Assembly (NCBI GenBank): GCA_018820855.1
Contig: JAHJNL010000007.1
Span: forward strand, 124,001 to 188,000
Length of the DNA: 64,000 nucleotides
Source: Pseudomonadota bacterium
GTDB lineage: Bacteria; Desulfobacterota; Desulfobulbia; Desulfobulbales; Desulfocapsaceae
Direction: 5' to 3'
In this document: positions 1 through 64,000 of the stretch, piece after piece
How the letters are laid out: each line of letters opens with the position of its first letter
How positions within the stretch are numbered: position 1 is the stretch's first letter
Position numbers and translations under genes: made by a program
Notes under the pieces: generated by a model
Told to the model about the DNA's origin: nothing
What the model saw: the letters and a program-made list of their open reading frames with translations, nothing else
Database searches by the model: none

Positions 1-287
1 TCAGGGAAGAGCAGAGCATCTTTTTTTGAAAAAAATTAAAGAGGGAGTATTAAAAAAAAATAGAGGCAAGATTTATGTTGGGTGTATTGATTGGTTTGTC
101 TGTTAGTCATCCTCTTCTTTAAAAGGTCACCTCGATTCTCTTCATTATTTTTGTTTGCCGGTATCTATATTAAGATTTAACAGTCGATAGTGATGAAACC
201 GATAATTCAGTAGGTTGTTAGTCCAACGTGCGACTGAGCCTCATTGTCTCAGAGACAAAGTCTCTATACATCTTGTTGCAGGGTCGT
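1..287. other. Intergenic region at the left edge, no gene seen
   Basis: This stretch lies downstream of the minus-strand regulator and holds no convincing coding frame. It is AT-rich near position 25-60. The only structure I see is a pair of overlapping palindromes at 244-265, described separately. No tRNA-like or terminator-like structure with a T-tract was recognised. Confidence 0.5.
244..265. repeat. Overlapping short palindromes
   Basis: TTGTCTC at 244-250 and GAGACAA at 252-258 form a perfect inverted repeat around one base. AGAGAC at 251-256 can instead pair with GTCTCT at 260-265. The two foldings exclude each other. The site lies just downstream of the stop of the minus-strand regulator and has no T-tract, so a terminator role is doubtful. 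Confidence 0.4.
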
Positions 288-1808
288 TTAATAGGCAGAT
301 TTATCCACGGTGATATTGTATTTTTTGAGTTGCTTCCAGAGGGTTACCCTGGAAATTCCCAATATCCTGGATGCTTCAGATTTGTTACCATTGGTCTTAT
401 TGAGGACATGCAGGAGCTGCTGGCGTCTGTCTGAGAGAGAGTGAAGGAGGGGAGAGCTGGCGTCATTCACTGCCCCAGAAGGCATTTGAAATTGCAGGGG
501 TAAATGCTTCGGGGTGAGCTCTCCTTTCGAGCAGATCACAAAGGCATATTCGATAACATTGATTAATTCACGGATGTTGCCGGGCCAGTGGTAGCTTATC
601 AAAAGATCAAGAGCGTTTTTGCTGATGGACGTAATGTCTTTTCCTGTTTTCAGACGGGAACGATTGATGTAAATATCGACTAGTTGAGGAATATCCTCTG
701 GATGCTGCCTGAGAGGAGGGATATTGATGGGGAGAACACTAATTCTGTAGTACAGATCTTCTCTGAATTTATCTTCCGCCATCAGATTGTTGAGATTTTT
801 GTTTGTTGCTGTAATAAAACGGACATCTATGGGGATCTGCTGGTGCTCTCCAACACGTCCAACCTCCTGTTCCTGGAGAACACGCAACAGTTTGGTCTGC
901 GTGGTCAGGGGCAGGTCTCCAATTTCATCAAGGAAGATGGAGCCTTCATCTGCAGCTTCAAATCGTCCTGTCCTTACCCGCTCTGTTTCAATAATGCCTC
1001 TTTTGGTATGTCCGAACAGTTCGTTTTCCAGAATACTCTCATTGAGTGCAGCACAGTTTACCTTGATAAAAGGTGCTTCAGTCCGCGCGCTCAATTGATG
1101 GATGGCCTTGGCTACTAACTCTTTTCCTGTTCCAGTCTCACCATAAATGATAATTGGTGCATTGGATTGGGCGGCACTTTTGATAAGTTCATATACTTGT
1201 GTCATGACCAGGCTATTGCCGATCAATCCGTGAAAATCATCTTCCAGGTTCAGTTGGTTGCGAAGATCTTTGATAACTTTTTCATTATTGACCACAGCAG
1301 TCAGGTCAGTCAATGTTTCAACTCCTGCCACTACAGTTCCCTTGTTGTCGGTAAGGACTGTGGCATTTTTCAGAACTTGAATTCGATTACCGTTTTTCTG
1401 TTTAAAGGAACAACGAAGATCACGTACGTCTCCCTTTCGAAAAAGGGCGCAGTGTTTTCCGTCCTGCACCACATTGTGGCCAACGCAGGTATCGCATTCA
1501 AGAATTTCACAGGATTGCCCCAGGAGCTCTTTCATGCTGAACAGGAGCAAATCTTCCATGGCCTTGTTCACATATAAGATATTACCCTGAAGATCAACAA
1601 GCATCAGCCCTTCTTTCATCCTGTCGACAACGTTCTTCCAATTGTCATAGAAATACTCTTTTATCCGTCCTTTCTGTACCATGAGGCGTCCCATATCTTT
1701 TTGTTGCTGGTGTTGAAGTGTCTTTTTTACAATGATATTGACATATGTTAACATCAACCAAGTGTTAAAACGAGTGTTAATTTTGTGGTTTTTATTCTTA
1801 ATATTCAA
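288..1808 (-). CDS. PAS - AAA+ - Fis-type HTH transcriptional regulator with altered GAFTGA loop
   Basis: This is an NtrC-family enhancer-binding-type regulator. Numbered from the longest frame (506 residues), a PAS domain covers about 52-170 and carries five cysteines (100, 105, 108, 120, 133), which suggests a metal or redox sensor. The AAA+ domain (about 190-430) has an intact Walker A (GETGTGKE, 223-230) and Walker B (FLDEIGD, 292-298). A Fis-type helix-turn-helix ends the protein (about 473-497). The GAFTGA loop that touches sigma-54 is replaced: the aligned residues 270-275 read RGIIET, with no length change. Family knowledge says this loop is needed for sigma-54 activation, so this protein may act otherwise, for example as a repressor or sigma-70 regulator (inference). 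The true start is uncertain. An ATG at 1694 (Met39) is likely, because the first 38 residues look non-native. Confidence 0.88.
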   Translation of the reverse strand: MNIKNKNHKINTRFNTWLMLTYVNIIVKKTLQHQQQKDMGRLMVQKGRIKEYFYDNWKNVVDRMKEGLMLVDLQGNILYVNKAMEDLLLFSMKELLGQSCEILECDTCVGHNVVQDGKHCALFRKGDVRDLRCSFKQKNGNRIQVLKNATVLTDNKGTVVAGVETLTDLTAVVNNEKVIKDLRNQLNLEDDFHGLIGNSLVMTQVYELIKSAAQSNAPIIIYGETGTGKELVAKAIHQLSARTEAPFIKVNCAALNESILENELFGHTKRGIIETERVRTGRFEAADEGSIFLDEIGDLPLTTQTKLLRVLQEQEVGRVGEHQQIPIDVRFITATNKNLNNLMAEDKFREDLYYRISVLPINIPPLRQHPEDIPQLVDIYINRSRLKTGKDITSISKNALDLLISYHWPGNIRELINVIEYAFVICSKGELTPKHLPLQFQMPSGAVNDASSPLLHSLSDRRQQLLHVLNKTNGNKSEASRILGISRVTLWKQLKKYNITVDKSAY

Positions 1809-2004
1809 GGTGGTAGGAGGTTAGTAGGGTGATGTTGAATGAATGACAGCAATATTTCTTACAAAACCATGTAAATGCAATAAGATAGAGGGTGAGACGG
1901 CAGGGCGGGCACCACGGGCGGGCTAACAGCTTGTCAGTGGAGATAGAGAGGTTAGATGGGCAATTTTCTGCAGAGTTCAGGCAGCAGGTTAACAAGACTG
2001 AATT

Positions 2005-2970
2005 TCAAGGCAAGAGACCAATCTCCTGATAATATTTAAGGGCACCCGGATGAAGGGGCGCTGGGTTACCTTTGATCATTTCTTCTTTACTGAGATATGA
2101 ATAGACAGGATTGAGCTTTTTAAAGAATTCAAAGTTTTCAAAAATCTGTTTGGTGACAGTATAAACGATTTCTTCGGATACCTTGCCAGAGGTTACCAGG
2201 CCTGCTTTGACGCCAAAGCTCTCCACCTCTTCTTTATTGGTGGATGCGGGATAGTTGGCAATCGGGATTACCGCCTTTGTATAGTATGGCTTATCGGCAA
2301 GGAATGCATCGGTTACGGGAATTGCAACAAAAGTAACCTTTCTGGAACCGCTAGTGGCTTCATTACTGGAGATGTTTGGGTGACCCACGGTATAAAAAAA
2401 AGCATCAATTTTACCAGACTGCAACATCAAGTTTGCCTGAGTGATGTTATATGTGAAAACTGTAAGGTCTCTATGGATATCAAGTCCGGCAGCTGTAATG
2501 GCATCTATGGCGTTTTGTCGATATCCGGAACCAAGTTTGCCGATGTTGACTTTTTTGCCACGCAGATCGGAAACAGTCTTGATTCCAGAGTCTGCTGCTG
2601 CAATGAGTGTGACGATTTCCGGGTAAAGGGAAAATACTGAACGAAGATTTTTTTGTGGACCTTTTGTCATCCAGTCCGCCTCACCATATACAGCCTGATA
2701 CTGCCGGTCTGATTGCGTCAGTCCAAAGAGGAGGTGTCCTCCAAGTATGGCATTAATATTGAAAACAGCACCGCTTGTCGGCTCCGCGATAGCCTTAATC
2801 TGAAAATCATCTTGAGACTGGTTCAGGATTCTAGTAATGGCTCCACCGGTGGAATAATAAATGCCAGTCATTTCGCCGGTACCAATAGTGACGAAAAAGG
2901 TTTTGGCAAAGCATGAAGAGGAACTTAAAAGGGTGATAAGGAGGGTAAGAAAAAGGCTTACGGTTCGCAT
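2005..2970 (-). CDS. TAXI-family TRAP transporter solute-binding protein
   Basis: The 321-residue protein starts with a clear signal peptide (hydrophobic stretch about 4-22, cleavage near SCFA-K). A TAXI-type periplasmic binding fold follows, with the family opening GTGEMTGIYYSTGG near residues 31-44. TAXI proteins deliver small organic acids or amino acids to a fused TRAP membrane permease. No DctQ/DctM-type permease gene lies next to it in this window, so it is an orphan here. The start ATG is preceded by GGAG at good spacing. The regulator gene lies 196 bases downstream on the same strand, so the two may be cotranscribed. The protein could serve as an extracytoplasmic sensor or feed a distant permease (inference). 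The ligand cannot be read from the sequence. Confidence 0.88.
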   Translation of the reverse strand: MRTVSLFLTLLITLLSSSSCFAKTFFVTIGTGEMTGIYYSTGGAITRILNQSQDDFQIKAIAEPTSGAVFNINAILGGHLLFGLTQSDRQYQAVYGEADWMTKGPQKNLRSVFSLYPEIVTLIAAADSGIKTVSDLRGKKVNIGKLGSGYRQNAIDAITAAGLDIHRDLTVFTYNITQANLMLQSGKIDAFFYTVGHPNISSNEATSGSRKVTFVAIPVTDAFLADKPYYTKAVIPIANYPASTNKEEVESFGVKAGLVTSGKVSEEIVYTVTKQIFENFEFFKKLNPVYSYLSKEEMIKGNPAPLHPGALKYYQEIGLLP

Positions 2971-3108
2971 GGTTCAACACTCCGGTACAGAATTAAAAGG
3001 GGAACATTCTCTCTTATAGCACAAAAGATGGAAGTGGCTCAAAAGGAGAATAGATATTTGTCCCCCAAAAGGTTTATATTTTTTGCCGTCCACAATCGTC
3101 TGACTCTA

Positions 3109-4077
3109 TTATGGAGCAAGTTTGGAGAGAGATGAAATGAAATCTTTCAATAACAGGAAATTTTCACAGTCGTGTACAGATTGTCGTATTCGCGAACTTC
3201 CGCTAAAATGACAGAAATAGCGACCGATCTGATTTTTTATATAGGCAAGTACCCTGTCGGTTTCAAGATACTCTTCCATGAGATCCATATGGCGCTTGAC
3301 CCCAATAAGAATTCCAGGCAGACTTTGGGGTCTGCCTGTTTTACTGAAAACCCACGGATTGCCCAGTGCCCCGCGTCCGACCATGATCCCGTCACATCCG
3401 CTTTCCTTCATGCGGGCAATACCCTGATCGTAACTGCTGATGTCTCCATTGCCGATAACCGGTATACCAGCCACTGCCTTGACCTGCCGGATCATGTCCC
3501 AGTCAGCGCTTCCGGAAAAACCCTGAGACCATGTACGACCGTGGATTGTTATGGCACTGGCCCCAGTCCCTTCGCACATTTTAGTGAATTCAATGGCGGT
3601 CATTGTCTGTTGATCAATGCCTGCACGTGTCTTTACAGTTACAGGAACTTTAGATTTCCTAACCACTGCAGAGATAATTTGTCCAGCCAGATGAATATCT
3701 TTCATAAGGGCAGATCCAGCACCTCGTTTGGTCACTTTTCTCACAGGACATCCCATATTGATATCGATCAAAGATGGTGAAAAATCGCTCAGGATGGCTG
3801 CCGCTTCTCCCATGAGTTCAGGGTCGGCACCGAAGAGTTGAAAGGATACCGGCTGCTCAGCTGGAGAGGACGCGAGCATTTTAAGTGTCTTGGCCTGTCT
3901 GTAAATCAGTCCATGGCAACTGATCATCTCGGAAACAACCAGGCCGGCACCGTATTCGCGGCAGAGCAGCCTGAACGGCAAATCGCTATACCCGGCTAGA
4001 GGGGCTAAAACAAATGGAGAGTTCAGGGAAATCCCTGCTATATGGAACATATCTTTACAGCTGATTTTTTTTGTCAA
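3109..4077 (-). CDS. dusB: tRNA-dihydrouridine synthase (Dus family, DusB-like)
   Basis: This is an FMN-dependent TIM-barrel enzyme that reduces uridine to dihydrouridine in the D-loop of tRNA, using NADPH. The sequence has the family opening PFVLAPLAGYSDLPFR, the catalytic-cysteine motif NMGCPVRKVTKRGAGSALM, the phosphate-binding segment GNGDISS and the FMN-contacting MVGRGALGNPW. At 322 residues it has normal length. The longest frame begins with TTG at 4077, and an ATG at 4050 (Met10) is an alternative. Neither has a strong ribosome-binding site. It stands alone, divergent from the transketolase gene. The DusB versus DusA/C subclass is assigned from overall appearance only. Confidence 0.9.
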   Translation of the reverse strand: MTKKISCKDMFHIAGISLNSPFVLAPLAGYSDLPFRLLCREYGAGLVVSEMISCHGLIYRQAKTLKMLASSPAEQPVSFQLFGADPELMGEAAAILSDFSPSLIDINMGCPVRKVTKRGAGSALMKDIHLAGQIISAVVRKSKVPVTVKTRAGIDQQTMTAIEFTKMCEGTGASAITIHGRTWSQGFSGSADWDMIRQVKAVAGIPVIGNGDISSYDQGIARMKESGCDGIMVGRGALGNPWVFSKTGRPQSLPGILIGVKRHMDLMEEYLETDRVLAYIKNQIGRYFCHFSGSSRIRQSVHDCENFLLLKDFISSLSKLAP

Positions 4078-4275
4078 AAGAGGTAGTATGCGAGATTTCT
4101 GTATGATTTTTTTGTTAAGCTTTCAATATTATTTGAAATACAAAAAAATAGAGCTGTTCTTGTAATTGTAACAGTTAACTTGGGTACTGCTGTTTTTGTT
4201 CACCCACCTGCTGTAAGAGTTAATCCGTGGTTTTTGGTTTGCTCTTACTTTTTAATTTATATCATGGAGATCTTA

Positions 4276-6210
4276 ATGACATTGCAACTTACTATGCAAT
4301 CCAGCGAATTGTCCAGTGAGGAATTACGCACCCTGAAGGAGATGCGTCTTCGTTGTGCCAAGAATATTTTGCTGTCAACGACCCTGGCCGGCTCCGGGCA
4401 TCCCGGTGGCTCACTTTCTTCTTTGGACATGCTTCTTGTGACTTACGGCTGTATTCGTCATAATCCCTCGGACCCAGGAATGGAGGAGCGTGATCGTGTG
4501 ATCATGAGTATAGGGCATATTTCCCCCGGGGTCTACTCAACGCTTGCTGAGTATGGTTATTTTACTGAAGAGGATTTCCTTACCGGTTTTAGACGTACCG
4601 GGTCCGGCTTTCCAGGTCACGTTGAACGAATTGTTCCAGGCGTAGAATGGGATACAGGTAATCTTGGCCAGGGCTTGTCAACCGCTGTTGGTATCGCTCA
4701 AGGCCTCAAAATACAGAATCGTCCCAATAAAGTTGTGGCCTTTATGGGAGATGGTGAACATCAAAAGGGGCAGGTGATTGAGGCCATACGCTTTGCCAAC
4801 AAATACGATCTGCACAATTTGATCGTAGTCGTGGACAGAAACCACCTGCAGATTTGTGGGTCCACAGAAGATGTTATGCCTCAATCAATTAGATCGCTCT
4901 ACTCCACCAATGACTGGAATGTTAAATATCTGGAAGACGGCCATGATTGTAACGCCTATTATCAGGCATTCACCGAGGCTTATGCCAAGACCAGTGGAAA
5001 GCCAACGGTAATCATTGCCCGTACCACCATGGGTAAGGGAATTTCCTTTATGGAGAATCTTGCCAAATATCATGGATCACCACTGAATAGAGAACTCCTT
5101 GCAGATGCCATGCATGAACTTGGAGTGGAAAATGAATTTGACAAGTGGAATGAACTTCGTACGAAGCCGGTAGGCACAAAAACCATTCAGCAATTTTCTC
5201 CTGTGAAGTTACAGGTAACTGGTGGAAAACCTATCCTTTACAAGGCAGGAACCATGACAGATAACAGGTCTGCATATGGCAATGCCTTGCAGAGCCTGGC
5301 CGAAGCCAATAACCGTGATGATAACATGGTGGTCGCTGCTATCTCCTGTGACCTTGAAGGCTCAGTCAAAATGCAAGGATTTCACAAGCACTCCCCTACC
5401 GCCTATATCGAAGCCGGTATCCAGGAACATCATGCAGCAACAATGGCCGGAGGGATTGCAAGTGTCGGCCTGGTACCATTTTTCAGCACCTTTGGTTCTT
5501 TTGCTGTCTCAGAAGTTTACAACCAGAATCGGCTCAATGATTTTAATCATGCGAGTGTCAAAGTGGTTGCTACCCATGTGGGACTGGATGTGGGGGAAGA
5601 TGGTCCCACGCATCAGTGTATTGATTATCTTGGTCTCTTTCGCAACTATTTCCGTTCCTCTGTCTTTATGCCGGCTGATCCGAATCAGACGGACAGGATA
5701 ATCAGATATGTAGCAACCGAGCCTGGCAATATCTTTGTGGGGATGGGCCGGTCAAAACTCCCCGTAATTCTGAAAGAAGATGGAACAGAATATTTTGATG
5801 AGAACTATCAATTCCAGGCCGGAAAAGGTGACTGGTTACGTAAGGGCAGCGAGGCCACAATCATTACTTATGGAGCAGTGGTACCGGCAGTAATGGAAGC
5901 TTGGGAAATTCTGCAGAAAGAAGGACGATCAGTTGCTGTCCTCAATATGGCCTCCCTCTGTCCCATAGATAAAGAGAGTGTAAGCCAGGCCGTCGAATGT
6001 GGCGTGATTTTGACCGTGGAAGATCACCACATAGAAACCGGGTTAGGAGCCATGGTCGGAACGTTGATTGCCGAAGCAGGGAAGAGCATTATTTTTCAGC
6101 GTTGTGGCGTACAGAGGTATGGTGGGTCAGGAAAGCCATCGGATCTTTATGCCGCTCAAGGCCTGGATGCTGAGTCCATTGCCGAAAAGGTAAGGAAGAT
6201 GTTGGTGTAA
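4276..6210 (+). CDS. tkt: Transketolase
   Basis: This thiamine-diphosphate enzyme moves two-carbon units between sugar phosphates in the pentose phosphate pathway. I place the start at the ATG at 4276, giving 644 residues, because GGAG lies six bases before it. The longer frame from 4180 would add a hydrophobic, unlikely leader. The sequence shows the substrate-binding GHPGGSLSS near the N-terminus, the ThDP/Mg motif GDGEHQKGQ followed by VDRNHLQICG, the pyrimidine-domain glutamate in YIEAGIQEHH, and VGEDGPTHQ. The HPGGS form resembles the lineage whose N and C halves are often separate genes, here in one chain (inference). The gene is monocistronic and ends at a strong bidirectional terminator. 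Confidence 0.93.
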   Translation: MTLQLTMQSSELSSEELRTLKEMRLRCAKNILLSTTLAGSGHPGGSLSSLDMLLVTYGCIRHNPSDPGMEERDRVIMSIGHISPGVYSTLAEYGYFTEEDFLTGFRRTGSGFPGHVERIVPGVEWDTGNLGQGLSTAVGIAQGLKIQNRPNKVVAFMGDGEHQKGQVIEAIRFANKYDLHNLIVVVDRNHLQICGSTEDVMPQSIRSLYSTNDWNVKYLEDGHDCNAYYQAFTEAYAKTSGKPTVIIARTTMGKGISFMENLAKYHGSPLNRELLADAMHELGVENEFDKWNELRTKPVGTKTIQQFSPVKLQVTGGKPILYKAGTMTDNRSAYGNALQSLAEANNRDDNMVVAAISCDLEGSVKMQGFHKHSPTAYIEAGIQEHHAATMAGGIASVGLVPFFSTFGSFAVSEVYNQNRLNDFNHASVKVVATHVGLDVGEDGPTHQCIDYLGLFRNYFRSSVFMPADPNQTDRIIRYVATEPGNIFVGMGRSKLPVILKEDGTEYFDENYQFQAGKGDWLRKGSEATIITYGAVVPAVMEAWEILQKEGRSVAVLNMASLCPIDKESVSQAVECGVILTVEDHHIETGLGAMVGTLIAEAGKSIIFQRCGVQRYGGSGKPSDLYAAQGLDAESIAEKVRKMLV

Positions 6211-6230
6211 GACCAAGGTCTTATTTCAAC

Positions 6231-6267
6231 AAAAAAAGGCCGTTCCGGGAAGGAACGGCCTTTTTTT
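6231..6267. terminator. Bidirectional intrinsic terminator between transketolase and lptE
   Basis: A perfect 9-bp stem pairs GGCCGTTCC (6238-6246) with GGAACGGCC (6252-6260) over a five-base loop. It is followed by seven T on the plus strand (6261-6267) and preceded by seven A (6231-6237). It can therefore stop transcription from both the transketolase gene and the convergent dnaB-leuS-lptE operon. Confidence 0.93.
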
Positions 6268-6285
6268 GTTTGGGAATATCTGAGG

Positions 6286-6810
6286 CTATTTTCTGGATAA
6301 CTTGGTCAAGGTTTTCAGGTAGATTCTTTCAGACAGGTCGTCAATGATAATGGCAAGGGCTTCTCGTTCATTATCTGAGCTTGCTGAAGAAGTTGCACCC
6401 ACCGTGTATTGCTCAGTCCAAGTCTCTTTGGGTACCTCGATGAGAACTTCTCCGGTTTCGATATCTTTCAATATGTAACGAACTGTGAGCAACACCTTGA
6501 CCTCAGTAGCATTATTATTGACACCGTATGAGAGGCTGGGCAGATCAATAGAGATAATTTCGCCGGCGAGAATGAGATGAGCCCCTGCTTTTTCTTTGGT
6601 GACGGTGATGTGTCCGGATTTTTGGTACCAGCGAACTAGTGACTGATAAATTTTGGCGTCTAGAAGAAGATCATTGGTTCGATTCTGCCAGTTTGTGATA
6701 TAGAGTTGACGATCAGGCCCGGTATAGACATAGGGATTGTGGTATCCGCAAGATGTCAGAAGGAAAAAGATCACCAGGACAAAAGGGATAAAACGTTTTG
6801 CAGTTTTCAA
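6286..6810 (-). CDS. lptE: LPS-assembly lipoprotein LptE-like
   Basis: LptE plugs the outer-membrane LptD barrel that places LPS on the cell surface. The frame is open further upstream into leuS, but the lipoprotein signal decides the start. A TTG at 6810 is preceded by GGAG (6821-6818) seven bases away and gives 174 residues. The signal is two basic residues, a hydrophobic run and the lipobox LLTSC, with Cys21 as the lipidated residue. The rest (YRxL-type middle with alternating strands, LTVRYILKD) fits the low-identity LptE/RlpB family. Position directly after leuS matches the leuS-lptE order of many proteobacteria and is the strongest support. Expression is presumably with dnaB-leuS, ending at the terminator just downstream. 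Confidence 0.8.
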   Translation of the reverse strand: MKTAKRFIPFVLVIFFLLTSCGYHNPYVYTGPDRQLYITNWQNRTNDLLLDAKIYQSLVRWYQKSGHITVTKEKAGAHLILAGEIISIDLPSLSYGVNNNATEVKVLLTVRYILKDIETGEVLIEVPKETWTEQYTVGATSSASSDNEREALAIIIDDLSERIYLKTLTKLSRK

Positions 6811-6877
6811 CTGTTTGCTCCGCAATGATTTGTGATGATTATTTAAAAAAAAGAAACGATTCGAAAGGATACTATCC

Positions 6878-9391
6878 TCAAATAACAATATTGACAAGTT
6901 TCTTCTGGACAACAATGGTTTTTTTGATTGTCTTCCCTGCGATGAATTTCTGGGCATTTTCATCGGCCAGAGCCAATTCCTGCAGGCTGTTCTCATCGAT
7001 ATCTGCAGACACCTGAAGTTTTGAACGCACTTTACCATTGACCTGAATGACAATGGTGATTTCATCTTCTTTGGCTGCTTCCTCGTCCCATTGGGGCCAT
7101 TGCTCATTGTCGATGGCTGCTCCGTTATGAAGAACCGCCCACAATTCAGCACAAAAATGAGGGACCATCGGGCAAAGGAGCAGGAGAAGACTGTGTACCG
7201 CCTCGCGGGTGAGGGAATTGTTCACGGTCTCAATGTTGTCTTTTGCAGTAAGTGCAGTGAGACTGTTGACAAGCTCCATCACTGCACTGATCGCAGTGTT
7301 GAAATGAAAATTCTGTTCAATGTTCCGGGTTACCCGTTTGATTGTCTGATGGGTTTTTCGATGAAGGTCTCGCTCTGTACTGTTTAACTCGACAGGAATT
7401 TCCTGTTGTCCAGCTATAATTGATTCCCTGTTAGCCAGAACAAAGCGATAAATACGGTTAAGGAAGCGATAACAGCCTTCAACTCCTTTACTGTTCCATT
7501 CCAGGTCTTTCTCCGGAGGGGCGGCAAAAAGGCTGAAGAGCCGGGTGGTATCGGCACCGTACTGATTAATCAGGTCATTGGGGTCAACAACATTACCCTT
7601 GGATTTCGACATCTTGGAGCCATCTTTGATAACCATCCCTTGAGTGAGCAGATTGGTAAAGGGTTCATCAATGTCGATATAGCCAAGATCGCGAAGGACC
7701 TTTGTGAAGAATCTGGAATAAAGCAGGTGAAGGATGGCATGTTCCACACCGCCAATATATTGATCAACGGGAAGCCAGTGCGAGGCCTCTTCTTTATTGA
7801 GAGGTGATTCAGTAAAGCGTGGACTTGTGTATCGGGCAAAATACCAGGAAGACTCGACAAAGGTATCCATGGTATCTGTCTCTCTGCGAGCTTCTCCTCC
7901 GCAGGCAGGGCAGCTGGTCAGGAAAAAAGAGGAACGCTGGTGAAGAGGCGCACATTCACTCTGCTGGGATTCCCTGTCTTCAGGCAGGGTTACCGGTAAC
8001 TGATCCAAGGGTACGGGCTGAACTCCGCATTTTTCACAATTCACCATGGGAATGGGGGCGCCCCAGTAGCGCTGACGGGAGATACCCCAATCGCGCAACC
8101 TGTAGGTAGTGTGAGCAGAGCCAAAGCCCTGCTCTGCTGCAAAGTCTATAATAGCCTGTTTGGCCTCCTCTGAATCAAGTCCGGTGAATATTCCGGAATC
8201 AGAGAGGATACCAGGCAAAACAGAGGCTTCTAACAGCTCTTCTGTTTTCAGGTCCACCCCTTCAGGGAAGACAACAGGTTTAACAGGGAGTTCATATTTT
8301 TGGGCAAATTCGAAATCACGTTGATCGTGTGCCGGAACGGCCATTACCGCTCCCGTGCCATATCCCATAAGGACAAAGTTGGCCACGAAGATGGGTACTT
8401 TGTCACCATTGAAGGGATTGATACAGTAGCAACCGGTGAAAATACCTTCCTTCTCAGTATGGTCCTCGTTTGCTTGCTGTTGTTTTTCGTCTGCAATACG
8501 CCGGATAAAATCACGAATTTCCTGTGCCCGGGGGTTGTCCTGGAGCAAGATCTCAAGCAGTGGGTGCTCGGAGGCAATGGACATGAATGTGACACCGAAT
8601 ATGGTGTCAGGACGTGTGGTAAAGATGGCAAGTTTTTGATTGAATCCGTCCACTGGAAAATCACAGTGCAGGCCGGTGGATTTACCTATCCAGTTGCGTT
8701 GCATTGTGACAACTTTTTCAGGCCAGCCACTCAGTTTGTCAAGATCAGTCAGCAGTTCTTCGGCATAGGCGGTAATCTTGAAAAACCAGCCATTCATCTC
8801 TCTGGCCTTAACTGCTTGATCGCAACGCCAGCAAGTGCCTTCAATTACTTGTTCATTTGCAAGAACAGTCTGGCAGGATTCACACCAATTTACTGTGGTA
8901 TTTTTTTGATAAACCAGTCCTTTTTGGTACATCTCAAGAAAGATCTGCTGTTCCCACCGGTAATATTTAGGATTGCAGGTGGCGATTTCACGTTCCCAGT
9001 CATAAGAGAGGCCAAGTTGACGCAGTTGATTACGCATGTAATCAATATTGTCATAGGTCCATTTGGCTGGGTGGGTGTTGTTTTTGATTGCCGCATTTTC
9101 GGCAGGCAGTCCAAAAGAATCCCAGCCCATGGGGTGGAGGACATTGTATCCGCGAAAGCGCTTGTAACGGGCGACTACATCTCCAATGGAGTAGTTACGC
9201 ACATGGCCCATATGGATACGTCCGGAAGGGTAAGGGAACATCTCCAGAACATAATATTTTTCTTTGTTACTGTCTGTGCTGACCCTGTAGGTTGCATCAT
9301 TCAACCATCGATCCTGCCATTTTTGTTCAATTGATTGAAAATCGTATACTGTTTCCTGATGATCGTTTGCAGACATGGGTCGAGGCCTCAC
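6878..9391 (-). CDS. leuS: Leucyl-tRNA synthetase
   Basis: This class I aminoacyl-tRNA synthetase charges tRNA-Leu. The 837-residue frame carries the HIGH-type motif (HMGHVRN, about residue 61), a large editing domain (CP1) with the TRPDTIFGVTF segment, the zinc-type insert CEKCG...CPACGG, and the KMSKS loop (GSKMSKSKGNVVDPN). It has the normal bacterial length. The ATG at 9376 (Met6) is an alternative start. It lies 59 bases after dnaB and 67 bases before lptE on the same strand, so it is part of a dnaB-leuS-lptE transcription unit. A long open frame on the opposite strand (8300-9334) looks like a coding shadow. Confidence 0.97.
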   Translation of the reverse strand: MRPRPMSANDHQETVYDFQSIEQKWQDRWLNDATYRVSTDSNKEKYYVLEMFPYPSGRIHMGHVRNYSIGDVVARYKRFRGYNVLHPMGWDSFGLPAENAAIKNNTHPAKWTYDNIDYMRNQLRQLGLSYDWEREIATCNPKYYRWEQQIFLEMYQKGLVYQKNTTVNWCESCQTVLANEQVIEGTCWRCDQAVKAREMNGWFFKITAYAEELLTDLDKLSGWPEKVVTMQRNWIGKSTGLHCDFPVDGFNQKLAIFTTRPDTIFGVTFMSIASEHPLLEILLQDNPRAQEIRDFIRRIADEKQQQANEDHTEKEGIFTGCYCINPFNGDKVPIFVANFVLMGYGTGAVMAVPAHDQRDFEFAQKYELPVKPVVFPEGVDLKTEELLEASVLPGILSDSGIFTGLDSEEAKQAIIDFAAEQGFGSAHTTYRLRDWGISRQRYWGAPIPMVNCEKCGVQPVPLDQLPVTLPEDRESQQSECAPLHQRSSFFLTSCPACGGEARRETDTMDTFVESSWYFARYTSPRFTESPLNKEEASHWLPVDQYIGGVEHAILHLLYSRFFTKVLRDLGYIDIDEPFTNLLTQGMVIKDGSKMSKSKGNVVDPNDLINQYGADTTRLFSLFAAPPEKDLEWNSKGVEGCYRFLNRIYRFVLANRESIIAGQQEIPVELNSTERDLHRKTHQTIKRVTRNIEQNFHFNTAISAVMELVNSLTALTAKDNIETVNNSLTREAVHSLLLLLCPMVPHFCAELWAVLHNGAAIDNEQWPQWDEEAAKEDEITIVIQVNGKVRSKLQVSADIDENSLQELALADENAQKFIAGKTIKKTIVVQKKLVNIVI

Positions 9392-9450
9392 AAGATAAAG
9401 CTTATTTGGGTAACTAACTTTTCGGGTATGATCACGAAGGTTGAGCGTAA

Positions 9451-10842
9451 CTATTCAGGTTGAAAACCATCAGGTTCATCGTAACCACTCAGGTTTTCAA
9501 ACATAGTGAACTCTTTGATGAATGTCAATTTGACAGTGCCGGTTGGACCATTTCTCTGTTTACCGATAATGATTTCGGCGATACCCCGGTTAGGGTTATC
9601 ATCGGCTTTGTTATAAACCTCGTCGCGATAAATAAAACAGATAACATCGGCATCCTGCTCGATGGCACCGGATTCTCTGAGGTCAGACATCATGGGGCGT
9701 TTGTCGGTCCTGCTTTCCAAACCTCGATTGAGCTGGGAAAGGGCGATGACAGGTACTTTGAGTTCCTTGGCCATTGCCTTGAGAGAGCGGGAAATTTCAC
9801 TGATCTCCTGGGTCCTGTTTTCTGTGGAGTTACGCCCTCGCATAAGTTGCAGATAATCAACAATAATGAGACCAAGAGGATATTGAGAAGCCAGTCGGCG
9901 CACCTTGGCCCGCATTTCCAGTACTGAGATTGCAGGGGTGTCATCGAGGTACATGGGTGCCTCAGTCAGCATGCCAACGGCACGGGTAAGCTTCGGCCAG
10001 TCCTCATTGTGGAGTTTTCCTGTTCGGATACGCTGGGAATCGATATGGCCGGCTGAACTGAGAAGACGCATGGCAAGCTGTTCTTTGGACATCTCCAGAC
10101 TGAAAATGGCAATCCCTGTTTTTTCCAGAAGAGCTGCGTTCTGGGCTATATTCATGGCAAATGCTGTTTTGCCCATGGATGGCCTACCGGCAAGGATGAT
10201 GAGATCAGAAGGCTGCAAACCAGCGGTCATTTTATCAAGTTCTGTAAATCCGGTGGGCACACCGGTGATCATCTCTTTTCTTTTGAAAAGTTGCTCAACT
10301 GCTTCAAAAGCACCGGGAATAATCCGTTTGAGAGGGGTAAAACTCTGATTGGATTTGGAGCGGGCAATCTCAAAGATAGCCTGTTCGGCCTCATCGACAA
10401 GGATATCAATATCCCCCTGTTCTTCAAAACAACGGCTGGCAATTTCCGTATTGACACGGATGAGACTTCTGAGCACCGATTTCTGCCGGATTATTTTGGC
10501 ATAATAGAACAGGTTGGAGGTAACAGGAACAATAGACGTCAGTGTTGCCAGATAGGCAACATCACCAGCTTTTTCCAGACAGTTGATGTCTTTGAGTTGG
10601 TTGGAAACAGTTATGATGTCCTGGGGTTCGTTCTTTTCAAAGAGCGTAACCATGGCTTCAAAAATGAGTTTGTGACGGTCCTGGTAAAAATCATTACTCT
10701 CAAGGGTCTCAAGAACTGCAGAGAGAGAGTTGTCAGAAAGGAGGATGGTACCAAGTACTGATTGCTCTGCTTCAATGTTCTGCGGTGGAATTCTCCCGCT
10801 AGTAATAGACGGGTGTGTGGGGGCAGGTCCAGGTGAACTCAT
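9451..10842 (-). CDS. dnaB: Replicative DNA helicase DnaB
   Basis: This hexameric helicase unwinds DNA at the replication fork and loads primase. The 463-residue protein has the N-terminal DnaB helical domain (about 15-120, opening PPQNIEAEQSVLGTILL) and the RecA-like C-terminal domain with Walker A GRPSMGKTAFAMNIA, the Walker B region GLIIVDYLQLM and the SDLRESGAIEQDADV signature. No intein interrupts it. It lies downstream of the terminator that ends the rplI operon, a common location for dnaB next to ribosomal protein L9. A separate promoter within 10843-10897 is expected, but I could not identify one clearly. Confidence 0.97.
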   Translation of the reverse strand: MSSPGPAPTHPSITSGRIPPQNIEAEQSVLGTILLSDNSLSAVLETLESNDFYQDRHKLIFEAMVTLFEKNEPQDIITVSNQLKDINCLEKAGDVAYLATLTSIVPVTSNLFYYAKIIRQKSVLRSLIRVNTEIASRCFEEQGDIDILVDEAEQAIFEIARSKSNQSFTPLKRIIPGAFEAVEQLFKRKEMITGVPTGFTELDKMTAGLQPSDLIILAGRPSMGKTAFAMNIAQNAALLEKTGIAIFSLEMSKEQLAMRLLSSAGHIDSQRIRTGKLHNEDWPKLTRAVGMLTEAPMYLDDTPAISVLEMRAKVRRLASQYPLGLIIVDYLQLMRGRNSTENRTQEISEISRSLKAMAKELKVPVIALSQLNRGLESRTDKRPMMSDLRESGAIEQDADVICFIYRDEVYNKADDNPNRGIAEIIIGKQRNGPTGTVKLTFIKEFTMFENLSGYDEPDGFQPE

Positions 10843-10897
10843 AACAAAAAAGAGGGAATAGGTTGGAGATATGAAATGAGCTGAATTTTAAAGGCTC

Positions 10898-10940
10898 AAA
10901 AAACAACACACTGTACAGAGTAACCCCTGACAGTGTGTTG
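10898..10940 (-). terminator. Intrinsic terminator after rplI
   Basis: A perfect 11-bp inverted repeat pairs CAACACACTGT (10904-10914) with ACAGTGTGTTG (10930-10940) over a 15-base loop. Read on the minus strand, the stem is followed by six T (10903-10898). It separates the rpsF-rpsR-DUF2232-rplI operon from dnaB. Confidence 0.85.
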
Positions 10941-11023
10941 TGAGTCCGTTGTGTCAACAGACAGCAAAGCAAAAGGCCAGGGGCGGAACTATACCCCATC
11001 CCTTGGTCTGAATCAGTAACTGA

Positions 11024-11485
11024 TCAGGCCTCTACAGTATCTGTCAAGGGAACTACCTGCACATTGATTTCAACGCTTTTCTGGAATCCAACCTTGACTG
11101 TTATTGTGTGTAGGCCAATGGTTTTGATGGGGTCCTGCAAAAGGATCTGTTTTTTATCAACATCAATATTGACATCAGCCAGTTTTTTGCAAATGTCACT
11201 GTTGGTAACAGAACCAAAGAGTCGCTCATCAGTACCGGCAAGCACGGCAATGGTGATGGTGGTACCGGCAAGTTTTTTTGCCAGTGCGTCGGCAGCCTTT
11301 GCCTCTTCCTCGATACGGGCCTGGATGACAGCTTTATTCTCTTCAAATTTGGCGACATTTCCGGCAGTAGCAGATACAGCCTTTCCCTGGGGAAGCAGGT
11401 AATTTCGTCCATATCCTGCTTTTACGGCTACGATATCGCCTTCCCGGCCAAGGGTGTCGATAGTCTCTTTTAAAATAACTTCCAT
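11024..11485 (-). CDS. rplI: 50S ribosomal protein L9
   Basis: L9 binds 23S rRNA at the base of the L1 stalk and limits frameshifting. The 153-residue protein has the typical N-terminal domain (MEVILKETIDTLGREGD, then KAGYGRNYLLPQGKA), a long connecting helix rich in Glu, Ala and Lys, and the C-terminal RNA-binding domain. Length is normal. It closes the S6-S18-DUF2232-L9 operon, 68 bases after the membrane protein gene and ahead of a strong terminator. Confidence 0.97.
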   Translation of the reverse strand: MEVILKETIDTLGREGDIVAVKAGYGRNYLLPQGKAVSATAGNVAKFEENKAVIQARIEEEAKAADALAKKLAGTTITIAVLAGTDERLFGSVTNSDICKKLADVNIDVDKKQILLQDPIKTIGLHTITVKVGFQKSVEINVQVVPLTDTVEA

Positions 11486-11553
11486 TGTGCTCTCCTTACT
11501 TTCGTTCGTATAGCGACCTTGCCTGGGAGATGATCCGAAGCAAAGTTTCTTTA

Positions 11554-12522
11554 TTAAGTATCAGTTTCGTTTTCAGCGCTGTGCAACCGCCTTAAGTCAA
11601 ACCAGATGTCAATCACTCCCAGAATGGCAAGGAAAATGGCGCCAAAAGACTGGAAGAAAAGAATGACATAGATGATAGCCCGTAAAAAACGAGGCACACT
11701 CCATTTATAAAAATAAAATAATACTATTGCAATGCCTTGAAAACAGTAGAGAAGCCCAGTTACCAAGAGCATATTCAAACCAACCGTCCTGCCCGGCTCC
11801 AGAGGAAGTACAACCAGGACGGCCGAAATGATAAGTGCCCAGATAAGTTTGTCCGGTAAGGTCCAAAATCTGTATTCAGGCCAAGGCCCTATACCTGTCT
11901 TTCTGGAGAGTAGCTGATTCCCGGCTACCATGGTAAACCAGACAATCAAAAGGACAATACAGGCCAAAATGGCAGGCATTACCCTGGGTAACAGAGTCTT
12001 CATCTCCTGAAAAGTTGTTTCCAGAATATAAATAGTCTCTTCTGGTAAGGAACCATTCGCTTTATAATAAGCGACTGCTTCATCCATTCCCGTATTAATA
12101 GAAGTCAGTAACAGGGTGTATGGATGATGTTCAAGGCCTGTTGCCAGAATCGTTGATAAAAGAAGCCATGATCCAGCAAGAGCAACAGCAGCTTTGATCC
12201 CGGATAGGTATTTACTGTCTCCTTTTGTTACGGAGTCAGCAATGATAAAACCTGCAGGGAGCATTGTGAGCGAAAAAAGAAACTGCTCAACAACCTGAAA
12301 CGCAAGACCTGTAATTCCTGCAAGCAGACATCCAAAAAGGATGTATTTCCCTCCAGTATTTTTACCGAATCGGTGAAGTAAAAAAAATACTACCAGAGGG
12401 AGGAGGCCATGTACCCATCCGAACATGGCCCCAAAGAGCCCTGGAAGAAGAATAATACCGGCTACAAGTAAAATATGGTGGTAGAATTTTACTTGGTCAG
12501 GATTTTCAACATCCTGGCTCAC
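11554..12522 (-). CDS. DUF2232-family polytopic membrane protein
   Basis: This 322-residue protein is strongly hydrophobic, with about eight predicted membrane segments (for example around 20-58, 60-100, 105-130, 180-200, 225-290). It resembles the DUF2232/YybS-like family, which in many bacteria sits inside or beside the rpsF-rpsR-rplI operon. Its molecular function is unknown. It is 25 bases after rpsR and 68 before rplI, so it is surely cotranscribed with ribosomal proteins. I see no catalytic motif. The family call rests on topology, length and position, not on a profile search. Confidence 0.72.
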   Translation of the reverse strand: MSQDVENPDQVKFYHHILLVAGIILLPGLFGAMFGWVHGLLPLVVFFLLHRFGKNTGGKYILFGCLLAGITGLAFQVVEQFLFSLTMLPAGFIIADSVTKGDSKYLSGIKAAVALAGSWLLLSTILATGLEHHPYTLLLTSINTGMDEAVAYYKANGSLPEETIYILETTFQEMKTLLPRVMPAILACIVLLIVWFTMVAGNQLLSRKTGIGPWPEYRFWTLPDKLIWALIISAVLVVLPLEPGRTVGLNMLLVTGLLYCFQGIAIVLFYFYKWSVPRFLRAIIYVILFFQSFGAIFLAILGVIDIWFDLRRLHSAENETDT

Positions 12523-12547
12523 GGCTGGCTAACCTTACTTAAGGTGT

Positions 12548-12790
12548 TCACCTCTGGTTTGACCCTGAATAAGGGAGTAGTGCAATCTGACGAGCCCGTT
12601 TAATGGCTTCACAGAGTTGTCTCTGATGAGTTGCACACGTTCCGTAAATACGACGGGGAATAATTTTCCCTCTTTCTGTAACAAAATTACGGAGGGCTTT
12701 AACGTCTTTATAATCAACTGTCGGTTGTTCTGGATCACTACAGAAACGACAAACTTTTTGTCTCTGGAAAACTTTCTTTTGTGGGCGCAT
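12548..12790 (-). CDS. rpsR: 30S ribosomal protein S18
   Basis: S18 pairs with S6 on the platform of the small subunit. The 80-residue protein has the signature region [22 protein letters not shown] followed by a cysteine-bearing tail. CRFC near residues 18-21, plus later C and CATHQRQLC, make this the cysteine-containing version that may bind zinc, unlike the zinc-free E. coli form. It follows rpsF by 37 bases. Confidence 0.97.
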
Positions 12791-12827
12791 AATAATCTCC
12801 TGAATTTACTGTATCAATGATACCGGA

Positions 12828-13283
12828 TTACTCGTCTTCTTTCGTATCAGTATCAATTTCATCCGAATCACTGTCATCCGAATCACTGTCATCCGAATCT
12901 CTTTCGTTATCACCTTCGGCAGCCTCTGCAGCTTTTGCTGCAACTTTTGCAGCTTCATGCTCTCCGCGGGCAGCTTCAATCTCTTCTTCAGTGATGGTGT
13001 CAGCGAGTTTTACCGTCATGTATTTCATAACGGCATCATCGATTCTGAATTTACGCTCCATTTCTGCTACATTTGCAGGATCGGTGGCGTAATCGCAGTA
13101 AACATAAAATCCCTGAGATTCCTTTTTGATTAGATAGGCCAGCTTACGCATACCCCATTTGTCGACAGAAATGATCTGACCATTTCCAGTACGTATGATG
13201 CTACTGGAATTTTCAATAATTGTGTTGATCTCATCCTCACTCAATGTTGGACGAAGGATGTAGATCGTCTCGTACCTGCGCAT
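12828..13283 (-). CDS. rpsF: 30S ribosomal protein S6 with long acidic tail
   Basis: S6 forms a dimer with S18 in the 30S platform. The first ~95 residues are a normal S6 fold (MRRYETIYILRPTLSED at the start, KWGMRKLAYLIKKESQGFY in the middle). The remaining ~55 residues are an unusual low-complexity tail, first Ala/Glu-rich and then a run of Ser-Asp-Asp type units ending in acidic residues. The DNA for this tail holds a 15-base tandem repeat (12860-12899). S6 tails are known to be glutamylated in E. coli, but this one is longer. The start ATG is preceded by GAGGAGGA. It opens the operon with rpsR, DUF2232 and rplI. Confidence 0.96.
   Translation of the reverse strand: MRRYETIYILRPTLSEDEINTIIENSSSIIRTGNGQIISVDKWGMRKLAYLIKKESQGFYVYCDYATDPANVAEMERKFRIDDAVMKYMTVKLADTITEEEIEAARGEHEAAKVAAKAAEAAEGDNERDSDDSDSDDSDSDEIDTDTKEDE
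12860..12899. repeat. rpsF: 15-bp tandem repeat in the 3' end of rpsF
   Basis: The unit CATCCGAATCACTGT occurs at 12860-12874 and 12875-12889, followed by ten matching bases at 12890-12899. It is in frame (15 = 5 codons) and encodes the repeating Ser/Asp acidic tail of S6, so copy-number change would lengthen or shorten the tail without frameshift. Confidence 0.9.
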
Positions 13284-13368
13284 GTGTTCCTCCTCTTGGA
13301 CTCACGATAGGTGGGTAACAACCCGTTTTTTTGGCCCTTGTTTAAAATGTAACAAGAGCGAAGAGGTA

Positions 13369-13391
13369 CTGTTCAGCACAATGCCGAACAG
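13369..13391 (-). promoter_or_regulatory. Stem-loop in the rpsF leader, possible autoregulatory site
   Basis: On the minus strand CTGTTC (13391-13386) pairs with GAACAG (13374-13369), with a second inner 2-bp GC pairing after one mismatched position and a five-base loop. It lies about 85 bases upstream of the rpsF start and right after a possible extended -10 element. S6:S18 complexes are known to bind leader hairpins of rpsF mRNAs in other bacteria. Here I do not see the conserved CCG element, so the link is tentative. Confidence 0.35.
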
Positions 13392-13400
13392 GAATGCGTT

Positions 13401-13409
13401 ATTATCGCA
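13401..13409 (-). promoter_or_regulatory. Possible extended -10 promoter for the rpsF operon
   Basis: On the minus strand TGCGATAAT (13409-13401) fits an extended -10 element (TGnTATAAT, one mismatch in the hexamer). The -35 region is weak: TTGCTT at a 19-base spacing is the best candidate. Transcription would start near 13394, just before the leader hairpin at 13391-13369. Confidence 0.4.
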
Positions 13410-13454
13410 TCTCTATAGTGAAACAAAGCAAAATACATTGATGGATGGAATGTG

Positions 13455-13850
13455 TCAATTTGTTTTTTGAGCCTTTTCCTGTGATTTGATTTTTTCCCAT
13501 TGCTCCCTGAGCTCTTCATCGCTGCCTACGTCAGCATCGCCAAAAACATGGGGGTGACGCCGGATCATTTTGTCTTTGATTCCAGTGATGACCTCATCTA
13601 TAGTAAAGTGACCTGACTCTGAACTGATCTCACTCAGAAGTACAAGCAGGAAAAGGACATCGCCTATTTCCTCACAGAGGTGAGCTGGGTCGTCACCATC
13701 CATGGCCTCCAGAAGTTCGTCGCATTCCTCTTGGATATATTTTTTCAGGCTTTTGACAGTTTGTTTCTGATCCCAGGGGCAGCCGTTTTTTGCGCGCAAG
13801 CTGGAAATTGTTTTGCAGAATAATAAAAAAATATTTTTATTGGAAGTCAT
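13455..13850 (-). CDS. mazG: MazG-family nucleoside triphosphate pyrophosphohydrolase
   Basis: This enzyme hydrolyses (d)NTPs to the monophosphate and pyrophosphate, cleaning the nucleotide pool. The 131-residue protein is the single-domain type, half the size of E. coli MazG. It has the opening LRAKNGCPWDQKQT, the metal-binding pattern EECDELLEA (EExxE) and CEEIGDVL (ExxD), and the IRRHPHVFG end of the domain. It lies 171 bases upstream of rpsF on the same strand. That gap contains a possible rpsF promoter, so the two may be separate units. Confidence 0.93.
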   Translation of the reverse strand: MTSNKNIFLLFCKTISSLRAKNGCPWDQKQTVKSLKKYIQEECDELLEAMDGDDPAHLCEEIGDVLFLLVLLSEISSESGHFTIDEVITGIKDKMIRRHPHVFGDADVGSDEELREQWEKIKSQEKAQKTN

Positions 13851-14130
13851 GGAAAGGGAAACAGTTTATTAATAAAAAATATTAGATTCATTCGGTTAGC
13901 AGGTTAACAGCTGAAAATTAACGTGTTGACCAATGTTTTCGCGGGTCCCAGTCGCAATAAAAACTATTGACATGGCCTGACAGAGTAAGTAGTACCGCTG
14001 TTTCCAGCATCGAAAATCATTCTTAATAGAAGGGTAAGTCCTTAGTGACCGGATCCTGATGCTGGATATTTAATTCGTTCATAACATTTTTACCAATATA
14101 TAACATAATTTGAAACAAAGGAGCTGTATT

Positions 14131-14571
14131 ATGGCAAATCAAAAAAAGCAAAAGTTTATGCTGGAAAAGCATAAAGACATCGCACGAATTGATCAAGAGA
14201 CAAAGCGAACCCATGGCTGGTATGTTCGTGTTCGCTTTCAAGGAAAAACGCACTCTAAATTTTTTTCCGACAGGAAATGTGGCGGTCGATATTCCAGTCT
14301 TCTCTCTGCTATTGCCTGGAGAGACACAACTGAGAAAAAACTTGGTAAGATACGAACCAATAAACATCTCGTTACAGTCAGTAATTCCGGAACAGGAGTG
14401 GTGGGGGTACGGCTCAATGAAAAATTCAACCGTTATGAAGTGAGCTGGGTGACAACTTTTGGAAAACAGGGAAAGACATCTGTTTCCATCAGGAAACATG
14501 GGAAAGAGAATGCTTTTATTAGGGCTTGTAAGATTCGTCAGGAAAAAGAAAGTGCCCGTTTGGGGATGTAA
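14131..14571 (+). CDS. Tandem AP2/ERF-like DNA-binding protein
   Basis: This small basic protein of 146 residues starts at the ATG at 14131, with AAAGGAGC ahead of it. It holds two copies of a fold that looks like the AP2/ERF DNA-binding domain: residues about 17-72 (GWYVRVRFQGK... ending in a helix SLLSAIAWRDTTEK) and about 87-141 (GVVGVRLNEKFNRYEVSW... ending AFIRACKIRQEKE). The pattern is three strands followed by a helix, with the GVxGV and W/Y-V-x-W/R strand signatures. Bacterial AP2 domains are known mostly from homing endonucleases. No HNH nuclease domain is present here, so a DNA-binding or regulatory role is more likely (inference). A weak promoter (TTGACA at 13967) may lie upstream. 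It is not in an operon with rplU. Confidence 0.7.
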   Translation: MANQKKQKFMLEKHKDIARIDQETKRTHGWYVRVRFQGKTHSKFFSDRKCGGRYSSLLSAIAWRDTTEKKLGKIRTNKHLVTVSNSGTGVVGVRLNEKFNRYEVSWVTTFGKQGKTSVSIRKHGKENAFIRACKIRQEKESARLGM

Positions 14572-14677
14572 CTTGTCTTTTCCAACAGGAATCTGGATAA
14601 ACAGCCTTAAGTGAGGGTTTGTCAGAGATGCAAGTTTGGCTGTACTCCCTTTTTTCTGGGGAGTGCAGCGAAATCTG

Positions 14678-14706
14678 TTGACATTTTGCTACAAAAAATG
14701 TTTAAT
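14678..14706 (+). promoter_or_regulatory. Sigma-70 promoter of rplU-rpmA
   Basis: A perfect -35 (TTGACA, 14678-14683) is followed after exactly 17 bases by TTTAAT (14701-14706), five of six matches to the -10 consensus. Transcription should begin near 14713, about 57 bases before the rplU start. Confidence 0.75.
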
Positions 14707-14769
14707 TTCCGATTCTCTTGTCATTAATGCAAACTAAATTGCTGTAATATATCCAATGAGGACTCACAA

Positions 14770-15081
14770 ATGTATGCAATAGTAAGAACCGGCGGTAAAC
14801 AGTATCAGGTTACAAGTGGTGACCGATTACGAGTTGAAAAACTTGAAGGTAACGTAGGTGATACTGTTGAGTTGACCGATGTGCTGATGGTTGTTGATGG
14901 GGATAAGACCCAGGTTGGCTGCCCTGTTGTAGAAAATGCAAAGGTTGTTGCTACCATCGCCGAACAGGGCAAAGCAAAAAAAGTTATCATCTTCAAAAAG
15001 AAAAAGCGTAAGGGCTACAGGCTTAAAAAAGGGCATCGTCAATTCTATACAGCCCTTCAGATTCAAGAAATAAGCGCCTGA
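14770..15081 (+). CDS. rplU: 50S ribosomal protein L21
   Basis: L21 binds 23S rRNA and helps assemble the large subunit. The 103-residue protein has the standard opening [14 protein letters not shown] and the C-terminal signature [21 protein letters not shown] box lies ahead of the ATG. It is the first gene of the classic rplU-rpmA-obgE order and follows a strong sigma-70-type promoter. Confidence 0.98.
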
Positions 15082-15155
15082 ACCTTTTTATCATAAAGAT
15101 AATGATTGTGAAAATCATCGCTCCCCAAAGGGAAGTCGGTGATAAGGAGTAAGAA

Positions 15156-15413
15156 ATGGCACATAAGAAAGCGGGCGGTAGCTCAAGAAATGGACGCGAT
15201 AGTGAAGGACAGAGGCGAGGAGTAAAACGCTTTGGTGGTGAAAATGTCACAGCCGGATCCATTATCGTACGGCAGCTCGGAACCAAGATTCACCCGGGAA
15301 CCAATGTTGGCTGCGGCAGAGATTATACTCTTTTTGCTAAGGTTGACGGTATCGTGACCTTCGAAGATTTCGGACATAAGAAAAAAAGAGTGAGTGTTTA
15401 TCCACCTGCCTGA
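15156..15413 (+). CDS. rpmA: 50S ribosomal protein L27
   Basis: L27 reaches toward the peptidyl-transferase centre with its N-terminal tail. The 85-residue protein starts [20 protein letters not shown], so the N-terminus is the Gram-negative form with no cleavable extension. A clear AAGGAG box precedes the ATG. It lies 74 bases after rplU and is followed by an intrinsic terminator. Confidence 0.98.
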
Positions 15414-15487
15414 GTAAGGGCGGAAAGGAATCTCTCAATCTTTTCCCTGGGGCCGTGTAAAGCGGTTGAAAGCAAACCAGGTATCTG

Positions 15488-15529
15488 CTCGACCTCAATC
15501 CTCAGTATTGACGGTCGAGTTTTTTTTTC
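15488..15529 (+). terminator. Intrinsic terminator between rpmA and obgE
   Basis: CTCGACC (15488-15494) pairs with GGTCGAG (15513-15519), extended by TCAAT/ATTGA (15495-15499 and 15507-15511) with one bulged C and a seven-base loop. Ten T follow (15520-15529). It should stop much of the rplU-rpmA transcript before obgE. Confidence 0.9.
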
Positions 15530-15597
15530 TATTATCCAATCCTCTTTCTAATCATCTGAGGTCATAAAATAATTAAGAAAAGGGTTGCGTAATCATT

Positions 15598-16671
15598 ATG
15601 GCATTTGTAGACGAAGCAAAATTTTTTGTAAAGGCAGGAGATGGCGGAAATGGCTGTATCAGTTTCCGGAGGGAGAAGTATGTCCCCAGGGGAGGTCCAA
15701 ACGGAGGAGATGGAGGACGCGGCGGCAGTGTCATAATCGAAAGTGTCAGCAGGCTGCAGTCTCTCATAGATTTTCGTTATCGGTCCCATTTCAAAGCAAA
15801 GAGCGGAGGTCACGGCATGGGAAAAGACATGCACGGGCGGAATGGGAGCGATTGTCTAATGACCGTTCCTGTTGGCTCTATTATCAAAGACAGCGAAACC
15901 GGAGAAGTCCTGGCTGATCTATGTAATGAGGGCGATCGTTATATCGCAGCCAAGGGTGGAGATGGCGGGCTTGGTAACCGGCACTTTTCATCGGGTACCA
16001 ACAGGACACCCCGTATTGCCACCAAAGGCGTTGAGGGTGAGGAGCTATGGCTTCGCATTGAATTAAAACTCATCGCTGATGTGGGCTTAGTTGGCCTGCC
16101 CAATGCGGGAAAATCGACTCTTCTCTCCAAGCTTTCGGCAGCCAACCCCAAGGTTGCCAGTTATCCATTTACCACCCTGGAACCTCAACTTGGCGTTCTC
16201 CATCTTCCTCGAGGAGAATCATGTATAATCGCTGACATACCTGGACTTATTGAAGGGGCACATGAGGGCGTGGGGTTGGGATTCACCTTTCTTCGCCATA
16301 TTGAGCGAACAAGGATTTTACTGCATGTCCTTGATGCTTCGAGTGAAAAGGCCATGGACGACTTTCTTGTGGTGGAAAAGGAACTGAAAAGTTACAAAGA
16401 AGAACTCCTTCTCAAAAAAAGGCTTTTAGTCCTCAATAAAATTGATATTGCGTCTCCGGACATGGTGCAGCAACTGCAAAAAGAATTTGCGGACTTGGGA
16501 TTCGAAACGCTGTGCATTGCAGGACTTACCGGAGAAGGAATCGATAGTATAAAATTGTGGTTAGCAGATTTACTTGAAATACCTAATACTTTGAATCCTG
16601 TTCAGTCTGGCACAAAAGAGGAGGTTAGTCCTCCGATTTCTGCGAGCAAGGATTCCAGTGATATTGAGTGA
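15598..16671 (+). CDS. obgE: Obg-family GTPase
   Basis: This is a ribosome-assembly and stress-linked GTPase acting on the 50S subunit. The 357-residue protein has the glycine-rich Obg fold (about 1-158, GGNGC...GGPNGGDGGRGG), then a G domain with G1 GLPNAGKST, G3 DIPGLIEGAHEG and G4 NKID. The tail is short (about 25 residues), so the C-terminal OCT domain of some family members is absent. A terminator sits between rpmA and this gene, so obgE may depend on read-through or on its own promoter. Its stop overlaps or abuts the proB start. Confidence 0.97.
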   Translation: MAFVDEAKFFVKAGDGGNGCISFRREKYVPRGGPNGGDGGRGGSVIIESVSRLQSLIDFRYRSHFKAKSGGHGMGKDMHGRNGSDCLMTVPVGSIIKDSETGEVLADLCNEGDRYIAAKGGDGGLGNRHFSSGTNRTPRIATKGVEGEELWLRIELKLIADVGLVGLPNAGKSTLLSKLSAANPKVASYPFTTLEPQLGVLHLPRGESCIIADIPGLIEGAHEGVGLGFTFLRHIERTRILLHVLDASSEKAMDDFLVVEKELKSYKEELLLKKRLLVLNKIDIASPDMVQQLQKEFADLGFETLCIAGLTGEGIDSIKLWLADLLEIPNTLNPVQSGTKEEVSPPISASKDSSDIE

Positions 16672-17846
16672 GCCTGGTTATGGGTAAGGATGTAATTGAA
16701 ATAAGCAGAGAAGATGGACTCTATTTCCGTCAGACCTATTTTGACAATGCCAAACGTGTTGTCGTAAAGGTTGGCTCAGCTGTACTAACCGACGAAAATG
16801 GCATTAATCATTCGGTGATAGACAACATTGCCAAGGAGCTGAGTTTCCTCAGGAAGACCGGAAGAGAAGTGATTCTGGTCAGTTCAGGAGCGGTGGCTGC
16901 CGGCAAACGTAAGGTTGTTATTCCCGATGGTGTTGAATTGGGTCTCAATGAAAAACAGGCCCTTGCCGCAATCGGTCAACCGATCTTGATGCAATCGTAT
17001 GAAACGGCTTTTGATCAGTTTGGGCAAACCGTTTCCCAGGTGTTACTGACTCATTCAGACCTGGCCGACAGAAACCGCTACCTTCGCGTACGCAACACTA
17101 TCCTGGCCCTGTTTCGTTTCGGCGCTATTCCCATTCTCAACGAAAACGATACGGTTGCCGTTGAAGAACTCCGCTTTGGTGATAATGATACCTTAGCCGC
17201 ATTGATCAGCAATCTCATAGAAGCCGATATGTTCCTCTGTCTTACTGATGTGGTTGGACTGTATACCGGCAATCCTCAGACGGATCCTGATGCCCGCCCC
17301 CTCTATACAGTTTCCTCTGTGACAGAAGAGATAGAGGCCATGGCCGGTAACGTAAAAAGTGCATTAGGGACTGGAGGAATGCAGTCAAAGATCAGGGCAG
17401 CAAAGATGGTTTCTGCAGGAGGCGGCTGTTCGTTTATTGGCCCTGGCAGGGAAAAGGGGATTCTACAGCAACTCTTCAGCGGAGAGATGGTCGGCACTTT
17501 TTTTCTTCCTGCTCAGGATAAAATTACACGACGAAAACAATGGATTGCCCATGTCCTTCTGCCCAAAGGGTATCTTGTTCTTGATAATGGTGCATGTTCT
17601 GCCATAGCCAGTCAAGGACGCAGTCTATTACCATCTGGTATCCTGGAGGTACGTGGTGTGTTCGGCATTGGTGATGCTGTTCATTGTCTGGACCAGAATG
17701 GCCACACTATTGCCGCAGGCTTGATCAATTACAGTTCCAATGATGTGGATACAATCAAAGGACATCGTTCACATGATATTGTTGATCTCCTGGGAGTGAA
17801 AGATTCTGACGAGGTTATCCATCGTGACAATCTTGTTTTGCTCTGA
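16668..17846 (+). CDS. proB: Glutamate 5-kinase
   Basis: ProB phosphorylates glutamate in the first step of proline synthesis. The 392-residue frame has the amino-acid kinase domain (VVVKVGSAVLTDENG, then LVSSGAVAAGKR, ILNENDTVAVEE and GTGGMQSKIRAAK) and a C-terminal PUA domain (about 290-375, RSLLPSGILEVRGVFGIGD). Two starts are possible: GTG at 16668, overlapping the obgE stop by four bases, or ATG at 16680. Feedback inhibition by proline through the PUA-bearing enzyme is typical of the family. It leads into proA and nadD. Confidence 0.96.
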   Translation: MSLVMGKDVIEISREDGLYFRQTYFDNAKRVVVKVGSAVLTDENGINHSVIDNIAKELSFLRKTGREVILVSSGAVAAGKRKVVIPDGVELGLNEKQALAAIGQPILMQSYETAFDQFGQTVSQVLLTHSDLADRNRYLRVRNTILALFRFGAIPILNENDTVAVEELRFGDNDTLAALISNLIEADMFLCLTDVVGLYTGNPQTDPDARPLYTVSSVTEEIEAMAGNVKSALGTGGMQSKIRAAKMVSAGGGCSFIGPGREKGILQQLFSGEMVGTFFLPAQDKITRRKQWIAHVLLPKGYLVLDNGACSAIASQGRSLLPSGILEVRGVFGIGDAVHCLDQNGHTIAAGLINYSSNDVDTIKGHRSHDIVDLLGVKDSDEVIHRDNLVLL

Positions 17847-17868
17847 GCCTAAAAGACTCTTTTAGGCT
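17846..17868. repeat. Hairpin directly after proB
   Basis: AGCCTAAAAG (17846-17855) pairs perfectly with CTTTTAGGCT (17859-17868) over a three-base loop. No T-tract follows (TCCTTTACGG), so it is either a weak terminator or an RNA-stability element at the proB 3' end. Confidence 0.6.
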
Positions 17869-17999
17869 TCCTTTACGGGATTGTACGTGTCTTAACAATA
17901 GGTGATGTTAAAACAAGTTGTTATGTCTCTTGGTTTTTTGGGTCTTAATCACTAGAGCCTATTACTCGTAAGACACTAAAAGAATAAAAAGGAAAAATT

Positions 18000-19268
18000 A
18001 TGAGTCACTCAGAAAAGCTTGCAACCGATATCAAGCAAATGGCCAAACAGGCAAAAATTGCTGCAAGAACATTGGCAACGCTTTCCACCGAAGCCAAAAA
18101 CAACGTTCTTCTCCATATGGTTGATGCCATTGATGCCAAGCGCCAATATATCCAGAATGAAAATGCGAAGGACCTTGTTGCCGGAAAAGAAAAGGGCTTG
18201 TCTCCCGCTATGCTTGACCGTCTTGAGCTATCTGACAAAGTCATAACTTCCATGATGGACGGTCTTCGAGAAGTAGCAGCCCTGCCGGATCCTGTCGGGG
18301 AAATTGAAAAAATGGTTAAACGACCAAATGGCCTTATGGTTGGGCGTATGCGTGTGCCTTTGGGAGTGATCGGTATGATTTATGAATCCAGGCCGAATGT
18401 GACAGTGGATGCAGCTGCACTGTGCCTTAAGGCAGGTAATGCCATTCTTCTCAGGGGAGGATCCGAAGCCATTCATTCCAACAGGGCTCTCGCTTCTGTC
18501 CTTCAAGAAGCCCTACTCAGCCAGGGCGTTGCAGCAGAAGCCATTCAGGTTATTCCCGTGACAGATCGAGAGGCTGTCAATATCATGCTCAGCCAGGAAG
18601 AATATCTGGATCTTATTATTCCAAGGGGAGGGGAGGGGCTTATCCGTTTTGTTTCTGAGACTTCCCGTATCCCGGTGCTGAAACATTATAAGGGAGTCTG
18701 CCATATCTATGTGGATCGGGATGCTGACCTGGAAAAGGCAACACCGATCATTCTTAATTCCAAGGCCCAGCGTCCCGGGGTCTGTAATGCCCTTGAAGGA
18801 CTTCTTGTCCACAAGGATATTGCAGAGTCTTATCTGCCGGCACTTGCAGACAGCCTTAACAGGGCTGATGTTCGTTTATTGGGGTGTAAAGAGTCCGTAC
18901 AAATTGTACCCTCAATAACACCTGCCATGGACAGTGACTGGGGCACTGAATTCCTCGATCTGATCCTCTGTGTTCGGGTGGTAGCCGATATAGATGAAGC
19001 CTTGGATTATATTGCCCAGTATGGCTCTCAGCATACAGAGAGTATACTGACTGAAAATTATTCCAATGCCCAGAGGTTCCTGGCCGAAGTCGATGCCTCA
19101 GCGGTAATGGTTAATACATCCACCCGTTTCAATGATGGAGGCCAGCTTGGCCTTGGGGCCGAGATCGGTATCAGCACAACCAAACTTCACGCTTATGGCC
19201 CCATGGGATTGGAAGAGTTGACCACAAGGAAATTTGTTGTGTACGGACAGGGGCAGGTCAGGAGTTGA
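18000..19268 (+). CDS. proA: Glutamate-5-semialdehyde dehydrogenase (gamma-glutamyl phosphate reductase)
   Basis: ProA reduces gamma-glutamyl phosphate with NADPH in proline synthesis. The 422-residue aldehyde-dehydrogenase-fold protein shows GVIGMIYESRPNVTVDA, LILRGGSEAIHSN-like binding (ILLRGGSEAIHSN), IPRGGEGLIRFV, the catalytic-cysteine segment with Cys in QRPGVCNALE, and STRFNDGGQLGLGAEIGIST near the end. It has normal length. It lies 153 bases after proB, separated by a perfect 10-bp hairpin that lacks a T-tract, and overlaps nadD by four bases. Confidence 0.97.
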   Translation: MSHSEKLATDIKQMAKQAKIAARTLATLSTEAKNNVLLHMVDAIDAKRQYIQNENAKDLVAGKEKGLSPAMLDRLELSDKVITSMMDGLREVAALPDPVGEIEKMVKRPNGLMVGRMRVPLGVIGMIYESRPNVTVDAAALCLKAGNAILLRGGSEAIHSNRALASVLQEALLSQGVAAEAIQVIPVTDREAVNIMLSQEEYLDLIIPRGGEGLIRFVSETSRIPVLKHYKGVCHIYVDRDADLEKATPIILNSKAQRPGVCNALEGLLVHKDIAESYLPALADSLNRADVRLLGCKESVQIVPSITPAMDSDWGTEFLDLILCVRVVADIDEALDYIAQYGSQHTESILTENYSNAQRFLAEVDASAVMVNTSTRFNDGGQLGLGAEIGISTTKLHAYGPMGLEELTTRKFVVYGQGQVRS

Positions 19269-19906
19269 CACGCAAGACTGGTATCCTGGGTGGCACCTTT
19301 GATCCTGTCCACAACGGTCACCTGGCACTGGCTGAAGCAGCTGGTAAGCTGTGTGATCTCGACGAGATAACCCTGCTTCCCGCTGCTGTTCCACCGCATA
19401 AACAAGAAGTGATAAGTGCGTTCTCTGACAGAGTTGCGATGCTTGAACTTGCTGTGCGCAACAAGCCGACTCTAACTCTTTCGACCATTGAGCAACTTCT
19501 TCCCACCCCGTCCTATTCCATTGACACCCTTCGTTACCTCTTGAGTCACGCCACTCATCCAGCAGAGTTTTTTTTTATCACTGGAGCAGACACTTTTCTT
19601 GATATACTTTCCTGGAAAGAATACCAAGAGTTGCTGCGTACAATCCATTTTGTAGTCTTTTCCCGTGTAGGGAGTAAAAACGAGCAGTTGTATACCCTTT
19701 TCAACAAGCTTGAATATCACAAAAAAGGAGCCGGGTGGTATAATACAGTTTCCCATAGATGGATATACTGTTCTTCTGTTAGTCTGCCACCTGTTTCTTC
19801 TTCAGAAATACGTAACCGGGTGGCGCTAGGACTTCCTGTAAATAGTTTTGTTCCTGAAGGGGTTTCTGAATATATTCAAGCGCATGGCCTTTATACTGTC
19901 AGGTAA
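19265..19906 (+). CDS. nadD: Nicotinate-nucleotide adenylyltransferase
   Basis: NadD joins nicotinate mononucleotide and ATP to make deamido-NAD. The 213-residue protein has the nucleotidyltransferase motif GGTFDPVHNGHL and the second motif VSSSEIRNRV. It begins with TTG at 19265, overlapping the proA stop by four bases (TTGA), which implies translational coupling. The order obg-proB-proA-nadD is widespread in Desulfobacterota. rsfS, which often follows, is not here. Confidence 0.95.
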   Translation: MTRKTGILGGTFDPVHNGHLALAEAAGKLCDLDEITLLPAAVPPHKQEVISAFSDRVAMLELAVRNKPTLTLSTIEQLLPTPSYSIDTLRYLLSHATHPAEFFFITGADTFLDILSWKEYQELLRTIHFVVFSRVGSKNEQLYTLFNKLEYHKKGAGWYNTVSHRWIYCSSVSLPPVSSSEIRNRVALGLPVNSFVPEGVSEYIQAHGLYTVR

Positions 19907-19979
19907 AACCTTTTATATCTAGTAAGTTATTGGCTATACTGTCTGTTTGCATTATCTGTGTAAAAAACAAGGGAAAGGC

Positions 19980-20010
19980 TTGACTTTCCCCACTTATCTA
20001 GTGCTATAAT
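19980..20010 (+). promoter_or_regulatory. Promoter upstream of the CheB-like gene
   Basis: TGCTATAAT (20002-20010) is a perfect extended -10 element. TTGACT (19980-19985) lies 19 bases before the hexamer, slightly long but five of six to consensus. Transcription would start near 20017, about 64 bases ahead of the coding start. Confidence 0.65.
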
Positions 20011-20080
20011 GCAAAATAGTACCCGTATATAATCTCTTGAAAAGAGAATTTTGTTCTGATTTTTTTCCAGACAGTGACCC

Positions 20081-21289
20081 ATGACTCAACATAACTATTC
20101 AGACTCTCCGGTTAAACTTCTCATCGTTGATGATTCTTGGGTATTGAGGAGAGTTCTGCGTGAGACCCTTTCGCAAAGAAACGATATAGAGATTGTGGGT
20201 GAGGCCGCCAACGGTATAGAAGCTCTCAGTGTAATCCTGCAAGTTGATCCTGATGTTATCTTGCTGGACGTGGAAATGCCGATAATGGACGGTATGACCA
20301 CCTTGCAGCATCTCATGATTCATACCCCTACACCCACTATTATGCTTTCCAGCCTGAGTAAAAAGGGGTCGGCCCGTTGTTTTGACGCCTTGAAGTATGG
20401 GGCTGTGGATTTCATCAGCAAAAACTGTTTTTTCAAAGGAATGGACATGGCTGACCAAGGCCAGTTTGTTGTTGAAAAGATATTTGCTGCTGCGCATACA
20501 ACTGTTCACTCCATAGACCCCATGCAACAGGGATCTGGCTCAGGGGCATTGACAAAAATTGCGGTAAAAGTGGTTTTTTGTGAAGACTGCGGAACGCGTC
20601 ATATTATCCATAATTCTGTCCAGACCGGCACGAGTGTAAAGTGTAACAATTGTGGCGATGACATATCTCTGGTAGCGGATAAGCGGTTCAGGAGAGTGAA
20701 TTTTGTTACTGTTATAGGGTGTGGCGAAGGCGGCTACGCTAACTTGTTGAAAATTATTCCTGAACTCAATCCGGAAATAGGTGGAGCCTTACTTGTTGTC
20801 ATTCTGGATGAGGTTGAACACGTTGAATCATTTGTAAAATATCTTGATGCAATCTGTGATTTCAAGGTTTCTTTGGCCCAAGACGGATTGACCCTTGAAG
20901 GAGGAGGCTGTTATATTTTTTCCGGCATTGAACATGTTGAACTCTCCCCATACAGTGGAAACTATACGTTGCAGATGGAGGTCACGCCGATGTCCGGCAA
21001 CTCCGGAGGCATCGATAACCTGATGATTGCTGCCAGCAGAACCTTGAAAAATCGGGTGGCCGGCCTCCTCCTGTCAGGGGCGGAAGACGATGGGAGCAAG
21101 GGAATGGAAGAGATCTTGAAAAATAACGGTACGTGCTGGATCTTAAACCCAGACCATTGTTTGCAAAAGGCAATAACCAGCAGAGCTTTCATCAAATATA
21201 ATCTTCCAGGTGATCTTGATGAAAATGCTGTTGTTACTAGGATACGGGACCTTCATTCCAGTTATCAAGAGAATGTGATCACTGCCTGA
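20081..21289 (+). CDS. Receiver domain - zinc ribbon - CheB-like pseudo-methylesterase
   Basis: This 402-residue protein starts with an intact response-regulator receiver domain (Asp17/18, phosphoacceptor Asp63, Ser90, Lys114). A CxxC-x17-CxxC zinc ribbon follows (Cys167, 170, 188, 191), then a domain that follows the CheB methylesterase pattern. In that domain the catalytic serine of GxSxGG is a glycine (GCGEGG, 213-218) and the histidine of the QHMP-type segment is absent. Only the aspartate survives (GAEDDG, Asp337). It is therefore probably not an active methylesterase/deamidase (inference). No chemotaxis genes are nearby. A PilZ gene follows 35 bases downstream and a hybrid kinase after that, so it may be part of a local signalling unit. 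A good extended -10 promoter lies upstream. Confidence 0.8.
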   Translation: MTQHNYSDSPVKLLIVDDSWVLRRVLRETLSQRNDIEIVGEAANGIEALSVILQVDPDVILLDVEMPIMDGMTTLQHLMIHTPTPTIMLSSLSKKGSARCFDALKYGAVDFISKNCFFKGMDMADQGQFVVEKIFAAAHTTVHSIDPMQQGSGSGALTKIAVKVVFCEDCGTRHIIHNSVQTGTSVKCNNCGDDISLVADKRFRRVNFVTVIGCGEGGYANLLKIIPELNPEIGGALLVVILDEVEHVESFVKYLDAICDFKVSLAQDGLTLEGGGCYIFSGIEHVELSPYSGNYTLQMEVTPMSGNSGGIDNLMIAASRTLKNRVAGLLLSGAEDDGSKGMEEILKNNGTCWILNPDHCLQKAITSRAFIKYNLPGDLDENAVVTRIRDLHSSYQENVITA

Positions 21290-21324
21290 CATGATTTATA
21301 AATGCATTCAAGGAGAGTCAGGGG

Positions 21325-21717
21325 ATGGAAAGTGTTGATGCCTTAGAAAGACGAGAACATAACCGTGTGTTTTTTGATATTGTGCTCGATGTTTGTCTCT
21401 TAACAGTGGACGATTCAGGTGGAGATTTTCGTCTTCTTTCATGCCGTGGCAGAGATATCAGTGGTGGAGGCCTTTCTTTTTATGCGGAGAACAGATACCC
21501 GCCTGACTCCCTTCTTCGACTGCGCATTCCCCTGAACGACAATAAGTTGTCAGGCGAGAATGAGGACAATAACATGCTCAAGGTTATGGGGAAAGTGATG
21601 TGGTCAAAAAAAAACGGAGAAGACAGCACCTATGTCACTGGAGTTCAGTTCCTCAATATTTATGAACAAGATTATCACATTCTGAAAGACTATGTAGAAA
21701 AGTTTCTCACAGAGTAG
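21325..21717 (+). CDS. PilZ-domain protein, probable c-di-GMP receptor
   Basis: The 130-residue protein is a single PilZ domain. It has the N-terminal arginine switch (ALERREHNRV, about 7-16) and the second motif DISGGGLSF (about 48-56), together the known c-di-GMP-binding pattern RxxxR...DxSxxG. Later strands include VMGKVMWSKK and GVQFLNI. A GGAGAG-type box precedes the ATG. It lies 35 bases after the CheB-like gene and is probably cotranscribed. The output is unknown. Being a lone PilZ domain, it would act by binding a partner. Confidence 0.88.
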   Translation: MESVDALERREHNRVFFDIVLDVCLLTVDDSGGDFRLLSCRGRDISGGGLSFYAENRYPPDSLLRLRIPLNDNKLSGENEDNNMLKVMGKVMWSKKNGEDSTYVTGVQFLNIYEQDYHILKDYVEKFLTE

Positions 21718-22119
21718 TCTTGTTTTTATCTCTGGCGTTCCGATGGCGTAAGACAGTTTAGACGGTTAATCTCTGGAAACCAAAACTCTAACTCCACCTT
21801 CCTTCCCTCTGTTTTTTTCTGATGCCACGCAGCAGAGAGGATCCTACGTTTATCTCACCTGCTCCCCCCTGGATTTGTCGCTCCCGAAGAATTTGAGAAA
21901 TTGCATCTTTTAAGAAAGGCCGCTTAACGAACGTATCTCATTTCGTTTGGTGAGATGAGTTCTGACAAGGTGGCTTCTTTGTACGATTTACAGCAGGCAA
22001 TCCTGTTTGACATCCATTCTCACAACCTATAAGATCAAACCACCTGTTGTTGTAATGGATTAGACATATCCTCAATTTTACATTCGCAATGTCCTGAAAA
22101 ATAGTTCCACCAGTCCACA
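21718..22119. other. 402-base intergenic region, no gene seen
   Basis: Between the PilZ gene and the hybrid kinase I find no convincing coding frame on either strand. A short inverted repeat (ATCTCA ... TGAGAT, about 21934-21955) lies in the middle. No T-tract terminator or clear promoter was recognised, though the kinase promoter must lie in the right half. Confidence 0.5.
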
Positions 22120-24678
22120 ATGAATACAAAATGGAAAGTTATACTATCGGTCATGCTGCTGATAGCGTCGATTTGTACGGTGTTTGTCATCCTTGTGCAA
22201 CAACAGCATGATGAAAAAGTGGCAGGAATAATTGCAGGAAAGGGTGAAAGTGCTGCTTTACTGGCTAATACGCTCTTAACGGAGTTTTCCAGCAACTATC
22301 AGCACAGAATTATGAGTTTTACTGATCCCAGTATTTCACCAAGCAGGGAACAGATGATCCGTGCCTTTGCTGACCGGGATCGTGACAAACTCCTTCAGCT
22401 AAGTAAACCTTTTTTTGCTGTTTTTCAAAAGGAAAACCCTTACTTCTCAACACTAGCCTGGATTCTTCCGGATAATCATTCTTTTCTCGCAGTGCATAAT
22501 CCTCAGAAATTTGGTTTGGATCTCAGCGAGATAAGACCAGATATCGCCGCAGTTAACCACGACAGACAGCTGTTTTCCGGGTTTGATGCTGGATATGCAG
22601 GCTTACAGTATCGCATCGTACAACCGGTTTTTTACCATGATGAATATCTTGGCGCAGTGCAGTTTGGCATTAGGGCCAGTGCTATTTTTGATGCATTGCA
22701 AAGCAAGTTGAAAACTCTTGCCGGAGTAGCTGTCTTGAACCAGGAGTGTGCTGTGGTAAAGGAATCAAAAATACCAAAGCTCACATGCAACACACACACC
22801 ATACGTTCTCGCGAGGTAAGTGTGTTTGAGCCCATAGTGGATCTGCTTGATTGGAACAGTGACAAACAGATGGTTGTCTTGAACGGCAGACCGAATGTTA
22901 TTCTCAATGTCCTCCCCGTAAACAACTTTAAAAACGAAAAGCTGGGTGTTTTTTTTGTAGCGCTGGATATTTCAGAAGAAGTAGCTCAAAAACGAAATTT
23001 ACTCATCTCTGTCCTGACTATAAGTGGTGTTCTTCTTCTTCTTTCGTTTTTAATTTTATACTCCAGCTACGGAGCCCTTGTTCAAAAGATTATCGACTTG
23101 AATCACTCTTTGGAGAAAAATAATATTGAACTTGAGAAACGAGTTTATGAAAGAACCGCCAACTTGCAGGAAAGCGAAAACAGGTTACAGAAGATTCTGG
23201 ATCAATCACCCTTGGGGATTTTGATTGCTGACACAAAGTCTATGCAACTTCGATATGCAAACCCTGCTCTCTGCACAATGCTCGGCTATGATAAAGAAGA
23301 ACTGAAAAACACGGAGATCAATTTATTACACACTCCTGCCGATTTTGAGCAGATAGAAAAGGACTATAAGATCTACGTAAAGGGTGAAAAACATATTCCA
23401 ACAGTCATTCGTTTTCTTCGCAAGAATGGTACGATACTTGAGGCGGATATTATCAGTGCTTCCCTTGAACTTGAGAAACGACCGTGTGTGGTCGGATTTA
23501 TTGTTGATCAAACAGAAGGGAAAAAGCTCGAAAAACAATTGAATCGTGCGCAGAAGATGGAGGCCATCGGTCTAATGGCCAGCGGTGTAGCCCATGATTT
23601 AAATAATATTCTTGCAGGTATCATCAGTTATCCGGAGTTACTGCTTTTGGAGTTACCTCAATCGAGTGAACTAAGAGAACCTCTTGAGGCAATCCAGGCA
23701 TCCGGAAAACGGGCCGCAACTGTGGTGGCAGATCTGCTTACTGTTGCCAGGGGCGCTGCCAGTACTCGGGAACCGCATGACATCAATATACTGATTGAGG
23801 AGTATCTGAATTCTCCTGAATGCAAGAAGCTTAAATCTTTATACACCGGTGTGGAATGCGTGCAACAAATCGATGCGGAACATTCTATTATTGACTGTTC
23901 TCCTATGCACATCAAAAAAACGATTATGAATTTGACAACAAATGCAGCGGAGGCTGTTGGTGAAAAAGGAAGTATTTTGATATCTACCTGCAACCAATTT
24001 GTCAATAAACTGGAGAGTGATGAACTTCATATTGATCCGGGTGACTACGTAGTTCTTAACGTTCAGGATAACGGTCCAGGCATTGCCGCAAGAGATCTGG
24101 AGCATATCTTTGAACCGTTTTATACAAGGAAGGTTATGGGGAGAAGCGGTACTGGTATCGGCTTGGCTGTTGTGTGGAATACCGTGCAGGACCACAACGG
24201 TAAAATATTTGTGGAAAGCAGTGAACAGGGTACCTGTTTTCGACTTTATTTCCCAGTTATTCAGAAAGATGCAGCTCTACCGGAGAAAGTTGGAGATACA
24301 ACTCCTACCGGCAATAATGAATATATTCTGGTTGTGGATGATGAACCACAACTCAGAGATATAGCAAGTAAGATACTGATTACGCTAGGTTATCAAACAG
24401 AGTCAGTCTGCAGTGGTGAGCTGGCCCTGAAATTTTTAGAGGAGCACCAGGTTGATTTGATCATTATTGATATGTTAATGGAACCTGGCATGAACGGTCG
24501 CCAGACCTATGAAAAGATACTTGCGATGTATCCAGATCAGAAGGCAATTATCGCCAGCGGATTTTCGGAAAGTGATGAGGTGAAAGCAGCTCTTCGACTT
24601 GGTGTCGGTGGATTTATAAAAAAACCTTATTCCAGAGATCAGCTTGGCCGAGTGGTTGGTGATGTCTTAGCAACATGA
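22120..24678 (+). CDS. Membrane hybrid histidine kinase (Cache-like sensor, PAS, HisKA, HATPase, receiver)
   Basis: This 852-residue inner-membrane sensor kinase has a first membrane segment (about 7-24), a periplasmic region of about 260 residues resembling a double-Cache domain (LFSGFDAGYAGLQYRIVQP is typical), a second membrane segment (about 290-312), a coiled coil and a PAS domain (about 350-465). A HisKA H-box with the phosphorylated His492 (SGVAHDLNNILAGI), the ATPase domain with N, G1 and G2 boxes (NLTTNAAEAV, DNGPGI, GTGIGLAVVW) and a C-terminal receiver with Asp784 follow. All catalytic residues are present. The ligand is unknown. It is preceded by a 402-base gap, so it probably has its own promoter rather than being cotranscribed with the PilZ gene. 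Confidence 0.92.
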   Translation: MNTKWKVILSVMLLIASICTVFVILVQQQHDEKVAGIIAGKGESAALLANTLLTEFSSNYQHRIMSFTDPSISPSREQMIRAFADRDRDKLLQLSKPFFAVFQKENPYFSTLAWILPDNHSFLAVHNPQKFGLDLSEIRPDIAAVNHDRQLFSGFDAGYAGLQYRIVQPVFYHDEYLGAVQFGIRASAIFDALQSKLKTLAGVAVLNQECAVVKESKIPKLTCNTHTIRSREVSVFEPIVDLLDWNSDKQMVVLNGRPNVILNVLPVNNFKNEKLGVFFVALDISEEVAQKRNLLISVLTISGVLLLLSFLILYSSYGALVQKIIDLNHSLEKNNIELEKRVYERTANLQESENRLQKILDQSPLGILIADTKSMQLRYANPALCTMLGYDKEELKNTEINLLHTPADFEQIEKDYKIYVKGEKHIPTVIRFLRKNGTILEADIISASLELEKRPCVVGFIVDQTEGKKLEKQLNRAQKMEAIGLMASGVAHDLNNILAGIISYPELLLLELPQSSELREPLEAIQASGKRAATVVADLLTVARGAASTREPHDINILIEEYLNSPECKKLKSLYTGVECVQQIDAEHSIIDCSPMHIKKTIMNLTTNAAEAVGEKGSILISTCNQFVNKLESDELHIDPGDYVVLNVQDNGPGIAARDLEHIFEPFYTRKVMGRSGTGIGLAVVWNTVQDHNGKIFVESSEQGTCFRLYFPVIQKDAALPEKVGDTTPTGNNEYILVVDDEPQLRDIASKILITLGYQTESVCSGELALKFLEEHQVDLIIIDMLMEPGMNGRQTYEKILAMYPDQKAIIASGFSESDEVKAALRLGVGGFIKKPYSRDQLGRVVGDVLAT

Positions 24679-24833
24679 CTTAAAGAATACATTTTTCATT
24701 CATGAAATTTTATCTGTTTTTGTCTGATCATCTTCTCCCATTGTGATTTGTAGTCATTGTGGTAGCTTTGACCAGTGACTTATTATTGGCATGAATCCCT
24801 GTTTTATTTGTGTTCACCCATAATCATTTTGGC

Positions 24834-26174
24834 ATGCGATTTATAGCTGACCTGCATATTCATTCACTCTATTCCAGGGCCACATCAAAGGCCTCTCACA
24901 TTGCCTCCCTTGCGGCTTGGGCGCGTATTAAAGGAGTGCATGTTCTGGGTACTGGAGACTTCACTCATCCATTATGGTTTCAGCAACTTAAAGAGACTCT
25001 GCAACCTGCAGAGAGAGGGCTCTTTCGTCTAAAAAATAGAGTCAAACGTGATTTCTCTTCCCTCATGCAGTCTGATATCGTAACAGAACCTATCGTTACC
25101 CGTTTTGTTCTTACCGCGGAAATAAGCTCCATTTACAAAAGGGGCGGCAAGGTCAGAAAGGTACATAATATACTTTTAGTCCCCGATTTTGCCTCTGCGG
25201 AACGTGTCAATGCCGTACTTTCCTCCATCGGTAATATTGCGTCGGATGGAAGACCAATGCTTGGCTTGGATTCCCGTGATCTTCTGGAAATCCTCCTTGA
25301 AAATGCCCCAGATGGCTTTCTGATACCAGCGCATATCTGGACACCGTGGTTTTCGCTGTTTGGTTCAAAATCAGGATTTGATCGGCTCGAAGACTGTTTC
25401 GGTGATCTTAGTCACCATATCTTTGCTTTGGAAACCGGGCTTTCCTCGGATCCGCAGATGAATCGTCTGATTTCTTCTCTGGATCAATATACCCTGATCT
25501 CAAATTCTGACTGCCATTCGCCTTCTAAACTCTGTAGGGAGGCCAATGTTTTTGAAACAGAATTCAATTTTTACGCTATGAAAGAAGCTATTAAGAATCC
25601 CTGTGACACCGCAGGAAATCAATGTTTTGTTGGAACTGTTGAATTCTATCCGGAAGAGGGGAAGTATTATCATGACGGTCACCGGAAATGCGGGTTCTGT
25701 TGTGATCCTGCTACAAGTCAAGAGATATCCGGCCGCTGTCCGGAATGTGGTAAAAGGATAACCATAGGGGTGCTTTCCAGGGTGATGGAGCTTGCTGATC
25801 GAAGGACTCCCGTATTTCCAGAGGGATCTCCGGATGTATACAGCCTGATTCCTCTGCCTGAGATCCTTTCCGAAATAGCTGGTGTGGGACCGAACAGTAA
25901 AACCGTTACCCTTCAATATGTAAAATGTATTGAACAATTTGGCTCCGAACTCAATGTCCTCCTGCATACTCCCATTCAAGATCTTTACGATTATTATTCA
26001 CCACTGCTGGCTGAGGCAGTGGACAGAGTACGAAAAGGGCAGGTTGTCCGTCAGGCAGGTTATGATGGAGAGTTTGGTGCGATTTCTGTCTTTCGGCCTG
26101 GAGAAAAAGAGACCCTGGCAGGGCAGGATAAGCGATTGCTATCTCGTGTTAACAACAAGGTGACTCCCTCCTAA
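24834..26174 (+). CDS. EndoQ-like PHP-domain endonuclease
   Basis: This PHP-family metal-dependent protein is about 446 residues long from the ATG at 24834 (a GTG at 24810 would add eight). It opens with ADLHIHSLYSRATSK and carries GTGDFTHP, PAHIWTPWFSLFGSKSGFD and SNSDCHSP, the metal-ligand segments of the endonuclease Q / UvrD-associated PHP group. A zinc ribbon follows (CGFC ... CPECG, about 290-320). EndoQ in archaea and some bacteria nicks DNA 5' of deaminated bases or abasic sites; the same role here is inference from motif agreement. The C-terminal part (about 340-446) contains a helical GVGP-type segment. It stands alone on the plus strand, convergent with the NAD(P)HX repair gene. 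Confidence 0.8.
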   Translation: MRFIADLHIHSLYSRATSKASHIASLAAWARIKGVHVLGTGDFTHPLWFQQLKETLQPAERGLFRLKNRVKRDFSSLMQSDIVTEPIVTRFVLTAEISSIYKRGGKVRKVHNILLVPDFASAERVNAVLSSIGNIASDGRPMLGLDSRDLLEILLENAPDGFLIPAHIWTPWFSLFGSKSGFDRLEDCFGDLSHHIFALETGLSSDPQMNRLISSLDQYTLISNSDCHSPSKLCREANVFETEFNFYAMKEAIKNPCDTAGNQCFVGTVEFYPEEGKYYHDGHRKCGFCCDPATSQEISGRCPECGKRITIGVLSRVMELADRRTPVFPEGSPDVYSLIPLPEILSEIAGVGPNSKTVTLQYVKCIEQFGSELNVLLHTPIQDLYDYYSPLLAEAVDRVRKGQVVRQAGYDGEFGAISVFRPGEKETLAGQDKRLLSRVNNKVTPS

Positions 26175-26315
26175 GAAGAGGCCTTGTTTTTTGACCAGAC
26201 TGCGAAGAGTCAATGCCGATTATTCAAGTGGTCTGAAACAGGTGCACCTCGTAAAAGGGTACTGAAAATAATCCTTCAGGGGCCATACTCGTATCTGTTT
26301 CCTGGGAAAAGACCA

Positions 26316-27923
26316 TTATGACGCAGGTTGAAGGAGGCTGTGTATACATTCCGGCAGTCTATCGCTAAGTTCAGTTGCGGTATAGCCGAAACCGTATCGT
26401 TCATAGAGACAATCTCCGGCCATGCCATGGAGAAAGACCCCAGCTGCTGCAGCTTCTTCACAGCCGAGGCCCTGGCAGAGAAGGCCTCCGATAATTCCGG
26501 TTAGTACATCTCCCATTCCTCCGGTTGCCATTCCTGGATTCCCACTGGTGTTGATAGAAGTGGTGCCGCCTGATGAAGTGATGATGGTACCGGCACCTTT
26601 CAGGATCATGATGCAATCATTTTTATCCTTGCTGTAAATTCTACATGCCTCCTGAGCAGCGCGCATTCGATTTTCCTGAACGTCTTCAATAGTACAGCCA
26701 AGGAGTCTGGCCATCTCTCCGGGGTGTGGAGTAAATATTCTCGGGCCTGCAGCGATTCCTAGTTGGCCACGGCTTTTGGCAAGGATATTTAATGCATCAG
26801 CATCAAGGACCATGGGTAAGGAAACGGTCTGAAACAGTCTGAGAACAAGATCTGCAGTTGCCTGTTCTGTGCCTAAGCCAGGACCAAGGATAACAGCTTT
26901 CTTCCCTATCAAACCATGTTCAATGGCAAGGAGGTCATTGATTCCAAGAAAGGATGTAGAAGACGGCACGAGGAGGGTCATTGCCTCAACAAGCAGAGTC
27001 TCAAAGATAGAGTTCAGGTATTTTGTAGTAAAAAGACTGACGAGACCAGTCCCTGTTCGTAAAGCACCTTTCACTGCAAGTGTGGCAGCACCCGTTTTTC
27101 CGACAGAGCCGGCCAAGACAGCAAGATGGCCATGGCTCCCTTTGTGTACATTGTCAATGCGTCTTAAGGGGGCAACAAGAGATCTTGTAGTGTTGCGGTC
27201 AAGTAATTCCGTAGTGATTCTTGCTCTATTCAGCGCCTCGGGAGGAATGCCGATATCAATCACATGGAGTTTGCCGGTACTCTCAGGACCATGGTGAAGG
27301 ACATGACCAGGTTTTGCACATCCGTAGGTGGCTGTGTGGTCGGCATGGATACAGCTTCCATGGACCTTTCCATTGTCAGAATCCATACCTGATGCAATGT
27401 CAACCGCGATGACAGGGATTCCTCGCACCAGCTCAGAATAGTTGATGAGGTTAATAATTTCTAAAAACTGATTGGTAACCGATCGAGCGAGGCCGGTACC
27501 AAAAAGAGCATCGATGATGGCATAACAGGGCTGACCACGACTGACAAACTGTTTATAGAGAACAGGAAGAGTCTGCACCCGTGCCTCACTATCAATTACA
27601 TGAAAGGGAAGCCGCAGTTTGCGGACAATATTCATGTTGGCAGCAGCATCTCCCTTAAGTTGGTCTGGGTTGACGAGGAAAAAGAAAATAGGCTGACAAC
27701 CTCGTTGATGGAGGTGACGCCCAATCACAAGACCATCTCCACCGTTATTACCTGGACCGATAAAAAGGAGGGCAAAAGAATTTGCCGCAGGCCCCAACTC
27801 CTCTTCCATCATCCGGACTGTTCCCAGTCCAGCATTTTCCATGAGGACAATTCCAGGAATGTGGTATTCATTTATAGCACACTGATCGAGACTGCGCATT
27901 TCTGCAGCGGTAGGTAACTTCAT
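26316..27923 (-). CDS. nnrDE: Bifunctional NAD(P)H-hydrate epimerase / ADP-dependent dehydratase
   Basis: This enzyme repairs hydrated NAD(P)H. The 535-residue protein joins an N-terminal epimerase domain (YjeF_N, about 1-215, with GPGNNGGDGLVIGRHL) and a C-terminal ribokinase-like dehydratase domain (about 230-530, with KGSHGHLAVLAGSVGKTGAA, DADALN, TPHPGEMARLLG and GNPGMATGGMGDVLTG). Length and order match E. coli NnrDE. It lies 30 bases upstream of... the roadblock-like gene pair in chromosomal terms, but those genes are transcribed toward it on the same strand, so it may be the last gene of that unit. Confidence 0.96.
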   Translation of the reverse strand: MKLPTAAEMRSLDQCAINEYHIPGIVLMENAGLGTVRMMEEELGPAANSFALLFIGPGNNGGDGLVIGRHLHQRGCQPIFFFLVNPDQLKGDAAANMNIVRKLRLPFHVIDSEARVQTLPVLYKQFVSRGQPCYAIIDALFGTGLARSVTNQFLEIINLINYSELVRGIPVIAVDIASGMDSDNGKVHGSCIHADHTATYGCAKPGHVLHHGPESTGKLHVIDIGIPPEALNRARITTELLDRNTTRSLVAPLRRIDNVHKGSHGHLAVLAGSVGKTGAATLAVKGALRTGTGLVSLFTTKYLNSIFETLLVEAMTLLVPSSTSFLGINDLLAIEHGLIGKKAVILGPGLGTEQATADLVLRLFQTVSLPMVLDADALNILAKSRGQLGIAAGPRIFTPHPGEMARLLGCTIEDVQENRMRAAQEACRIYSKDKNDCIMILKGAGTIITSSGGTTSINTSGNPGMATGGMGDVLTGIIGGLLCQGLGCEEAAAAGVFLHGMAGDCLYERYGFGYTATELSDRLPECIHSLLQPAS

Positions 27924-27953
27924 AACTTTATTATTCGCCGGTAAAAGAAAAAA

Positions 27954-28286
27954 TCAGGAAAGCCCTTTGAGAAAAGCTAGAATCGAGTCGGCCAGTTGCT
28001 GTGGGTCACTGTCTGGATGTTTTATAATTCCGAGATAATAACGTCCAAGAGAAAAAATAAGAATGTTTCCTCCTGAACTCCGCTCTACGCAGAGATGGAT
28101 ATAACGTCTACCGCCAAGGTTGTCGGATAAACTGTCACAGTATTTTCCGCTGGTAACAATGGCTGATGAAAGGGAGACGGCATCATCAAAATTTTCACTC
28201 ACCACATATCCGTCATTACGAACCAGAATAAACTGGGCAACCCCTTCAATAGTTCCCAGCTTGGAAAAATCTTTTGCAGTCGCCAT
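27954..28286 (-). CDS. Roadblock/LC7-like protein
   Basis: This small 110-residue protein matches the roadblock/LC7 pattern: a first helix, a strand (VAQFILVRNDGYVVSE), a helix with a DSLSDN turn, two strands (YIHLCVER and NILIFSLGRYYLGIIK) and a C-terminal helix (QQLADSILAFLKGL). Such proteins are usually dimeric scaffolds or GAP-like partners of MglA-type small GTPases. No GTPase gene is adjacent. It starts four bases after the upstream gene ends, with GAGGAG in that gene's 3' end, so translation is probably coupled. The function is unknown. Confidence 0.72.
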   Translation of the reverse strand: MATAKDFSKLGTIEGVAQFILVRNDGYVVSENFDDAVSLSSAIVTSGKYCDSLSDNLGGRRYIHLCVERSSGGNILIFSLGRYYLGIIKHPDSDPQQLADSILAFLKGLS

Positions 28287-28290
28287 AGTG

Positions 28291-28965
28291 CTACTCCTCT
28301 ACTAAAAAGGCCTTCACGGTCTTTTCAAATGATTTACGGTCATCGTCATTATCAATTTCTTCTGCAAAGACGCGAGTGAGCTCGGGAAGATTTTCGAGTG
28401 TTGGGGAAAAGTTTTTCCCCCATTCTTCTGCGAATTCCTCAAAGATCAACTCTGCGACTGGACCAATATATTTGGACAGTTCATCTTTGATCCTATTCAG
28501 GGGCTTACTGAGTTTTGATTCGGGAGCCATGAGTATCTTTAATATGTCGTTATCAGTGCTAACTGAAGAGGGCTCAGGCTCAGGTGGTGTCGAGATCAGT
28601 TGTTGGCTGCTATTTTGTTCCGCTTCGTTCGCTTCAATATTCAGGGCCAACTGGACAGTCATGTTGATCATACTGGGAGAAAGAGAAGGGCGGTGAAATA
28701 AAAACAGCCATTGCCCTTGGTCGAGAACCAGACCGAAAAGAACAAGATCTTTGAATGTCACTCGGAAATTGCCTGTATCGTGGAAATGAACCGACAGCAT
28801 GGACAACATTTTGGAGAATTTCAGCGCAACCTGCAATAGATTTTCATCATCGCTTATTCCTGTGGCCTGGTTTCCATAAACCCCCTTTTCAGGTGTATAG
28901 AGAAAGCCTCCTTCTATTTCCGGGAGACTGGCTATGATATCGGAAAGTTTTGCCTCGTAATCCAT
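28291..28965 (-). CDS. Unrecognised protein, possible divergent roadblock domain plus helical C-terminus
   Basis: About 224 residues from the ATG at 28965, which has GAGGG just ahead; a GTG four codons earlier is less likely. The N-terminal ~115 residues have the strand-helix rhythm of a roadblock domain (GGFLYTPEKGVYG, then VLFGLVLDQGQWLFLFHR). A low-complexity Pro/Glu/Ser linker follows (about 120-140), then an acidic helical region (about 145-224, containing GPVAELIFEEFAEEW). I do not recognise the full protein. Its direct coupling to the roadblock-like gene downstream suggests that the two products work together. No signal peptide or membrane segment is seen. Confidence 0.65.
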   Translation of the reverse strand: MDYEAKLSDIIASLPEIEGGFLYTPEKGVYGNQATGISDDENLLQVALKFSKMLSMLSVHFHDTGNFRVTFKDLVLFGLVLDQGQWLFLFHRPSLSPSMINMTVQLALNIEANEAEQNSSQQLISTPPEPEPSSVSTDNDILKILMAPESKLSKPLNRIKDELSKYIGPVAELIFEEFAEEWGKNFSPTLENLPELTRVFAEEIDNDDDRKSFEKTVKAFLVEE

Positions 28966-29397
28966 TGGAACCCTCACTGTGGTGTCTGTGTATTCAAGAG
29001 TATTGCTAAAGAAAACAGTTATCGGATATGCTAACCAGCGAAATACGAATTTGCTTCATAAAAGTGTCACTTATGCCTTGCAAGAAGGGAGGGACGGTGT
29101 TCATCATTTCTATTTCAATTTTGAAGAACACTGTTTACTTTGAGGAAAAAGAAAATCGTTTTCAGTTACCGCTACAGTCAGATTTTTAGTATGTTACAAA
29201 TATGTTGCTAAGTTTTACAACAAAACAAAAAAAATAGAATAACTACTAAAATTGCCACTTACTGATCAAACACTTATCCTTTAAGCCTAGTCTATATTGG
29301 TGGTTTTTCACTGTCAAGGAGAAAGAATATTGTATTCAACAGCTTGCGTATTTTTTCTTTGATATAATTTGCAAGAGTGACTGCGTAGGGAGGAGAA
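28966..29397. other. About 430-base intergenic region between divergent genes
   Basis: It separates the minus-strand roadblock pair from the plus-strand DUF166-like gene. It is AT-rich, most strongly at about 29190-29260. I see no coding frame. An extended -10 element for the rightward gene is at 29360-29368 (see that entry). The leftward promoter was not identified. Confidence 0.5.
29360..29368 (+). promoter_or_regulatory. Possible extended -10 promoter of the DUF166-like gene
   Basis: TGATATAAT matches the extended -10 consensus TGnTATAAT exactly, about 30 bases before the ATG at 29398. No good -35 hexamer lies at normal spacing, which extended -10 promoters tolerate. Confidence 0.45.
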
Positions 29398-30024
29398 ATG
29401 GAATTAATTGTTTTTCAAGAACGTGGATCCGGGGCACAAAAAATAGAAGGTGTTCAAAAATTTGCTGAAGAAATAAGAATCATCGAAATTGTTTCAATTG
29501 ATATATTTCTACCTGATTTCATAGAGAATCCAGAGGATTTTATCAATAAAGATTTCACAGCAGATCTGGTCTTAAATTTTTTAAAACATCCCGATCTGGT
29601 TGACTATCTGGTTTCACTTTGCAATGTTAAAGGCATACCAGTTGTTTCTGCCGGCAAAAAATGTGGTGGTTTTGCACCATTCACTTGTTGTGGACTTGGG
29701 AAAAGCAGGAGACTGGGTGCATATGGTGAAAGATTCGGTCTGCCCGAATACAAGGTTGTTCTGGACAATGACAGGATTGTTGAGATTGAGGTTTTGCGAG
29801 GTGCTCCCTGCGGTGCCACTTGGGATGCCTTATTGGGGTGTATTGATTGTTCTGTGGAGGAGGCACTTACCCGCATACCGAGACAGGTCCAATATTTCTG
29901 TTCAGCTGATCCCAGTGGTTTTGATCCGGTAAGCGGTAAGAGTCCTGTGCATTTTGCCGGTTATGTCCACATTGCAGCTTTGCAGAAGGCCATTGCAGAA
30001 GCAGGATCAGGATCAGGATTGTAA
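29398..30024 (+). CDS. DUF166-like protein
   Basis: This 208-residue soluble protein contains conserved cysteines in segments such as GKKCGGFAPFTCCGLGK (about 85-101) and RGAPCGATWDALLGCIDC (about 140-157), plus VQYFCSADPSGFDP near the end. This looks like the DUF166 family known from methanogens and Desulfobacterota, whose role is unknown. The cysteines suggest a metal centre or thiol chemistry (inference). A GGAG box precedes the ATG. It ends in a short Gly/Ser tail and is convergent with the LptF-type gene. The family name is from memory of the pattern, not a search. Confidence 0.6.
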   Translation: MELIVFQERGSGAQKIEGVQKFAEEIRIIEIVSIDIFLPDFIENPEDFINKDFTADLVLNFLKHPDLVDYLVSLCNVKGIPVVSAGKKCGGFAPFTCCGLGKSRRLGAYGERFGLPEYKVVLDNDRIVEIEVLRGAPCGATWDALLGCIDCSVEEALTRIPRQVQYFCSADPSGFDPVSGKSPVHFAGYVHIAALQKAIAEAGSGSGL

Positions 30025-30040
30025 TAGCGTAGCATTTTTC

Positions 30041-30110
30041 CTCTGTTCACGATCAGTCAGCGCGCTCGAACAGAGCACTGGCGATTCAGTGAATTCGTCA
30101 CTAAGCTCTG
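30041..30110. repeat. Cluster of competing inverted repeats between convergent genes
   Basis: CTCTGTTC (30041-30048) pairs with GAACAGAG (30068-30075). CAGAGC (30071-30076) can instead pair with GCTCTG (30105-30110), enclosing AGTGA/TCACT (30088-30092 and 30098-30102). The first two foldings share bases and exclude each other. The cluster lies between the DUF166-like gene and the LptF-type gene and probably helps end one or both transcripts, though no T-tract is present. Confidence 0.5.
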
Positions 30111-30187
30111 TATGGCCTTGTTAATCTTTACAGTAGGGTGGCCACGGCAAAAGAAAATCTGCCAGTAACTGTTAGTGCGGATACTGA

Positions 30188-31678
30188 CTATTCCTTTGTC
30201 TCTTCTATCGTTGTCAGAAGGGGTTTGCAAAAACGACAGGGTTCAAATCCGGATTGTTCAGCCACGTCTACGTTTTTAAATTCTATCGTACAATGTTTAC
30301 AGTAGTAGAAATCGCAGCCGGGAATGTGAAAAACATGACTTTTCACATTCCCATGTATGGTTCCCTCGGTGAGGTAATTTGGCCCAAGTTGACTGCTTGA
30401 TTGGTTTTGACCCGCAGGTGAAGACCCGCCTGGGTTATTAGAGTCCTTCTTCTTGCCCTCTTTGATCAATAAGTTTTTCGCTTTTGCCAGATAAGGAGAA
30501 ACCAGTTGGTCGTATAGGGCCAGCACGTTATTTTTTATCTTTTCCGGTATGAGTGCACGTTCATTGGCAGCCTGTCTGATATAATAAGCGGTAATGAACA
30601 GGAGGATAACGTTGGGAATCCACATGGCAATAAGGACCGATGAAGCGCTTTCCTCTGCTGATATTTTGGCCAGGCTGAAAAGGATATAATACAGGATAAA
30701 AAATCCCAGGCCCAAGGGAATGCCTCCTCCCTTTTTTCCGGGACCGGCCTGGAGTCCAAGAGGCAGTCCCAGAAGGCTGAGGATAAAACAGCCAACAGGA
30801 AGCACCAAGCGCTTATGATACTGTACCAGGCATTCACGTCCCTTTGGAGTGTCTCGGCCAACGGCTGCGGCAGTCTCCTGAAGTTGACGCAGGGTCATTG
30901 ATCCGGTAGAGAGAAGCGTTACGTCTTCTCCGTCCAGAATGGTGGGTGGCTGCAAGGGAATATTGATAGTATAGCGGTCAAAACTGATGATCTGGGAACG
31001 GAGTTCATCAGGACGATGGAGACTTCCGTTCTTCAGGGTTATACTCACCAGCATGTTGTCGATCTCGGCGTTCATGGTTCCGGACTGGGCCATGGTTATA
31101 ATCGGGTTTACCTGTCCTCTCATATCTGATACCCAGACATTTTGCCATTCCCCGGTATCAGGATCGATAGAGTCGACAAAGACTACTAAATCGCCGAGGG
31201 CCTCGGTAAACTGATGCTCTTTGATACCCTTGTCGATTTTTTCTTTTGCCAGCTGGAACATCAGTTGTTTCATGGAGATTTCAGCCTTGGGGATCAAACT
31301 GACTGAAAAATATCCTGTGAGCAGGGCAACTGCTGCGGAAACGAGAATAACCGGTGGAATAATCTGGTACAGGCTGATTCCGCTTGCTTTAAAGGCGAGA
31401 ATTTCTGTGTCACTGGCCAACCGGGTAAAGCCGATGATCACTCCCATCATCGCAGCCATCGGCATGGAATAAAGAAACATATTGGGGAAGAGATAAAGAA
31501 AAAGACGAACAAAATCACTAAACCCTATTTCCAATTCCAATACAACATTGAGAAAGGGAATAAGCTTGACCAGAAAAAAAACACTGTTCATGATGAGAAA
31601 ACTGGCAAAAAAGGGCGCCAGCATCTCTGTAGCAAGATAGCTGTAAAGCAGTTTTGGGAACCTGATAGATCTTGGCAT
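30188..31678 (-). CDS. lptF: LPS export permease LptF/LptG-type with C-terminal zinc-binding tail
   Basis: This YjgP/YjgQ-family permease is part of the LptBFG ABC transporter that pulls LPS from the inner membrane. The 496-residue protein has three N-terminal membrane segments (about 12-35, 52-85, 102-128), a periplasmic beta domain (about 130-270) and three C-terminal segments (about 290-370). Beyond the usual length it has about 110 extra residues: a Ser/Pro/Asn/Gln linker (about 415-440) and a cysteine-rich end (443-486) with His451, Cys455, Cys460, Cys463, Cys481 and Cys484. This end resembles the Ada-type metal-binding fold (HxPGCxxY...GFEPCRxC). Only one LptF/G gene is present here. 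F versus G cannot be decided firmly. Confidence 0.85.
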   Translation of the reverse strand: MPRSIRFPKLLYSYLATEMLAPFFASFLIMNSVFFLVKLIPFLNVVLELEIGFSDFVRLFLYLFPNMFLYSMPMAAMMGVIIGFTRLASDTEILAFKASGISLYQIIPPVILVSAAVALLTGYFSVSLIPKAEISMKQLMFQLAKEKIDKGIKEHQFTEALGDLVVFVDSIDPDTGEWQNVWVSDMRGQVNPIITMAQSGTMNAEIDNMLVSITLKNGSLHRPDELRSQIISFDRYTINIPLQPPTILDGEDVTLLSTGSMTLRQLQETAAAVGRDTPKGRECLVQYHKRLVLPVGCFILSLLGLPLGLQAGPGKKGGGIPLGLGFFILYYILFSLAKISAEESASSVLIAMWIPNVILLFITAYYIRQAANERALIPEKIKNNVLALYDQLVSPYLAKAKNLLIKEGKKKDSNNPGGSSPAGQNQSSSQLGPNYLTEGTIHGNVKSHVFHIPGCDFYYCKHCTIEFKNVDVAEQSGFEPCRFCKPLLTTIEETKE

Positions 31679-31916
31679 TGTTTTAAAACGGTCAGCGGGG
31701 TTGAGGGAGGAAATCTATAATTGGTTTGCTACTCGTAATGGAACTTACAGAAAAACAGAAAAGGTCACAAGGAAGAACTGGTACAGGTGCAGAAAAACGG
31801 TTTTTCTGCCCGTCGCGAATTATTTCATGAACATTCACAAGTGCTGTATTTCTTGTTAAAAGAAATGGGATAGTGTAAGCAACGACCAAATCAAATCAGA
31901 GAAACAGGAGGAAATC

Positions 31917-32084
31917 ATGCATTTATTTGAGACAGAAGAGGACGACATCTGGGTCTGTATCGCCTGTGGTCGTGACCGCGAAGAAGAAATCAAGGCAAAG
32001 GGCTGGGAATACATCTTTGATAAAGATGAACCCATGCTACGTTGCAAACTCTGCGGAAAGCCGGATTACGAGATGGAGGACTAA
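31917..32084 (+). CDS. 55-residue zinc-ribbon protein
   Basis: A very small gene with a strong ribosome-binding site (AGGAGG six bases before the ATG). The product is acidic and carries two CxxC knuckles, Cys14-x2-Cys17 and Cys43-x2-Cys46, spaced 25 residues apart, which is a plausible zinc or rubredoxin-like site. Between them lie EEEIKAKGWEYIFDKDEPM. It is a single gene, divergent from the LptF-type gene, with a 15-bp hairpin downstream at 32264-32302. The function is unknown. Its good SD sequence and clean codon structure make it more likely real than not. Confidence 0.7.
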   Translation: MHLFETEEDDIWVCIACGRDREEEIKAKGWEYIFDKDEPMLRCKLCGKPDYEMED

Positions 32085-32263
32085 CAAAGAAAGTAGTCGT
32101 AAGTAAGTCCGGATGTCGTCTGTCGCGTGAGTGTTTTACAGTAAATGCCATTCCTTTTCTTAAGGAATTACAGGTTATGAGATTTGTGAAAAGTCAACTG
32201 TCGGGATAGTCAGGATATAAGCATACAAGATCGTAAAACTGCAAATGGCTAGTATGCGATTTC

Positions 32264-32302
32264 GGGTCGATGCGGCGTTCATAGGAGACGCTGCATTGAC
32301 CC
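32264..32302 (+). terminator. Probable terminator hairpin after the 55-residue gene
   Basis: In RNA read from the plus strand, bases 32264-32278 pair completely with 32288-32302 (13 Watson-Crick and 2 G-U pairs) around a nine-base loop. A short T-run (GGATTTTG) follows. On the other strand the two wobble pairs become mismatches, so the plus strand is favoured. Confidence 0.55.
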
Positions 32303-32345
32303 GGATTTTGTAATAATGAAGGAGATAAAAAGTTTCCCAAGGCCA

Positions 32346-33722
32346 TCAAAATTTTGCATCAAGCATCGGCTCATCAATGGTCACAGTAATCCAATGTTGA
32401 TCCCACCACTCCTTAGGGGTGACGAAAATGCCATTAACCAGCATGGAAAAATGGAGATGATCGCCCCCGGCCATACCGCTCATTCCTGAAAACCCGAGGA
32501 CATCACCCTGTTTCAGGCTGTTCCCCGGAGCGACATTGCTCTGGCTCAAATGGGAGTAAAGGCTGTATACTCCCTGTCCATGGTCAAGCATGACCATATT
32601 GCCATATATCCCTATATAATCACTAAAGATCACAGTCCCCGACCCTGCAGCCTTGATTTTCGCATGTTGGGTTGAGGCGATATCCATACCCAGATGAACC
32701 TGTTCGTCTATTGCTTTTTCATTATAATAGTAGGTGCGATGATCAGCAAAGCCGGCTCTACCGCTTCCTGCCATCCGAAGAAATTTACCTGACCAGAGTT
32801 GCTTCGGGGTTGGGTTCATACACAGGTCGTGGATTTTCTGGTTATTCATCTTACGTATTTCACGATTGGCATAAAGATATTTTTCTAGTAGATCTCCCTT
32901 CATTTCGGGGTAATGTTCCTCAAATTCAGGGATTTTGTTAGTGAGGAAGCTGTCAGGAATATTGATACGATCTTTTTTCTGGTGTGGATTTTTCAATGCA
33001 GGAGTAAAGGGTTTAAGAGAGCGGTTTCCTGCAGCATCCTCTGCTAAGATTGCTGATTCGGATATAGTTCTGTCCGAATAGGGCAGGGCAATATAAGAGA
33101 TATATTTTTTGTCAGAACCATCGGTGAGAGGAAAGCCGGGGTGATAATTTCCATTCAGCATAACTCCATGCTTCACACTGTCATCCACTCGATAAATGAC
33201 AATACCGGCACCTCCTGGTTCAATATATCGTTCACTGTGGATGATACTGATTTGAGGTGCTTTGGTGTCGATGAGCATTGATTGTGAGAATTCACTCAGG
33301 TTTCCCTTAAGCAGGCCGCGAAACGAGAAATCCCTGACCTGGGCCTTCAAAATAGCTTCTCCCTCCTGCAATCCGAGGCTTTTAGGGTCGAGCTCTACAA
33401 CAATTTCTTCATTGTGCGGACCGGCAATGGGACCGTTTCCCTTGCGGGAAAAGCTTTTGCTGAAAACCTCTTTTTCGGTGGTACCCTGGACTACCAGTAT
33501 TTTGATATCACGCAGGCCACTTTTTTGGTCACCAGCGGAAAGCGAAACAGTTGTTTTTTTCCCTATGTATGCTGGAAGGTTCTTCCCCTCAATTGATGGC
33601 TTTTCTCCTTCAAAGTAGGTGAAATACCCGTATGCCGCTGCAGCAATGAGGAGCAGACTGACAATCAGGAGGAAACGGTTTGATATTGATTTGTTTCTCT
33701 GGTTCTGCTTCAAACGTACCAT
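32346..33722 (-). CDS. M23-family metallopeptidase (LytM domain)
   Basis: A membrane-anchored peptidoglycan endopeptidase or its activator. The 458-residue protein has one N-terminal membrane segment (about 17-35), a long periplasmic region with beta-rich, Ig-like appearance (about 45-240), and a LytM/M23 domain (about 330-440) with HLGMDIAST (first zinc ligands), the GVYSLYSHL segment and GDHLHFSM (final H-x-H). All zinc ligands are present, so it is probably active. It follows the RNase G gene by 72 bases on the same strand. Confidence 0.92.
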   Translation of the reverse strand: MVRLKQNQRNKSISNRFLLIVSLLLIAAAAYGYFTYFEGEKPSIEGKNLPAYIGKKTTVSLSAGDQKSGLRDIKILVVQGTTEKEVFSKSFSRKGNGPIAGPHNEEIVVELDPKSLGLQEGEAILKAQVRDFSFRGLLKGNLSEFSQSMLIDTKAPQISIIHSERYIEPGGAGIVIYRVDDSVKHGVMLNGNYHPGFPLTDGSDKKYISYIALPYSDRTISESAILAEDAAGNRSLKPFTPALKNPHQKKDRINIPDSFLTNKIPEFEEHYPEMKGDLLEKYLYANREIRKMNNQKIHDLCMNPTPKQLWSGKFLRMAGSGRAGFADHRTYYYNEKAIDEQVHLGMDIASTQHAKIKAAGSGTVIFSDYIGIYGNMVMLDHGQGVYSLYSHLSQSNVAPGNSLKQGDVLGFSGMSGMAGGDHLHFSMLVNGIFVTPKEWWDQHWITVTIDEPMLDAKF

Positions 33723-33794
33723 AGTCTCTTATTCCTTGTCTTACTGTTAGTATGAAGAAAAACATGGGCCAATTGGCCAGTAAAAGATGAGGAC

Positions 33795-35327
33795 CTACTC
33801 CTCCCAGCTTATTTCGTATTTTTCAATGTGGAGATTTTTTGCAGGAACAATGGTGAGTCTTTTGCCTGTGTCCCTTTCAAGTTCATTGGTTATGGCCCCT
33901 TCTTCATTGAGCAGCATATCTGCCACCCGAGGATGGACTGTTAACGTGATATGGGTGCCGCTGTTGCGCAAGGCATTTCGAGAAATCTTTCTGTAAATTT
34001 CATAACAGATAGTGCGTCGCGATTTAAGGACACCTTCTCCGGCACAGCAATGACAAGGTTCACACATCATCTGGTTTAGATTTTCACAATTACGTTTCCT
34101 GGTCATTTGTACCAGGCCGAATTCAGTTAGTTTGAGGATATTGATCCTGCTCTTGTCCTTTTTTACTGCTTCTTTAAAGGAGGTAAACAGTTCCTCTCTG
34201 TGCAGCTCATCTTCCATATCAATAAAATCAATAATGATGATTCCGCCAATGTTGCGTAATCTGAGCTGATAAGCAATTTCTTTAACAGCTTCCATATTGG
34301 TTTTGAAAATGGTTTCTTCAAGGTCGTTTTTGCCGACGAACCGTCCGGTATTGACGTCGATAACGCTGAGTGCCTCAGTAGTTTCAATGATGATGTATCC
34401 GCCGGAGCGTAACCACACCTTTTTTCCGAGGGCTCTTGATATCTCCACTTCAATTCCATGAGCTTCAAAAAGGGGTGATTTACCCTGGTAAAATGAGATT
34501 CTGTCCAGCAGTTTGGGAGCAAAGGTCTGAACGAAACGATACAGCTTTTCGTAGGTCTTGTGGTCATCCAGAACAAGACTGTTGACTTCAGAGGTAAAGA
34601 GATCACGAACTGAACGAAAGGTGATGTCAAGATCTTCATAGATGAGTGCAGGGACTATGGAACGACATGAGATATCCTGAATCTCATCCCAGAGAAGAAG
34701 GAGAAATTCCATGTCGGCCTCAAGCTCTTCCAGACTTGCTTGTTCGGCAACGGTACGAACAATAAAACCTGTACCGGCAGGACGCAGGTCCTCGATACGA
34801 TCCTTCAGGGTTTGGCGAATTTCCTCGTCTTCGATCTTTCTTGAAATACCAATATGATCGGTCAGGGGCATGAAGACCAGATTTCTGCACGGCAGAGTGA
34901 TGTGACATGTTAATCTGGCACCCTTGGTACCGATGGGATCTTTTCCAACCTGCACAGTGATCTCCTGTCCTTCGGTCAGGAGATCTTCTATGTTCATTCC
35001 TGGTTGCCGATTTATATCGGTATCCGGCACAGTGGATGTCAATTCCAGTTTGCCGCAGGGCTGTTCTTTTTTCATCATCCGACTTTCCAGGTCAGCATGA
35101 GAAATATAGACATCATCCACATAGAGAAAACCGGTTCGTTCCAGGCCGATATCAATAAATGCGGCCTGCATTCCGGGAAGTACTCTGACCACACGGCCTC
35201 GGTAGATGTTTCCAACTAAGCCCTTTTCAGTCGGACGTTGCAGATGAAATTCAGCCAGTTGCCCATTCTCGACCAGAGCTATTCGTATTTCATAGCTTGT
35301 GGCATTAATAAGTATTTTGCTGCTCAT
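33795..35327 (-). CDS. rng: Ribonuclease G/E family endoribonuclease
   Basis: This endonuclease cleaves single-stranded RNA in rRNA maturation and mRNA decay. The 510-residue protein has an N-terminal S1 domain (about 35-125), an RNase H-like section, the 5'-sensor region and a catalytic DNase I-like part with VIDVNTGRFVG (first Asp) and IIIDFIDMEDE (second Asp). A zinc-link CEPCHCCAGEG follows near residue 415. It lacks the long unstructured C-terminal degradosome scaffold of RNase E, so the RNase G name fits better. It lies upstream of the M23 gene. Confidence 0.93.
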   Translation of the reverse strand: MSSKILINATSYEIRIALVENGQLAEFHLQRPTEKGLVGNIYRGRVVRVLPGMQAAFIDIGLERTGFLYVDDVYISHADLESRMMKKEQPCGKLELTSTVPDTDINRQPGMNIEDLLTEGQEITVQVGKDPIGTKGARLTCHITLPCRNLVFMPLTDHIGISRKIEDEEIRQTLKDRIEDLRPAGTGFIVRTVAEQASLEELEADMEFLLLLWDEIQDISCRSIVPALIYEDLDITFRSVRDLFTSEVNSLVLDDHKTYEKLYRFVQTFAPKLLDRISFYQGKSPLFEAHGIEVEISRALGKKVWLRSGGYIIIETTEALSVIDVNTGRFVGKNDLEETIFKTNMEAVKEIAYQLRLRNIGGIIIIDFIDMEDELHREELFTSFKEAVKKDKSRINILKLTEFGLVQMTRKRNCENLNQMMCEPCHCCAGEGVLKSRRTICYEIYRKISRNALRNSGTHITLTVHPRVADMLLNEEGAITNELERDTGKRLTIVPAKNLHIEKYEISWEE

Positions 35328-35474
35328 AATTTTGAATTCTATTGGGTGACCATCGCGAAGACGGTAGATGAGATTGTAGTTATCTTGATAAACATCAAAT
35401 TATACAGTATCCCTGTGTAAAAATCCTCTTCTAATTCAGATTATTTATTGGCGTTGTGTTACGCATGATTGAAT

Positions 35475-36401
35475 ATGACTGGTATTTCTGTAATCATTCC
35501 AACATATAACCGGGCGGCATTCCTTGGTCGCGCCCTTAAATCAGTACAAGAGCAAACTCTGGCCTGTGCTGAAGTTATTGTAGTGGACGATGGGTCGACA
35601 GATAACACAGGCTCTTGTGTATCAACTTTCGCTTCCCAGTGCAGCTTTCCAGTCCGCTATGTTTATCAAGAAAACAGTGGTCCGGCAGCAGCCAGGAACA
35701 GAGGGATGCAGGAAGCCCGTTTTTCTGTCTTTGCCTTTCTTGATTCGGATGATCATTGGCAAAAAAAGAAATGTGAACTTCAGCTTGCCGCCCTTGAAAA
35801 GAGGCCTGAAATGATGATCTCTCACACCAGAGAGCGTTGGCAGCGGTGCGGTGTTCATCTTAATCAGAAAAAGATTCATCAAGCTGGAGATGGTGACATC
35901 TTCAGCTATTGTTTGCGCCTCTGCACCGTAGGCATGTCAACTATTATGGTGAGAAGAGAACTCTTTGAAGAGATCGGACTGTTCAATGAAAAAATGCGAT
36001 GTTGTGAAGACTATGATCTTTGGCTGCGCATCAGCAGTCGTTACCCCTTTCTCTTGGTGGATATGCCCTTGACCGTCAAGGAAGGAGGTCGTGACGACCA
36101 GGTTTCCTGGCAATACAGGGTAGGCATGGATACCTTACGAATTAAAGCAATTTTGGATCTCATCCGCAAAGGTTGTTTATCTGAGGAACAGGTTGTTTTG
36201 TCTCTGGAGGAGTTGCAGAGGAAATGCCGCGTCTATGGTCAGGGCTGTATCAAGCATAAGCGGCCTGAAGAGGGCCAATGGTACTTGCACATCGCACAGT
36301 GGACTAAAACTGTCCTTGACAGGAAACCTCTGATCCCCTTTACTGTCCCCGCAAATCCTGTTTGCCTGACAAAGCCGTTGTTGAGCACTACCGATTCGTG
36401 A
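35475..36401 (+). CDS. Family 2 glycosyltransferase
   Basis: This GT-A-fold transferase adds a sugar from a nucleotide donor. About 308 residues from the ATG at 35475 (a TTG two codons earlier is an alternative). Motifs are SVIIPTYNRAAFLGRAL, VVDDGSTDNT, the donor-site AAARNRG-like segment (PAAARNRGMQEA), and the DXD-type FLDSDDHW. A later CCEDYDLWLRI segment fits the catalytic ED. The acceptor is unknown, probably a cell-envelope glycan. It lies alone between RNase G (divergent) and the radical SAM gene. Confidence 0.9.
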   Translation: MTGISVIIPTYNRAAFLGRALKSVQEQTLACAEVIVVDDGSTDNTGSCVSTFASQCSFPVRYVYQENSGPAAARNRGMQEARFSVFAFLDSDDHWQKKKCELQLAALEKRPEMMISHTRERWQRCGVHLNQKKIHQAGDGDIFSYCLRLCTVGMSTIMVRRELFEEIGLFNEKMRCCEDYDLWLRISSRYPFLLVDMPLTVKEGGRDDQVSWQYRVGMDTLRIKAILDLIRKGCLSEEQVVLSLEELQRKCRVYGQGCIKHKRPEEGQWYLHIAQWTKTVLDRKPLIPFTVPANPVCLTKPLLSTTDS

Positions 36402-36578
36402 AGAGTCTGTAGCCTTACAAAGAGGTTTCTTAAAGAGCAGGTAAGCACAAGCTCTGAGGCGAATATGGTGATAAGGCCTCAGGTCTGCGACAGATATTGC
36501 GTGGGTTATTTTAAAATGGATATAGCGATAGGGCCGAATAGTTCATATGGCAACTGATCCAGTAAGGATGGTGGAAAA

Positions 36579-37703
36579 GTGACACAAACAAGATCGTGGA
36601 AAGACCCTTCACTTTATGTACGACAGATTCATGTGGAAGAGTCCTGTCTTGAGTTGGACTACACTCATCAGATCCTGGAACGCGCAGCTCTTCCTTACAC
36701 AGTAGTCAAAGATCGGCAGGACCCCGCTGGAATTCCAGGTGAATACCCGGACAATTTGACAAGAGGCAAGCATCATCTGCTGCTGTGCAGAAATCGAGGT
36801 CATTTTTTCAAACCCTGCCCAGGTACTCGGGAGTATCGATGCTGTGACTATCAGGTCTTAAATATCGGGATGAACTGTCCCATGGATTGTGTGTACTGCA
36901 TTCTCCAAGCCTATCTCAATAAGCCGTGGTTGACCTTTTTTGTCAATACCGACGATATGTTTCATGAACTTGAAGAATCGTTTGCAGGCGAACCTGACCG
37001 TTTTTTTCGTATTGGTACAGGTGAGTTTACCGATTCAATGGCCTTGGATCGACTCACCTGTCTCAGTAGTAAGCTGGTTGAGTTTATGGCTGACCAGAAA
37101 CAAGGTGTTCTTGAACTGAAAACCAAGAGTGGGGTAATTCATAATCTGAAAGAATTGCGTCATAACGGTAGAACAGTGCTGGCTTGGTCGCTCAACAGTA
37201 TTCCAATCATGGAAAAAGAAGAGATCCGCACCGCAACATTGGATGAGCGACTGGCTGCGGCCAGGCAATGTGCAGAGTGGGGCTATAAACTGGCCTTTCA
37301 TTTCGATCCAATCATCGATCATTCCGGTTGGGAGGAAGGGTATGCGGAAACTGTTAAGAAACTGTTTCAGAGTGTCCCGGCTGAGCAAATAGTCTGGATA
37401 TCCTTAGGCGCCCTTCGATACCTTCCTTCCTTGAAAACTATTGGCACTCAACGTTTTCCCGGGACACGGATCTATTATCAGGAATTTATAGAAGGGCTCG
37501 ACAACAAGAAACGCTATTTTCGTCCTCATCGCGTCAATCTTTATAAACATATCTACAAGCTTCTCAAACGCTATGCGAATCCATCAACCTGCATCTATTT
37601 TTGCATGGAGAGTGATGAAATATGGAAAGAGGTGATGGGGTATCTTCCCGAAGAAAGGGGAGGAATTCCTGCTATGCTCGACAGAACAATCTGCGTTAAC
37701 TGA
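36579..37703 (+). CDS. Radical SAM protein of the spore photoproduct lyase-like family
   Basis: A 374-residue protein starting with GTG. The radical SAM cysteine cluster is CPMDCVYC (Cx3Cx2C), preceded by GM(N) as in the SplB-like branch. The surrounding sequence (HFFKPCPGTREYRCCDYQ before it, GTGEFTDSMALD and YYQEFIEGLDNKKRYFRPHR after it) fits SPL-like radical SAM proteins. Spore photoproduct lyase repairs UV-damaged DNA in spore formers, but this organism type does not obviously sporulate, so another DNA or nucleic-acid repair role is possible (inference). No partner gene is adjacent. A 177-base gap separates it from the glycosyltransferase. Confidence 0.82.
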   Translation: MTQTRSWKDPSLYVRQIHVEESCLELDYTHQILERAALPYTVVKDRQDPAGIPGEYPDNLTRGKHHLLLCRNRGHFFKPCPGTREYRCCDYQVLNIGMNCPMDCVYCILQAYLNKPWLTFFVNTDDMFHELEESFAGEPDRFFRIGTGEFTDSMALDRLTCLSSKLVEFMADQKQGVLELKTKSGVIHNLKELRHNGRTVLAWSLNSIPIMEKEEIRTATLDERLAAARQCAEWGYKLAFHFDPIIDHSGWEEGYAETVKKLFQSVPAEQIVWISLGALRYLPSLKTIGTQRFPGTRIYYQEFIEGLDNKKRYFRPHRVNLYKHIYKLLKRYANPSTCIYFCMESDEIWKEVMGYLPEERGGIPAMLDRTICVN

Positions 37704-37897
37704 AAATCAAAACAAGCTCTTGAAAAAACAGATTTCTTTATAAGGATGATGAGAGGCAATTCCGCATTTTCTTCTGGATAATTAGAAGGGGGCTGTGGTA
37801 TTAAATAAAGTTCTCATCAACACGATTTTTCCTGACGGCAAGTTTTCAGAGCGATCAGGACATCACTACTCACATTCATAAATAAGCAGGAGGTAAT

Positions 37898-38332
37898 ATG
37901 CTCAATAAGGCAATGTTGATTGGCAATCTCGGTGGAGATCCCGAGATCCGTTACACCCAGGCAGGGGCCCCTGTTGCAACCTTTACAGTTGCAACTACTG
38001 AACGCTGGACCGACAAGGAAGGTCAGAAACAGGAAACCACTGAATGGCATCGTGTTGTTGCCTGGCGCAAGCTTGCCGAAATCTGCGGGGAATATCTTCA
38101 TAAGGGTTCAAAGGTTTATATTGAAGGAAAAATTCAGACCAGGAAATGGCAGGATCAAAACGGTAATGACCGCTACACCACTGAAATTGTCGCACGTGAC
38201 ATGCAGATGTTAAGTCCGAAGGGGGGGGGGATGGGTGGTGATAGTGGCGGATATAATCAGCCTCCTCTGCCAGAGCCTCCGTCTGGAGGAGGGTATGGTG
38301 GTGGTGAAACCGGTGACGACGTCCCGTTTTAA
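37898..38332 (+). CDS. ssb: Single-stranded DNA-binding protein
   Basis: SSB coats single-stranded DNA and recruits replication and repair proteins. The 144-residue protein has an OB fold (about 1-108: [20 protein letters not shown] ... [21 protein letters not shown]), a short glycine-rich linker and the acidic tip DDVPF that binds partners. A strong AGGAGG box precedes the ATG. Although single-copy in this window, it lies close upstream of the DnaJ-type gene, from which it is separated by 324 non-coding bases. Confidence 0.97.
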
Positions 38333-38656
38333 ATTTCTGAAAATTTGTCATGCAGATTATCAATAGACAAAAAGTTTATTGTTTCCTGTAATGCCTGTTT
38401 TTTCTTTAGCGTCAGTTGCTCTTTTTTTCAGGCAGTGAGCAGTTTTTTCTGAGAATCTGCTCACTGCCTTCCAAGAAAACTCTCTTCCATCTCCTTGCTT
38501 CCTCTTGACTGCATCAGTCGCCATTCCTATTGTTGATGACATGTATGAGTATGTTGAAGGTCTGATGTCGGAATGAAATCGATTTTTTTTTCATGAATTT
38601 CGGATTCGACCAGGCTCTCTTGAGTTAATGTAAGGGGAGAGGAATTTTACACATCA
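38333..38656. other. 324-base intergenic region between ssb and the DnaJ gene
   Basis: No coding frame is convincing. It holds a 12-bp inverted repeat (38431-38468, separate entry) and a short weak hairpin right after ssb (near 38360-38382). AT-rich sequence follows up to the DnaJ ribosome-binding site (GGGGAGAGG, about 38633-38641). The DnaJ gene's promoter was not identified. Confidence 0.5.
38431..38468. repeat. 12-bp perfect inverted repeat without a trailing T-tract
   Basis: GGCAGTGAGCAG (38431-38442) pairs with CTGCTCACTGCC (38457-38468) over a 14-base, T-rich loop. Seven T lie just before the stem on the plus strand, not after it, so it is not a standard terminator in either direction. 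Confidence 0.6.
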
Positions 38657-39586
38657 ATGGAATATTACGAACTATTAGGGCTAAGCAAAGATGCTTCTGC
38701 TCAGGAAATAAAAAAGGCCTATCGCAAACTTGCTCTGAAGTATCACCCGGATAAAAACGAGGGAGATAAGGCAGCAGAGGAAAAGTTTAAAGAAATCAGT
38801 GAGGCTTATGCTGTACTCTCCGACCCGAACAAGAAAAAACAGTATGATACTTACGGGTCCACCGGTTTTCACCAGCGATACTCTCAGGAAGATATCTTCA
38901 GAAATTTTAATCTTGATGATATTCTTAATCAATTCGGTTTCGGAGGACGAAGTGGTGGAGGGAATTCCTTTCGAATGAATATGAGTGGGGGGGGAGGCGC
39001 GGCTCAGTCCTTTTTTAATCAGGGCGCTCCCGGAGGAGGATGTGGTTCTTGCCATACTCCTGCCAAAGGGCAAGACCTGACTTATCAGATTTCAGTGACA
39101 CTTGAAGATGTCCTGCACGGCGCAGAAAAAAATATTGCTCTTCGCCATAACGGTACCCCGCAAAACGTAAGTGTCAGGGTTCCGAAGGGAATCGAAGCCG
39201 GGAAGAAGCTTCGTCTAAAAGGAAAGGGTGGCCAGGCTCCTCCCGGAGGGACAGCCGGAGATCTTTACCTGAAAGTGGATATCGCCCCACATGATCGCTT
39301 TATAAGAGATGGTGACAATCTGATTCTGGAACAGAAAGTTCCTTTCAGTCAGGCCTGTCTCGGTGCCAAAGTGGAGGTGGTGACTCTTGAAGGGAAAAAA
39401 TTCATGGTTAATGTGCCGGCAGGTATACAGGGTGATGCCAAATTGCGCTTAAAGGGGCATGGCCTGCCTGGCGGACCGCTCAGTGGACGCGGAGATCTTT
39501 ATGTCAAAGTTGCAGTGGAGATTCCGAAAGAACTTGGTGAGGAACAGCAGGAATTTATAAAAAAATTACAGGATATCGGTTTGTGA
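38657..39586 (+). CDS. DnaJ-type co-chaperone of the CbpA class
   Basis: This co-chaperone stimulates DnaK ATPase activity. The 309-residue protein has a J domain (about 1-70, with HPDKN, the HPD motif), a Gly/Phe-rich region (about 75-125) and the two DnaJ C-terminal beta domains (about 135-305). It lacks the four-repeat DnaJ zinc finger, so it is CbpA-like. A single CxxC (CGSC, about 132-135) sits at the linker, unusual for the class. It ends at a long perfect hairpin (39595-39643). The ribosome-binding site GGGGAGAGG is a little far from the ATG (about 15 bases). Confidence 0.92.
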
Positions 39587-39594
39587 AACTTTTT

Positions 39595-39643
39595 CAGAAC
39601 TCCAGTGCATGACGTGAGAGTTGTGTCATGCACTGGAGTTCTG
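39595..39643. repeat. 19-bp perfect stem-loop between convergent dnaJ-type gene and leuD
   Basis: CAGAACTCCAGTGCATGAC (39595-39613) pairs base for base with 39625-39643 over an 11-base loop. No T-tract follows on either strand. It lies eight bases after the DnaJ stop and about 46 bases past the leuD stop. It may work as a terminator with help, or protect mRNA 3' ends. Confidence 0.7.
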
Positions 39644-39689
39644 GAGAAATATGCAAGTCAGATCTTTCCTCGCTTCAAACTAGGCTTCT

Positions 39690-40226
39690 CTAATAGTTGG
39701 CATCGGCAAAGGCAAGCCAACCTCCAGCGCTAACCAGGTTTTTGTCGTAGGGGTTGAGCACAAAGGAACACTTCAAAGAATCTTGCGATGCATCACTGGA
39801 TGTTGCAACCATAACCCCTTTTTCCACATCCACCTCTACGGTGAGCTCACCGGAGAGAGCAAACAGGGCGTCAATATCACTCTTCGACAATTCCATGGCC
39901 AGGATACCGCAGTTGAACATGTTTTGTCGGAAAATTCGGGCAAAACTCTCGGCAATGACCACGTTGATGTCATTCACTTCAAAGGCCCAGACCGCATGTT
40001 CACGGGAAGAGCCACAGCCGAAATTTGCCCTGGTGATTACCACCTTAGCCTGCTTCATGGCTTGAGACTGGCTGTCAAAGGGCTTACCGTTTAAGAGCAG
40101 ATCTTCAAGCAAATGTGGTTTGAGGGCGATTTTCGTGATTTCGGTGAGATATTTTGCCGGGATAATCTCATCGGTATTAATGTCGTTTCTGTCCAGCAGG
40201 ACAGCAGGGCCTCCGAATGTTTTCAT
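39690..40226 (-). CDS. leuD: 3-isopropylmalate dehydratase small subunit
   Basis: This is the swivel-domain partner of LeuC in leucine synthesis. The 178-residue protein has the typical DRNDINTDEIIPAKYLT and NFGCGSSREHAVWA segments. It belongs to the short archaeal/bacterial type also found with homoaconitases, so another 2-hydroxyacid dehydratase cannot be excluded. It starts three bases after leuC ends, so the subunits are made together. Confidence 0.93.
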   Translation of the reverse strand: MKTFGGPAVLLDRNDINTDEIIPAKYLTEITKIALKPHLLEDLLLNGKPFDSQSQAMKQAKVVITRANFGCGSSREHAVWAFEVNDINVVIAESFARIFRQNMFNCGILAMELSKSDIDALFALSGELTVEVDVEKGVMVATSSDASQDSLKCSFVLNPYDKNLVSAGGWLAFADANY

Positions 40227-40229
40227 ACC

Positions 40230-41528
40230 TTATACCTCTTCTGAAACGAGAAAATGTCTTGGGTCAGTGATGGTCCCTGTCACCGCTGCTGCTGCTGCTG
40301 AGAAAGGGCTCATGAGATGAACCATGCCGCCTTTGCCCATACGGCCATTGAAGTTTCTGTTGGTGGTTGAGGCGCAGACCTCACCTTCGGCAAGGACCCC
40401 TGAGCTCATGCCCAGACAGGCGCCACAGGTGGGGTTTAGGACGCAGAACCCCGCATCCATAAAAATCTTAATGATTCCTTCAGCCAAGGCCTGTGAATAA
40501 ATCGCAGGCGTTGCCGGTGTGACAATTCCTCTCACCCCTGGTGCCAGTGTACGTCCTTTTAAAATAGAAGCGGCATCACGCAGATCCTCTATTCTGCCAT
40601 TGGTGCAGGAACCAATGTAGATTTGATCCACAGGAGTTCCTTCCATGTCCTTAATATCCTTGACGTGGTCGGGCTTGTAGCCATAGGTGACCATAGGGAC
40701 CAACTCGGACACATCAAGGTACAGGGTTTCTATGTATTCGGCATCCGGATCAGAGTGCCACTTGGAAAAATCTTTCACTGCATCATCGATTGTCGCGTAA
40801 TCATCTTTCACAAAAGGCCAGAGATATTCGGCTGTTACCCGGTCAGGATAGCAGAGTCCGCTGGTGGCTCCTGCTTCCACGGCCATGTTGCACAAGGTCA
40901 TACGAGCAGCCATGCCCATCGAGTCGACCACAGGACCGACAAATTCAATTACTCGATCCGTGGCACCGTTTACCGTTAGTTTTTTGATGATGGCAAGGAT
41001 GACATCTTTGGCAGTGACTCCCCGCTGTAACTGGCCTGTTATCTCAACCTTCATGGAGACAGGTGCACGAAAGGTACAGACGCCTTTCAGGATTCCCACC
41101 TCAAGATCTGTAGTGCCAACGCCTGCGGCAAAGGCACCAAAAGCGCCGTGGGTGCAGGTGTGGGAATCACCCATGATCACTGTGTAGCCGGGACGGATAA
41201 AGCCTTTTTCAGGGAAGAGGGCATGGCAAACACCATTTGCACCAACATCAAAAAAATCCTTAATGTTGTGCCGTTTGGCCCAGTCACGCATGATTTTCCC
41301 TTGCGCGGCAGTTTTTGAGTCTTTGGCCGGGGTGACATGATCAATAACAGCCTTAATCCTGGCTGGATCATAGACCCGGTCCATCCCTTTTTCCATTAAA
41401 TCCATGATGGCGATGGGAGTGGTGATTTCATGACATAACACCACGTCCAGATCGAGAACCATGTTTTCCGGAGTGGGGGTGTCACGGAGATGGGCGTCAA
41501 ATATTTTGTCTGTTATGGTCTTTCCCAT
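40230..41528 (-). CDS. leuC: 3-isopropylmalate dehydratase large subunit
   Basis: LeuC carries the [4Fe-4S] cluster that isomerises isopropylmalate. The 432-residue protein is of the short (about 420-430 residue) HACN-type. Cluster cysteines are in YIGSCTNGR and NPTCGACLG, with GDSHTCTHGA as the nearby substrate site. leuA and leuB are not in the window, so leucine synthesis genes are scattered, or this pair serves another acid. It is divergent from the binding-protein gene at 41756. Confidence 0.94.
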   Translation of the reverse strand: MGKTITDKIFDAHLRDTPTPENMVLDLDVVLCHEITTPIAIMDLMEKGMDRVYDPARIKAVIDHVTPAKDSKTAAQGKIMRDWAKRHNIKDFFDVGANGVCHALFPEKGFIRPGYTVIMGDSHTCTHGAFGAFAAGVGTTDLEVGILKGVCTFRAPVSMKVEITGQLQRGVTAKDVILAIIKKLTVNGATDRVIEFVGPVVDSMGMAARMTLCNMAVEAGATSGLCYPDRVTAEYLWPFVKDDYATIDDAVKDFSKWHSDPDAEYIETLYLDVSELVPMVTYGYKPDHVKDIKDMEGTPVDQIYIGSCTNGRIEDLRDAASILKGRTLAPGVRGIVTPATPAIYSQALAEGIIKIFMDAGFCVLNPTCGACLGMSSGVLAEGEVCASTTNRNFNGRMGKGGMVHLMSPFSAAAAAVTGTITDPRHFLVSEEV

Positions 41529-41755
41529 GAACGTACTCCATACAGTTCCGTTATTAAGAGAGGAAATAGTATATTTCCCTGTGGATGCGTATTCCTGTTG
41601 CCGGATGGCTTACAAAAAGACAGAATCGACCAGCAGGAAAATCTGACATAATACCTGAAAAATGATACTGTTGCCAGTAGATAATAGAATGGAGAAGGTG
41701 AAGCTTCATATCACTTTCTTGTCACCACCCAGAATCGATATCGGAGAACTGAAGA

Positions 41756-43564
41756 ATGACCTTTTTTGTTTCCTCTCTTGCCAGTTTTTTTGTATTTTTT
41801 ATAAGCGTTAGCAGTCTGCAAGCCGCCCATGGAATCTCCATAGACGGAAACTTGAAATATCCTGCTGATTTCAAACAGTTTGATTATGTTTCCAAAGATG
41901 CCGCGAAAGGCGGGAAACTGTCTCTCCATGATATCGGCAGTTTTGATAAGATGAACCCTTTTACACTCAAGGGTACGGCCCCCTTCGGTCTGGATATGTT
42001 TGTCTTTGAGCCTTTGGCAGAGGGGAGTTTTGATGAACCTTTTGCTGAATACGGACTGATTGCCAAAGATATCGAACTGGCGGAAGATCGTATGTCTGTG
42101 ACCTTTACCGTCAACGAAGAGGCGCGATTTTCAGACGGTACGCCAGTGACTCCGGAAGACGTTCGTTTTTCTCTGGAGACACTTAAAAGTGATAGAGTGC
42201 ATCCTTTTTATCCCTACTATTATCATGATATCAAGGAAGCAAAGGTGCTGGATACCCATCGGGTACAATTCCTTTTTAATCGTCCTAACCGTGAACTGCA
42301 TATGATTGCAGCTTCGATTCCTGTGCTGTCTCAGGCCTTTTATAAAAAACATCCCTTTACAGGAGAAGGGAGTGAAATCATGGTTGCTCCAGTTGGTTCA
42401 GGCCCCTATGTGGTGTCTCAGGTAACTCAAGGGAAATCTATTACCTATAAGAAAAACCCCAACTACTGGGCGCGTAATCACCCGGTGCGTAAGGGGATGT
42501 ATAATTTCGACACCATAACAGTCAACTATTATAAAGATCAGGTCGTGGCCGTGGAAGCCTTCAAAGCCGGTGAGTTTGATTTTATGATGGTCAACATCGC
42601 CAAGCAGTGGGCTCGGGATATGGTGGGAAAGCGTTTTGATACAGGTGAGCTGATCAAAAAGAGTTATCCTCACCAGAACAATGCCGGAATGCAGGGATTC
42701 CTGATGAACAGTCGTCGCCCGATTTTTCAGGATGTACGCGTACGTCAGGCCATGGGGCTTGCCTTTGATTTTCAGTGGACAAATAAGTCATTGTTTTATG
42801 GACAGTATGCGCGAACCACTTCTTTCTTCAGTAACTCCTATCTTGCCGCCACCGGTTTGCCTTCCGGACTTGAGCTCACCTACCTGGAACCATTCCGCGA
42901 CAAACTTCCCCACGAGGTTTTCACCACCCCATTAGCCTCTCCTGATTCCACAGATAAGGGTGGGCTGCGGAGTAACTTACGTAAGGCTCAGCAACTGTTA
43001 GAGGATGCCGGATGGACCATTCAGGAAGGTGTTTTGCGTAATAGTGAAGGAAAAAAATTCCACTTTGAAATTCTGCTGGTATCGCCTTTCTTTGAAAGGG
43101 TTATGGCACCCTATGTCCGCAACTTGAAAAAGCTTGGAATGGAGGTGGATTATCGTACCATTGATCCAGCCCTGTACACGGACAGGCTGCAGAATTTTGA
43201 CTTTGACATGACTGTTCATGTCTATGGTCAATCTCAGTCGCCTGGCAATGAACAGAAGAATTACTGGCATTCCGAATCAGCAGACCGTCCGGGATCTAAA
43301 AATCTTGCAGGCATCAAGGATCCTGTGGTGGATGCAATTGTTGAAAAAATCATATATGCACAGACCCAGGAGGAATTGACTGCAGCCTGTAAGGCTTTGG
43401 ATCGTGTTCTGTGGTATGGATACTACCTTGTCCCCAATTGGTATCTGAACGTTCATCGTATCGCCTATCGTAACAGTTTTCTGCAACCCGACATTCTACC
43501 TCTTTACTACAATCATTTTCAATTGCTGATGACCTGGTGGAGCAAAGAAAGTTTAAAAAAATGA
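41756..43564 (+). CDS. Periplasmic oligopeptide-type ABC binding protein (YejA-like)
   Basis: This family-5 solute-binding protein has 602 residues. A signal peptide (hydrophobic 2-22, cleavage near LQAAHG) is followed by the SBP_bac_5 fold (DIGSFDKMNPFTLKG, then FTVNEEARFSDGTPVTPEDV). The sequence resembles YejA-type binding proteins for larger peptides. No permease or ATPase gene follows, so it is an orphan in this window. The next gene, a cold-shock protein, lies 224 bases away. The ligand cannot be read from the sequence. Confidence 0.88.
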   Translation: MTFFVSSLASFFVFFISVSSLQAAHGISIDGNLKYPADFKQFDYVSKDAAKGGKLSLHDIGSFDKMNPFTLKGTAPFGLDMFVFEPLAEGSFDEPFAEYGLIAKDIELAEDRMSVTFTVNEEARFSDGTPVTPEDVRFSLETLKSDRVHPFYPYYYHDIKEAKVLDTHRVQFLFNRPNRELHMIAASIPVLSQAFYKKHPFTGEGSEIMVAPVGSGPYVVSQVTQGKSITYKKNPNYWARNHPVRKGMYNFDTITVNYYKDQVVAVEAFKAGEFDFMMVNIAKQWARDMVGKRFDTGELIKKSYPHQNNAGMQGFLMNSRRPIFQDVRVRQAMGLAFDFQWTNKSLFYGQYARTTSFFSNSYLAATGLPSGLELTYLEPFRDKLPHEVFTTPLASPDSTDKGGLRSNLRKAQQLLEDAGWTIQEGVLRNSEGKKFHFEILLVSPFFERVMAPYVRNLKKLGMEVDYRTIDPALYTDRLQNFDFDMTVHVYGQSQSPGNEQKNYWHSESADRPGSKNLAGIKDPVVDAIVEKIIYAQTQEELTAACKALDRVLWYGYYLVPNWYLNVHRIAYRNSFLQPDILPLYYNHFQLLMTWWSKESLKK

Positions 43565-43788
43565 CAACTGGGATCTATGGTGGAACCAGGTAATGATCTA
43601 GCCCGGTTTAGACTTTTTCAGTTACTCCTTGTATCTTTTTAACCTCCTGTCTTTTTGTCTAAATTTGAAATTTGGCTTGACTCCAGCCGTTCTGTTTTGA
43701 TAGCGTTTTGTTACGGGTCTTTTCTGTCAGGGAACCGTTGTTTGATTTTTGCGATATCTACGGATTTTTTTAACTGGAGGAGAGCAGT

Positions 43789-44001
43789 ATGTCGGAACAT
43801 GTAACTGGTAAGGTTAAATGGTTCAATGCAAGCAAGGGGTATGGTTTTCTGGAGAGGCAAAATGGGGAAGCAGATGTTTTTGTTCACTACAGTGCAATTC
43901 AAGGGGATGGATTCAGAAGCCTTGGTGAGGGACAGGCTGTTGAATTTATAATAGCCCAATCAGAGAAAGGATTGCATGCTGAAAAGGTCAGAGCCTTATA
44001 A
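43789..44001 (+). CDS. Cold-shock domain protein
   Basis: A 70-residue protein made of one cold-shock domain with RNP1 (GYGFL) and RNP2 (VFVHYSAI). These bind single-stranded RNA and relax its structure. It has a clear GGAGGAGAG box nine bases before the ATG. A 224-base leader region precedes it, as is usual for cspA-type genes. I cannot tell a cold-inducible from a constitutive member. A TTGACT at about 43677 is a possible -35. It ends in a strong terminator. Confidence 0.95.
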
Positions 44002-44022
44002 GACTCTTTGTCTATGATTCAT

Positions 44023-44059
44023 ATCCCGGAACGATACTGTCGTTCCGGGATTTTTTTTT
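44023..44059 (+). terminator. Intrinsic terminator after the cold-shock gene
   Basis: A perfect 12-bp stem pairs ATCCCGGAACGA (44023-44034) with TCGTTCCGGGAT (44040-44051) over a five-base loop. Nine T (44051-44059) follow, the first shared with the stem end. Confidence 0.95.
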
Positions 44060-44160
44060 GCAAACCGAACAAAAGCTCTTCTTGAAAAATAGCGGAAGCA
44101 GGGTATGTTGCAGCGGTAAGATGTTCAACATAATTTTTTTTAAGTAGGTTGTGACGTAAC

Positions 44161-45750
44161 ATGAATAAACCGTTTGTAATTCTCTTTGTCGATGATGAGG
44201 AAATTAATACCCTCAATTTCAAAATGATATTTCAGGACAGGTATGAGATCATCACCGCTCGTTCAGGAGAAGAAGGCTTAAAACATTTTCGGGAAAATAA
44301 GGACATCGGACTTATCATTTCTGATCAGCGCATGCCTGGGCTCAGTGGTACTGAAATGATGAGCCGAATCTATGAAATCAACCCGGATCCAATCCGGGTT
44401 CTCCTCACTGCCTACAGTCAGGTGAACGATGTGTTGGATGCCATCAATCGTGGTCGTATTTACCAATATATTCTGAAACCTTGGGACACCAGGGAACTGA
44501 CATTGGTGATAGAACGATCTCGAGATCTTTATCTTCTCAAAAAAGAAAACAGTTCTCTCACAGATGAACTTGCAGAAAAGAATCAACATCTGGAGATGAT
44601 GAACCAAAAGTTGGTCATCGTTAATAATGCGCTGAAACGAGATGTACGGAGAAGAAAAAAGCTGGAAGCGTCTCTTCAGGAAAGTGAAGAAAAATTCAGA
44701 AAATTCACCCTGGCTTCTCAGGATATGATCATACTCGTTGATTCTGAAGGGCGAGGCATCTTCACCAATCCAGCGACGAGAAATCTTCTTGGCTATAGTG
44801 ATGCCGATGAAATTATGAGATTTCCCTTGACTGCTGCCCTGCACCCCGAAGATCGATGGATCATCATGGATGAGGTTGCCAGGCTCCGTCGCGACTCCAG
44901 CCCCACACCTGCAAAAGAGGTGAGGATGTTAAAAAAAAGCGGCAGTTATCTCGATGTGGAGATGAACTTTTTTTTTATAGACCTTGAAATCGGGGAGCGT
45001 ATTCTGGGGTCCATTGTTCGAGACATTACTGAACGGAAAATTGCAGAAAGAAGCCTTCGTTTATCCGAGGAACGCTTAGGGGATCTCTCTGCCATGTTGA
45101 TCACGGCCCAGGATGATGAACGTCGGCGCATCGCCATGGAACTGCATGATGAGTTCGGTCAGTCTCTTGCCGCTCTTAAGTTGCAGTTACGAGCCTTGGA
45201 AAACAATCTGTATAATAACAAGCAAGGTCAGATAGAAAAAACTATCGAGGGACTTCAGGAGGTAAGGCAATATGTCAACGTTCAGATTGAAAACGTTCGT
45301 CATCTTTCCCGTGAGCTCTGGCCAATGGTTGTCGATGACTTAGGTGTGGATGCCGCCTTTGATAATCTGTTCAGCAGTTTTCTTGATTATAGTGAGGTCG
45401 ATATCGACATTAATATGGAACCGGTGGGAGCTTATTTTTCAGTGGAAGAACAAAGGCACCTCTACCGTCTCCTCCAGGAATCTCTCAACAATGTTGTAAA
45501 ACATGCTGATGCCGGAAGTATACAGGTCTGTGCCAGGTTAATTGAAAATTCTCTGGTCCTTGCCGTTCATGATAACGGAATAGGTTTTGATGCTGAAGCA
45601 GTCTCTACACATACCGGTAAGACCAGAGGGATGGGGTTGCAGGCAATGGCCGAACGGGTAAAAATCCTTAACGGACAAATGGAAATCAACAGCAGTCCAG
45701 GGAAAGGAACCTCTATTGTCTTTACCCTCGCAACTGATCGGAATCAGTAA
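44161..45750 (+). CDS. Receiver - PAS - HisKA_3 histidine kinase
   Basis: A cytoplasmic 529-residue hybrid: an N-terminal receiver (Asp55 in LIISDQRMPG), a coiled coil (about 125-175), a PAS domain (about 178-295), then a NarX/DesK-type HisKA_3 domain with His329 (MELHDEFGQS) and the ATPase domain (about 420-525, DNGIGFD, GMGLQAMAERV). Because the kinase has a receiver at its front, it is probably part of a phosphorelay or a feedback device. Its partner response regulator is not nearby. The stop overlaps the tsaE start by one base (TAATG), so the two are translationally coupled. Confidence 0.92.
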   Translation: MNKPFVILFVDDEEINTLNFKMIFQDRYEIITARSGEEGLKHFRENKDIGLIISDQRMPGLSGTEMMSRIYEINPDPIRVLLTAYSQVNDVLDAINRGRIYQYILKPWDTRELTLVIERSRDLYLLKKENSSLTDELAEKNQHLEMMNQKLVIVNNALKRDVRRRKKLEASLQESEEKFRKFTLASQDMIILVDSEGRGIFTNPATRNLLGYSDADEIMRFPLTAALHPEDRWIIMDEVARLRRDSSPTPAKEVRMLKKSGSYLDVEMNFFFIDLEIGERILGSIVRDITERKIAERSLRLSEERLGDLSAMLITAQDDERRRIAMELHDEFGQSLAALKLQLRALENNLYNNKQGQIEKTIEGLQEVRQYVNVQIENVRHLSRELWPMVVDDLGVDAAFDNLFSSFLDYSEVDIDINMEPVGAYFSVEEQRHLYRLLQESLNNVVKHADAGSIQVCARLIENSLVLAVHDNGIGFDAEAVSTHTGKTRGMGLQAMAERVKILNGQMEINSSPGKGTSIVFTLATDRNQ

Positions 45751-46238
45751 TGGAAAGCTTTGTTTTTGTCTTAAAAAATCTTGAAGAAACAGAAATGTTC
45801 GGGCGGCATCTTGGTACACAGGCCCGGCCTGGAGATATTATCTGCCTGAGTGGCGATCTTGGTGCCGGAAAAACCGCGTTGACCCAGAAAATCGCCAAAG
45901 GCCTGGGTGTGCCGGATTCCTGTTATGTAACCAGTCCCAGTTTTTCGATTCTTCAGGAATATCCCGGCAGAATCCCTCTTTATCATATGGATTTCTATCG
46001 ACTTGGTGATGAAACTGAAGTGGAAGATCTTGGCTTTGAAGAATTCTTTTACCTTTCTGGCCTAACAGTGATAGAGTGGTCTGAGAGGGCAGGTGCTCTC
46101 ATTCCAGCTACACGATTGTTCATTCGACTTACCATTAACGATGATCTTTCAAGAAGGGTCGAAATTGATTTCGGCTGCGGGACTTGGCAAGAGCGTCTTC
46201 ATCACTTCTGCGAAGCAGTTTCTGCGGGCAGGGGATAG
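45750..46238 (+). CDS. tsaE: tRNA N6-threonylcarbamoyladenosine biosynthesis ATPase TsaE
   Basis: TsaE is the ATPase partner of TsaB-TsaD in making t6A37 of ANN-decoding tRNAs. The 162-residue protein has Walker A GDLGAGKTAL, SPSFSILQEY, the YHMDFYRLGDETEVEDLGFEE segment and VIEWSER. It starts in the kinase stop codon. Other t6A genes are not in this window. Confidence 0.95.
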   Translation: MESFVFVLKNLEETEMFGRHLGTQARPGDIICLSGDLGAGKTALTQKIAKGLGVPDSCYVTSPSFSILQEYPGRIPLYHMDFYRLGDETEVEDLGFEEFFYLSGLTVIEWSERAGALIPATRLFIRLTINDDLSRRVEIDFGCGTWQERLHHFCEAVSAGRG

Positions 46239-46255
46239 CTTCTATCTCGAATCTT

Positions 46256-47458
46256 ATGGATGTTTTTGTCGCCAGACAGCCGATATTTGACCGCCTCAAA
46301 AGAATTTACGCCTACGAACTCCTGTTCCGTTCAGGAATGGACAACGCCTTTCCGGATCTTGACGGAGACACTGCTACTTCCAGTCTCCTCTCGTCTTCAT
46401 TTTTTACCGTGGGAATTGAACAAATTTCCGGTGGAAACAAGGTCTTTATCAATTTCACCGAGGATCTTCTTCTACGAGGTACTCCTGCCATGTTCCCACC
46501 TGGAAATATTATGGTAGAAGTCCTTGAAGACGTCAATCCGGATGACAATGTTATAGCTGCTTGCGAGGATCTTGTTGCCAAAGGATATGACCTTGCCCTG
46601 GATGATTTTGTATTCACGGAGGCCTGGCGTCCTCTTGTCAAGCTCGCAAAGATTATCAAGATCGATTTCATGCTCATGAGCATAGAAGAAATTAAGGAAA
46701 TTGTGGCCACAGTCAAGCCTTACAAATGCCGGTTGCTTGCTGAAAAAATAGAAACCTACAAAGAATTTCAACAGGCCAAGCAAATGGGCTTCTTCTATTT
46801 TCAGGGCTATTTTTTTTCAAAACCGGAAATCCTTAAAAATAAAGATATTCCTTCTTCCCAATTGAGTTACTTTCAGCTGATCACTGAGGTTGCTAAGGCA
46901 GAATTTGACGTTCCCTCTCTGGAGCGCTTGATTAACCAGGATGTTTCTGTCTCCTATAAGCTTCTGAAATATTTGAATTCCGCATATTTTTCCAGGTTAC
47001 AGCCCATTTCCTCAATCCGCCAGGCCATTGCTTTTCTTGGGGAAAGAGGGGTTCGGCAGTTTGTTTCCCTCATTGCTGCCAGTAAGCTTTCCGAATCAAA
47101 ACCTACTGAACTTATCCGGATCTCAATTATTCGCGCCCGTTTTCTGGAACAGATTGCCATCGATCTTAGAGAAGACAATAGTGGTGATTTTTTTATGCTT
47201 GGTCTCTTTTCTCTTCTCGATGCCATGCTCGATAACAGCATGGAGTATCTCATGGCACAGTTACCACTGACTGATTTAGTCAAAAACGCCCTGACTAAAA
47301 GGCAGGGGAATATGTTTCTCTTTCTTCAGGCCATTGAGCAGTATGAGGTAGGTGACTGGAGCAGTTTTGACCAGACAGCCAATGCTATTGGCCTGGATCA
47401 GGGAAAAGTAGCAGGTTTTTACCTGGATGCAGTAGGCTGGGCAGATAGTTTTCAGTAA
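46256..47458 (+). CDS. EAL-like / HDOD-domain signalling protein
   Basis: About 400 residues from the ATG at 46256, which begins with the conserved MDVFVARQPIFDRLKRIYAYELLFRSG. A longer frame from 46184 would enter tsaE and lacks conservation. The N-terminal half is the YuxH-type degenerate EAL domain: the EAL motif reads YEL, DDF(G) reads DDFV and the later EGVET motif reads EKIET. The family is usually not an active c-di-GMP phosphodiesterase. The C-terminal half (about 200-390) is an HDOD domain (SYKLLKYLNSAYFSR, AIAFLGERGVRQFV). It lies 17 bases after tsaE. It probably acts as a c-di-GMP or signal-linked scaffold (inference). Confidence 0.9.
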   Translation: MDVFVARQPIFDRLKRIYAYELLFRSGMDNAFPDLDGDTATSSLLSSSFFTVGIEQISGGNKVFINFTEDLLLRGTPAMFPPGNIMVEVLEDVNPDDNVIAACEDLVAKGYDLALDDFVFTEAWRPLVKLAKIIKIDFMLMSIEEIKEIVATVKPYKCRLLAEKIETYKEFQQAKQMGFFYFQGYFFSKPEILKNKDIPSSQLSYFQLITEVAKAEFDVPSLERLINQDVSVSYKLLKYLNSAYFSRLQPISSIRQAIAFLGERGVRQFVSLIAASKLSESKPTELIRISIIRARFLEQIAIDLREDNSGDFFMLGLFSLLDAMLDNSMEYLMAQLPLTDLVKNALTKRQGNMFLFLQAIEQYEVGDWSSFDQTANAIGLDQGKVAGFYLDAVGWADSFQ

Positions 47459-47504
47459 GTTTTTCCTCTCAACTGGTTGTGTCTACGCTTTGTAATTCCT
47501 TCCT

Positions 47505-47533
47505 TTGCAAAAAATATCCATCCTCTGTATAGT
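47505..47533 (+). promoter_or_regulatory. Sigma-70-like promoter of the YcaO-TPR gene
   Basis: TTGCAA (47505-47510) and TATAGT (47528-47533, five of six) lie exactly 17 bases apart, about 100 bases before the ATG at 47634. This is a plausible housekeeping promoter. Confidence 0.55.
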
Positions 47534-47633
47534 GGTCTGCTTTGCTCTGACTAAAAAAATCTGTTTGCTTCGAAGGCATGGAAAAGGTTTTTCCCTGTCT
47601 GTTATCCGATTACCGTAAAACAACAAAGGAAAC

Positions 47634-49382
47634 ATGAAAAAAAATATCATTCGCCTTCAAGAATGTCAGAAGGTCTTTACAACTGATCAGGACAAAGCTA
47701 TTTACCCTGAAGATACGGTTAAGATATTCAAAGAAAAACTTGCCCACCTGGATCTCGATATTCTTAAAGAAGTCAAGCGAATCGACAATGGGCGCTTGGG
47801 TATCCCTGTTTATTTCTCGGTCTGCGGTGAAGATGCCCGAGCCATGACCGGAACCAAAAAGCAGATGGGAAAAGGGGCTTCAGAAATACAGGCCCAGGCC
47901 TCCGCCTGCATGGAACTGGGCGAGCGTTTTTCGTTTTTTACTTTTAAAAATAATCCTGAAAATTTCGTTGAAGGCGATTACCAGGAAATGCGGGAAAAGG
48001 GGTATCCAGTCCTTGATCCTGAATATCTCCTGCAGTCCGTTCATGATACGGTTCATGATGTTGCCTTTGTGGAAACTGTTCTGCAGGGGATTCCCATGCA
48101 GTGGACCTGGGCTACTCATCTCAGCAAAGAAGAAGAGGTCCTTATTCCTTTTTCCTGGTTTTTTGCCATTAATGAGTTCAATGGTCCGTCTGCCGGCAAT
48201 ACCCTTGAAGAGGCAGCACTGCAGGGAATTTGTGAGATTGTTGAACGACATGTCTGCTCGCTTGTCACCCATGAACAGATAAACACGCCCTCTATTAATC
48301 CTGAGAGCGTTTCTGACCCTGTGGCCAAAAATCTCCTCGATATTTTCAAAGCAAATGACATTGAACTCTATCTCAATGACTTTAGCCTTGATACAGGGAT
48401 CTGTACCGTTGGTGCCCTTGCCATAGACCGCAGCACTTTCCCGCAAAAAAGTGAAATCGTCTATACTGCGGGAACAACGCCTGATCCAGAGAAGGCCTTA
48501 ATACGCGCTGTGACAGAAGTGGCTCAACTGGCAGGAGACTTCAATAGTGGGTCCAATTATGTGGCCTCTGGGCTGCCAAAGCCCCTTGCCATGAAAGAGG
48601 TGCGGCATGTCACCGAGCCCCGGGCGAGTATTCGCATATCAGAAATGGCCAATCTGGCTGATTCGGATATCCGGGTAGAAGTTAAAAACTGTGTAGAAGC
48701 CTTGGCTGAAAAGGGGATGGAAACTTTTATGATCAACGTTTCTCATCCTGAGCTGCAGATCCCTGCCATCTATACCATTGTACCCGGTGCACATTTTCGG
48801 GAACGTTCCATGATTCGTGACGTTGGTCTTTTTGCCGCCAAGCTTCTGGTGGAACGGGTGGAAGCCCCGCAACTTCTTGAGGAAAGGCTCGCCAGACTCG
48901 AAGGGCTGGTCCCAAACACATATTACCTCGATTTTTATCGAGGGCGAAACCTTTATGTGAGCGGTGACCCAGCTGCAGCTTTGAGTCACTTCAATAGGGC
49001 TTTGACCCTCTCGCCGGAGAGTGAAGATGTTCCATATATATACTCATATATGGGGAATTGCTTGAAAGACCTTGAACGTTATGACGAGGCACTTGCTGTC
49101 CTGAAAAAGGGATTGGCAGAGGATGAAGAACGCCCTGATATCTATAATATGATGGGTGTCTGTTATTTCAAAAAAGAGGAGTATGCGCTGGCCGTGAAAA
49201 GTTTTGAACGGGCCGTTGAGTTAAATCCTGCATCAGCCATGGACTATGCCAATCTCGGTGTGAACCATCGCAGGCTGGGCAATAAAGAGGAAGCACTCCA
49301 TTTTTTTACCCTGGCCCTTTCCCTTGATCCGAGTATCGAGTTTGCTCAGCAGCAACTTGCTGACTTGGTTGTAGAAGAGTAA
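47634..49382 (+). CDS. YcaO-domain protein fused to TPR repeats
   Basis: The 582-residue protein has a YcaO domain (about 55-395), with the ATP-binding signatures KGASEIQAQASACMELGERFS and EAALQGICEIVERH. The C-terminal part (about 435-575) consists of three to four tetratricopeptide repeats (for example VPYIYSYMGNCLKDLERYDEA and PDIYNMMGVCYFKKEEYALA). YcaO proteins activate amide bonds with ATP in azoline and thioamide formation, or support RimO in E. coli. TfuA, an azoline partner or precursor peptide is not visible here. The TPRs suggest a protein partner or substrate. A good promoter (47505-47533) and a clear AAAGGAA box precede it, so it is not fed by the EAL/HDOD gene. Confidence 0.88.
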   Translation: MKKNIIRLQECQKVFTTDQDKAIYPEDTVKIFKEKLAHLDLDILKEVKRIDNGRLGIPVYFSVCGEDARAMTGTKKQMGKGASEIQAQASACMELGERFSFFTFKNNPENFVEGDYQEMREKGYPVLDPEYLLQSVHDTVHDVAFVETVLQGIPMQWTWATHLSKEEEVLIPFSWFFAINEFNGPSAGNTLEEAALQGICEIVERHVCSLVTHEQINTPSINPESVSDPVAKNLLDIFKANDIELYLNDFSLDTGICTVGALAIDRSTFPQKSEIVYTAGTTPDPEKALIRAVTEVAQLAGDFNSGSNYVASGLPKPLAMKEVRHVTEPRASIRISEMANLADSDIRVEVKNCVEALAEKGMETFMINVSHPELQIPAIYTIVPGAHFRERSMIRDVGLFAAKLLVERVEAPQLLEERLARLEGLVPNTYYLDFYRGRNLYVSGDPAAALSHFNRALTLSPESEDVPYIYSYMGNCLKDLERYDEALAVLKKGLAEDEERPDIYNMMGVCYFKKEEYALAVKSFERAVELNPASAMDYANLGVNHRRLGNKEEALHFFTLALSLDPSIEFAQQQLADLVVEE

Positions 49383-49404
49383 CTCATTGCCCGGAGATTT
49401 TTTT

Positions 49405-50580
49405 ATGTCTGCCCAGACTTCTTTAAAAGAGTTGAATCCCCGCAAGATCCTGATCCGATCTACAAACTGGATTGGTGATGCGGTGATGACCACGCCTGCA
49501 GTGCATACCATCAGGGAAAATTTTCCCAAAGCAGAGATTACGATGCTCGCAGTTCCTTGGGTGGCCGATATTTTCCGCCTGAGTCCTGATGTCGATAAAG
49601 TGCTTGTCTATGACAAGAAGCATCTGTACCAAGGAAAGATCAAGGGGCCGCTGAATCTGGCAAGGGATCTCAAACCGTTGGGGTTTGATGCCGCCATTCT
49701 CCTGCAAAATGCCTTTGAGGCTGCCTTTCTTGCCAAGATGGCAGGGATTCCTGTGCGGGCTGGTTATAAACGAGATGGCCGAGGGATTTTGTTGACGCAT
49801 GGTGTCAAGATCAGTGATGCGATCAGGAAGAAGCATCAGGTACACTACTATCAGAACATGCTGGCCGGTCTTGGCCTGACCCTTGGTCCGGATCATTTAC
49901 GATTACCGCTTCCGGAGGAGCTTGAGGGTTGGGCAAAGGGATTTGTCGATTGTCTCAGACATCAGAATCCGGTTTCAAGGCATGATCAGCAAAGCGTAAA
50001 TAAACCTTCAGGGCCGACTGAACTGAAGTCGCTCAACAGTGAAGGGGTTGCTGTTCCTGTTATTGGTTTTAATCCCGGCGCCGCTTTTGGGCCTGCCAAG
50101 CGATGGCCTACGGAAAAATTTGGTCAATTGGCCGCTCTTATCGCCCATCATTATGGTGAGAGCGGTTGTGTCATCATGATTTTTGGAACTGAGGCCGACA
50201 CAGAGGCAGCCCGGGAAATCAGACAATTTGCCGTGCGTACCCCCCATCATGTGTTTGATATGACGGGAAAGACCAGTCTCAAGCAGGCCATGGCCCTCAT
50301 CAAGAGCTGTGATGTTTTTGTTTCCAATGATTCCGGGTTGATGCACGTTGCTGCAGGTCTTGGTACTCCCACCATAGCCATTTTTGGCTCGACCAATCAT
50401 ATTACCACAGGGCCTTACTCGAAAAACTCGATTATCCTCCGGCGTGAGATGACATGCAGCCCATGCCTGCAGACCCATTGCCCCCAGGGGCATCTTAACT
50501 GTCTGGAATCCATCAAAGCCACAGATGTATATGAAGAAGTGGCACGGATGCTCTCTTCTAACCTCCTCCCTGACGCCTAA
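49405..50580 (+). CDS. waaF: ADP-heptose:LPS heptosyltransferase (WaaF-type, GT9)
   Basis: This enzyme adds heptose to the LPS inner core. About 391 residues from the ATG at 49405, with GGAG eight bases ahead; a TTG at 49387 is less likely. Motifs are NWIGDAVMTTPAVHTIRENFP, FNPGAAFGPAKRWPTEKF and VSNDSGLMHVAAGLGTPTIAIFGSTN, the ADP-heptose-binding end. WaaC versus WaaF is set by the overall sequence, with heptosyltransferase II most likely. It lies six bases upstream of the gmhB gene, which makes its donor's precursor. Confidence 0.93.
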   Translation: MSAQTSLKELNPRKILIRSTNWIGDAVMTTPAVHTIRENFPKAEITMLAVPWVADIFRLSPDVDKVLVYDKKHLYQGKIKGPLNLARDLKPLGFDAAILLQNAFEAAFLAKMAGIPVRAGYKRDGRGILLTHGVKISDAIRKKHQVHYYQNMLAGLGLTLGPDHLRLPLPEELEGWAKGFVDCLRHQNPVSRHDQQSVNKPSGPTELKSLNSEGVAVPVIGFNPGAAFGPAKRWPTEKFGQLAALIAHHYGESGCVIMIFGTEADTEAAREIRQFAVRTPHHVFDMTGKTSLKQAMALIKSCDVFVSNDSGLMHVAAGLGTPTIAIFGSTNHITTGPYSKNSIILRREMTCSPCLQTHCPQGHLNCLESIKATDVYEEVARMLSSNLLPDA

Positions 50581-50586
50581 TTTCCC

Positions 50587-51180
50587 ATGACAGAGCATGA
50601 ACAGGATAGCACTCCAAGGCCTGCAGTTTTCCTTGATCGGGACGGAACCATCAATGAACAGATGGGCTATATCAACCATATTTGCCGTTTTCAGCTCCTG
50701 CCCGGGGCCGCCGACGCCATAAAAAGGCTCAACGACGCCAAGATTCCGGTGGTCGTTGTCAGCAACCAGTCAGGGCTTGCACGTGGCTATTTCCCTGAAG
50801 AGTTGCTGTCGGCAGTTCACGAAAAGATGGTTCGACTGCTTGCTGAAAAAGGTGCCCATGTGGATGGAATTTATTACTGTCCCCATCACCCTGAGGCCAA
50901 GAAAAAGGAGTTCCGGAAGACCTGCTCATGCAGAAAGCCTAAACCGGGGCTTATTCTGCAAGCCGCAAAAGAGATGAATCTGGCCCCCGAACAATCTGTT
51001 GTCGTCGGTGACAGGTGGTCGGACATAAAGACTGCAGCAAACTGCGGAGCACGATCCGTCTTGGTCAGGACTGGCTACGGTAGGGGAGATGAGCTTTATA
51101 TCGGGCCACATCAGGAAATACAGCCGGATTATAAAGCAGAGGATCTTCGTGAAGCTGTGGAGTGGATATTGCAGTCCTGA
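50587..51180 (+). CDS. gmhB: D-glycero-beta-D-manno-heptose 1,7-bisphosphate 7-phosphatase
   Basis: GmhB removes the 7-phosphate in making ADP-heptose. The 197-residue HAD-fold protein has the nucleophile motif FLDRDGTINE, VVSNQSGLARGYF, the zinc loop CPHHPEAKKKEF...CSCRKPKPG (three Cys plus His), and VVVGDRWSDIKTA. It starts six bases after the heptosyltransferase and is certainly in the same operon, so heptose supply and use are linked. Confidence 0.95.
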   Translation: MTEHEQDSTPRPAVFLDRDGTINEQMGYINHICRFQLLPGAADAIKRLNDAKIPVVVVSNQSGLARGYFPEELLSAVHEKMVRLLAEKGAHVDGIYYCPHHPEAKKKEFRKTCSCRKPKPGLILQAAKEMNLAPEQSVVVGDRWSDIKTAANCGARSVLVRTGYGRGDELYIGPHQEIQPDYKAEDLREAVEWILQS

Positions 51181-51213
51181 TATGGAATCTGGGCTGCAAC
51201 AGGGAGCTCTTTT

Positions 51214-52137
51214 TCAGAAAAAAGAAAGTATTCTCTGGCCGCTGTCCATGGCAGCTTCTGCCCCGTGAGGCAGGGTCAGGTTGTCCGGGCCATGGCCCAC
51301 AGGAAAGTCCCCCCACACCGGAATACCTGTCGGTTCTGTCAATTCAAGGACTCGCATCCATATCTGTTCGTGGAAACGAAGGCGTTCCAGGCGATCCTGA
51401 TCGCGTGTCAGGGAAAAGTCTCCCAGGATTATCCCCCTGGCTTGATTGAATTTGCCGCAATGGGCAAGCTGAGTGAGCATCCGATCGATTCGGTAAAGCG
51501 GTTCTCCCACATCTTCCAGAAAAAGAATAGCATCGGTCCAATCCTGTTCCAGAGGGGTGGCAAGCAGGCTCATGAGACTGCTCAAGTTACCGCCAAGGAG
51601 TGTTCCCCTGGCAGGATCTCCTCCACGTAAGACTTCAATTTTTGAGTTGTGCACAGGAATCTTCCATTTCCCCCTGAGACAGGCATATAATCGTTCCACA
51701 CTTTCTCGACTGCTGGAAGAGAGTGTAGTGAGCATGGGACCGTGCAGACTGACCATCTTTGTTGCCTGAAAGAGGGCCTGGTGCAGTATTGTAATGTCGG
51801 AAAAGCCGATGAGCATTTTTTGGTGCTGCCGCAACTGGTTCCTGTCGAGAAGATTGAGCAGGCGCAGGCATCCGAATCCGCCTCGCAGGGCAAAGACGGC
51901 AGAAATTTCTGGATCTGCCCACATTCTGTGAAATTCAAGGGCCCGGTTGCTATCAGTATCAGCAAGATACCCGGTTCCTGGCCAGAGTTGACGGGGAAGT
52001 CTGATCTCAAAGCCCATCTCCTGAAGAATAGAGACTCCCTGCTCAAGGGGAGACAAGTCCCGAAGTTGGCCACCCGGGGCAATGATACCGATGCAGTCTC
52101 CGGGCTGCAGGGAAGGAGGGGGAGGGGAGATAGTCAT
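51214..52137 (-). CDS. LD-carboxypeptidase (S66 family)
   Basis: This enzyme cleaves the terminal D-alanine from tetrapeptides in cell-wall recycling. The 307-residue protein has the typical start (GDCIGIIAPGGQLRD), FALRGGFGCLRLLNLL, the nucleophile serine in IGFSDITIL and GTLLGGNLSSLMSLL. No signal peptide is present, so it acts in the cytoplasm. It starts four bases after coaX ends, so both belong to one minus-strand unit. Confidence 0.92.
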   Translation of the reverse strand: MTISPPPPSLQPGDCIGIIAPGGQLRDLSPLEQGVSILQEMGFEIRLPRQLWPGTGYLADTDSNRALEFHRMWADPEISAVFALRGGFGCLRLLNLLDRNQLRQHQKMLIGFSDITILHQALFQATKMVSLHGPMLTTLSSSSRESVERLYACLRGKWKIPVHNSKIEVLRGGDPARGTLLGGNLSSLMSLLATPLEQDWTDAILFLEDVGEPLYRIDRMLTQLAHCGKFNQARGIILGDFSLTRDQDRLERLRFHEQIWMRVLELTEPTGIPVWGDFPVGHGPDNLTLPHGAEAAMDSGQRILSFF

Positions 52138-52141
52138 ATCA

Positions 52142-52930
52142 TTATTTTCTGTGGTAAAGAGAATGAAGTCCGCTCAGGGTCAACATGGGGTCGACCTCTT
52201 CTATCACCTTGGAATAAGGGGCTATCAGGTGAGCCATGCCGCCGGTGGCAATCACCTTCAGGGGTTCACCCTGTGGGCAGAGGTCTTTGCGGATCCGTTC
52301 ACTGAGTCCATCGACCAGTGCCCCGTAACCATAGAGAATTCCGCTCTTCATGGCATCGATAGTGTTGCGGCCGATTACCCTTTGAGGAGGGGTGGAGACA
52401 TCAATGCGGGGCAGCTTGGCGGCACGGCTGGACAAAGCCTCCAGGGATATGGCTATACCAGGCAGGATGGCCCCTCCCAGGTATTCACATTGAGCGGAAA
52501 CACAGTCAAAGGTTATCGCTGTGCCAAAGTCAATAATGATCAGGTTCTGCCTGAAGCGTTCCCAGGCGGCTATGGCGTTGACCAGCCTGTCGGCACCCAC
52601 CTCTTCCGGATAATCGGTGGAGATGGTTATAGCATCGGCAATGGTCTCAGCTGATACCACAAAGAGAGGCTTCTCCAGATAGTTGGAAAAATACTTTTCA
52701 CAACAGGAAATCCAGGCGGCTTCAAGAGACGGAACAACGCTTGCCAGAATGATTCCGTGAATCTGTTTCTTGTCGATCCCTGCCATGGAAAAAAGAGCAT
52801 GGTAGCGGATGGCCAATTCGTCATCGGTTCGTTCCCGATCCGACTTCAGGCGCCACTGACCGATGAGCTTCTTTCCTTCAAAAAGACCTGTTACTGTATG
52901 TGAGTTGCCGACATCTACGGTGAAAAGCAT
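52142..52930 (-). CDS. coaX: Type III pantothenate kinase
   Basis: CoaX starts coenzyme A synthesis by phosphorylating pantothenate. The 262-residue protein has DVGNSHTVTGLFE at the N-terminus (phosphate-binding), EEVGADRLVNAIAAWERF, IIDFGTAITFDCVS and YGYGALVDGLSERIRKDL. It uses no feedback by CoA. An AAGGAAAA box precedes the ATG. It is cotranscribed with the LD-carboxypeptidase gene. Confidence 0.96.
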   Translation of the reverse strand: MLFTVDVGNSHTVTGLFEGKKLIGQWRLKSDRERTDDELAIRYHALFSMAGIDKKQIHGIILASVVPSLEAAWISCCEKYFSNYLEKPLFVVSAETIADAITISTDYPEEVGADRLVNAIAAWERFRQNLIIIDFGTAITFDCVSAQCEYLGGAILPGIAISLEALSSRAAKLPRIDVSTPPQRVIGRNTIDAMKSGILYGYGALVDGLSERIRKDLCPQGEPLKVIATGGMAHLIAPYSKVIEEVDPMLTLSGLHSLYHRK

Positions 52931-53044
52931 GGATTTTCCTTAAAGGTTGCATTAGTTTTGACAGGATGTATTATCATTAATATAAAAAGAAGAAAGGAAC
53001 AAGTTCTTGTTCCGTCATCCTCTCTACAGGATTGAAGAAAGTCC

Positions 53045-53365
53045 ATGTCTGATGCAATAGTTGTTACCACCACCCTTGCTCATAAAGAAGAGGCCTTGAG
53101 CCTTGGAAAACTGCTGCTTAAAAAGCGTCTGATTGGTTGTGCTCAGGTTAGTTCTCCTGTGCACAGTCTCTATTGGTGGAAAGGGGAAATCGAGCAGAGT
53201 GAAGAGTATTGTTTAGTAATGAAAAGCAGTGCCTCACTCTGGGAGATGTTGGAAGAAGAGATCCGCTTGAATCATCCCTACGATGTCCCGGAAATCCTGG
53301 CGACTCCAGTTGCAGCAGTGAGCAAAGAGTACGAACAGTGGCTGCTGGAGGAATTACGGAAGTGA
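53045..53365 (+). CDS. cutA: CutA-family protein (divalent-cation tolerance)
   Basis: A small trimeric ferredoxin-fold protein of 106 residues with LLLKKRLIGCAQVS, SLYWWKGEIEQSEEYCLVMKSS and the ending HPYDVPEILATPVAAVSKEYEQWL. The family is associated with metal tolerance, but its exact role is not settled. It overlaps the small cysteine-rich gene that follows by four bases (GTGA). Confidence 0.94.
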   Translation: MSDAIVVTTTLAHKEEALSLGKLLLKKRLIGCAQVSSPVHSLYWWKGEIEQSEEYCLVMKSSASLWEMLEEEIRLNHPYDVPEILATPVAAVSKEYEQWLLEELRK

Positions 53366-53568
53366 CTGAGAAACAGGAAAAACAATCATATCGGCGCAGG
53401 AAAATTGGAAAATTTATCTGTCATTGCTGCAAAAAGGAATTACCATACTGTTTCAGTTGCCCTTGCGGATTTATGATCTGCGAAGAATGCTTCAAGGAAA
53501 ATATGTGGGGAATTTCCAACGGACCTACCTGGATCTGCCCGGACTGTGAACGCATCCATATGACCTGA
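53362..53568 (+). CDS. Small cysteine-rich zinc-binding protein
   Basis: A 68-residue protein whose frame is open further upstream, but the likely start is GTG at 53362, overlapping the cutA stop by four bases. Seven to nine cysteines are arranged as CxxC, CxxC-type pairs and a final CPDC (FICHCCKKE, FSCPCGFMICEECF, TWICPDC), a RING-like or double zinc-ribbon pattern. A basic N-terminus (SYRRRKIGK) precedes it. It was not recognised as a known family. The coupling to cutA suggests a joint role in metal handling (inference). No signal peptide is seen. Confidence 0.7.
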   Translation: MTEKQEKQSYRRRKIGKFICHCCKKELPYCFSCPCGFMICEECFKENMWGISNGPTWICPDCERIHMT

Positions 53569-53607
53569 ACGATATGCTCAATGGCTGGCAAGTTATCAAA
53601 AAAAGCT

Positions 53608-54438
53608 TCAGCCTGAGATACGGTGGTGGCAGAGGGGGCCGTTATTGCCGCTTTTAACCATACAGTTCTGAATTCCAACCCGGATGATTCTGTCCATATA
53701 GTCTCCACTCATCCGGAAGGCGGTAACAGTGTCCTGGCCAAGACAGAGGTAGGAGGCAAGGGCTGAGGCGTAGGTACAACCTGTGCCATGCAGGTTGCCG
53801 CTCTTTTGTCGTTGTCTCTTTGATGCATGGAGGATGCCATCGCGCTGGACCAGGAAATCCTGAATTGTCGTAGATCTTGATTCGAGATGACCGCCTTTTA
53901 TCACCACTGCCTGCAAACCGGAAAAAGCTTTCAGAAGAAGTTCCGCGCTGGCAAGTGCCTCTCTCGTGGAACTGATCGTGGTGTCAGTCAACTGTTCCAG
54001 TTCACCGATATTGGGCGTTACGATTGTGATCTGGTTCAGGAGATATTTCTTGAGGGCAGGGAGGCCTTCTTTTTGCAGAAGAGATTCCCCAGTAGTAGAG
54101 GCAAGTACCGGGTCATAAATCACCTCTCCGGAAAAGGACCCCAGAAGTTTTCCCAGTGTTCTTATGATCCCCATTGTCCCTGTCATGCCGATTTTGATAT
54201 GGGTGACATAGTAGTCATCGAGAACAGCCTTGACCTGGTCATGGATTAAGGCTGGTGGCAGGGGATGAATCTCCTGGACGCCATGAGAATTCTGGACTGT
54301 TAGGCAGGTGACGGCGGCGGCTCCATACACGCCTATTGATGTCATAGTCTTCAGGTCAGCCTGGATCCCAGCCCCACCTGAAGGGTCTGAGCCAGCTATA
54401 CTGAGTACAGTCTGGGTAACTATAGAATTTCTTTCCAC
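53608..54438 (-). CDS. thiD: Hydroxymethylpyrimidine / phosphomethylpyrimidine kinase
   Basis: ThiD phosphorylates HMP and HMP-P in thiamine synthesis. The 276-residue ribokinase-fold protein has [36 protein letters not shown], the anion-hole segment and the [19 protein letters not shown] catalytic end. It begins with GTG. Other thi genes are not nearby and no TPP riboswitch is seen upstream. It is convergent with the cutA pair. Confidence 0.95.
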
Positions 54439-54576
54439 TTACTGCTCACAATTTAATGATATTCTTATGTTTTGCTCTCTTTTGTCCTGCTCTTGCCAAA
54501 TATAGTAAAATACAATACTATTGCAATGGCTCTTCTTATTAATAACTCACAGCAACCTCATGTAACTTATTAACTA

Positions 54577-56403
54577 ATGGCATCAACACAACACAATTAC
54601 GATGAAAGCAAGGTAAAGACTCTCAGTTCCCTTGAGCATATAAGAAAACGACCGGGTATGTACATCGGTCGTCTCGGCTCAGGAACACACCCCGATGACG
54701 GAATCTATATTCTTCTCAAGGAAGTTATCGACAATGCCGTAGATGAATTCATCATGGGGGCTGGAAAAAGAGTAAATGTCTCGATTTCCGAGGAGGGGCG
54801 TGTCCGGGTTCGAGATTTTGGACGCGGAATCCCCCTTGGGAAGGTTGTGGAATGTGTCTCCCGGATTAATACAGGCGCAAAATACAGTACTGATGTCTTC
54901 CAGTTTTCCGTTGGCCTCAACGGTGTGGGAACCAAGGCAGTTAATGCCTTGTCCGAATTTTTCAAGGTAACCGCCTACCGTGAAGGCAAGTTCGCCTCTG
55001 CTACCTTTAATAATGGCAATTTAAAGGACCAGGAGCAAGGGGAGAGCAATGAAGCCAATGGCACCCTTGTCGAGTTTCTTCCTTGCGCTGAGCTTTTTCC
55101 TGATTTCACATTTGATCTTGATTATGTGGATAAGCGGCTGTGGCGATATGCCTATCTCAATGCAGGGCTGAAAATATATCTTGATAAGACCTGTTATCAC
55201 TCGACTAACGGTCTTCTGGATCTCCTGGAAAAGGAGCTTGGCGGTCAGAATATCTACGACCCCATCCACTACCAGGATGCCACTCTGGAGTTTGCCTTTT
55301 CCCATACCGAAGGCTACAGTGATACCTATTACAGTTTTGTCAATGGAACCTACACCAGCGAAGGCGGCACCCACCTTTCCGCCTTTCGCGAAGGGCTGCT
55401 CAAGGGGGTTAATGAATATTCCAATAAAAAATTCGCCGCCAATGATGTCCGTGACGGCGTAGTGGCAACACTGGCAGTAAAGATTGTCGAACCGGTTTTC
55501 GAGTCACAGACAAAGAATAAACTTGGAAATACCGATATTCGCTCCTGGATCGTCAACAAAGTTAAAGATGCGGTCTGCAGCAGCCTGTACAAGGACAACG
55601 ATCTGGCCGAACGTGTTATGGAGAAGGTACAGCGCAACCAGAAGGTGCGTAAGGAGTTGCAGAGTGTCCGCAAGGAGGCCAAGGCCAAGGCCAAAAAGGT
55701 AGCACTGAAGATCCCTCAGCTTAAGGACTGCAAGCATCATCCTGCGCGCAACGAGGCCTCGGCCACCGGACAGGAGAATATGGTTTTCATTACCGAAGGC
55801 CAGTCTGCCGCCGGCTCCATTGTGTCATCGCGTGACCCTATGACACAGGCTGTTTTTTCCCTGAAGGGCAAGCCCATGAATGTACTGGGGCAGAAACTTG
55901 CCATGCTCTACAAAAATGAGGAGATGTATTCCCTCATGCGGGCGCTCAATATCGAAGACTCTGTAGCGGATCTGCGCTTTGACAAGGTTATCCTGGCAAC
56001 TGATGCAGATGTGGATGGGCTGCATATCCGTAACCTGCTCTTGACCTTTTTTCTTCACTATTTTGAACCACTGGTGAAACTTGGCCATGTCTACATCCTG
56101 GAAACGCCCATTTTCAGAGTAAGGACAAAGACGGAGACCATCTATTGCTATACTGACAAAGAACGGGAGCAGGCAATCGGTACTTTGCAGGGAAAAGGAA
56201 AAGTCAAAAAAGCTGTGGAAATCACCCGTTTCAAGGGACTGGGTGAAATTTCACCCAAGGAGTTTAAGCAGTTTATCGGCCCGAATATCATCCTCAAGCA
56301 GGTAGACATGGGATCGGTAAGTGAGCTGTCCGAAGTCCTTTCCTTTTATATGGGGAAAAACACCCCTGAACGAAAAGCCTATATCATGGAAAATCTCCTG
56401 TAG
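54577..56403 (+). CDS. parE: DNA topoisomerase IV subunit B (type IIA)
   Basis: This is the ATPase and Toprim subunit that drives decatenation with ParC. The 608-residue protein has the GHKL ATP site (IDNAVDEFIMGAG, RDFGRGIPLGKV, VGLNGVGTKAVNAL) and the Toprim residues in FITEGQSAAGSI and LATDADVDGLHIRNL. It is shorter than GyrB because the GyrB-specific insert is missing. It leads parC by 70 bases. Confidence 0.93.
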   Translation: MASTQHNYDESKVKTLSSLEHIRKRPGMYIGRLGSGTHPDDGIYILLKEVIDNAVDEFIMGAGKRVNVSISEEGRVRVRDFGRGIPLGKVVECVSRINTGAKYSTDVFQFSVGLNGVGTKAVNALSEFFKVTAYREGKFASATFNNGNLKDQEQGESNEANGTLVEFLPCAELFPDFTFDLDYVDKRLWRYAYLNAGLKIYLDKTCYHSTNGLLDLLEKELGGQNIYDPIHYQDATLEFAFSHTEGYSDTYYSFVNGTYTSEGGTHLSAFREGLLKGVNEYSNKKFAANDVRDGVVATLAVKIVEPVFESQTKNKLGNTDIRSWIVNKVKDAVCSSLYKDNDLAERVMEKVQRNQKVRKELQSVRKEAKAKAKKVALKIPQLKDCKHHPARNEASATGQENMVFITEGQSAAGSIVSSRDPMTQAVFSLKGKPMNVLGQKLAMLYKNEEMYSLMRALNIEDSVADLRFDKVILATDADVDGLHIRNLLLTFFLHYFEPLVKLGHVYILETPIFRVRTKTETIYCYTDKEREQAIGTLQGKGKVKKAVEITRFKGLGEISPKEFKQFIGPNIILKQVDMGSVSELSEVLSFYMGKNTPERKAYIMENLL

Positions 56404-56473
56404 CCCTGCCGGCCTCTTGGCCATCGGGCAGACCCCATGATCTCTTTTAAAAACTCTTACAATACAAACACAA

Positions 56474-58525
56474 TTGGACTCACAGCACGGTAAACTTCGC
56501 CAGCTTTTTGACTATAACTTCCTGGAATACACCTCCTACGTTATCAAAGAGCGAGCCATCCCAGATATCAACGACGGCCTCAAACCGGTTCAACGTCGTC
56601 TTCTCCAGACCCTTTTCAATATGGATGACGGTCGTTTTCATAAAGTCGCCAACGTGGTGGGTGCCACCATGAAGCTGCACCCCCATGGTGACCAGTCCAT
56701 CTTCGCGGCCTTGGTGAATCTGGCCAACAAGGGCTATCTTGTTGATCGTCAAGGGAATTATGGCAATATCTTCACAGGTGACCAGGCCTCCGCACCTCGT
56801 TATATAGAATGTCGCCTCTCGCCACTTGCCCGTGAGGTTGTGTTCAACAAGGATCTCACAGAGTTTGTAGATTCCTACGATGGAAGAATGCAGGAACCGG
56901 TCACCCTGCCATGCAAGATTCCCATGCTCCTGTTGCAGGGGGCAGAAGGGATAGCAGTGGGGATGGCAACCAAGGTGATGCCCCACAATTTCTGTGAACT
57001 TCTGGAAGCTCAAAAGCAGATCCTGAAAGGGGAAGAGGTGACTCTCTACCCTGATTTTATTCAGGGAGGTATGCTGGATGTCTCATTATACGATCATGGG
57101 AACGGCAAAATACGTTGTCGGGCAAAGATGGAGGAAGCCAACGAAAAGACAATCATCATTAAAGAGATTCCTTATAGCACCACGACAGAATCTTTGATTG
57201 ATTCTGTGGAAAAGGCGGCCAAGGCTGGGAAAATTAAAATCATTTCCATCAACGATTATACCGCTGAAGAGGTGGAAATTGAAATCAAGCTGGCAAGAGG
57301 CGTTTATGCCAGTGACACCATCAAGGCCCTTTACGCCTTCACCGATTGCGAAGTACCCATCAGTCCCAACCTGACCCTTGTCCAGAATGGAATTCCACGC
57401 ACCTCCACGGTTGAAGAAGTCTTGCACTATAACACCCATAAGCTCCTGGACGATCTGACCAAGGAACTGAAAATCGATCTTGGCCGTTTGGAAGACAGGC
57501 TTCATGCACGACTGCTTGAACAGATATTCATTGAAGAACGTCTCTACAAGACCATAGAGGAGAAAACCAGCTTTAAGGCTGTACTCAAGGGGGTGGATGA
57601 TGCCCTGCTGCCTTTTATCCAGGAACTGAAACGACCGGTTACTACTGAAGATATCGAAAGACTTCTTGAAATCAGGATTAAACGCATATCCCGATATGAC
57701 ATTAATAAGCAGCAAAAAGAAATTCAATCCATTCGTCGTGACATCAAGATAATCAAAAAACATCTCATGGATATGGTGAGGTATACTACTGCCTATATCG
57801 ATTCGTTGTTAAAAAAATATGGAGAGAGTTTCCCTCGTCGCACTGAACTCAAGGCGTTTACGGAGGTCAGCGTTCGCAAGGTGGCATTATCCAATCTCAA
57901 TGTTTGCTATGACAGAGAAAAAGGCTTTTTGGGTCACCAGATCAAGATAAGCGACCCAAAAAAAGATTTTTCCATTGCCTGTTCAGAGTATGACCGCTTG
58001 TTGCTTATCTATGACACCGGCATGTACAAGGTGATCCAGGTGACCGACAAACTCTTTGTCGGTCATGATCTCCTCTGGCTGGGCAAGGTCGAGGGGGGAC
58101 TTATTTTCAATATGGTATACCGTGAAGGCAAGGAAAACTTCTGTTACGTAAAACGTTTTGCCACGCCGAAATTCATCCTCGACAAGGAGTACAGGCTTTT
58201 TGACGAACATAAAAAATCAAAAATCTTGCTCCTCCTCTTGGGTGAAGAAAAAAGTGCCCGGGCAAGTCTCATGCCTTCGCCCAGGGCAAAGTCCAATGTG
58301 GTTGATATCTTTTTTGATCAGTATCTGGTGAAGGGACCTGCTGCCAAAGGAAAGCGGGTATCCTCGCGAATGGTGAGGCGGGTGACTGATTCCACCGGCA
58401 AGAACCCCCCGGAGAGAAAGATGAATCTTCCTCTGCCGGGATTACATGAGCCTGTCGTTGGTGCACGGGAAGGAGAAACAGGGGAGGGGGCAGGGCAGAA
58501 GAAAGAGGACAATGGTGCACAGTAA
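56474..58525 (+). CDS. parC: DNA topoisomerase IV subunit A (type IIA)
   Basis: This is the cleavage-religation subunit. The 683-residue protein has the winged-helix segment (KPVQRRLLQTLFNM), the catalytic tyrosine in QASAPRYIECRLSPLA and VGMATKVMPHNF, a coiled coil (about 330-460) and a reduced C-terminal domain ending in a Lys/Pro-rich, then Gly/Glu-rich low-complexity tail (about 615-683). It begins with TTG at 56474 and has no strong ribosome-binding site, so coupling to parE is possible. Confidence 0.93.
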   Translation: MDSQHGKLRQLFDYNFLEYTSYVIKERAIPDINDGLKPVQRRLLQTLFNMDDGRFHKVANVVGATMKLHPHGDQSIFAALVNLANKGYLVDRQGNYGNIFTGDQASAPRYIECRLSPLAREVVFNKDLTEFVDSYDGRMQEPVTLPCKIPMLLLQGAEGIAVGMATKVMPHNFCELLEAQKQILKGEEVTLYPDFIQGGMLDVSLYDHGNGKIRCRAKMEEANEKTIIIKEIPYSTTTESLIDSVEKAAKAGKIKIISINDYTAEEVEIEIKLARGVYASDTIKALYAFTDCEVPISPNLTLVQNGIPRTSTVEEVLHYNTHKLLDDLTKELKIDLGRLEDRLHARLLEQIFIEERLYKTIEEKTSFKAVLKGVDDALLPFIQELKRPVTTEDIERLLEIRIKRISRYDINKQQKEIQSIRRDIKIIKKHLMDMVRYTTAYIDSLLKKYGESFPRRTELKAFTEVSVRKVALSNLNVCYDREKGFLGHQIKISDPKKDFSIACSEYDRLLLIYDTGMYKVIQVTDKLFVGHDLLWLGKVEGGLIFNMVYREGKENFCYVKRFATPKFILDKEYRLFDEHKKSKILLLLLGEEKSARASLMPSPRAKSNVVDIFFDQYLVKGPAAKGKRVSSRMVRRVTDSTGKNPPERKMNLPLPGLHEPVVGAREGETGEGAGQKKEDNGAQ

Positions 58526-58631
58526 ACATTGTGCCTCGAAGGCAGGGCGCAGGCCCCTCCTGTCAGGGAAGCATTTTTAAAATTCGACGTTCAATGCTGG
58601 AAATCCAACTGTCGGTATAGAATTTGTCTGA

Positions 58632-59276
58632 TTACAGATTTTTTACAAAGGCCTGCACGTCAGCCCTGATCTTGTCGTATTCCTTGCTTGTCAGGCCTGC
58701 ACCCAATGCAACTTTCCTCGCCATTTCAGCGGTGAGAAAATCCCCAGGGGCGTGCGCATCAGCATTGACCACAAGCTTGGCGCCAACCTTTAAAGCCATA
58801 CGAGCCACATGACCATTGGTCAGTGAGTGGCCCTTGCGACCGGAAATCTCAAGCATTACTCCATTGTCTGCAGCAAGACGGGCCTCCTCCTCACTTATGA
58901 AACCTGGATGAGAAAGTACATCGACACCGGCTTCTATTGCAGCCAGGTTGGTTCCAGGGATCACTGGTTCGACTGGGGTCTCACCGTGAACCACAACCAC
59001 AAGCGCTCCAAGCTCTCGTGCTTGTCTGGTGAGCGAGGCAATGAGGGCAGGGGGGACGTGGGTCAACTCGATTCCAGGGAGAAGGCGTGTGCTGGAATGG
59101 GGATTCAGGTCTTTAGCAGCTCGTACTATACGTGGAATAATAAAATCCAGATTGGAACTGTCTGCATGGTCGGTTATGGCAACAGCCTGGTATCCGAGGA
59201 CTTCGACTCGGCGAAGATGTTCTGCCGGTACCAGGGCACCGTCGCTGAAAAATGTATGAGTGTGCAGGTCTATCAT
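58632..59276 (-). CDS. PHP-domain histidinol-phosphatase-type phosphoesterase
   Basis: About 214 residues from the ATG at 59276, with GCGGAA before it; the TTG at 59288 is less likely. The PHP metal motifs are MIDLHTHTFFSDG, ITDHADSSN, a histidine in VVVHGETPV and LSHPGF, and VNADAHAPGD. This is a polymerase-and-histidinol-phosphatase fold of single-domain type, so it could act as a phosphatase or nuclease; the substrate cannot be read. It follows miaB by 35 bases on the same strand. Confidence 0.85.
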   Translation of the reverse strand: MIDLHTHTFFSDGALVPAEHLRRVEVLGYQAVAITDHADSSNLDFIIPRIVRAAKDLNPHSSTRLLPGIELTHVPPALIASLTRQARELGALVVVVHGETPVEPVIPGTNLAAIEAGVDVLSHPGFISEEEARLAADNGVMLEISGRKGHSLTNGHVARMALKVGAKLVVNADAHAPGDFLTAEMARKVALGAGLTSKEYDKIRADVQAFVKNL

Positions 59277-59311
59277 TTTGTTCCGCAATATTAGTTAGAT
59301 ATTTATATTTG

Positions 59312-60958
59312 TTAATCCTTCCCAACAAGTTCTCCGCGCAGAGAATGCTGCCCGGCGTGAAGAATGCGGGCCGACACAATTTCCCCGGGCAGGTAACTGC
59401 AAACAGTATCTGCGATATGAACCAGATGGTTAGTCCCCGTCCGGCCAACAATTGAATCCTCGCCAATCTTTTCTATCATCACTGAAAATATCTTTCCGAC
59501 ATAACCCTGATTGTGTTTCAGGCCAATTTCATCCTGCCTGGACTGGAAAATCCGCAATCGTTCCGACTTAACCGTTTCTTCAACTTTATCTTCAAATGTT
59601 GCAGATCGAGTACCGGGACGGTCTGAATATTTGAAAGAAAAAGAACCATGATACTGAACTTCTTCAAGAAGTGACATGGTTTCTTCAAAGTCACGATCAG
59701 TTTCACCTGGAAATCCCACGATCATGTCTGTAGTCAGGGCAATGTCGGGACAGTATGAGCGCAATGCTGCTACCTTCTCAAGATAGAGTTCCCTGGAATA
59801 TTTACGATTCATCAGAGAGAGAATGCGGTTGGAGCCCGATTGAACAGGAAGATGAAACTGTGGGCACAGGATGCCAATATCTGCAAAACAGCGCATCAGG
59901 TCATCGGAAAGGTCTTTTGGATTGGAAGTAGTGAAACGTAAACGCCGAAGACCAGGAATTGTGGAGACTGCGCGGAGAAGGTCTGCAAAGCTGTAATCAA
60001 TGGTTTCTGTACTGACAACATTGGTCCTCCCATAGGAATTCACATTTTGTCCAAGTAGTGTGATTTCCTTGATTCCGGCTTCAACTAAAGAGTAAGCTTC
60101 TTCAAGTATATGGCTAACATTTCGTGATATTTCGTTTCCTCTGGTGAAGGGCACTACGCAATATGAACAGTAGTTGTTGCAGCCCTGCATGATGGTAAGA
60201 AACTTTTTAAAGGGGATGGTCAAAGGAGATTTCTGGTGATTATCCGCCCTTAAGTTAGGGATGAAGGGTGGAATCTGGTAGTCCTTGGAGAGCCTGGTGG
60301 CCACAGGGTGCTCGCCAAAGTCGTCAAGGAGTTCGGTTAACTGGTAAAGACTTTGTGTGCCAATGACCAAGTCGACATGGGGCATACGTTCTATGATCTG
60401 CTGTCCTTCCTGCTGGGCGACACAACCTGCAACGCAGATTTTCAGCTTGGGGTTGTGTTGTTTTTGTTTCCGTAACACACCAAGCATACTCATGACTTTT
60501 TGTTCAGCCTTGGCTCTGATGGAACAGGTATTAAGAATTATGAGGTCGGCCTGATCGGAATCTCCTGTTTCCACATAGCCTTTTTCGCCGAGGAGCTGAG
60601 CCATGATTTCCGAATCACGCTCATTCATCTGACAACCGAAAGTTTTAATGAAAAATGATCTGCTGGGCATTGATAGTTGATTGTTTTTAGTTTTTGAAAA
60701 ATCTATAGAGGGCCGGATGGAGCTGGCGAGATTACCAAGAAGGCTGAAAATTAATTTTGTTCGCTCATGAGGGTAGCGCAGAACAACGCATCCACGCACA
60801 CCAGGTACCGTTGACAACAGACAGAGGCTATCGTACCCCTCGAGAATGAACTTAAGATAGTGATATCTCTGGGGAGCTATGCGGAGGTAAAGTGATTGAA
60901 ATAACAAAATGTTCTTTTTTGAAAACGCTTCACTCTCAAACAGACAAAGAAGAGTCAA
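59312..60958 (-). CDS. miaB: tRNA-2-methylthio-N6-dimethylallyladenosine synthase MiaB, apparently fused to an N-terminal DUF4911-like segment
   Basis: The MiaB part (from Met97, ATG at 60670, 452 residues) adds a methylthio group to A37 of tRNA. It has the first-cluster domain (KTFGCQMNERDSE), the radical SAM cysteines CNNYCSYC and a C-terminal TRAM domain. The same frame stays open upstream for 96 codons to a TTG at 60958, overlapping the purB stop. Residues about 25-85 of this extension (RIAPQRYHYLKFILEGYDSL, then PGVRGCVVLRYPHERTKLI) look like the DUF4911 domain, usually a separate gene. No ribosome-binding site precedes the ATG at 60670, which favours one fused protein over two. A separate translation start for MiaB cannot be ruled out. 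Confidence 0.9.
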   Translation of the reverse strand: MTLLCLFESEAFSKKNILLFQSLYLRIAPQRYHYLKFILEGYDSLCLLSTVPGVRGCVVLRYPHERTKLIFSLLGNLASSIRPSIDFSKTKNNQLSMPSRSFFIKTFGCQMNERDSEIMAQLLGEKGYVETGDSDQADLIILNTCSIRAKAEQKVMSMLGVLRKQKQHNPKLKICVAGCVAQQEGQQIIERMPHVDLVIGTQSLYQLTELLDDFGEHPVATRLSKDYQIPPFIPNLRADNHQKSPLTIPFKKFLTIMQGCNNYCSYCVVPFTRGNEISRNVSHILEEAYSLVEAGIKEITLLGQNVNSYGRTNVVSTETIDYSFADLLRAVSTIPGLRRLRFTTSNPKDLSDDLMRCFADIGILCPQFHLPVQSGSNRILSLMNRKYSRELYLEKVAALRSYCPDIALTTDMIVGFPGETDRDFEETMSLLEEVQYHGSFSFKYSDRPGTRSATFEDKVEETVKSERLRIFQSRQDEIGLKHNQGYVGKIFSVMIEKIGEDSIVGRTGTNHLVHIADTVCSYLPGEIVSARILHAGQHSLRGELVGKD

Positions 60959-62381
60959 CCTCTCCCATCTGATCTTCTCGGGCTGCGAGCAGGGGAACGA
61001 TCACTTCACGGATATACTCATCGGTTTGGGCTGAAGCCCTGCCCGTGAACTGACTGTAATCACCGACAAGTTCCATGATCTCCTCAAAGGAGAAGGGGAT
61101 ACGGTCATCTTGAGCCAGTCGTTCCAACAAATCGTTATCAAGACCTTGCTCTTTGACGATTTTGCCGGCGGCCAGTGAATGTTCTTTAACGACTTCATGC
61201 ATCTCTTGCCTGCTTTCTCCTTTTTCGACGGCCTCCATGAGTATTTTTTCAGTGGACATGAAAGGGAGTTCCATGCGAAGGTGCCTTTCTATTTGCCGTG
61301 GAAATACGACCATTTGACTTGTAATGTTAATGTATAACTTGAGAATAGCGTCGGTCAGCAAAAAGGCCTGTGGAATATCCATACGACGTATGGCTGAATC
61401 ATCAAGTGTCCTCTCAAACCACTGGTTTGAATAGGTCGATGCGAAGTTAGCAGGAAGCCCCATCAGTTTGCGCGAAAGACCTGTCATACGTTCAGAACGC
61501 ATTGGGTTTCGTTTGTAGGCCATGGCTGAAGAACCTGTTTGCTGTTTAGCGAAAGGCTCTTCCTGAACTTTAAGATTTGACAGCAAGCGCAGATCCACTG
61601 CAAATTTATGAGCGGAAGATCCGATACCGGCGAGGGTTTCGGCAAGTTTCATATCAAGTTTGCGAGGATAGGTCTGTCCGGTAACAGAAAAGACCTTATC
61701 AAATCCAAGCTTTTCTGAGACAAGGATATCCAGTTGTCGTACCTTTTCGTTATCTCCGTGGAAGAGTTCCAGGAATGTAGCCTGGGTACCGACAGTACCC
61801 TTTGCTCCACGGGCCTTAACCTGCACAAGGAAGTTATCTATGTACTCCAGATCCATTACAAGGTCCTGAATATATAATGTATTTCTTTTTCCGACTGTGG
61901 TGGGCTGTGCAGGTTGGTAATGGGTAAAACCCAGTGTGGGTAAGTTCTTGTGTTCAAGAGCAAATTTGGCAAGATTGGAGATGACCTTCAGCAGCGCCTT
62001 GCGAACAAGAACGAGTCCCTTTTTCTGAACAATAAGATCAGTGTTACAGACAACAAATTGAGAGGTGGCACCAAGATGAATAATCCCTTCAGCCTTGGGG
62101 CATTTGGTCCCAAATTCAAAGACATGGGCCATTACGTCATGACGTATCTCTTTTTCCTTAGCGGCTGCCAAGTCGTAATCAATATTTTCAAGATTGGCCC
62201 GCATCTCGTCGAGCATCTCTTTTTTTACAATATGAGTAAGCCCAAGTTCATACTGGGCCTCAGCAAGGGCCAGCCAACATCTTCGCCAGGTGGTAAATTT
62301 GGTCTTTTCAGAGAAAAGTTCCTGCATTTCTCGACTGGTATAACGACTGACAAGGGGTTCCTGGTAGATGTCTCTATTCAT
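60936..62381 (-). CDS. purB: Adenylosuccinate lyase
   Basis: PurB acts twice in purine synthesis, releasing fumarate from SAICAR and adenylosuccinate. The 481-residue protein has the fumarase-superfamily signature GSSAMAYKRNPMRSE (about 285-299) and HDVMAHVFEF and GATSQFVVCNTD earlier. The longer C-terminus places it in the larger PurB subgroup. Its last 23 bases overlap the upstream end of the MiaB frame, so the two may be coupled. Confidence 0.95.
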   Translation of the reverse strand: MNRDIYQEPLVSRYTSREMQELFSEKTKFTTWRRCWLALAEAQYELGLTHIVKKEMLDEMRANLENIDYDLAAAKEKEIRHDVMAHVFEFGTKCPKAEGIIHLGATSQFVVCNTDLIVQKKGLVLVRKALLKVISNLAKFALEHKNLPTLGFTHYQPAQPTTVGKRNTLYIQDLVMDLEYIDNFLVQVKARGAKGTVGTQATFLELFHGDNEKVRQLDILVSEKLGFDKVFSVTGQTYPRKLDMKLAETLAGIGSSAHKFAVDLRLLSNLKVQEEPFAKQQTGSSAMAYKRNPMRSERMTGLSRKLMGLPANFASTYSNQWFERTLDDSAIRRMDIPQAFLLTDAILKLYINITSQMVVFPRQIERHLRMELPFMSTEKILMEAVEKGESRQEMHEVVKEHSLAAGKIVKEQGLDNDLLERLAQDDRIPFSFEEIMELVGDYSQFTGRASAQTDEYIREVIVPLLAAREDQMGEVDSSLSV

Positions 62382-62706
62382 AGTAAACTCATATTTGATT
62401 TCTGGAAAAAGAGCGCGGTATAAATCGTAAGCTTGAGGGGAGACATCCTACCATTTTTCCACAAAAAAGGAAAGAGGCGATACGGAAGGTAACATTGGCA
62501 GCACAAGGCTCATGGCCTGCTTGACATGAAATTGAAACGATTCTCCAGGGAATATTTGAGTTGCACCTGTGATTGTACAGGAAAGAATCGCTAGAGAAAA
62601 AGATAGCTGAGCACCAGTGAGTCAGACCCTTTTAAAACAGCACAATAACAAATGTCGCATAATGTATATTATGTATAGTTTTTTAATATTATAATATATC
62701 AGTATG
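62382..62706. other. 325-base intergenic region between recJ and purB
   Basis: No coding frame stands out. The right part (about 62655-62700) is very AT-rich with near-palindromic TAATATTATAATATAT-like sequence, possibly the recJ terminator region or purB promoter. A five-bp hairpin CCTGT...ACAGG (62566-62581) is present. No riboswitch or PurR box was recognised. Confidence 0.5.
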
Positions 62707-64000
62707 TTACTTACCAACAACCTCCACTTTTGACACCCTGACCTCCCACTTGCTGCGTCCTTTGAAAAAATTAATAGTCGGAGTGTACAGAATCTCCTTC
62801 ACTCCTTTTCCCCTGTACTCTTTAATTTTATTTCCAAGTCCGAAGCCCACACCATTGATCCTGCTCTTGCCGTTGATGAAGCTGAATCGTAAATGTTCTT
62901 TACCGTCTCCTATAGCGCTTATTCGTTCTATCCGTGCGTCCAAGTCACGAAAATTCAACTGAGGATTGCCTTCTCCGAATGGCTCCAGCAGGTATAATTG
63001 ATCCAGCATATTGCCAGTAAAAAGTTCTGCTATCTCTAAATCACAATCTGCTTCTATGCTTTTTTTGTACGATTGCCCTTGTGTCTGTTTGAAGACCGCA
63101 TCATCAAAAAGTTTTTTAAAGACAGGCAGTTTTTTTGCTTCCAGAGCCATACCGCCTGCCATCTCATGCCCCCCATAAGTAAGGAGCACCTCACTGCATT
63201 CCTCCAATGCCTGGTAGAGATTTACTCCCGGTACCGATCTGGCCGAGCCTTTTAGCAAGTCTCCCTCACACTCACAAAGAATAACAGTTGGCTTACCGAA
63301 TTCCTCTGTCAGGTTTGCAGCGACTATTCCGGCAACTCCAACATGATAACCACCTGCAACAACAATGGAACTGTCGTCTTCCTGGCCACTTTTTATTCGT
63401 TGCTTTTGTGCTTTTTGATATTCTTTTAAGCTGATATGCCGTCGTCTTTTATTGTCTTCAACTAGTTCATTAGCAAGCACAGTTGCCTCCTTTCTGGTAT
63501 TGCTCAGAAAGAGTTCGACTGCTTTTTTGGCATTTCCCAGTCGTCCTACCGCATTGATTTTTGGTGCCAACTGAAAAGAAATATCTTCTGATCTTATACG
63601 GTTGCTGTCTATGTTTGTTTGCCTGCATAGCGCGGTTAAGCCATGATTTGTCCCCTGGGCTATGGTTTCCATTCCTGCTTTTACAAGGAGTCGATTAATG
63701 CCAAGGAGCGGAACCATGTCTGCGATGGTTCCAATCGCCACCAAGTCGAGCAGCGACTTTAGATTTGGTATCCCTTTTGAATCTTTAAAGAAGTTACGTT
63801 GTCCAAGGTGACTCCTTATGCCCATTGCCAAATAAAATGCCATCCCCACTCCTGAAAGATCTTTATCCGGAAAATTACAATCTTGTTGTTTTACATTAAG
63901 TACGGCATCTGCCGACACCCTTGCCTGTGAAGGAGTGTGGTGATCGGTGACTATCGTTATGTAGCCCAGTTCTTGAGCGAATAGAACCTCATCAAAGGCA
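62707..64000 (-). CDS. recJ: Single-stranded-DNA exonuclease RecJ, C-terminal part (runs off the right edge)
   Basis: RecJ degrades single-stranded DNA 5' to 3' in repair and recombination. At least 431 residues are visible, and the frame continues beyond the window. The DHH motif is in TDHHTPSQARV, just inside the right edge (63928-63960 area). Then follow the conserved ATIADMVPL-type (GTIADMVPLLG) and NAVGRLG segments, the DHHA1 domain (about 230-330, GGHEMAGGMAL) and a C-terminal OB-fold. A GTG at 63918 lies inside the gene and is not its start. Confidence 0.94.
   Translation of the reverse strand, partial: AFDEVLFAQELGYITIVTDHHTPSQARVSADAVLNVKQQDCNFPDKDLSGVGMAFYLAMGIRSHLGQRNFFKDSKGIPNLKSLLDLVAIGTIADMVPLLGINRLLVKAGMETIAQGTNHGLTALCRQTNIDSNRIRSEDISFQLAPKINAVGRLGNAKKAVELFLSNTRKEATVLANELVEDNKRRRHISLKEYQKAQKQRIKSGQEDDSSIVVAGGYHVGVAGIVAANLTEEFGKPTVILCECEGDLLKGSARSVPGVNLYQALEECSEVLLTYGGHEMAGGMALEAKKLPVFKKLFDDAVFKQTQGQSYKKSIEADCDLEIAELFTGNMLDQLYLLEPFGEGNPQLNFRDLDARIERISAIGDGKEHLRFSFINGKSRINGVGFGLGNKIKEYRGKGVKEILYTPTINFFKGRSKWEVRVSKVEVVGK

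Follow-up and report, generated by a model that had tools for sequence, protein, structure and literature searches.

An in-frame, probably read-through fusion of DUF4911 to the methylthiotransferase MiaB, alternating with separate genes among close relatives

MiaB-type methylthiotransferases, in the account of PMC10702137, are defined by three domains (MTTase, radical SAM and TRAM), and all three contribute to tRNA binding (PMC10702137). The gene described here, from a stretch of 64,000 nucleotides that we call the window, matches known MiaB (TIGR01574; crystal structures 7mjv-7mjz) in these three domains and in the cysteines expected for its clusters, and differs in that its frame carries an N-terminal DUF4911 domain. 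Stand-alone DUF4911 genes (PF16256) encode the same domain and, in the window's family, occupy the same interval between purB and miaB; the window copy differs from them in having no stop of its own and being read into MiaB. The word DUF4911 had no match in the literature searched, where, at the level of titles, we also found nothing relevant on MiaB fusions or internal initiation. The methylthiotransferase MtaB has been modelled with another protein, YvfG, which we take to be small. By analogy this entry (PDB 9a6d) would be an earlier example of such an enzyme having a protein partner; it concerns MtaB, not MiaB, and a separate partner, and the likeness is drawn from its title, not from homology between YvfG and DUF4911.

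The locus lies on the minus strand of the window and consists of the following features.

60936..62381, minus strand: purB (adenylosuccinate lyase), the upstream gene; Pfam Lyase_1 and ADSL_C
60956..60958, minus strand: TTG first chosen as the start, inside purB (which ends at 60936), probably not used; stops follow in both nearest relatives
59312..60907, minus strand: probable full extent of the fused gene DUF4911-MiaB (TTG 60907 to stop codon 59312-59314, 531 residues); start aligned with L009 and L006, no stop in frame
60716..60886, minus strand: DUF4911 domain, residues 25-81 of the 548-residue frame; Pfam PF16256
60671..60715, minus strand: linker of 15 codons from DUF4911 to the MiaB ATG, in frame and stop-free
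60668..60670, minus strand: MiaB-type ATG, from which a 452-residue MiaB may be started internally; conserved in position in 17/17 genus junctions
59312..60670, minus strand: MiaB; domains UPF0004, radical SAM and TRAM, plus six expected cluster cysteines; profile matches, with MiaB crystal structures as best matches
58632..59276, minus strand: histidinol phosphate phosphatase domain protein (PHP type), the downstream gene; NF004981, 309 bits against a cut-off of 117

Read as an ORF, the frame at 59312-60958 is open for 548 codons from TTG 60958 and remains open upstream as far as a TGA at 61001-61003. Counted from that TTG, 96 open codons precede ATG 60670, as the original prediction had it. 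The DUF4911-like segment that it placed there is confirmed by a match to the entire PF16256 model, all 57 positions of it, at 48.8 bits (gathering cut-off 29.3) and E 7.4e-13, and a profile search found this one DUF4911 in the source genome. Residues 102-545 are MiaB: TIGR01574 (NCBIfam) scores 485 bits against a cut-off of 355, while the models for MtaB (324) and RimO (270) fall short of their cut-off of 357 on the same part. The UPF0004 (MTTase), radical SAM and TRAM domains all exceed their Pfam cut-offs. The radical SAM motif CxxxCxxC is present as C164, C168 and C171 (MiaB numbering), and three further cysteines, C13, C49 and C83, are presumably those of the auxiliary cluster. Sequence and fold searches both place the MiaB structures 7mjv-7mjz first, and the genome yields three methylthiotransferases, one MiaB, one RimO and one MtaB. 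On these profile and structure matches, the MiaB part is intact and predicted to be a normal MiaB methylthiotransferase, which would make ms2i6A37 in tRNA.

We favor, with a probability of roughly 0.6, a labile read-through fusion in which DUF4911-MiaB is made, probably together with MiaB alone, and in which DUF4911 would most likely be an accessory domain of MiaB. Translation from TTG 60907 would give a 531-residue protein with DUF4911 tethered to a normal MiaB through a flexible linker of about 20 residues; in the structure model of the fusion (mean pLDDT 82, built from 39 sequences), residues 69-92 of 531 fall under a pLDDT of 50 in the linker region. A second start, ATG 60670, which lacks a Shine-Dalgarno site, would give a 452-residue MiaB, so that one gene would supply both forms. 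The role of DUF4911 would be to act on MiaB or alongside it, most likely helping with substrate binding or with assembly of the methylthiotransferase. Such help from an added domain is plausible given that all MiaB domains are described as binding tRNA (PMC10702137). The fused protein originally predicted is thus retained, supported by the missing stop, the single copies of both parts, purifying selection, and joins both in nine further genus genomes and, as independent events, in the distant family f63; what falls away is its start, its size and the argument from ribosome-binding sites.

That start was TTG 60958, chosen for the GGGAG close before it. We reject this candidate on two grounds. 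GGGAG is purB coding sequence and forms part of the codons for M-G-E, the first residues of the terminal stretch MGEVDSSLSV, which most relatives also have, with different nucleotides where these are shown (e.g. GGGCGAAG in L010 and GGGTGAAG in L011). In addition, the DUF4911 frame of both nearest relatives, L006 and L009, is closed by stops between the place of TTG 60958 and the domain. The first start codons after those stops, GTG in L006 and ATG in L009, both align with TTG 60907 of the window. Because of this alignment, TTG 60907 is most likely the start and 531 residues the length of the fusion; the 548 residues given before are probably wrong. An ATG or GTG stands a short way ahead of DUF4911 in all 17 genus members except the window and G019.

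The absence of a ribosome-binding site ahead of ATG 60670 is real, as first observed. As an argument for fusion it is uninformative and we reject it, because in genus members whose genes are separate miaB likewise starts without a Shine-Dalgarno site (judged by eye) and because use of such sites is weak in the window. Of its 39 long frames, 34 have an ATG within the first 60 codons, and a 4-base Shine-Dalgarno piece accompanies 13 of these first ATGs, compared with 56 of 345 internal ATGs; the purB and PHP genes have no such site. Its absence at 60670 cannot decide between fusion and restart.

DUF4911 is present in 17 of 20 genomes of the genus; G007, G011 and G014, which are 81-88% complete, have no DUF4911 match and stand outside the junction count. 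The final count used a wider motif, one row per locus and junctions under 130 bases, with G013 represented by L039 here and by L017 in the tree, and gave two groups.

Joined in frame without a stop, 10/17: G000, G002, G003, G004, G005, G009, G012, G015, G017, G019
Separate, 7/17: G001, G006, G008, G010, G013, G016, G018

The same in-frame, stop-free join therefore occurs in nine genus genomes besides the source genome, and is not peculiar to one assembly, and stop-separated genes occur in seven. In G010, one of the separate cases, the two parts are in the same frame with one TAA interrupting. The nearest relatives of the window, G006 and G018, have separate genes and MiaB proteins 84 and 83% identical to its own. 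The joined state is not conserved among relatives: it is found in 10 of 17 within the genus and is polyphyletic. At least five changes between joined and separate states are needed on the miaB tree (G019, with miaB split over contigs, is outside it), and placing the joined genes in a single clade is rejected with a p-AU of 5e-48. Outside the genus we find no join in 20 junctions, of which other genera of the family supply 13 and named records of related sulfate reducers 7, nor in eight further ones. The distant family f63 has 5 joins among the 18 junctions with a MiaB motif in reach, and at least four state changes on a quick, weakly supported tree. From this distribution, the join is a recurrent and probably reversible variant of a gene pair conserved in the family.

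One of the five f63 joins, in G315, is counted as joined at the junction only. In this locus (L190, G315:C1 around 3895400) copies of the beginning of the MiaB core are spaced ~82 bases apart, suggesting a tandem duplication where the two parts meet, and the joined frame stops after 148 residues, within the repeated stretch.

The MiaB ATG is kept at the same place in 10/10 joined and 7/7 separate genus genes, and in the joined genes it sits inside an otherwise poorly conserved linker, whose length and letters vary among relatives. Because the codon is invariant despite its variable surroundings, a working internal start is favored, and its retention suggests that translation also begins at 60670. 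Restart at this codon was originally offered as the alternative to a fusion. The kept ATG speaks for it as an additional start, with the fusion product still well supported by sequence. In f63 the nearest ATG, GTG or TTG lies 20 codons before the MiaB core in G123 and 22 in G236. With no start codon near the core, these two must, by their codons, produce either the full join or, at the minimum, an N-terminally extended MiaB. We reject the broader notion that all joined f63 loci lack a restart codon: G320 has a GTG 8 codons before the core, and G308 a TTG 4 codons before it, at about the usual start place. Of the four joined f63 loci whose codons were compared (all but G315), only G123 and G236 are shown to lack a near start.

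The fusion might instead be a functionless by-product. The stop of DUF4911 would drift in and out while MiaB is always made from ATG 60670, and the working products would be MiaB alone and DUF4911 with a MiaB tail. We find this doubtful. It fits the ATG being invariant in all 17 junctions within a variable linker, the mixing of joined and separate forms on the tree, and the lack of a Shine-Dalgarno site at miaB in both genus forms (by eye) as at purB and PHP of the window. It fits less well with the number of joins. With frame and stops at random, 1.3 of 17 genus junctions would be joined, against 10 observed; in the same stretches, frames other than that of DUF4911 are open in 8 of 34 cases. 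Because relatedness weakens so plain a count, we simulated unconstrained linkers on the miaB tree (16 tips, 1500 runs per setting). Starting from a random ancestor, at least 9 of 16 tips came out joined in 0 to 3.6% of runs at 1-3 times the miaB rate and, at half that rate, in 11% when indels were few and 0.7% when there were more. The matching figures for a joined ancestor are 0 to 15%, 48% and 6%. The excess of joined genes is thus not clear in every neutral setting. We hold the low-indel settings to be less likely, since distances between fixed points of 27 to 48 bases in joined genes mean that indels are common. Moreover, in the clade of G002, G003, G004, G015 and G017 all five genes are joined despite differing linker lengths. 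These simulations and this clade, where the signal is clearest, lead us to propose with moderate confidence that selection has kept the join open.

Constraint on DUF4911 bears on the same question. Its pairwise dN/dS is 0.10 between the window and L006 and 0.096 between the window and L009, compared with 0.087 and 0.069 for MiaB; these are pairwise averages with dS above 1 that span both lineages and the time before the join, and the pair with L015 is saturated and gives no value. By these ratios both MiaB and DUF4911 are under purifying selection, and DUF4911 is presumably translated. For the by-product explanation to hold, a 452-residue tail on a constrained domain would need to be harmless. 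As there is no stop between the two parts, ribosomes that translate DUF4911 should continue into MiaB, from which we tightly infer that the fusion is made in the cell.

DUF4911 could also be a mere operon neighbor with an unrelated task, its join a consequence of short spacing and a shared transcript. In favor of this, 94 of 247 sampled genomes of the phylum have no DUF4911 match (153 have one), many genomes with miaB among them, and the domain does not lie near miaB in most of the sample: among the matches listed (149 genomes with DUF4911, 150 with MiaB, 99 in both), 21 of 99 genomes place it upstream of miaB, in the same orientation and at most 2 kb away, and 78 do not. The separate DUF4911 gene beside miaB, originally taken as the norm, accordingly describes the window's family and these 21 of the 99 phylum genomes with both among the matches listed, and does not hold in general. 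We nevertheless consider an unrelated task unlikely, as adjacency recurs in distant families and extends to rimO. At the 30 best-scoring DUF4911 loci, 12 of 79 neighbor proteins carry UPF0004. Three loci of one genus (f31, g51; L058, L065 and L068) have a rimO-type neighbor; the f31 neighbor fragment fits RimO best, at a score below the whole-protein cut-off and with the fragment cut by the locus edge. In L058 and L065, DUF4911 also lies 402 and 289 bases upstream of miaB. Among ten long frames around DUF4911, Pfam found another known domain only in the two with MiaB. The other eight, from other families and 209-749 residues long, gave no other Pfam domain at E 0.01 (for L084, 749 residues of an 887-residue frame were covered), and we take them as chance open frames. 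Genome context thus points to methylthiotransferases as the partners of DUF4911, and repeated adjacency together with repeated joining supports the tie to tRNA methylthiolation that had been proposed.

The fold of DUF4911 offers few hints of its role. It is predicted as beta-alpha-beta-beta-alpha (mean pLDDT 81, 86 sequences), and structural searches gave no significant match, with KH, PII-like and aspartate-kinase regulatory folds appearing in the match lists. The best Foldseek match is a KH domain at a non-significant E of 0.088, and the best Z, 7.2 (rmsd 3.4 over 72 residues), belongs to a type II secretion protein with many unrelated folds near it. A sequence profile compared with solved structures likewise returned nothing significant (best E 0.11). 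We treat the KH resemblance of the predicted fold as a lead only. Binding of a cluster or of sulfur by DUF4911 is unlikely, because in the family alignment the nearly invariant positions of the 79-residue piece are limited to E23 and Y25, with no cysteine among them. Thermotoga maritima has a DUF4911 match above the cut-off, so the family extends beyond the phylum.

It is very improbable that a one-base sequencing or assembly error created the join in the source genome: the distance between fixed points, 45 bases in the window against 44 and 41 in its nearest relatives, would allow it, since a one-base change breaks the frame, but nine other genus genomes are joined and the joined frame of the window linker is stop-free over 15 codons.

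Returning to a DUF4911-MiaB fusion made alongside MiaB, tethering would be an option and not a necessity, because DUF4911 is a separate protein in relatives. A more specific version is possible, in which DUF4911 is dedicated to MiaB, and perhaps to RimO, and the gene of this genus yields both DUF4911-MiaB and MiaB through read-through and an internal start without a Shine-Dalgarno site, repeatedly swapped with a two-gene operon. Repeated joining in two distant families, together with adjacency, would give DUF4911 a concrete place in tRNA methylthiolation and, where rimO adjoins it, possibly in methylthiolation of ribosomal protein S12. The genus also provides a natural set of joined and separate pairs for comparing the effect of tethering.

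Further along the window, two plus-strand genes at 54577-58525, which we take to resemble DNA topoisomerase IV subunits, converge on the purB-DUF4911-miaB-PHP group.
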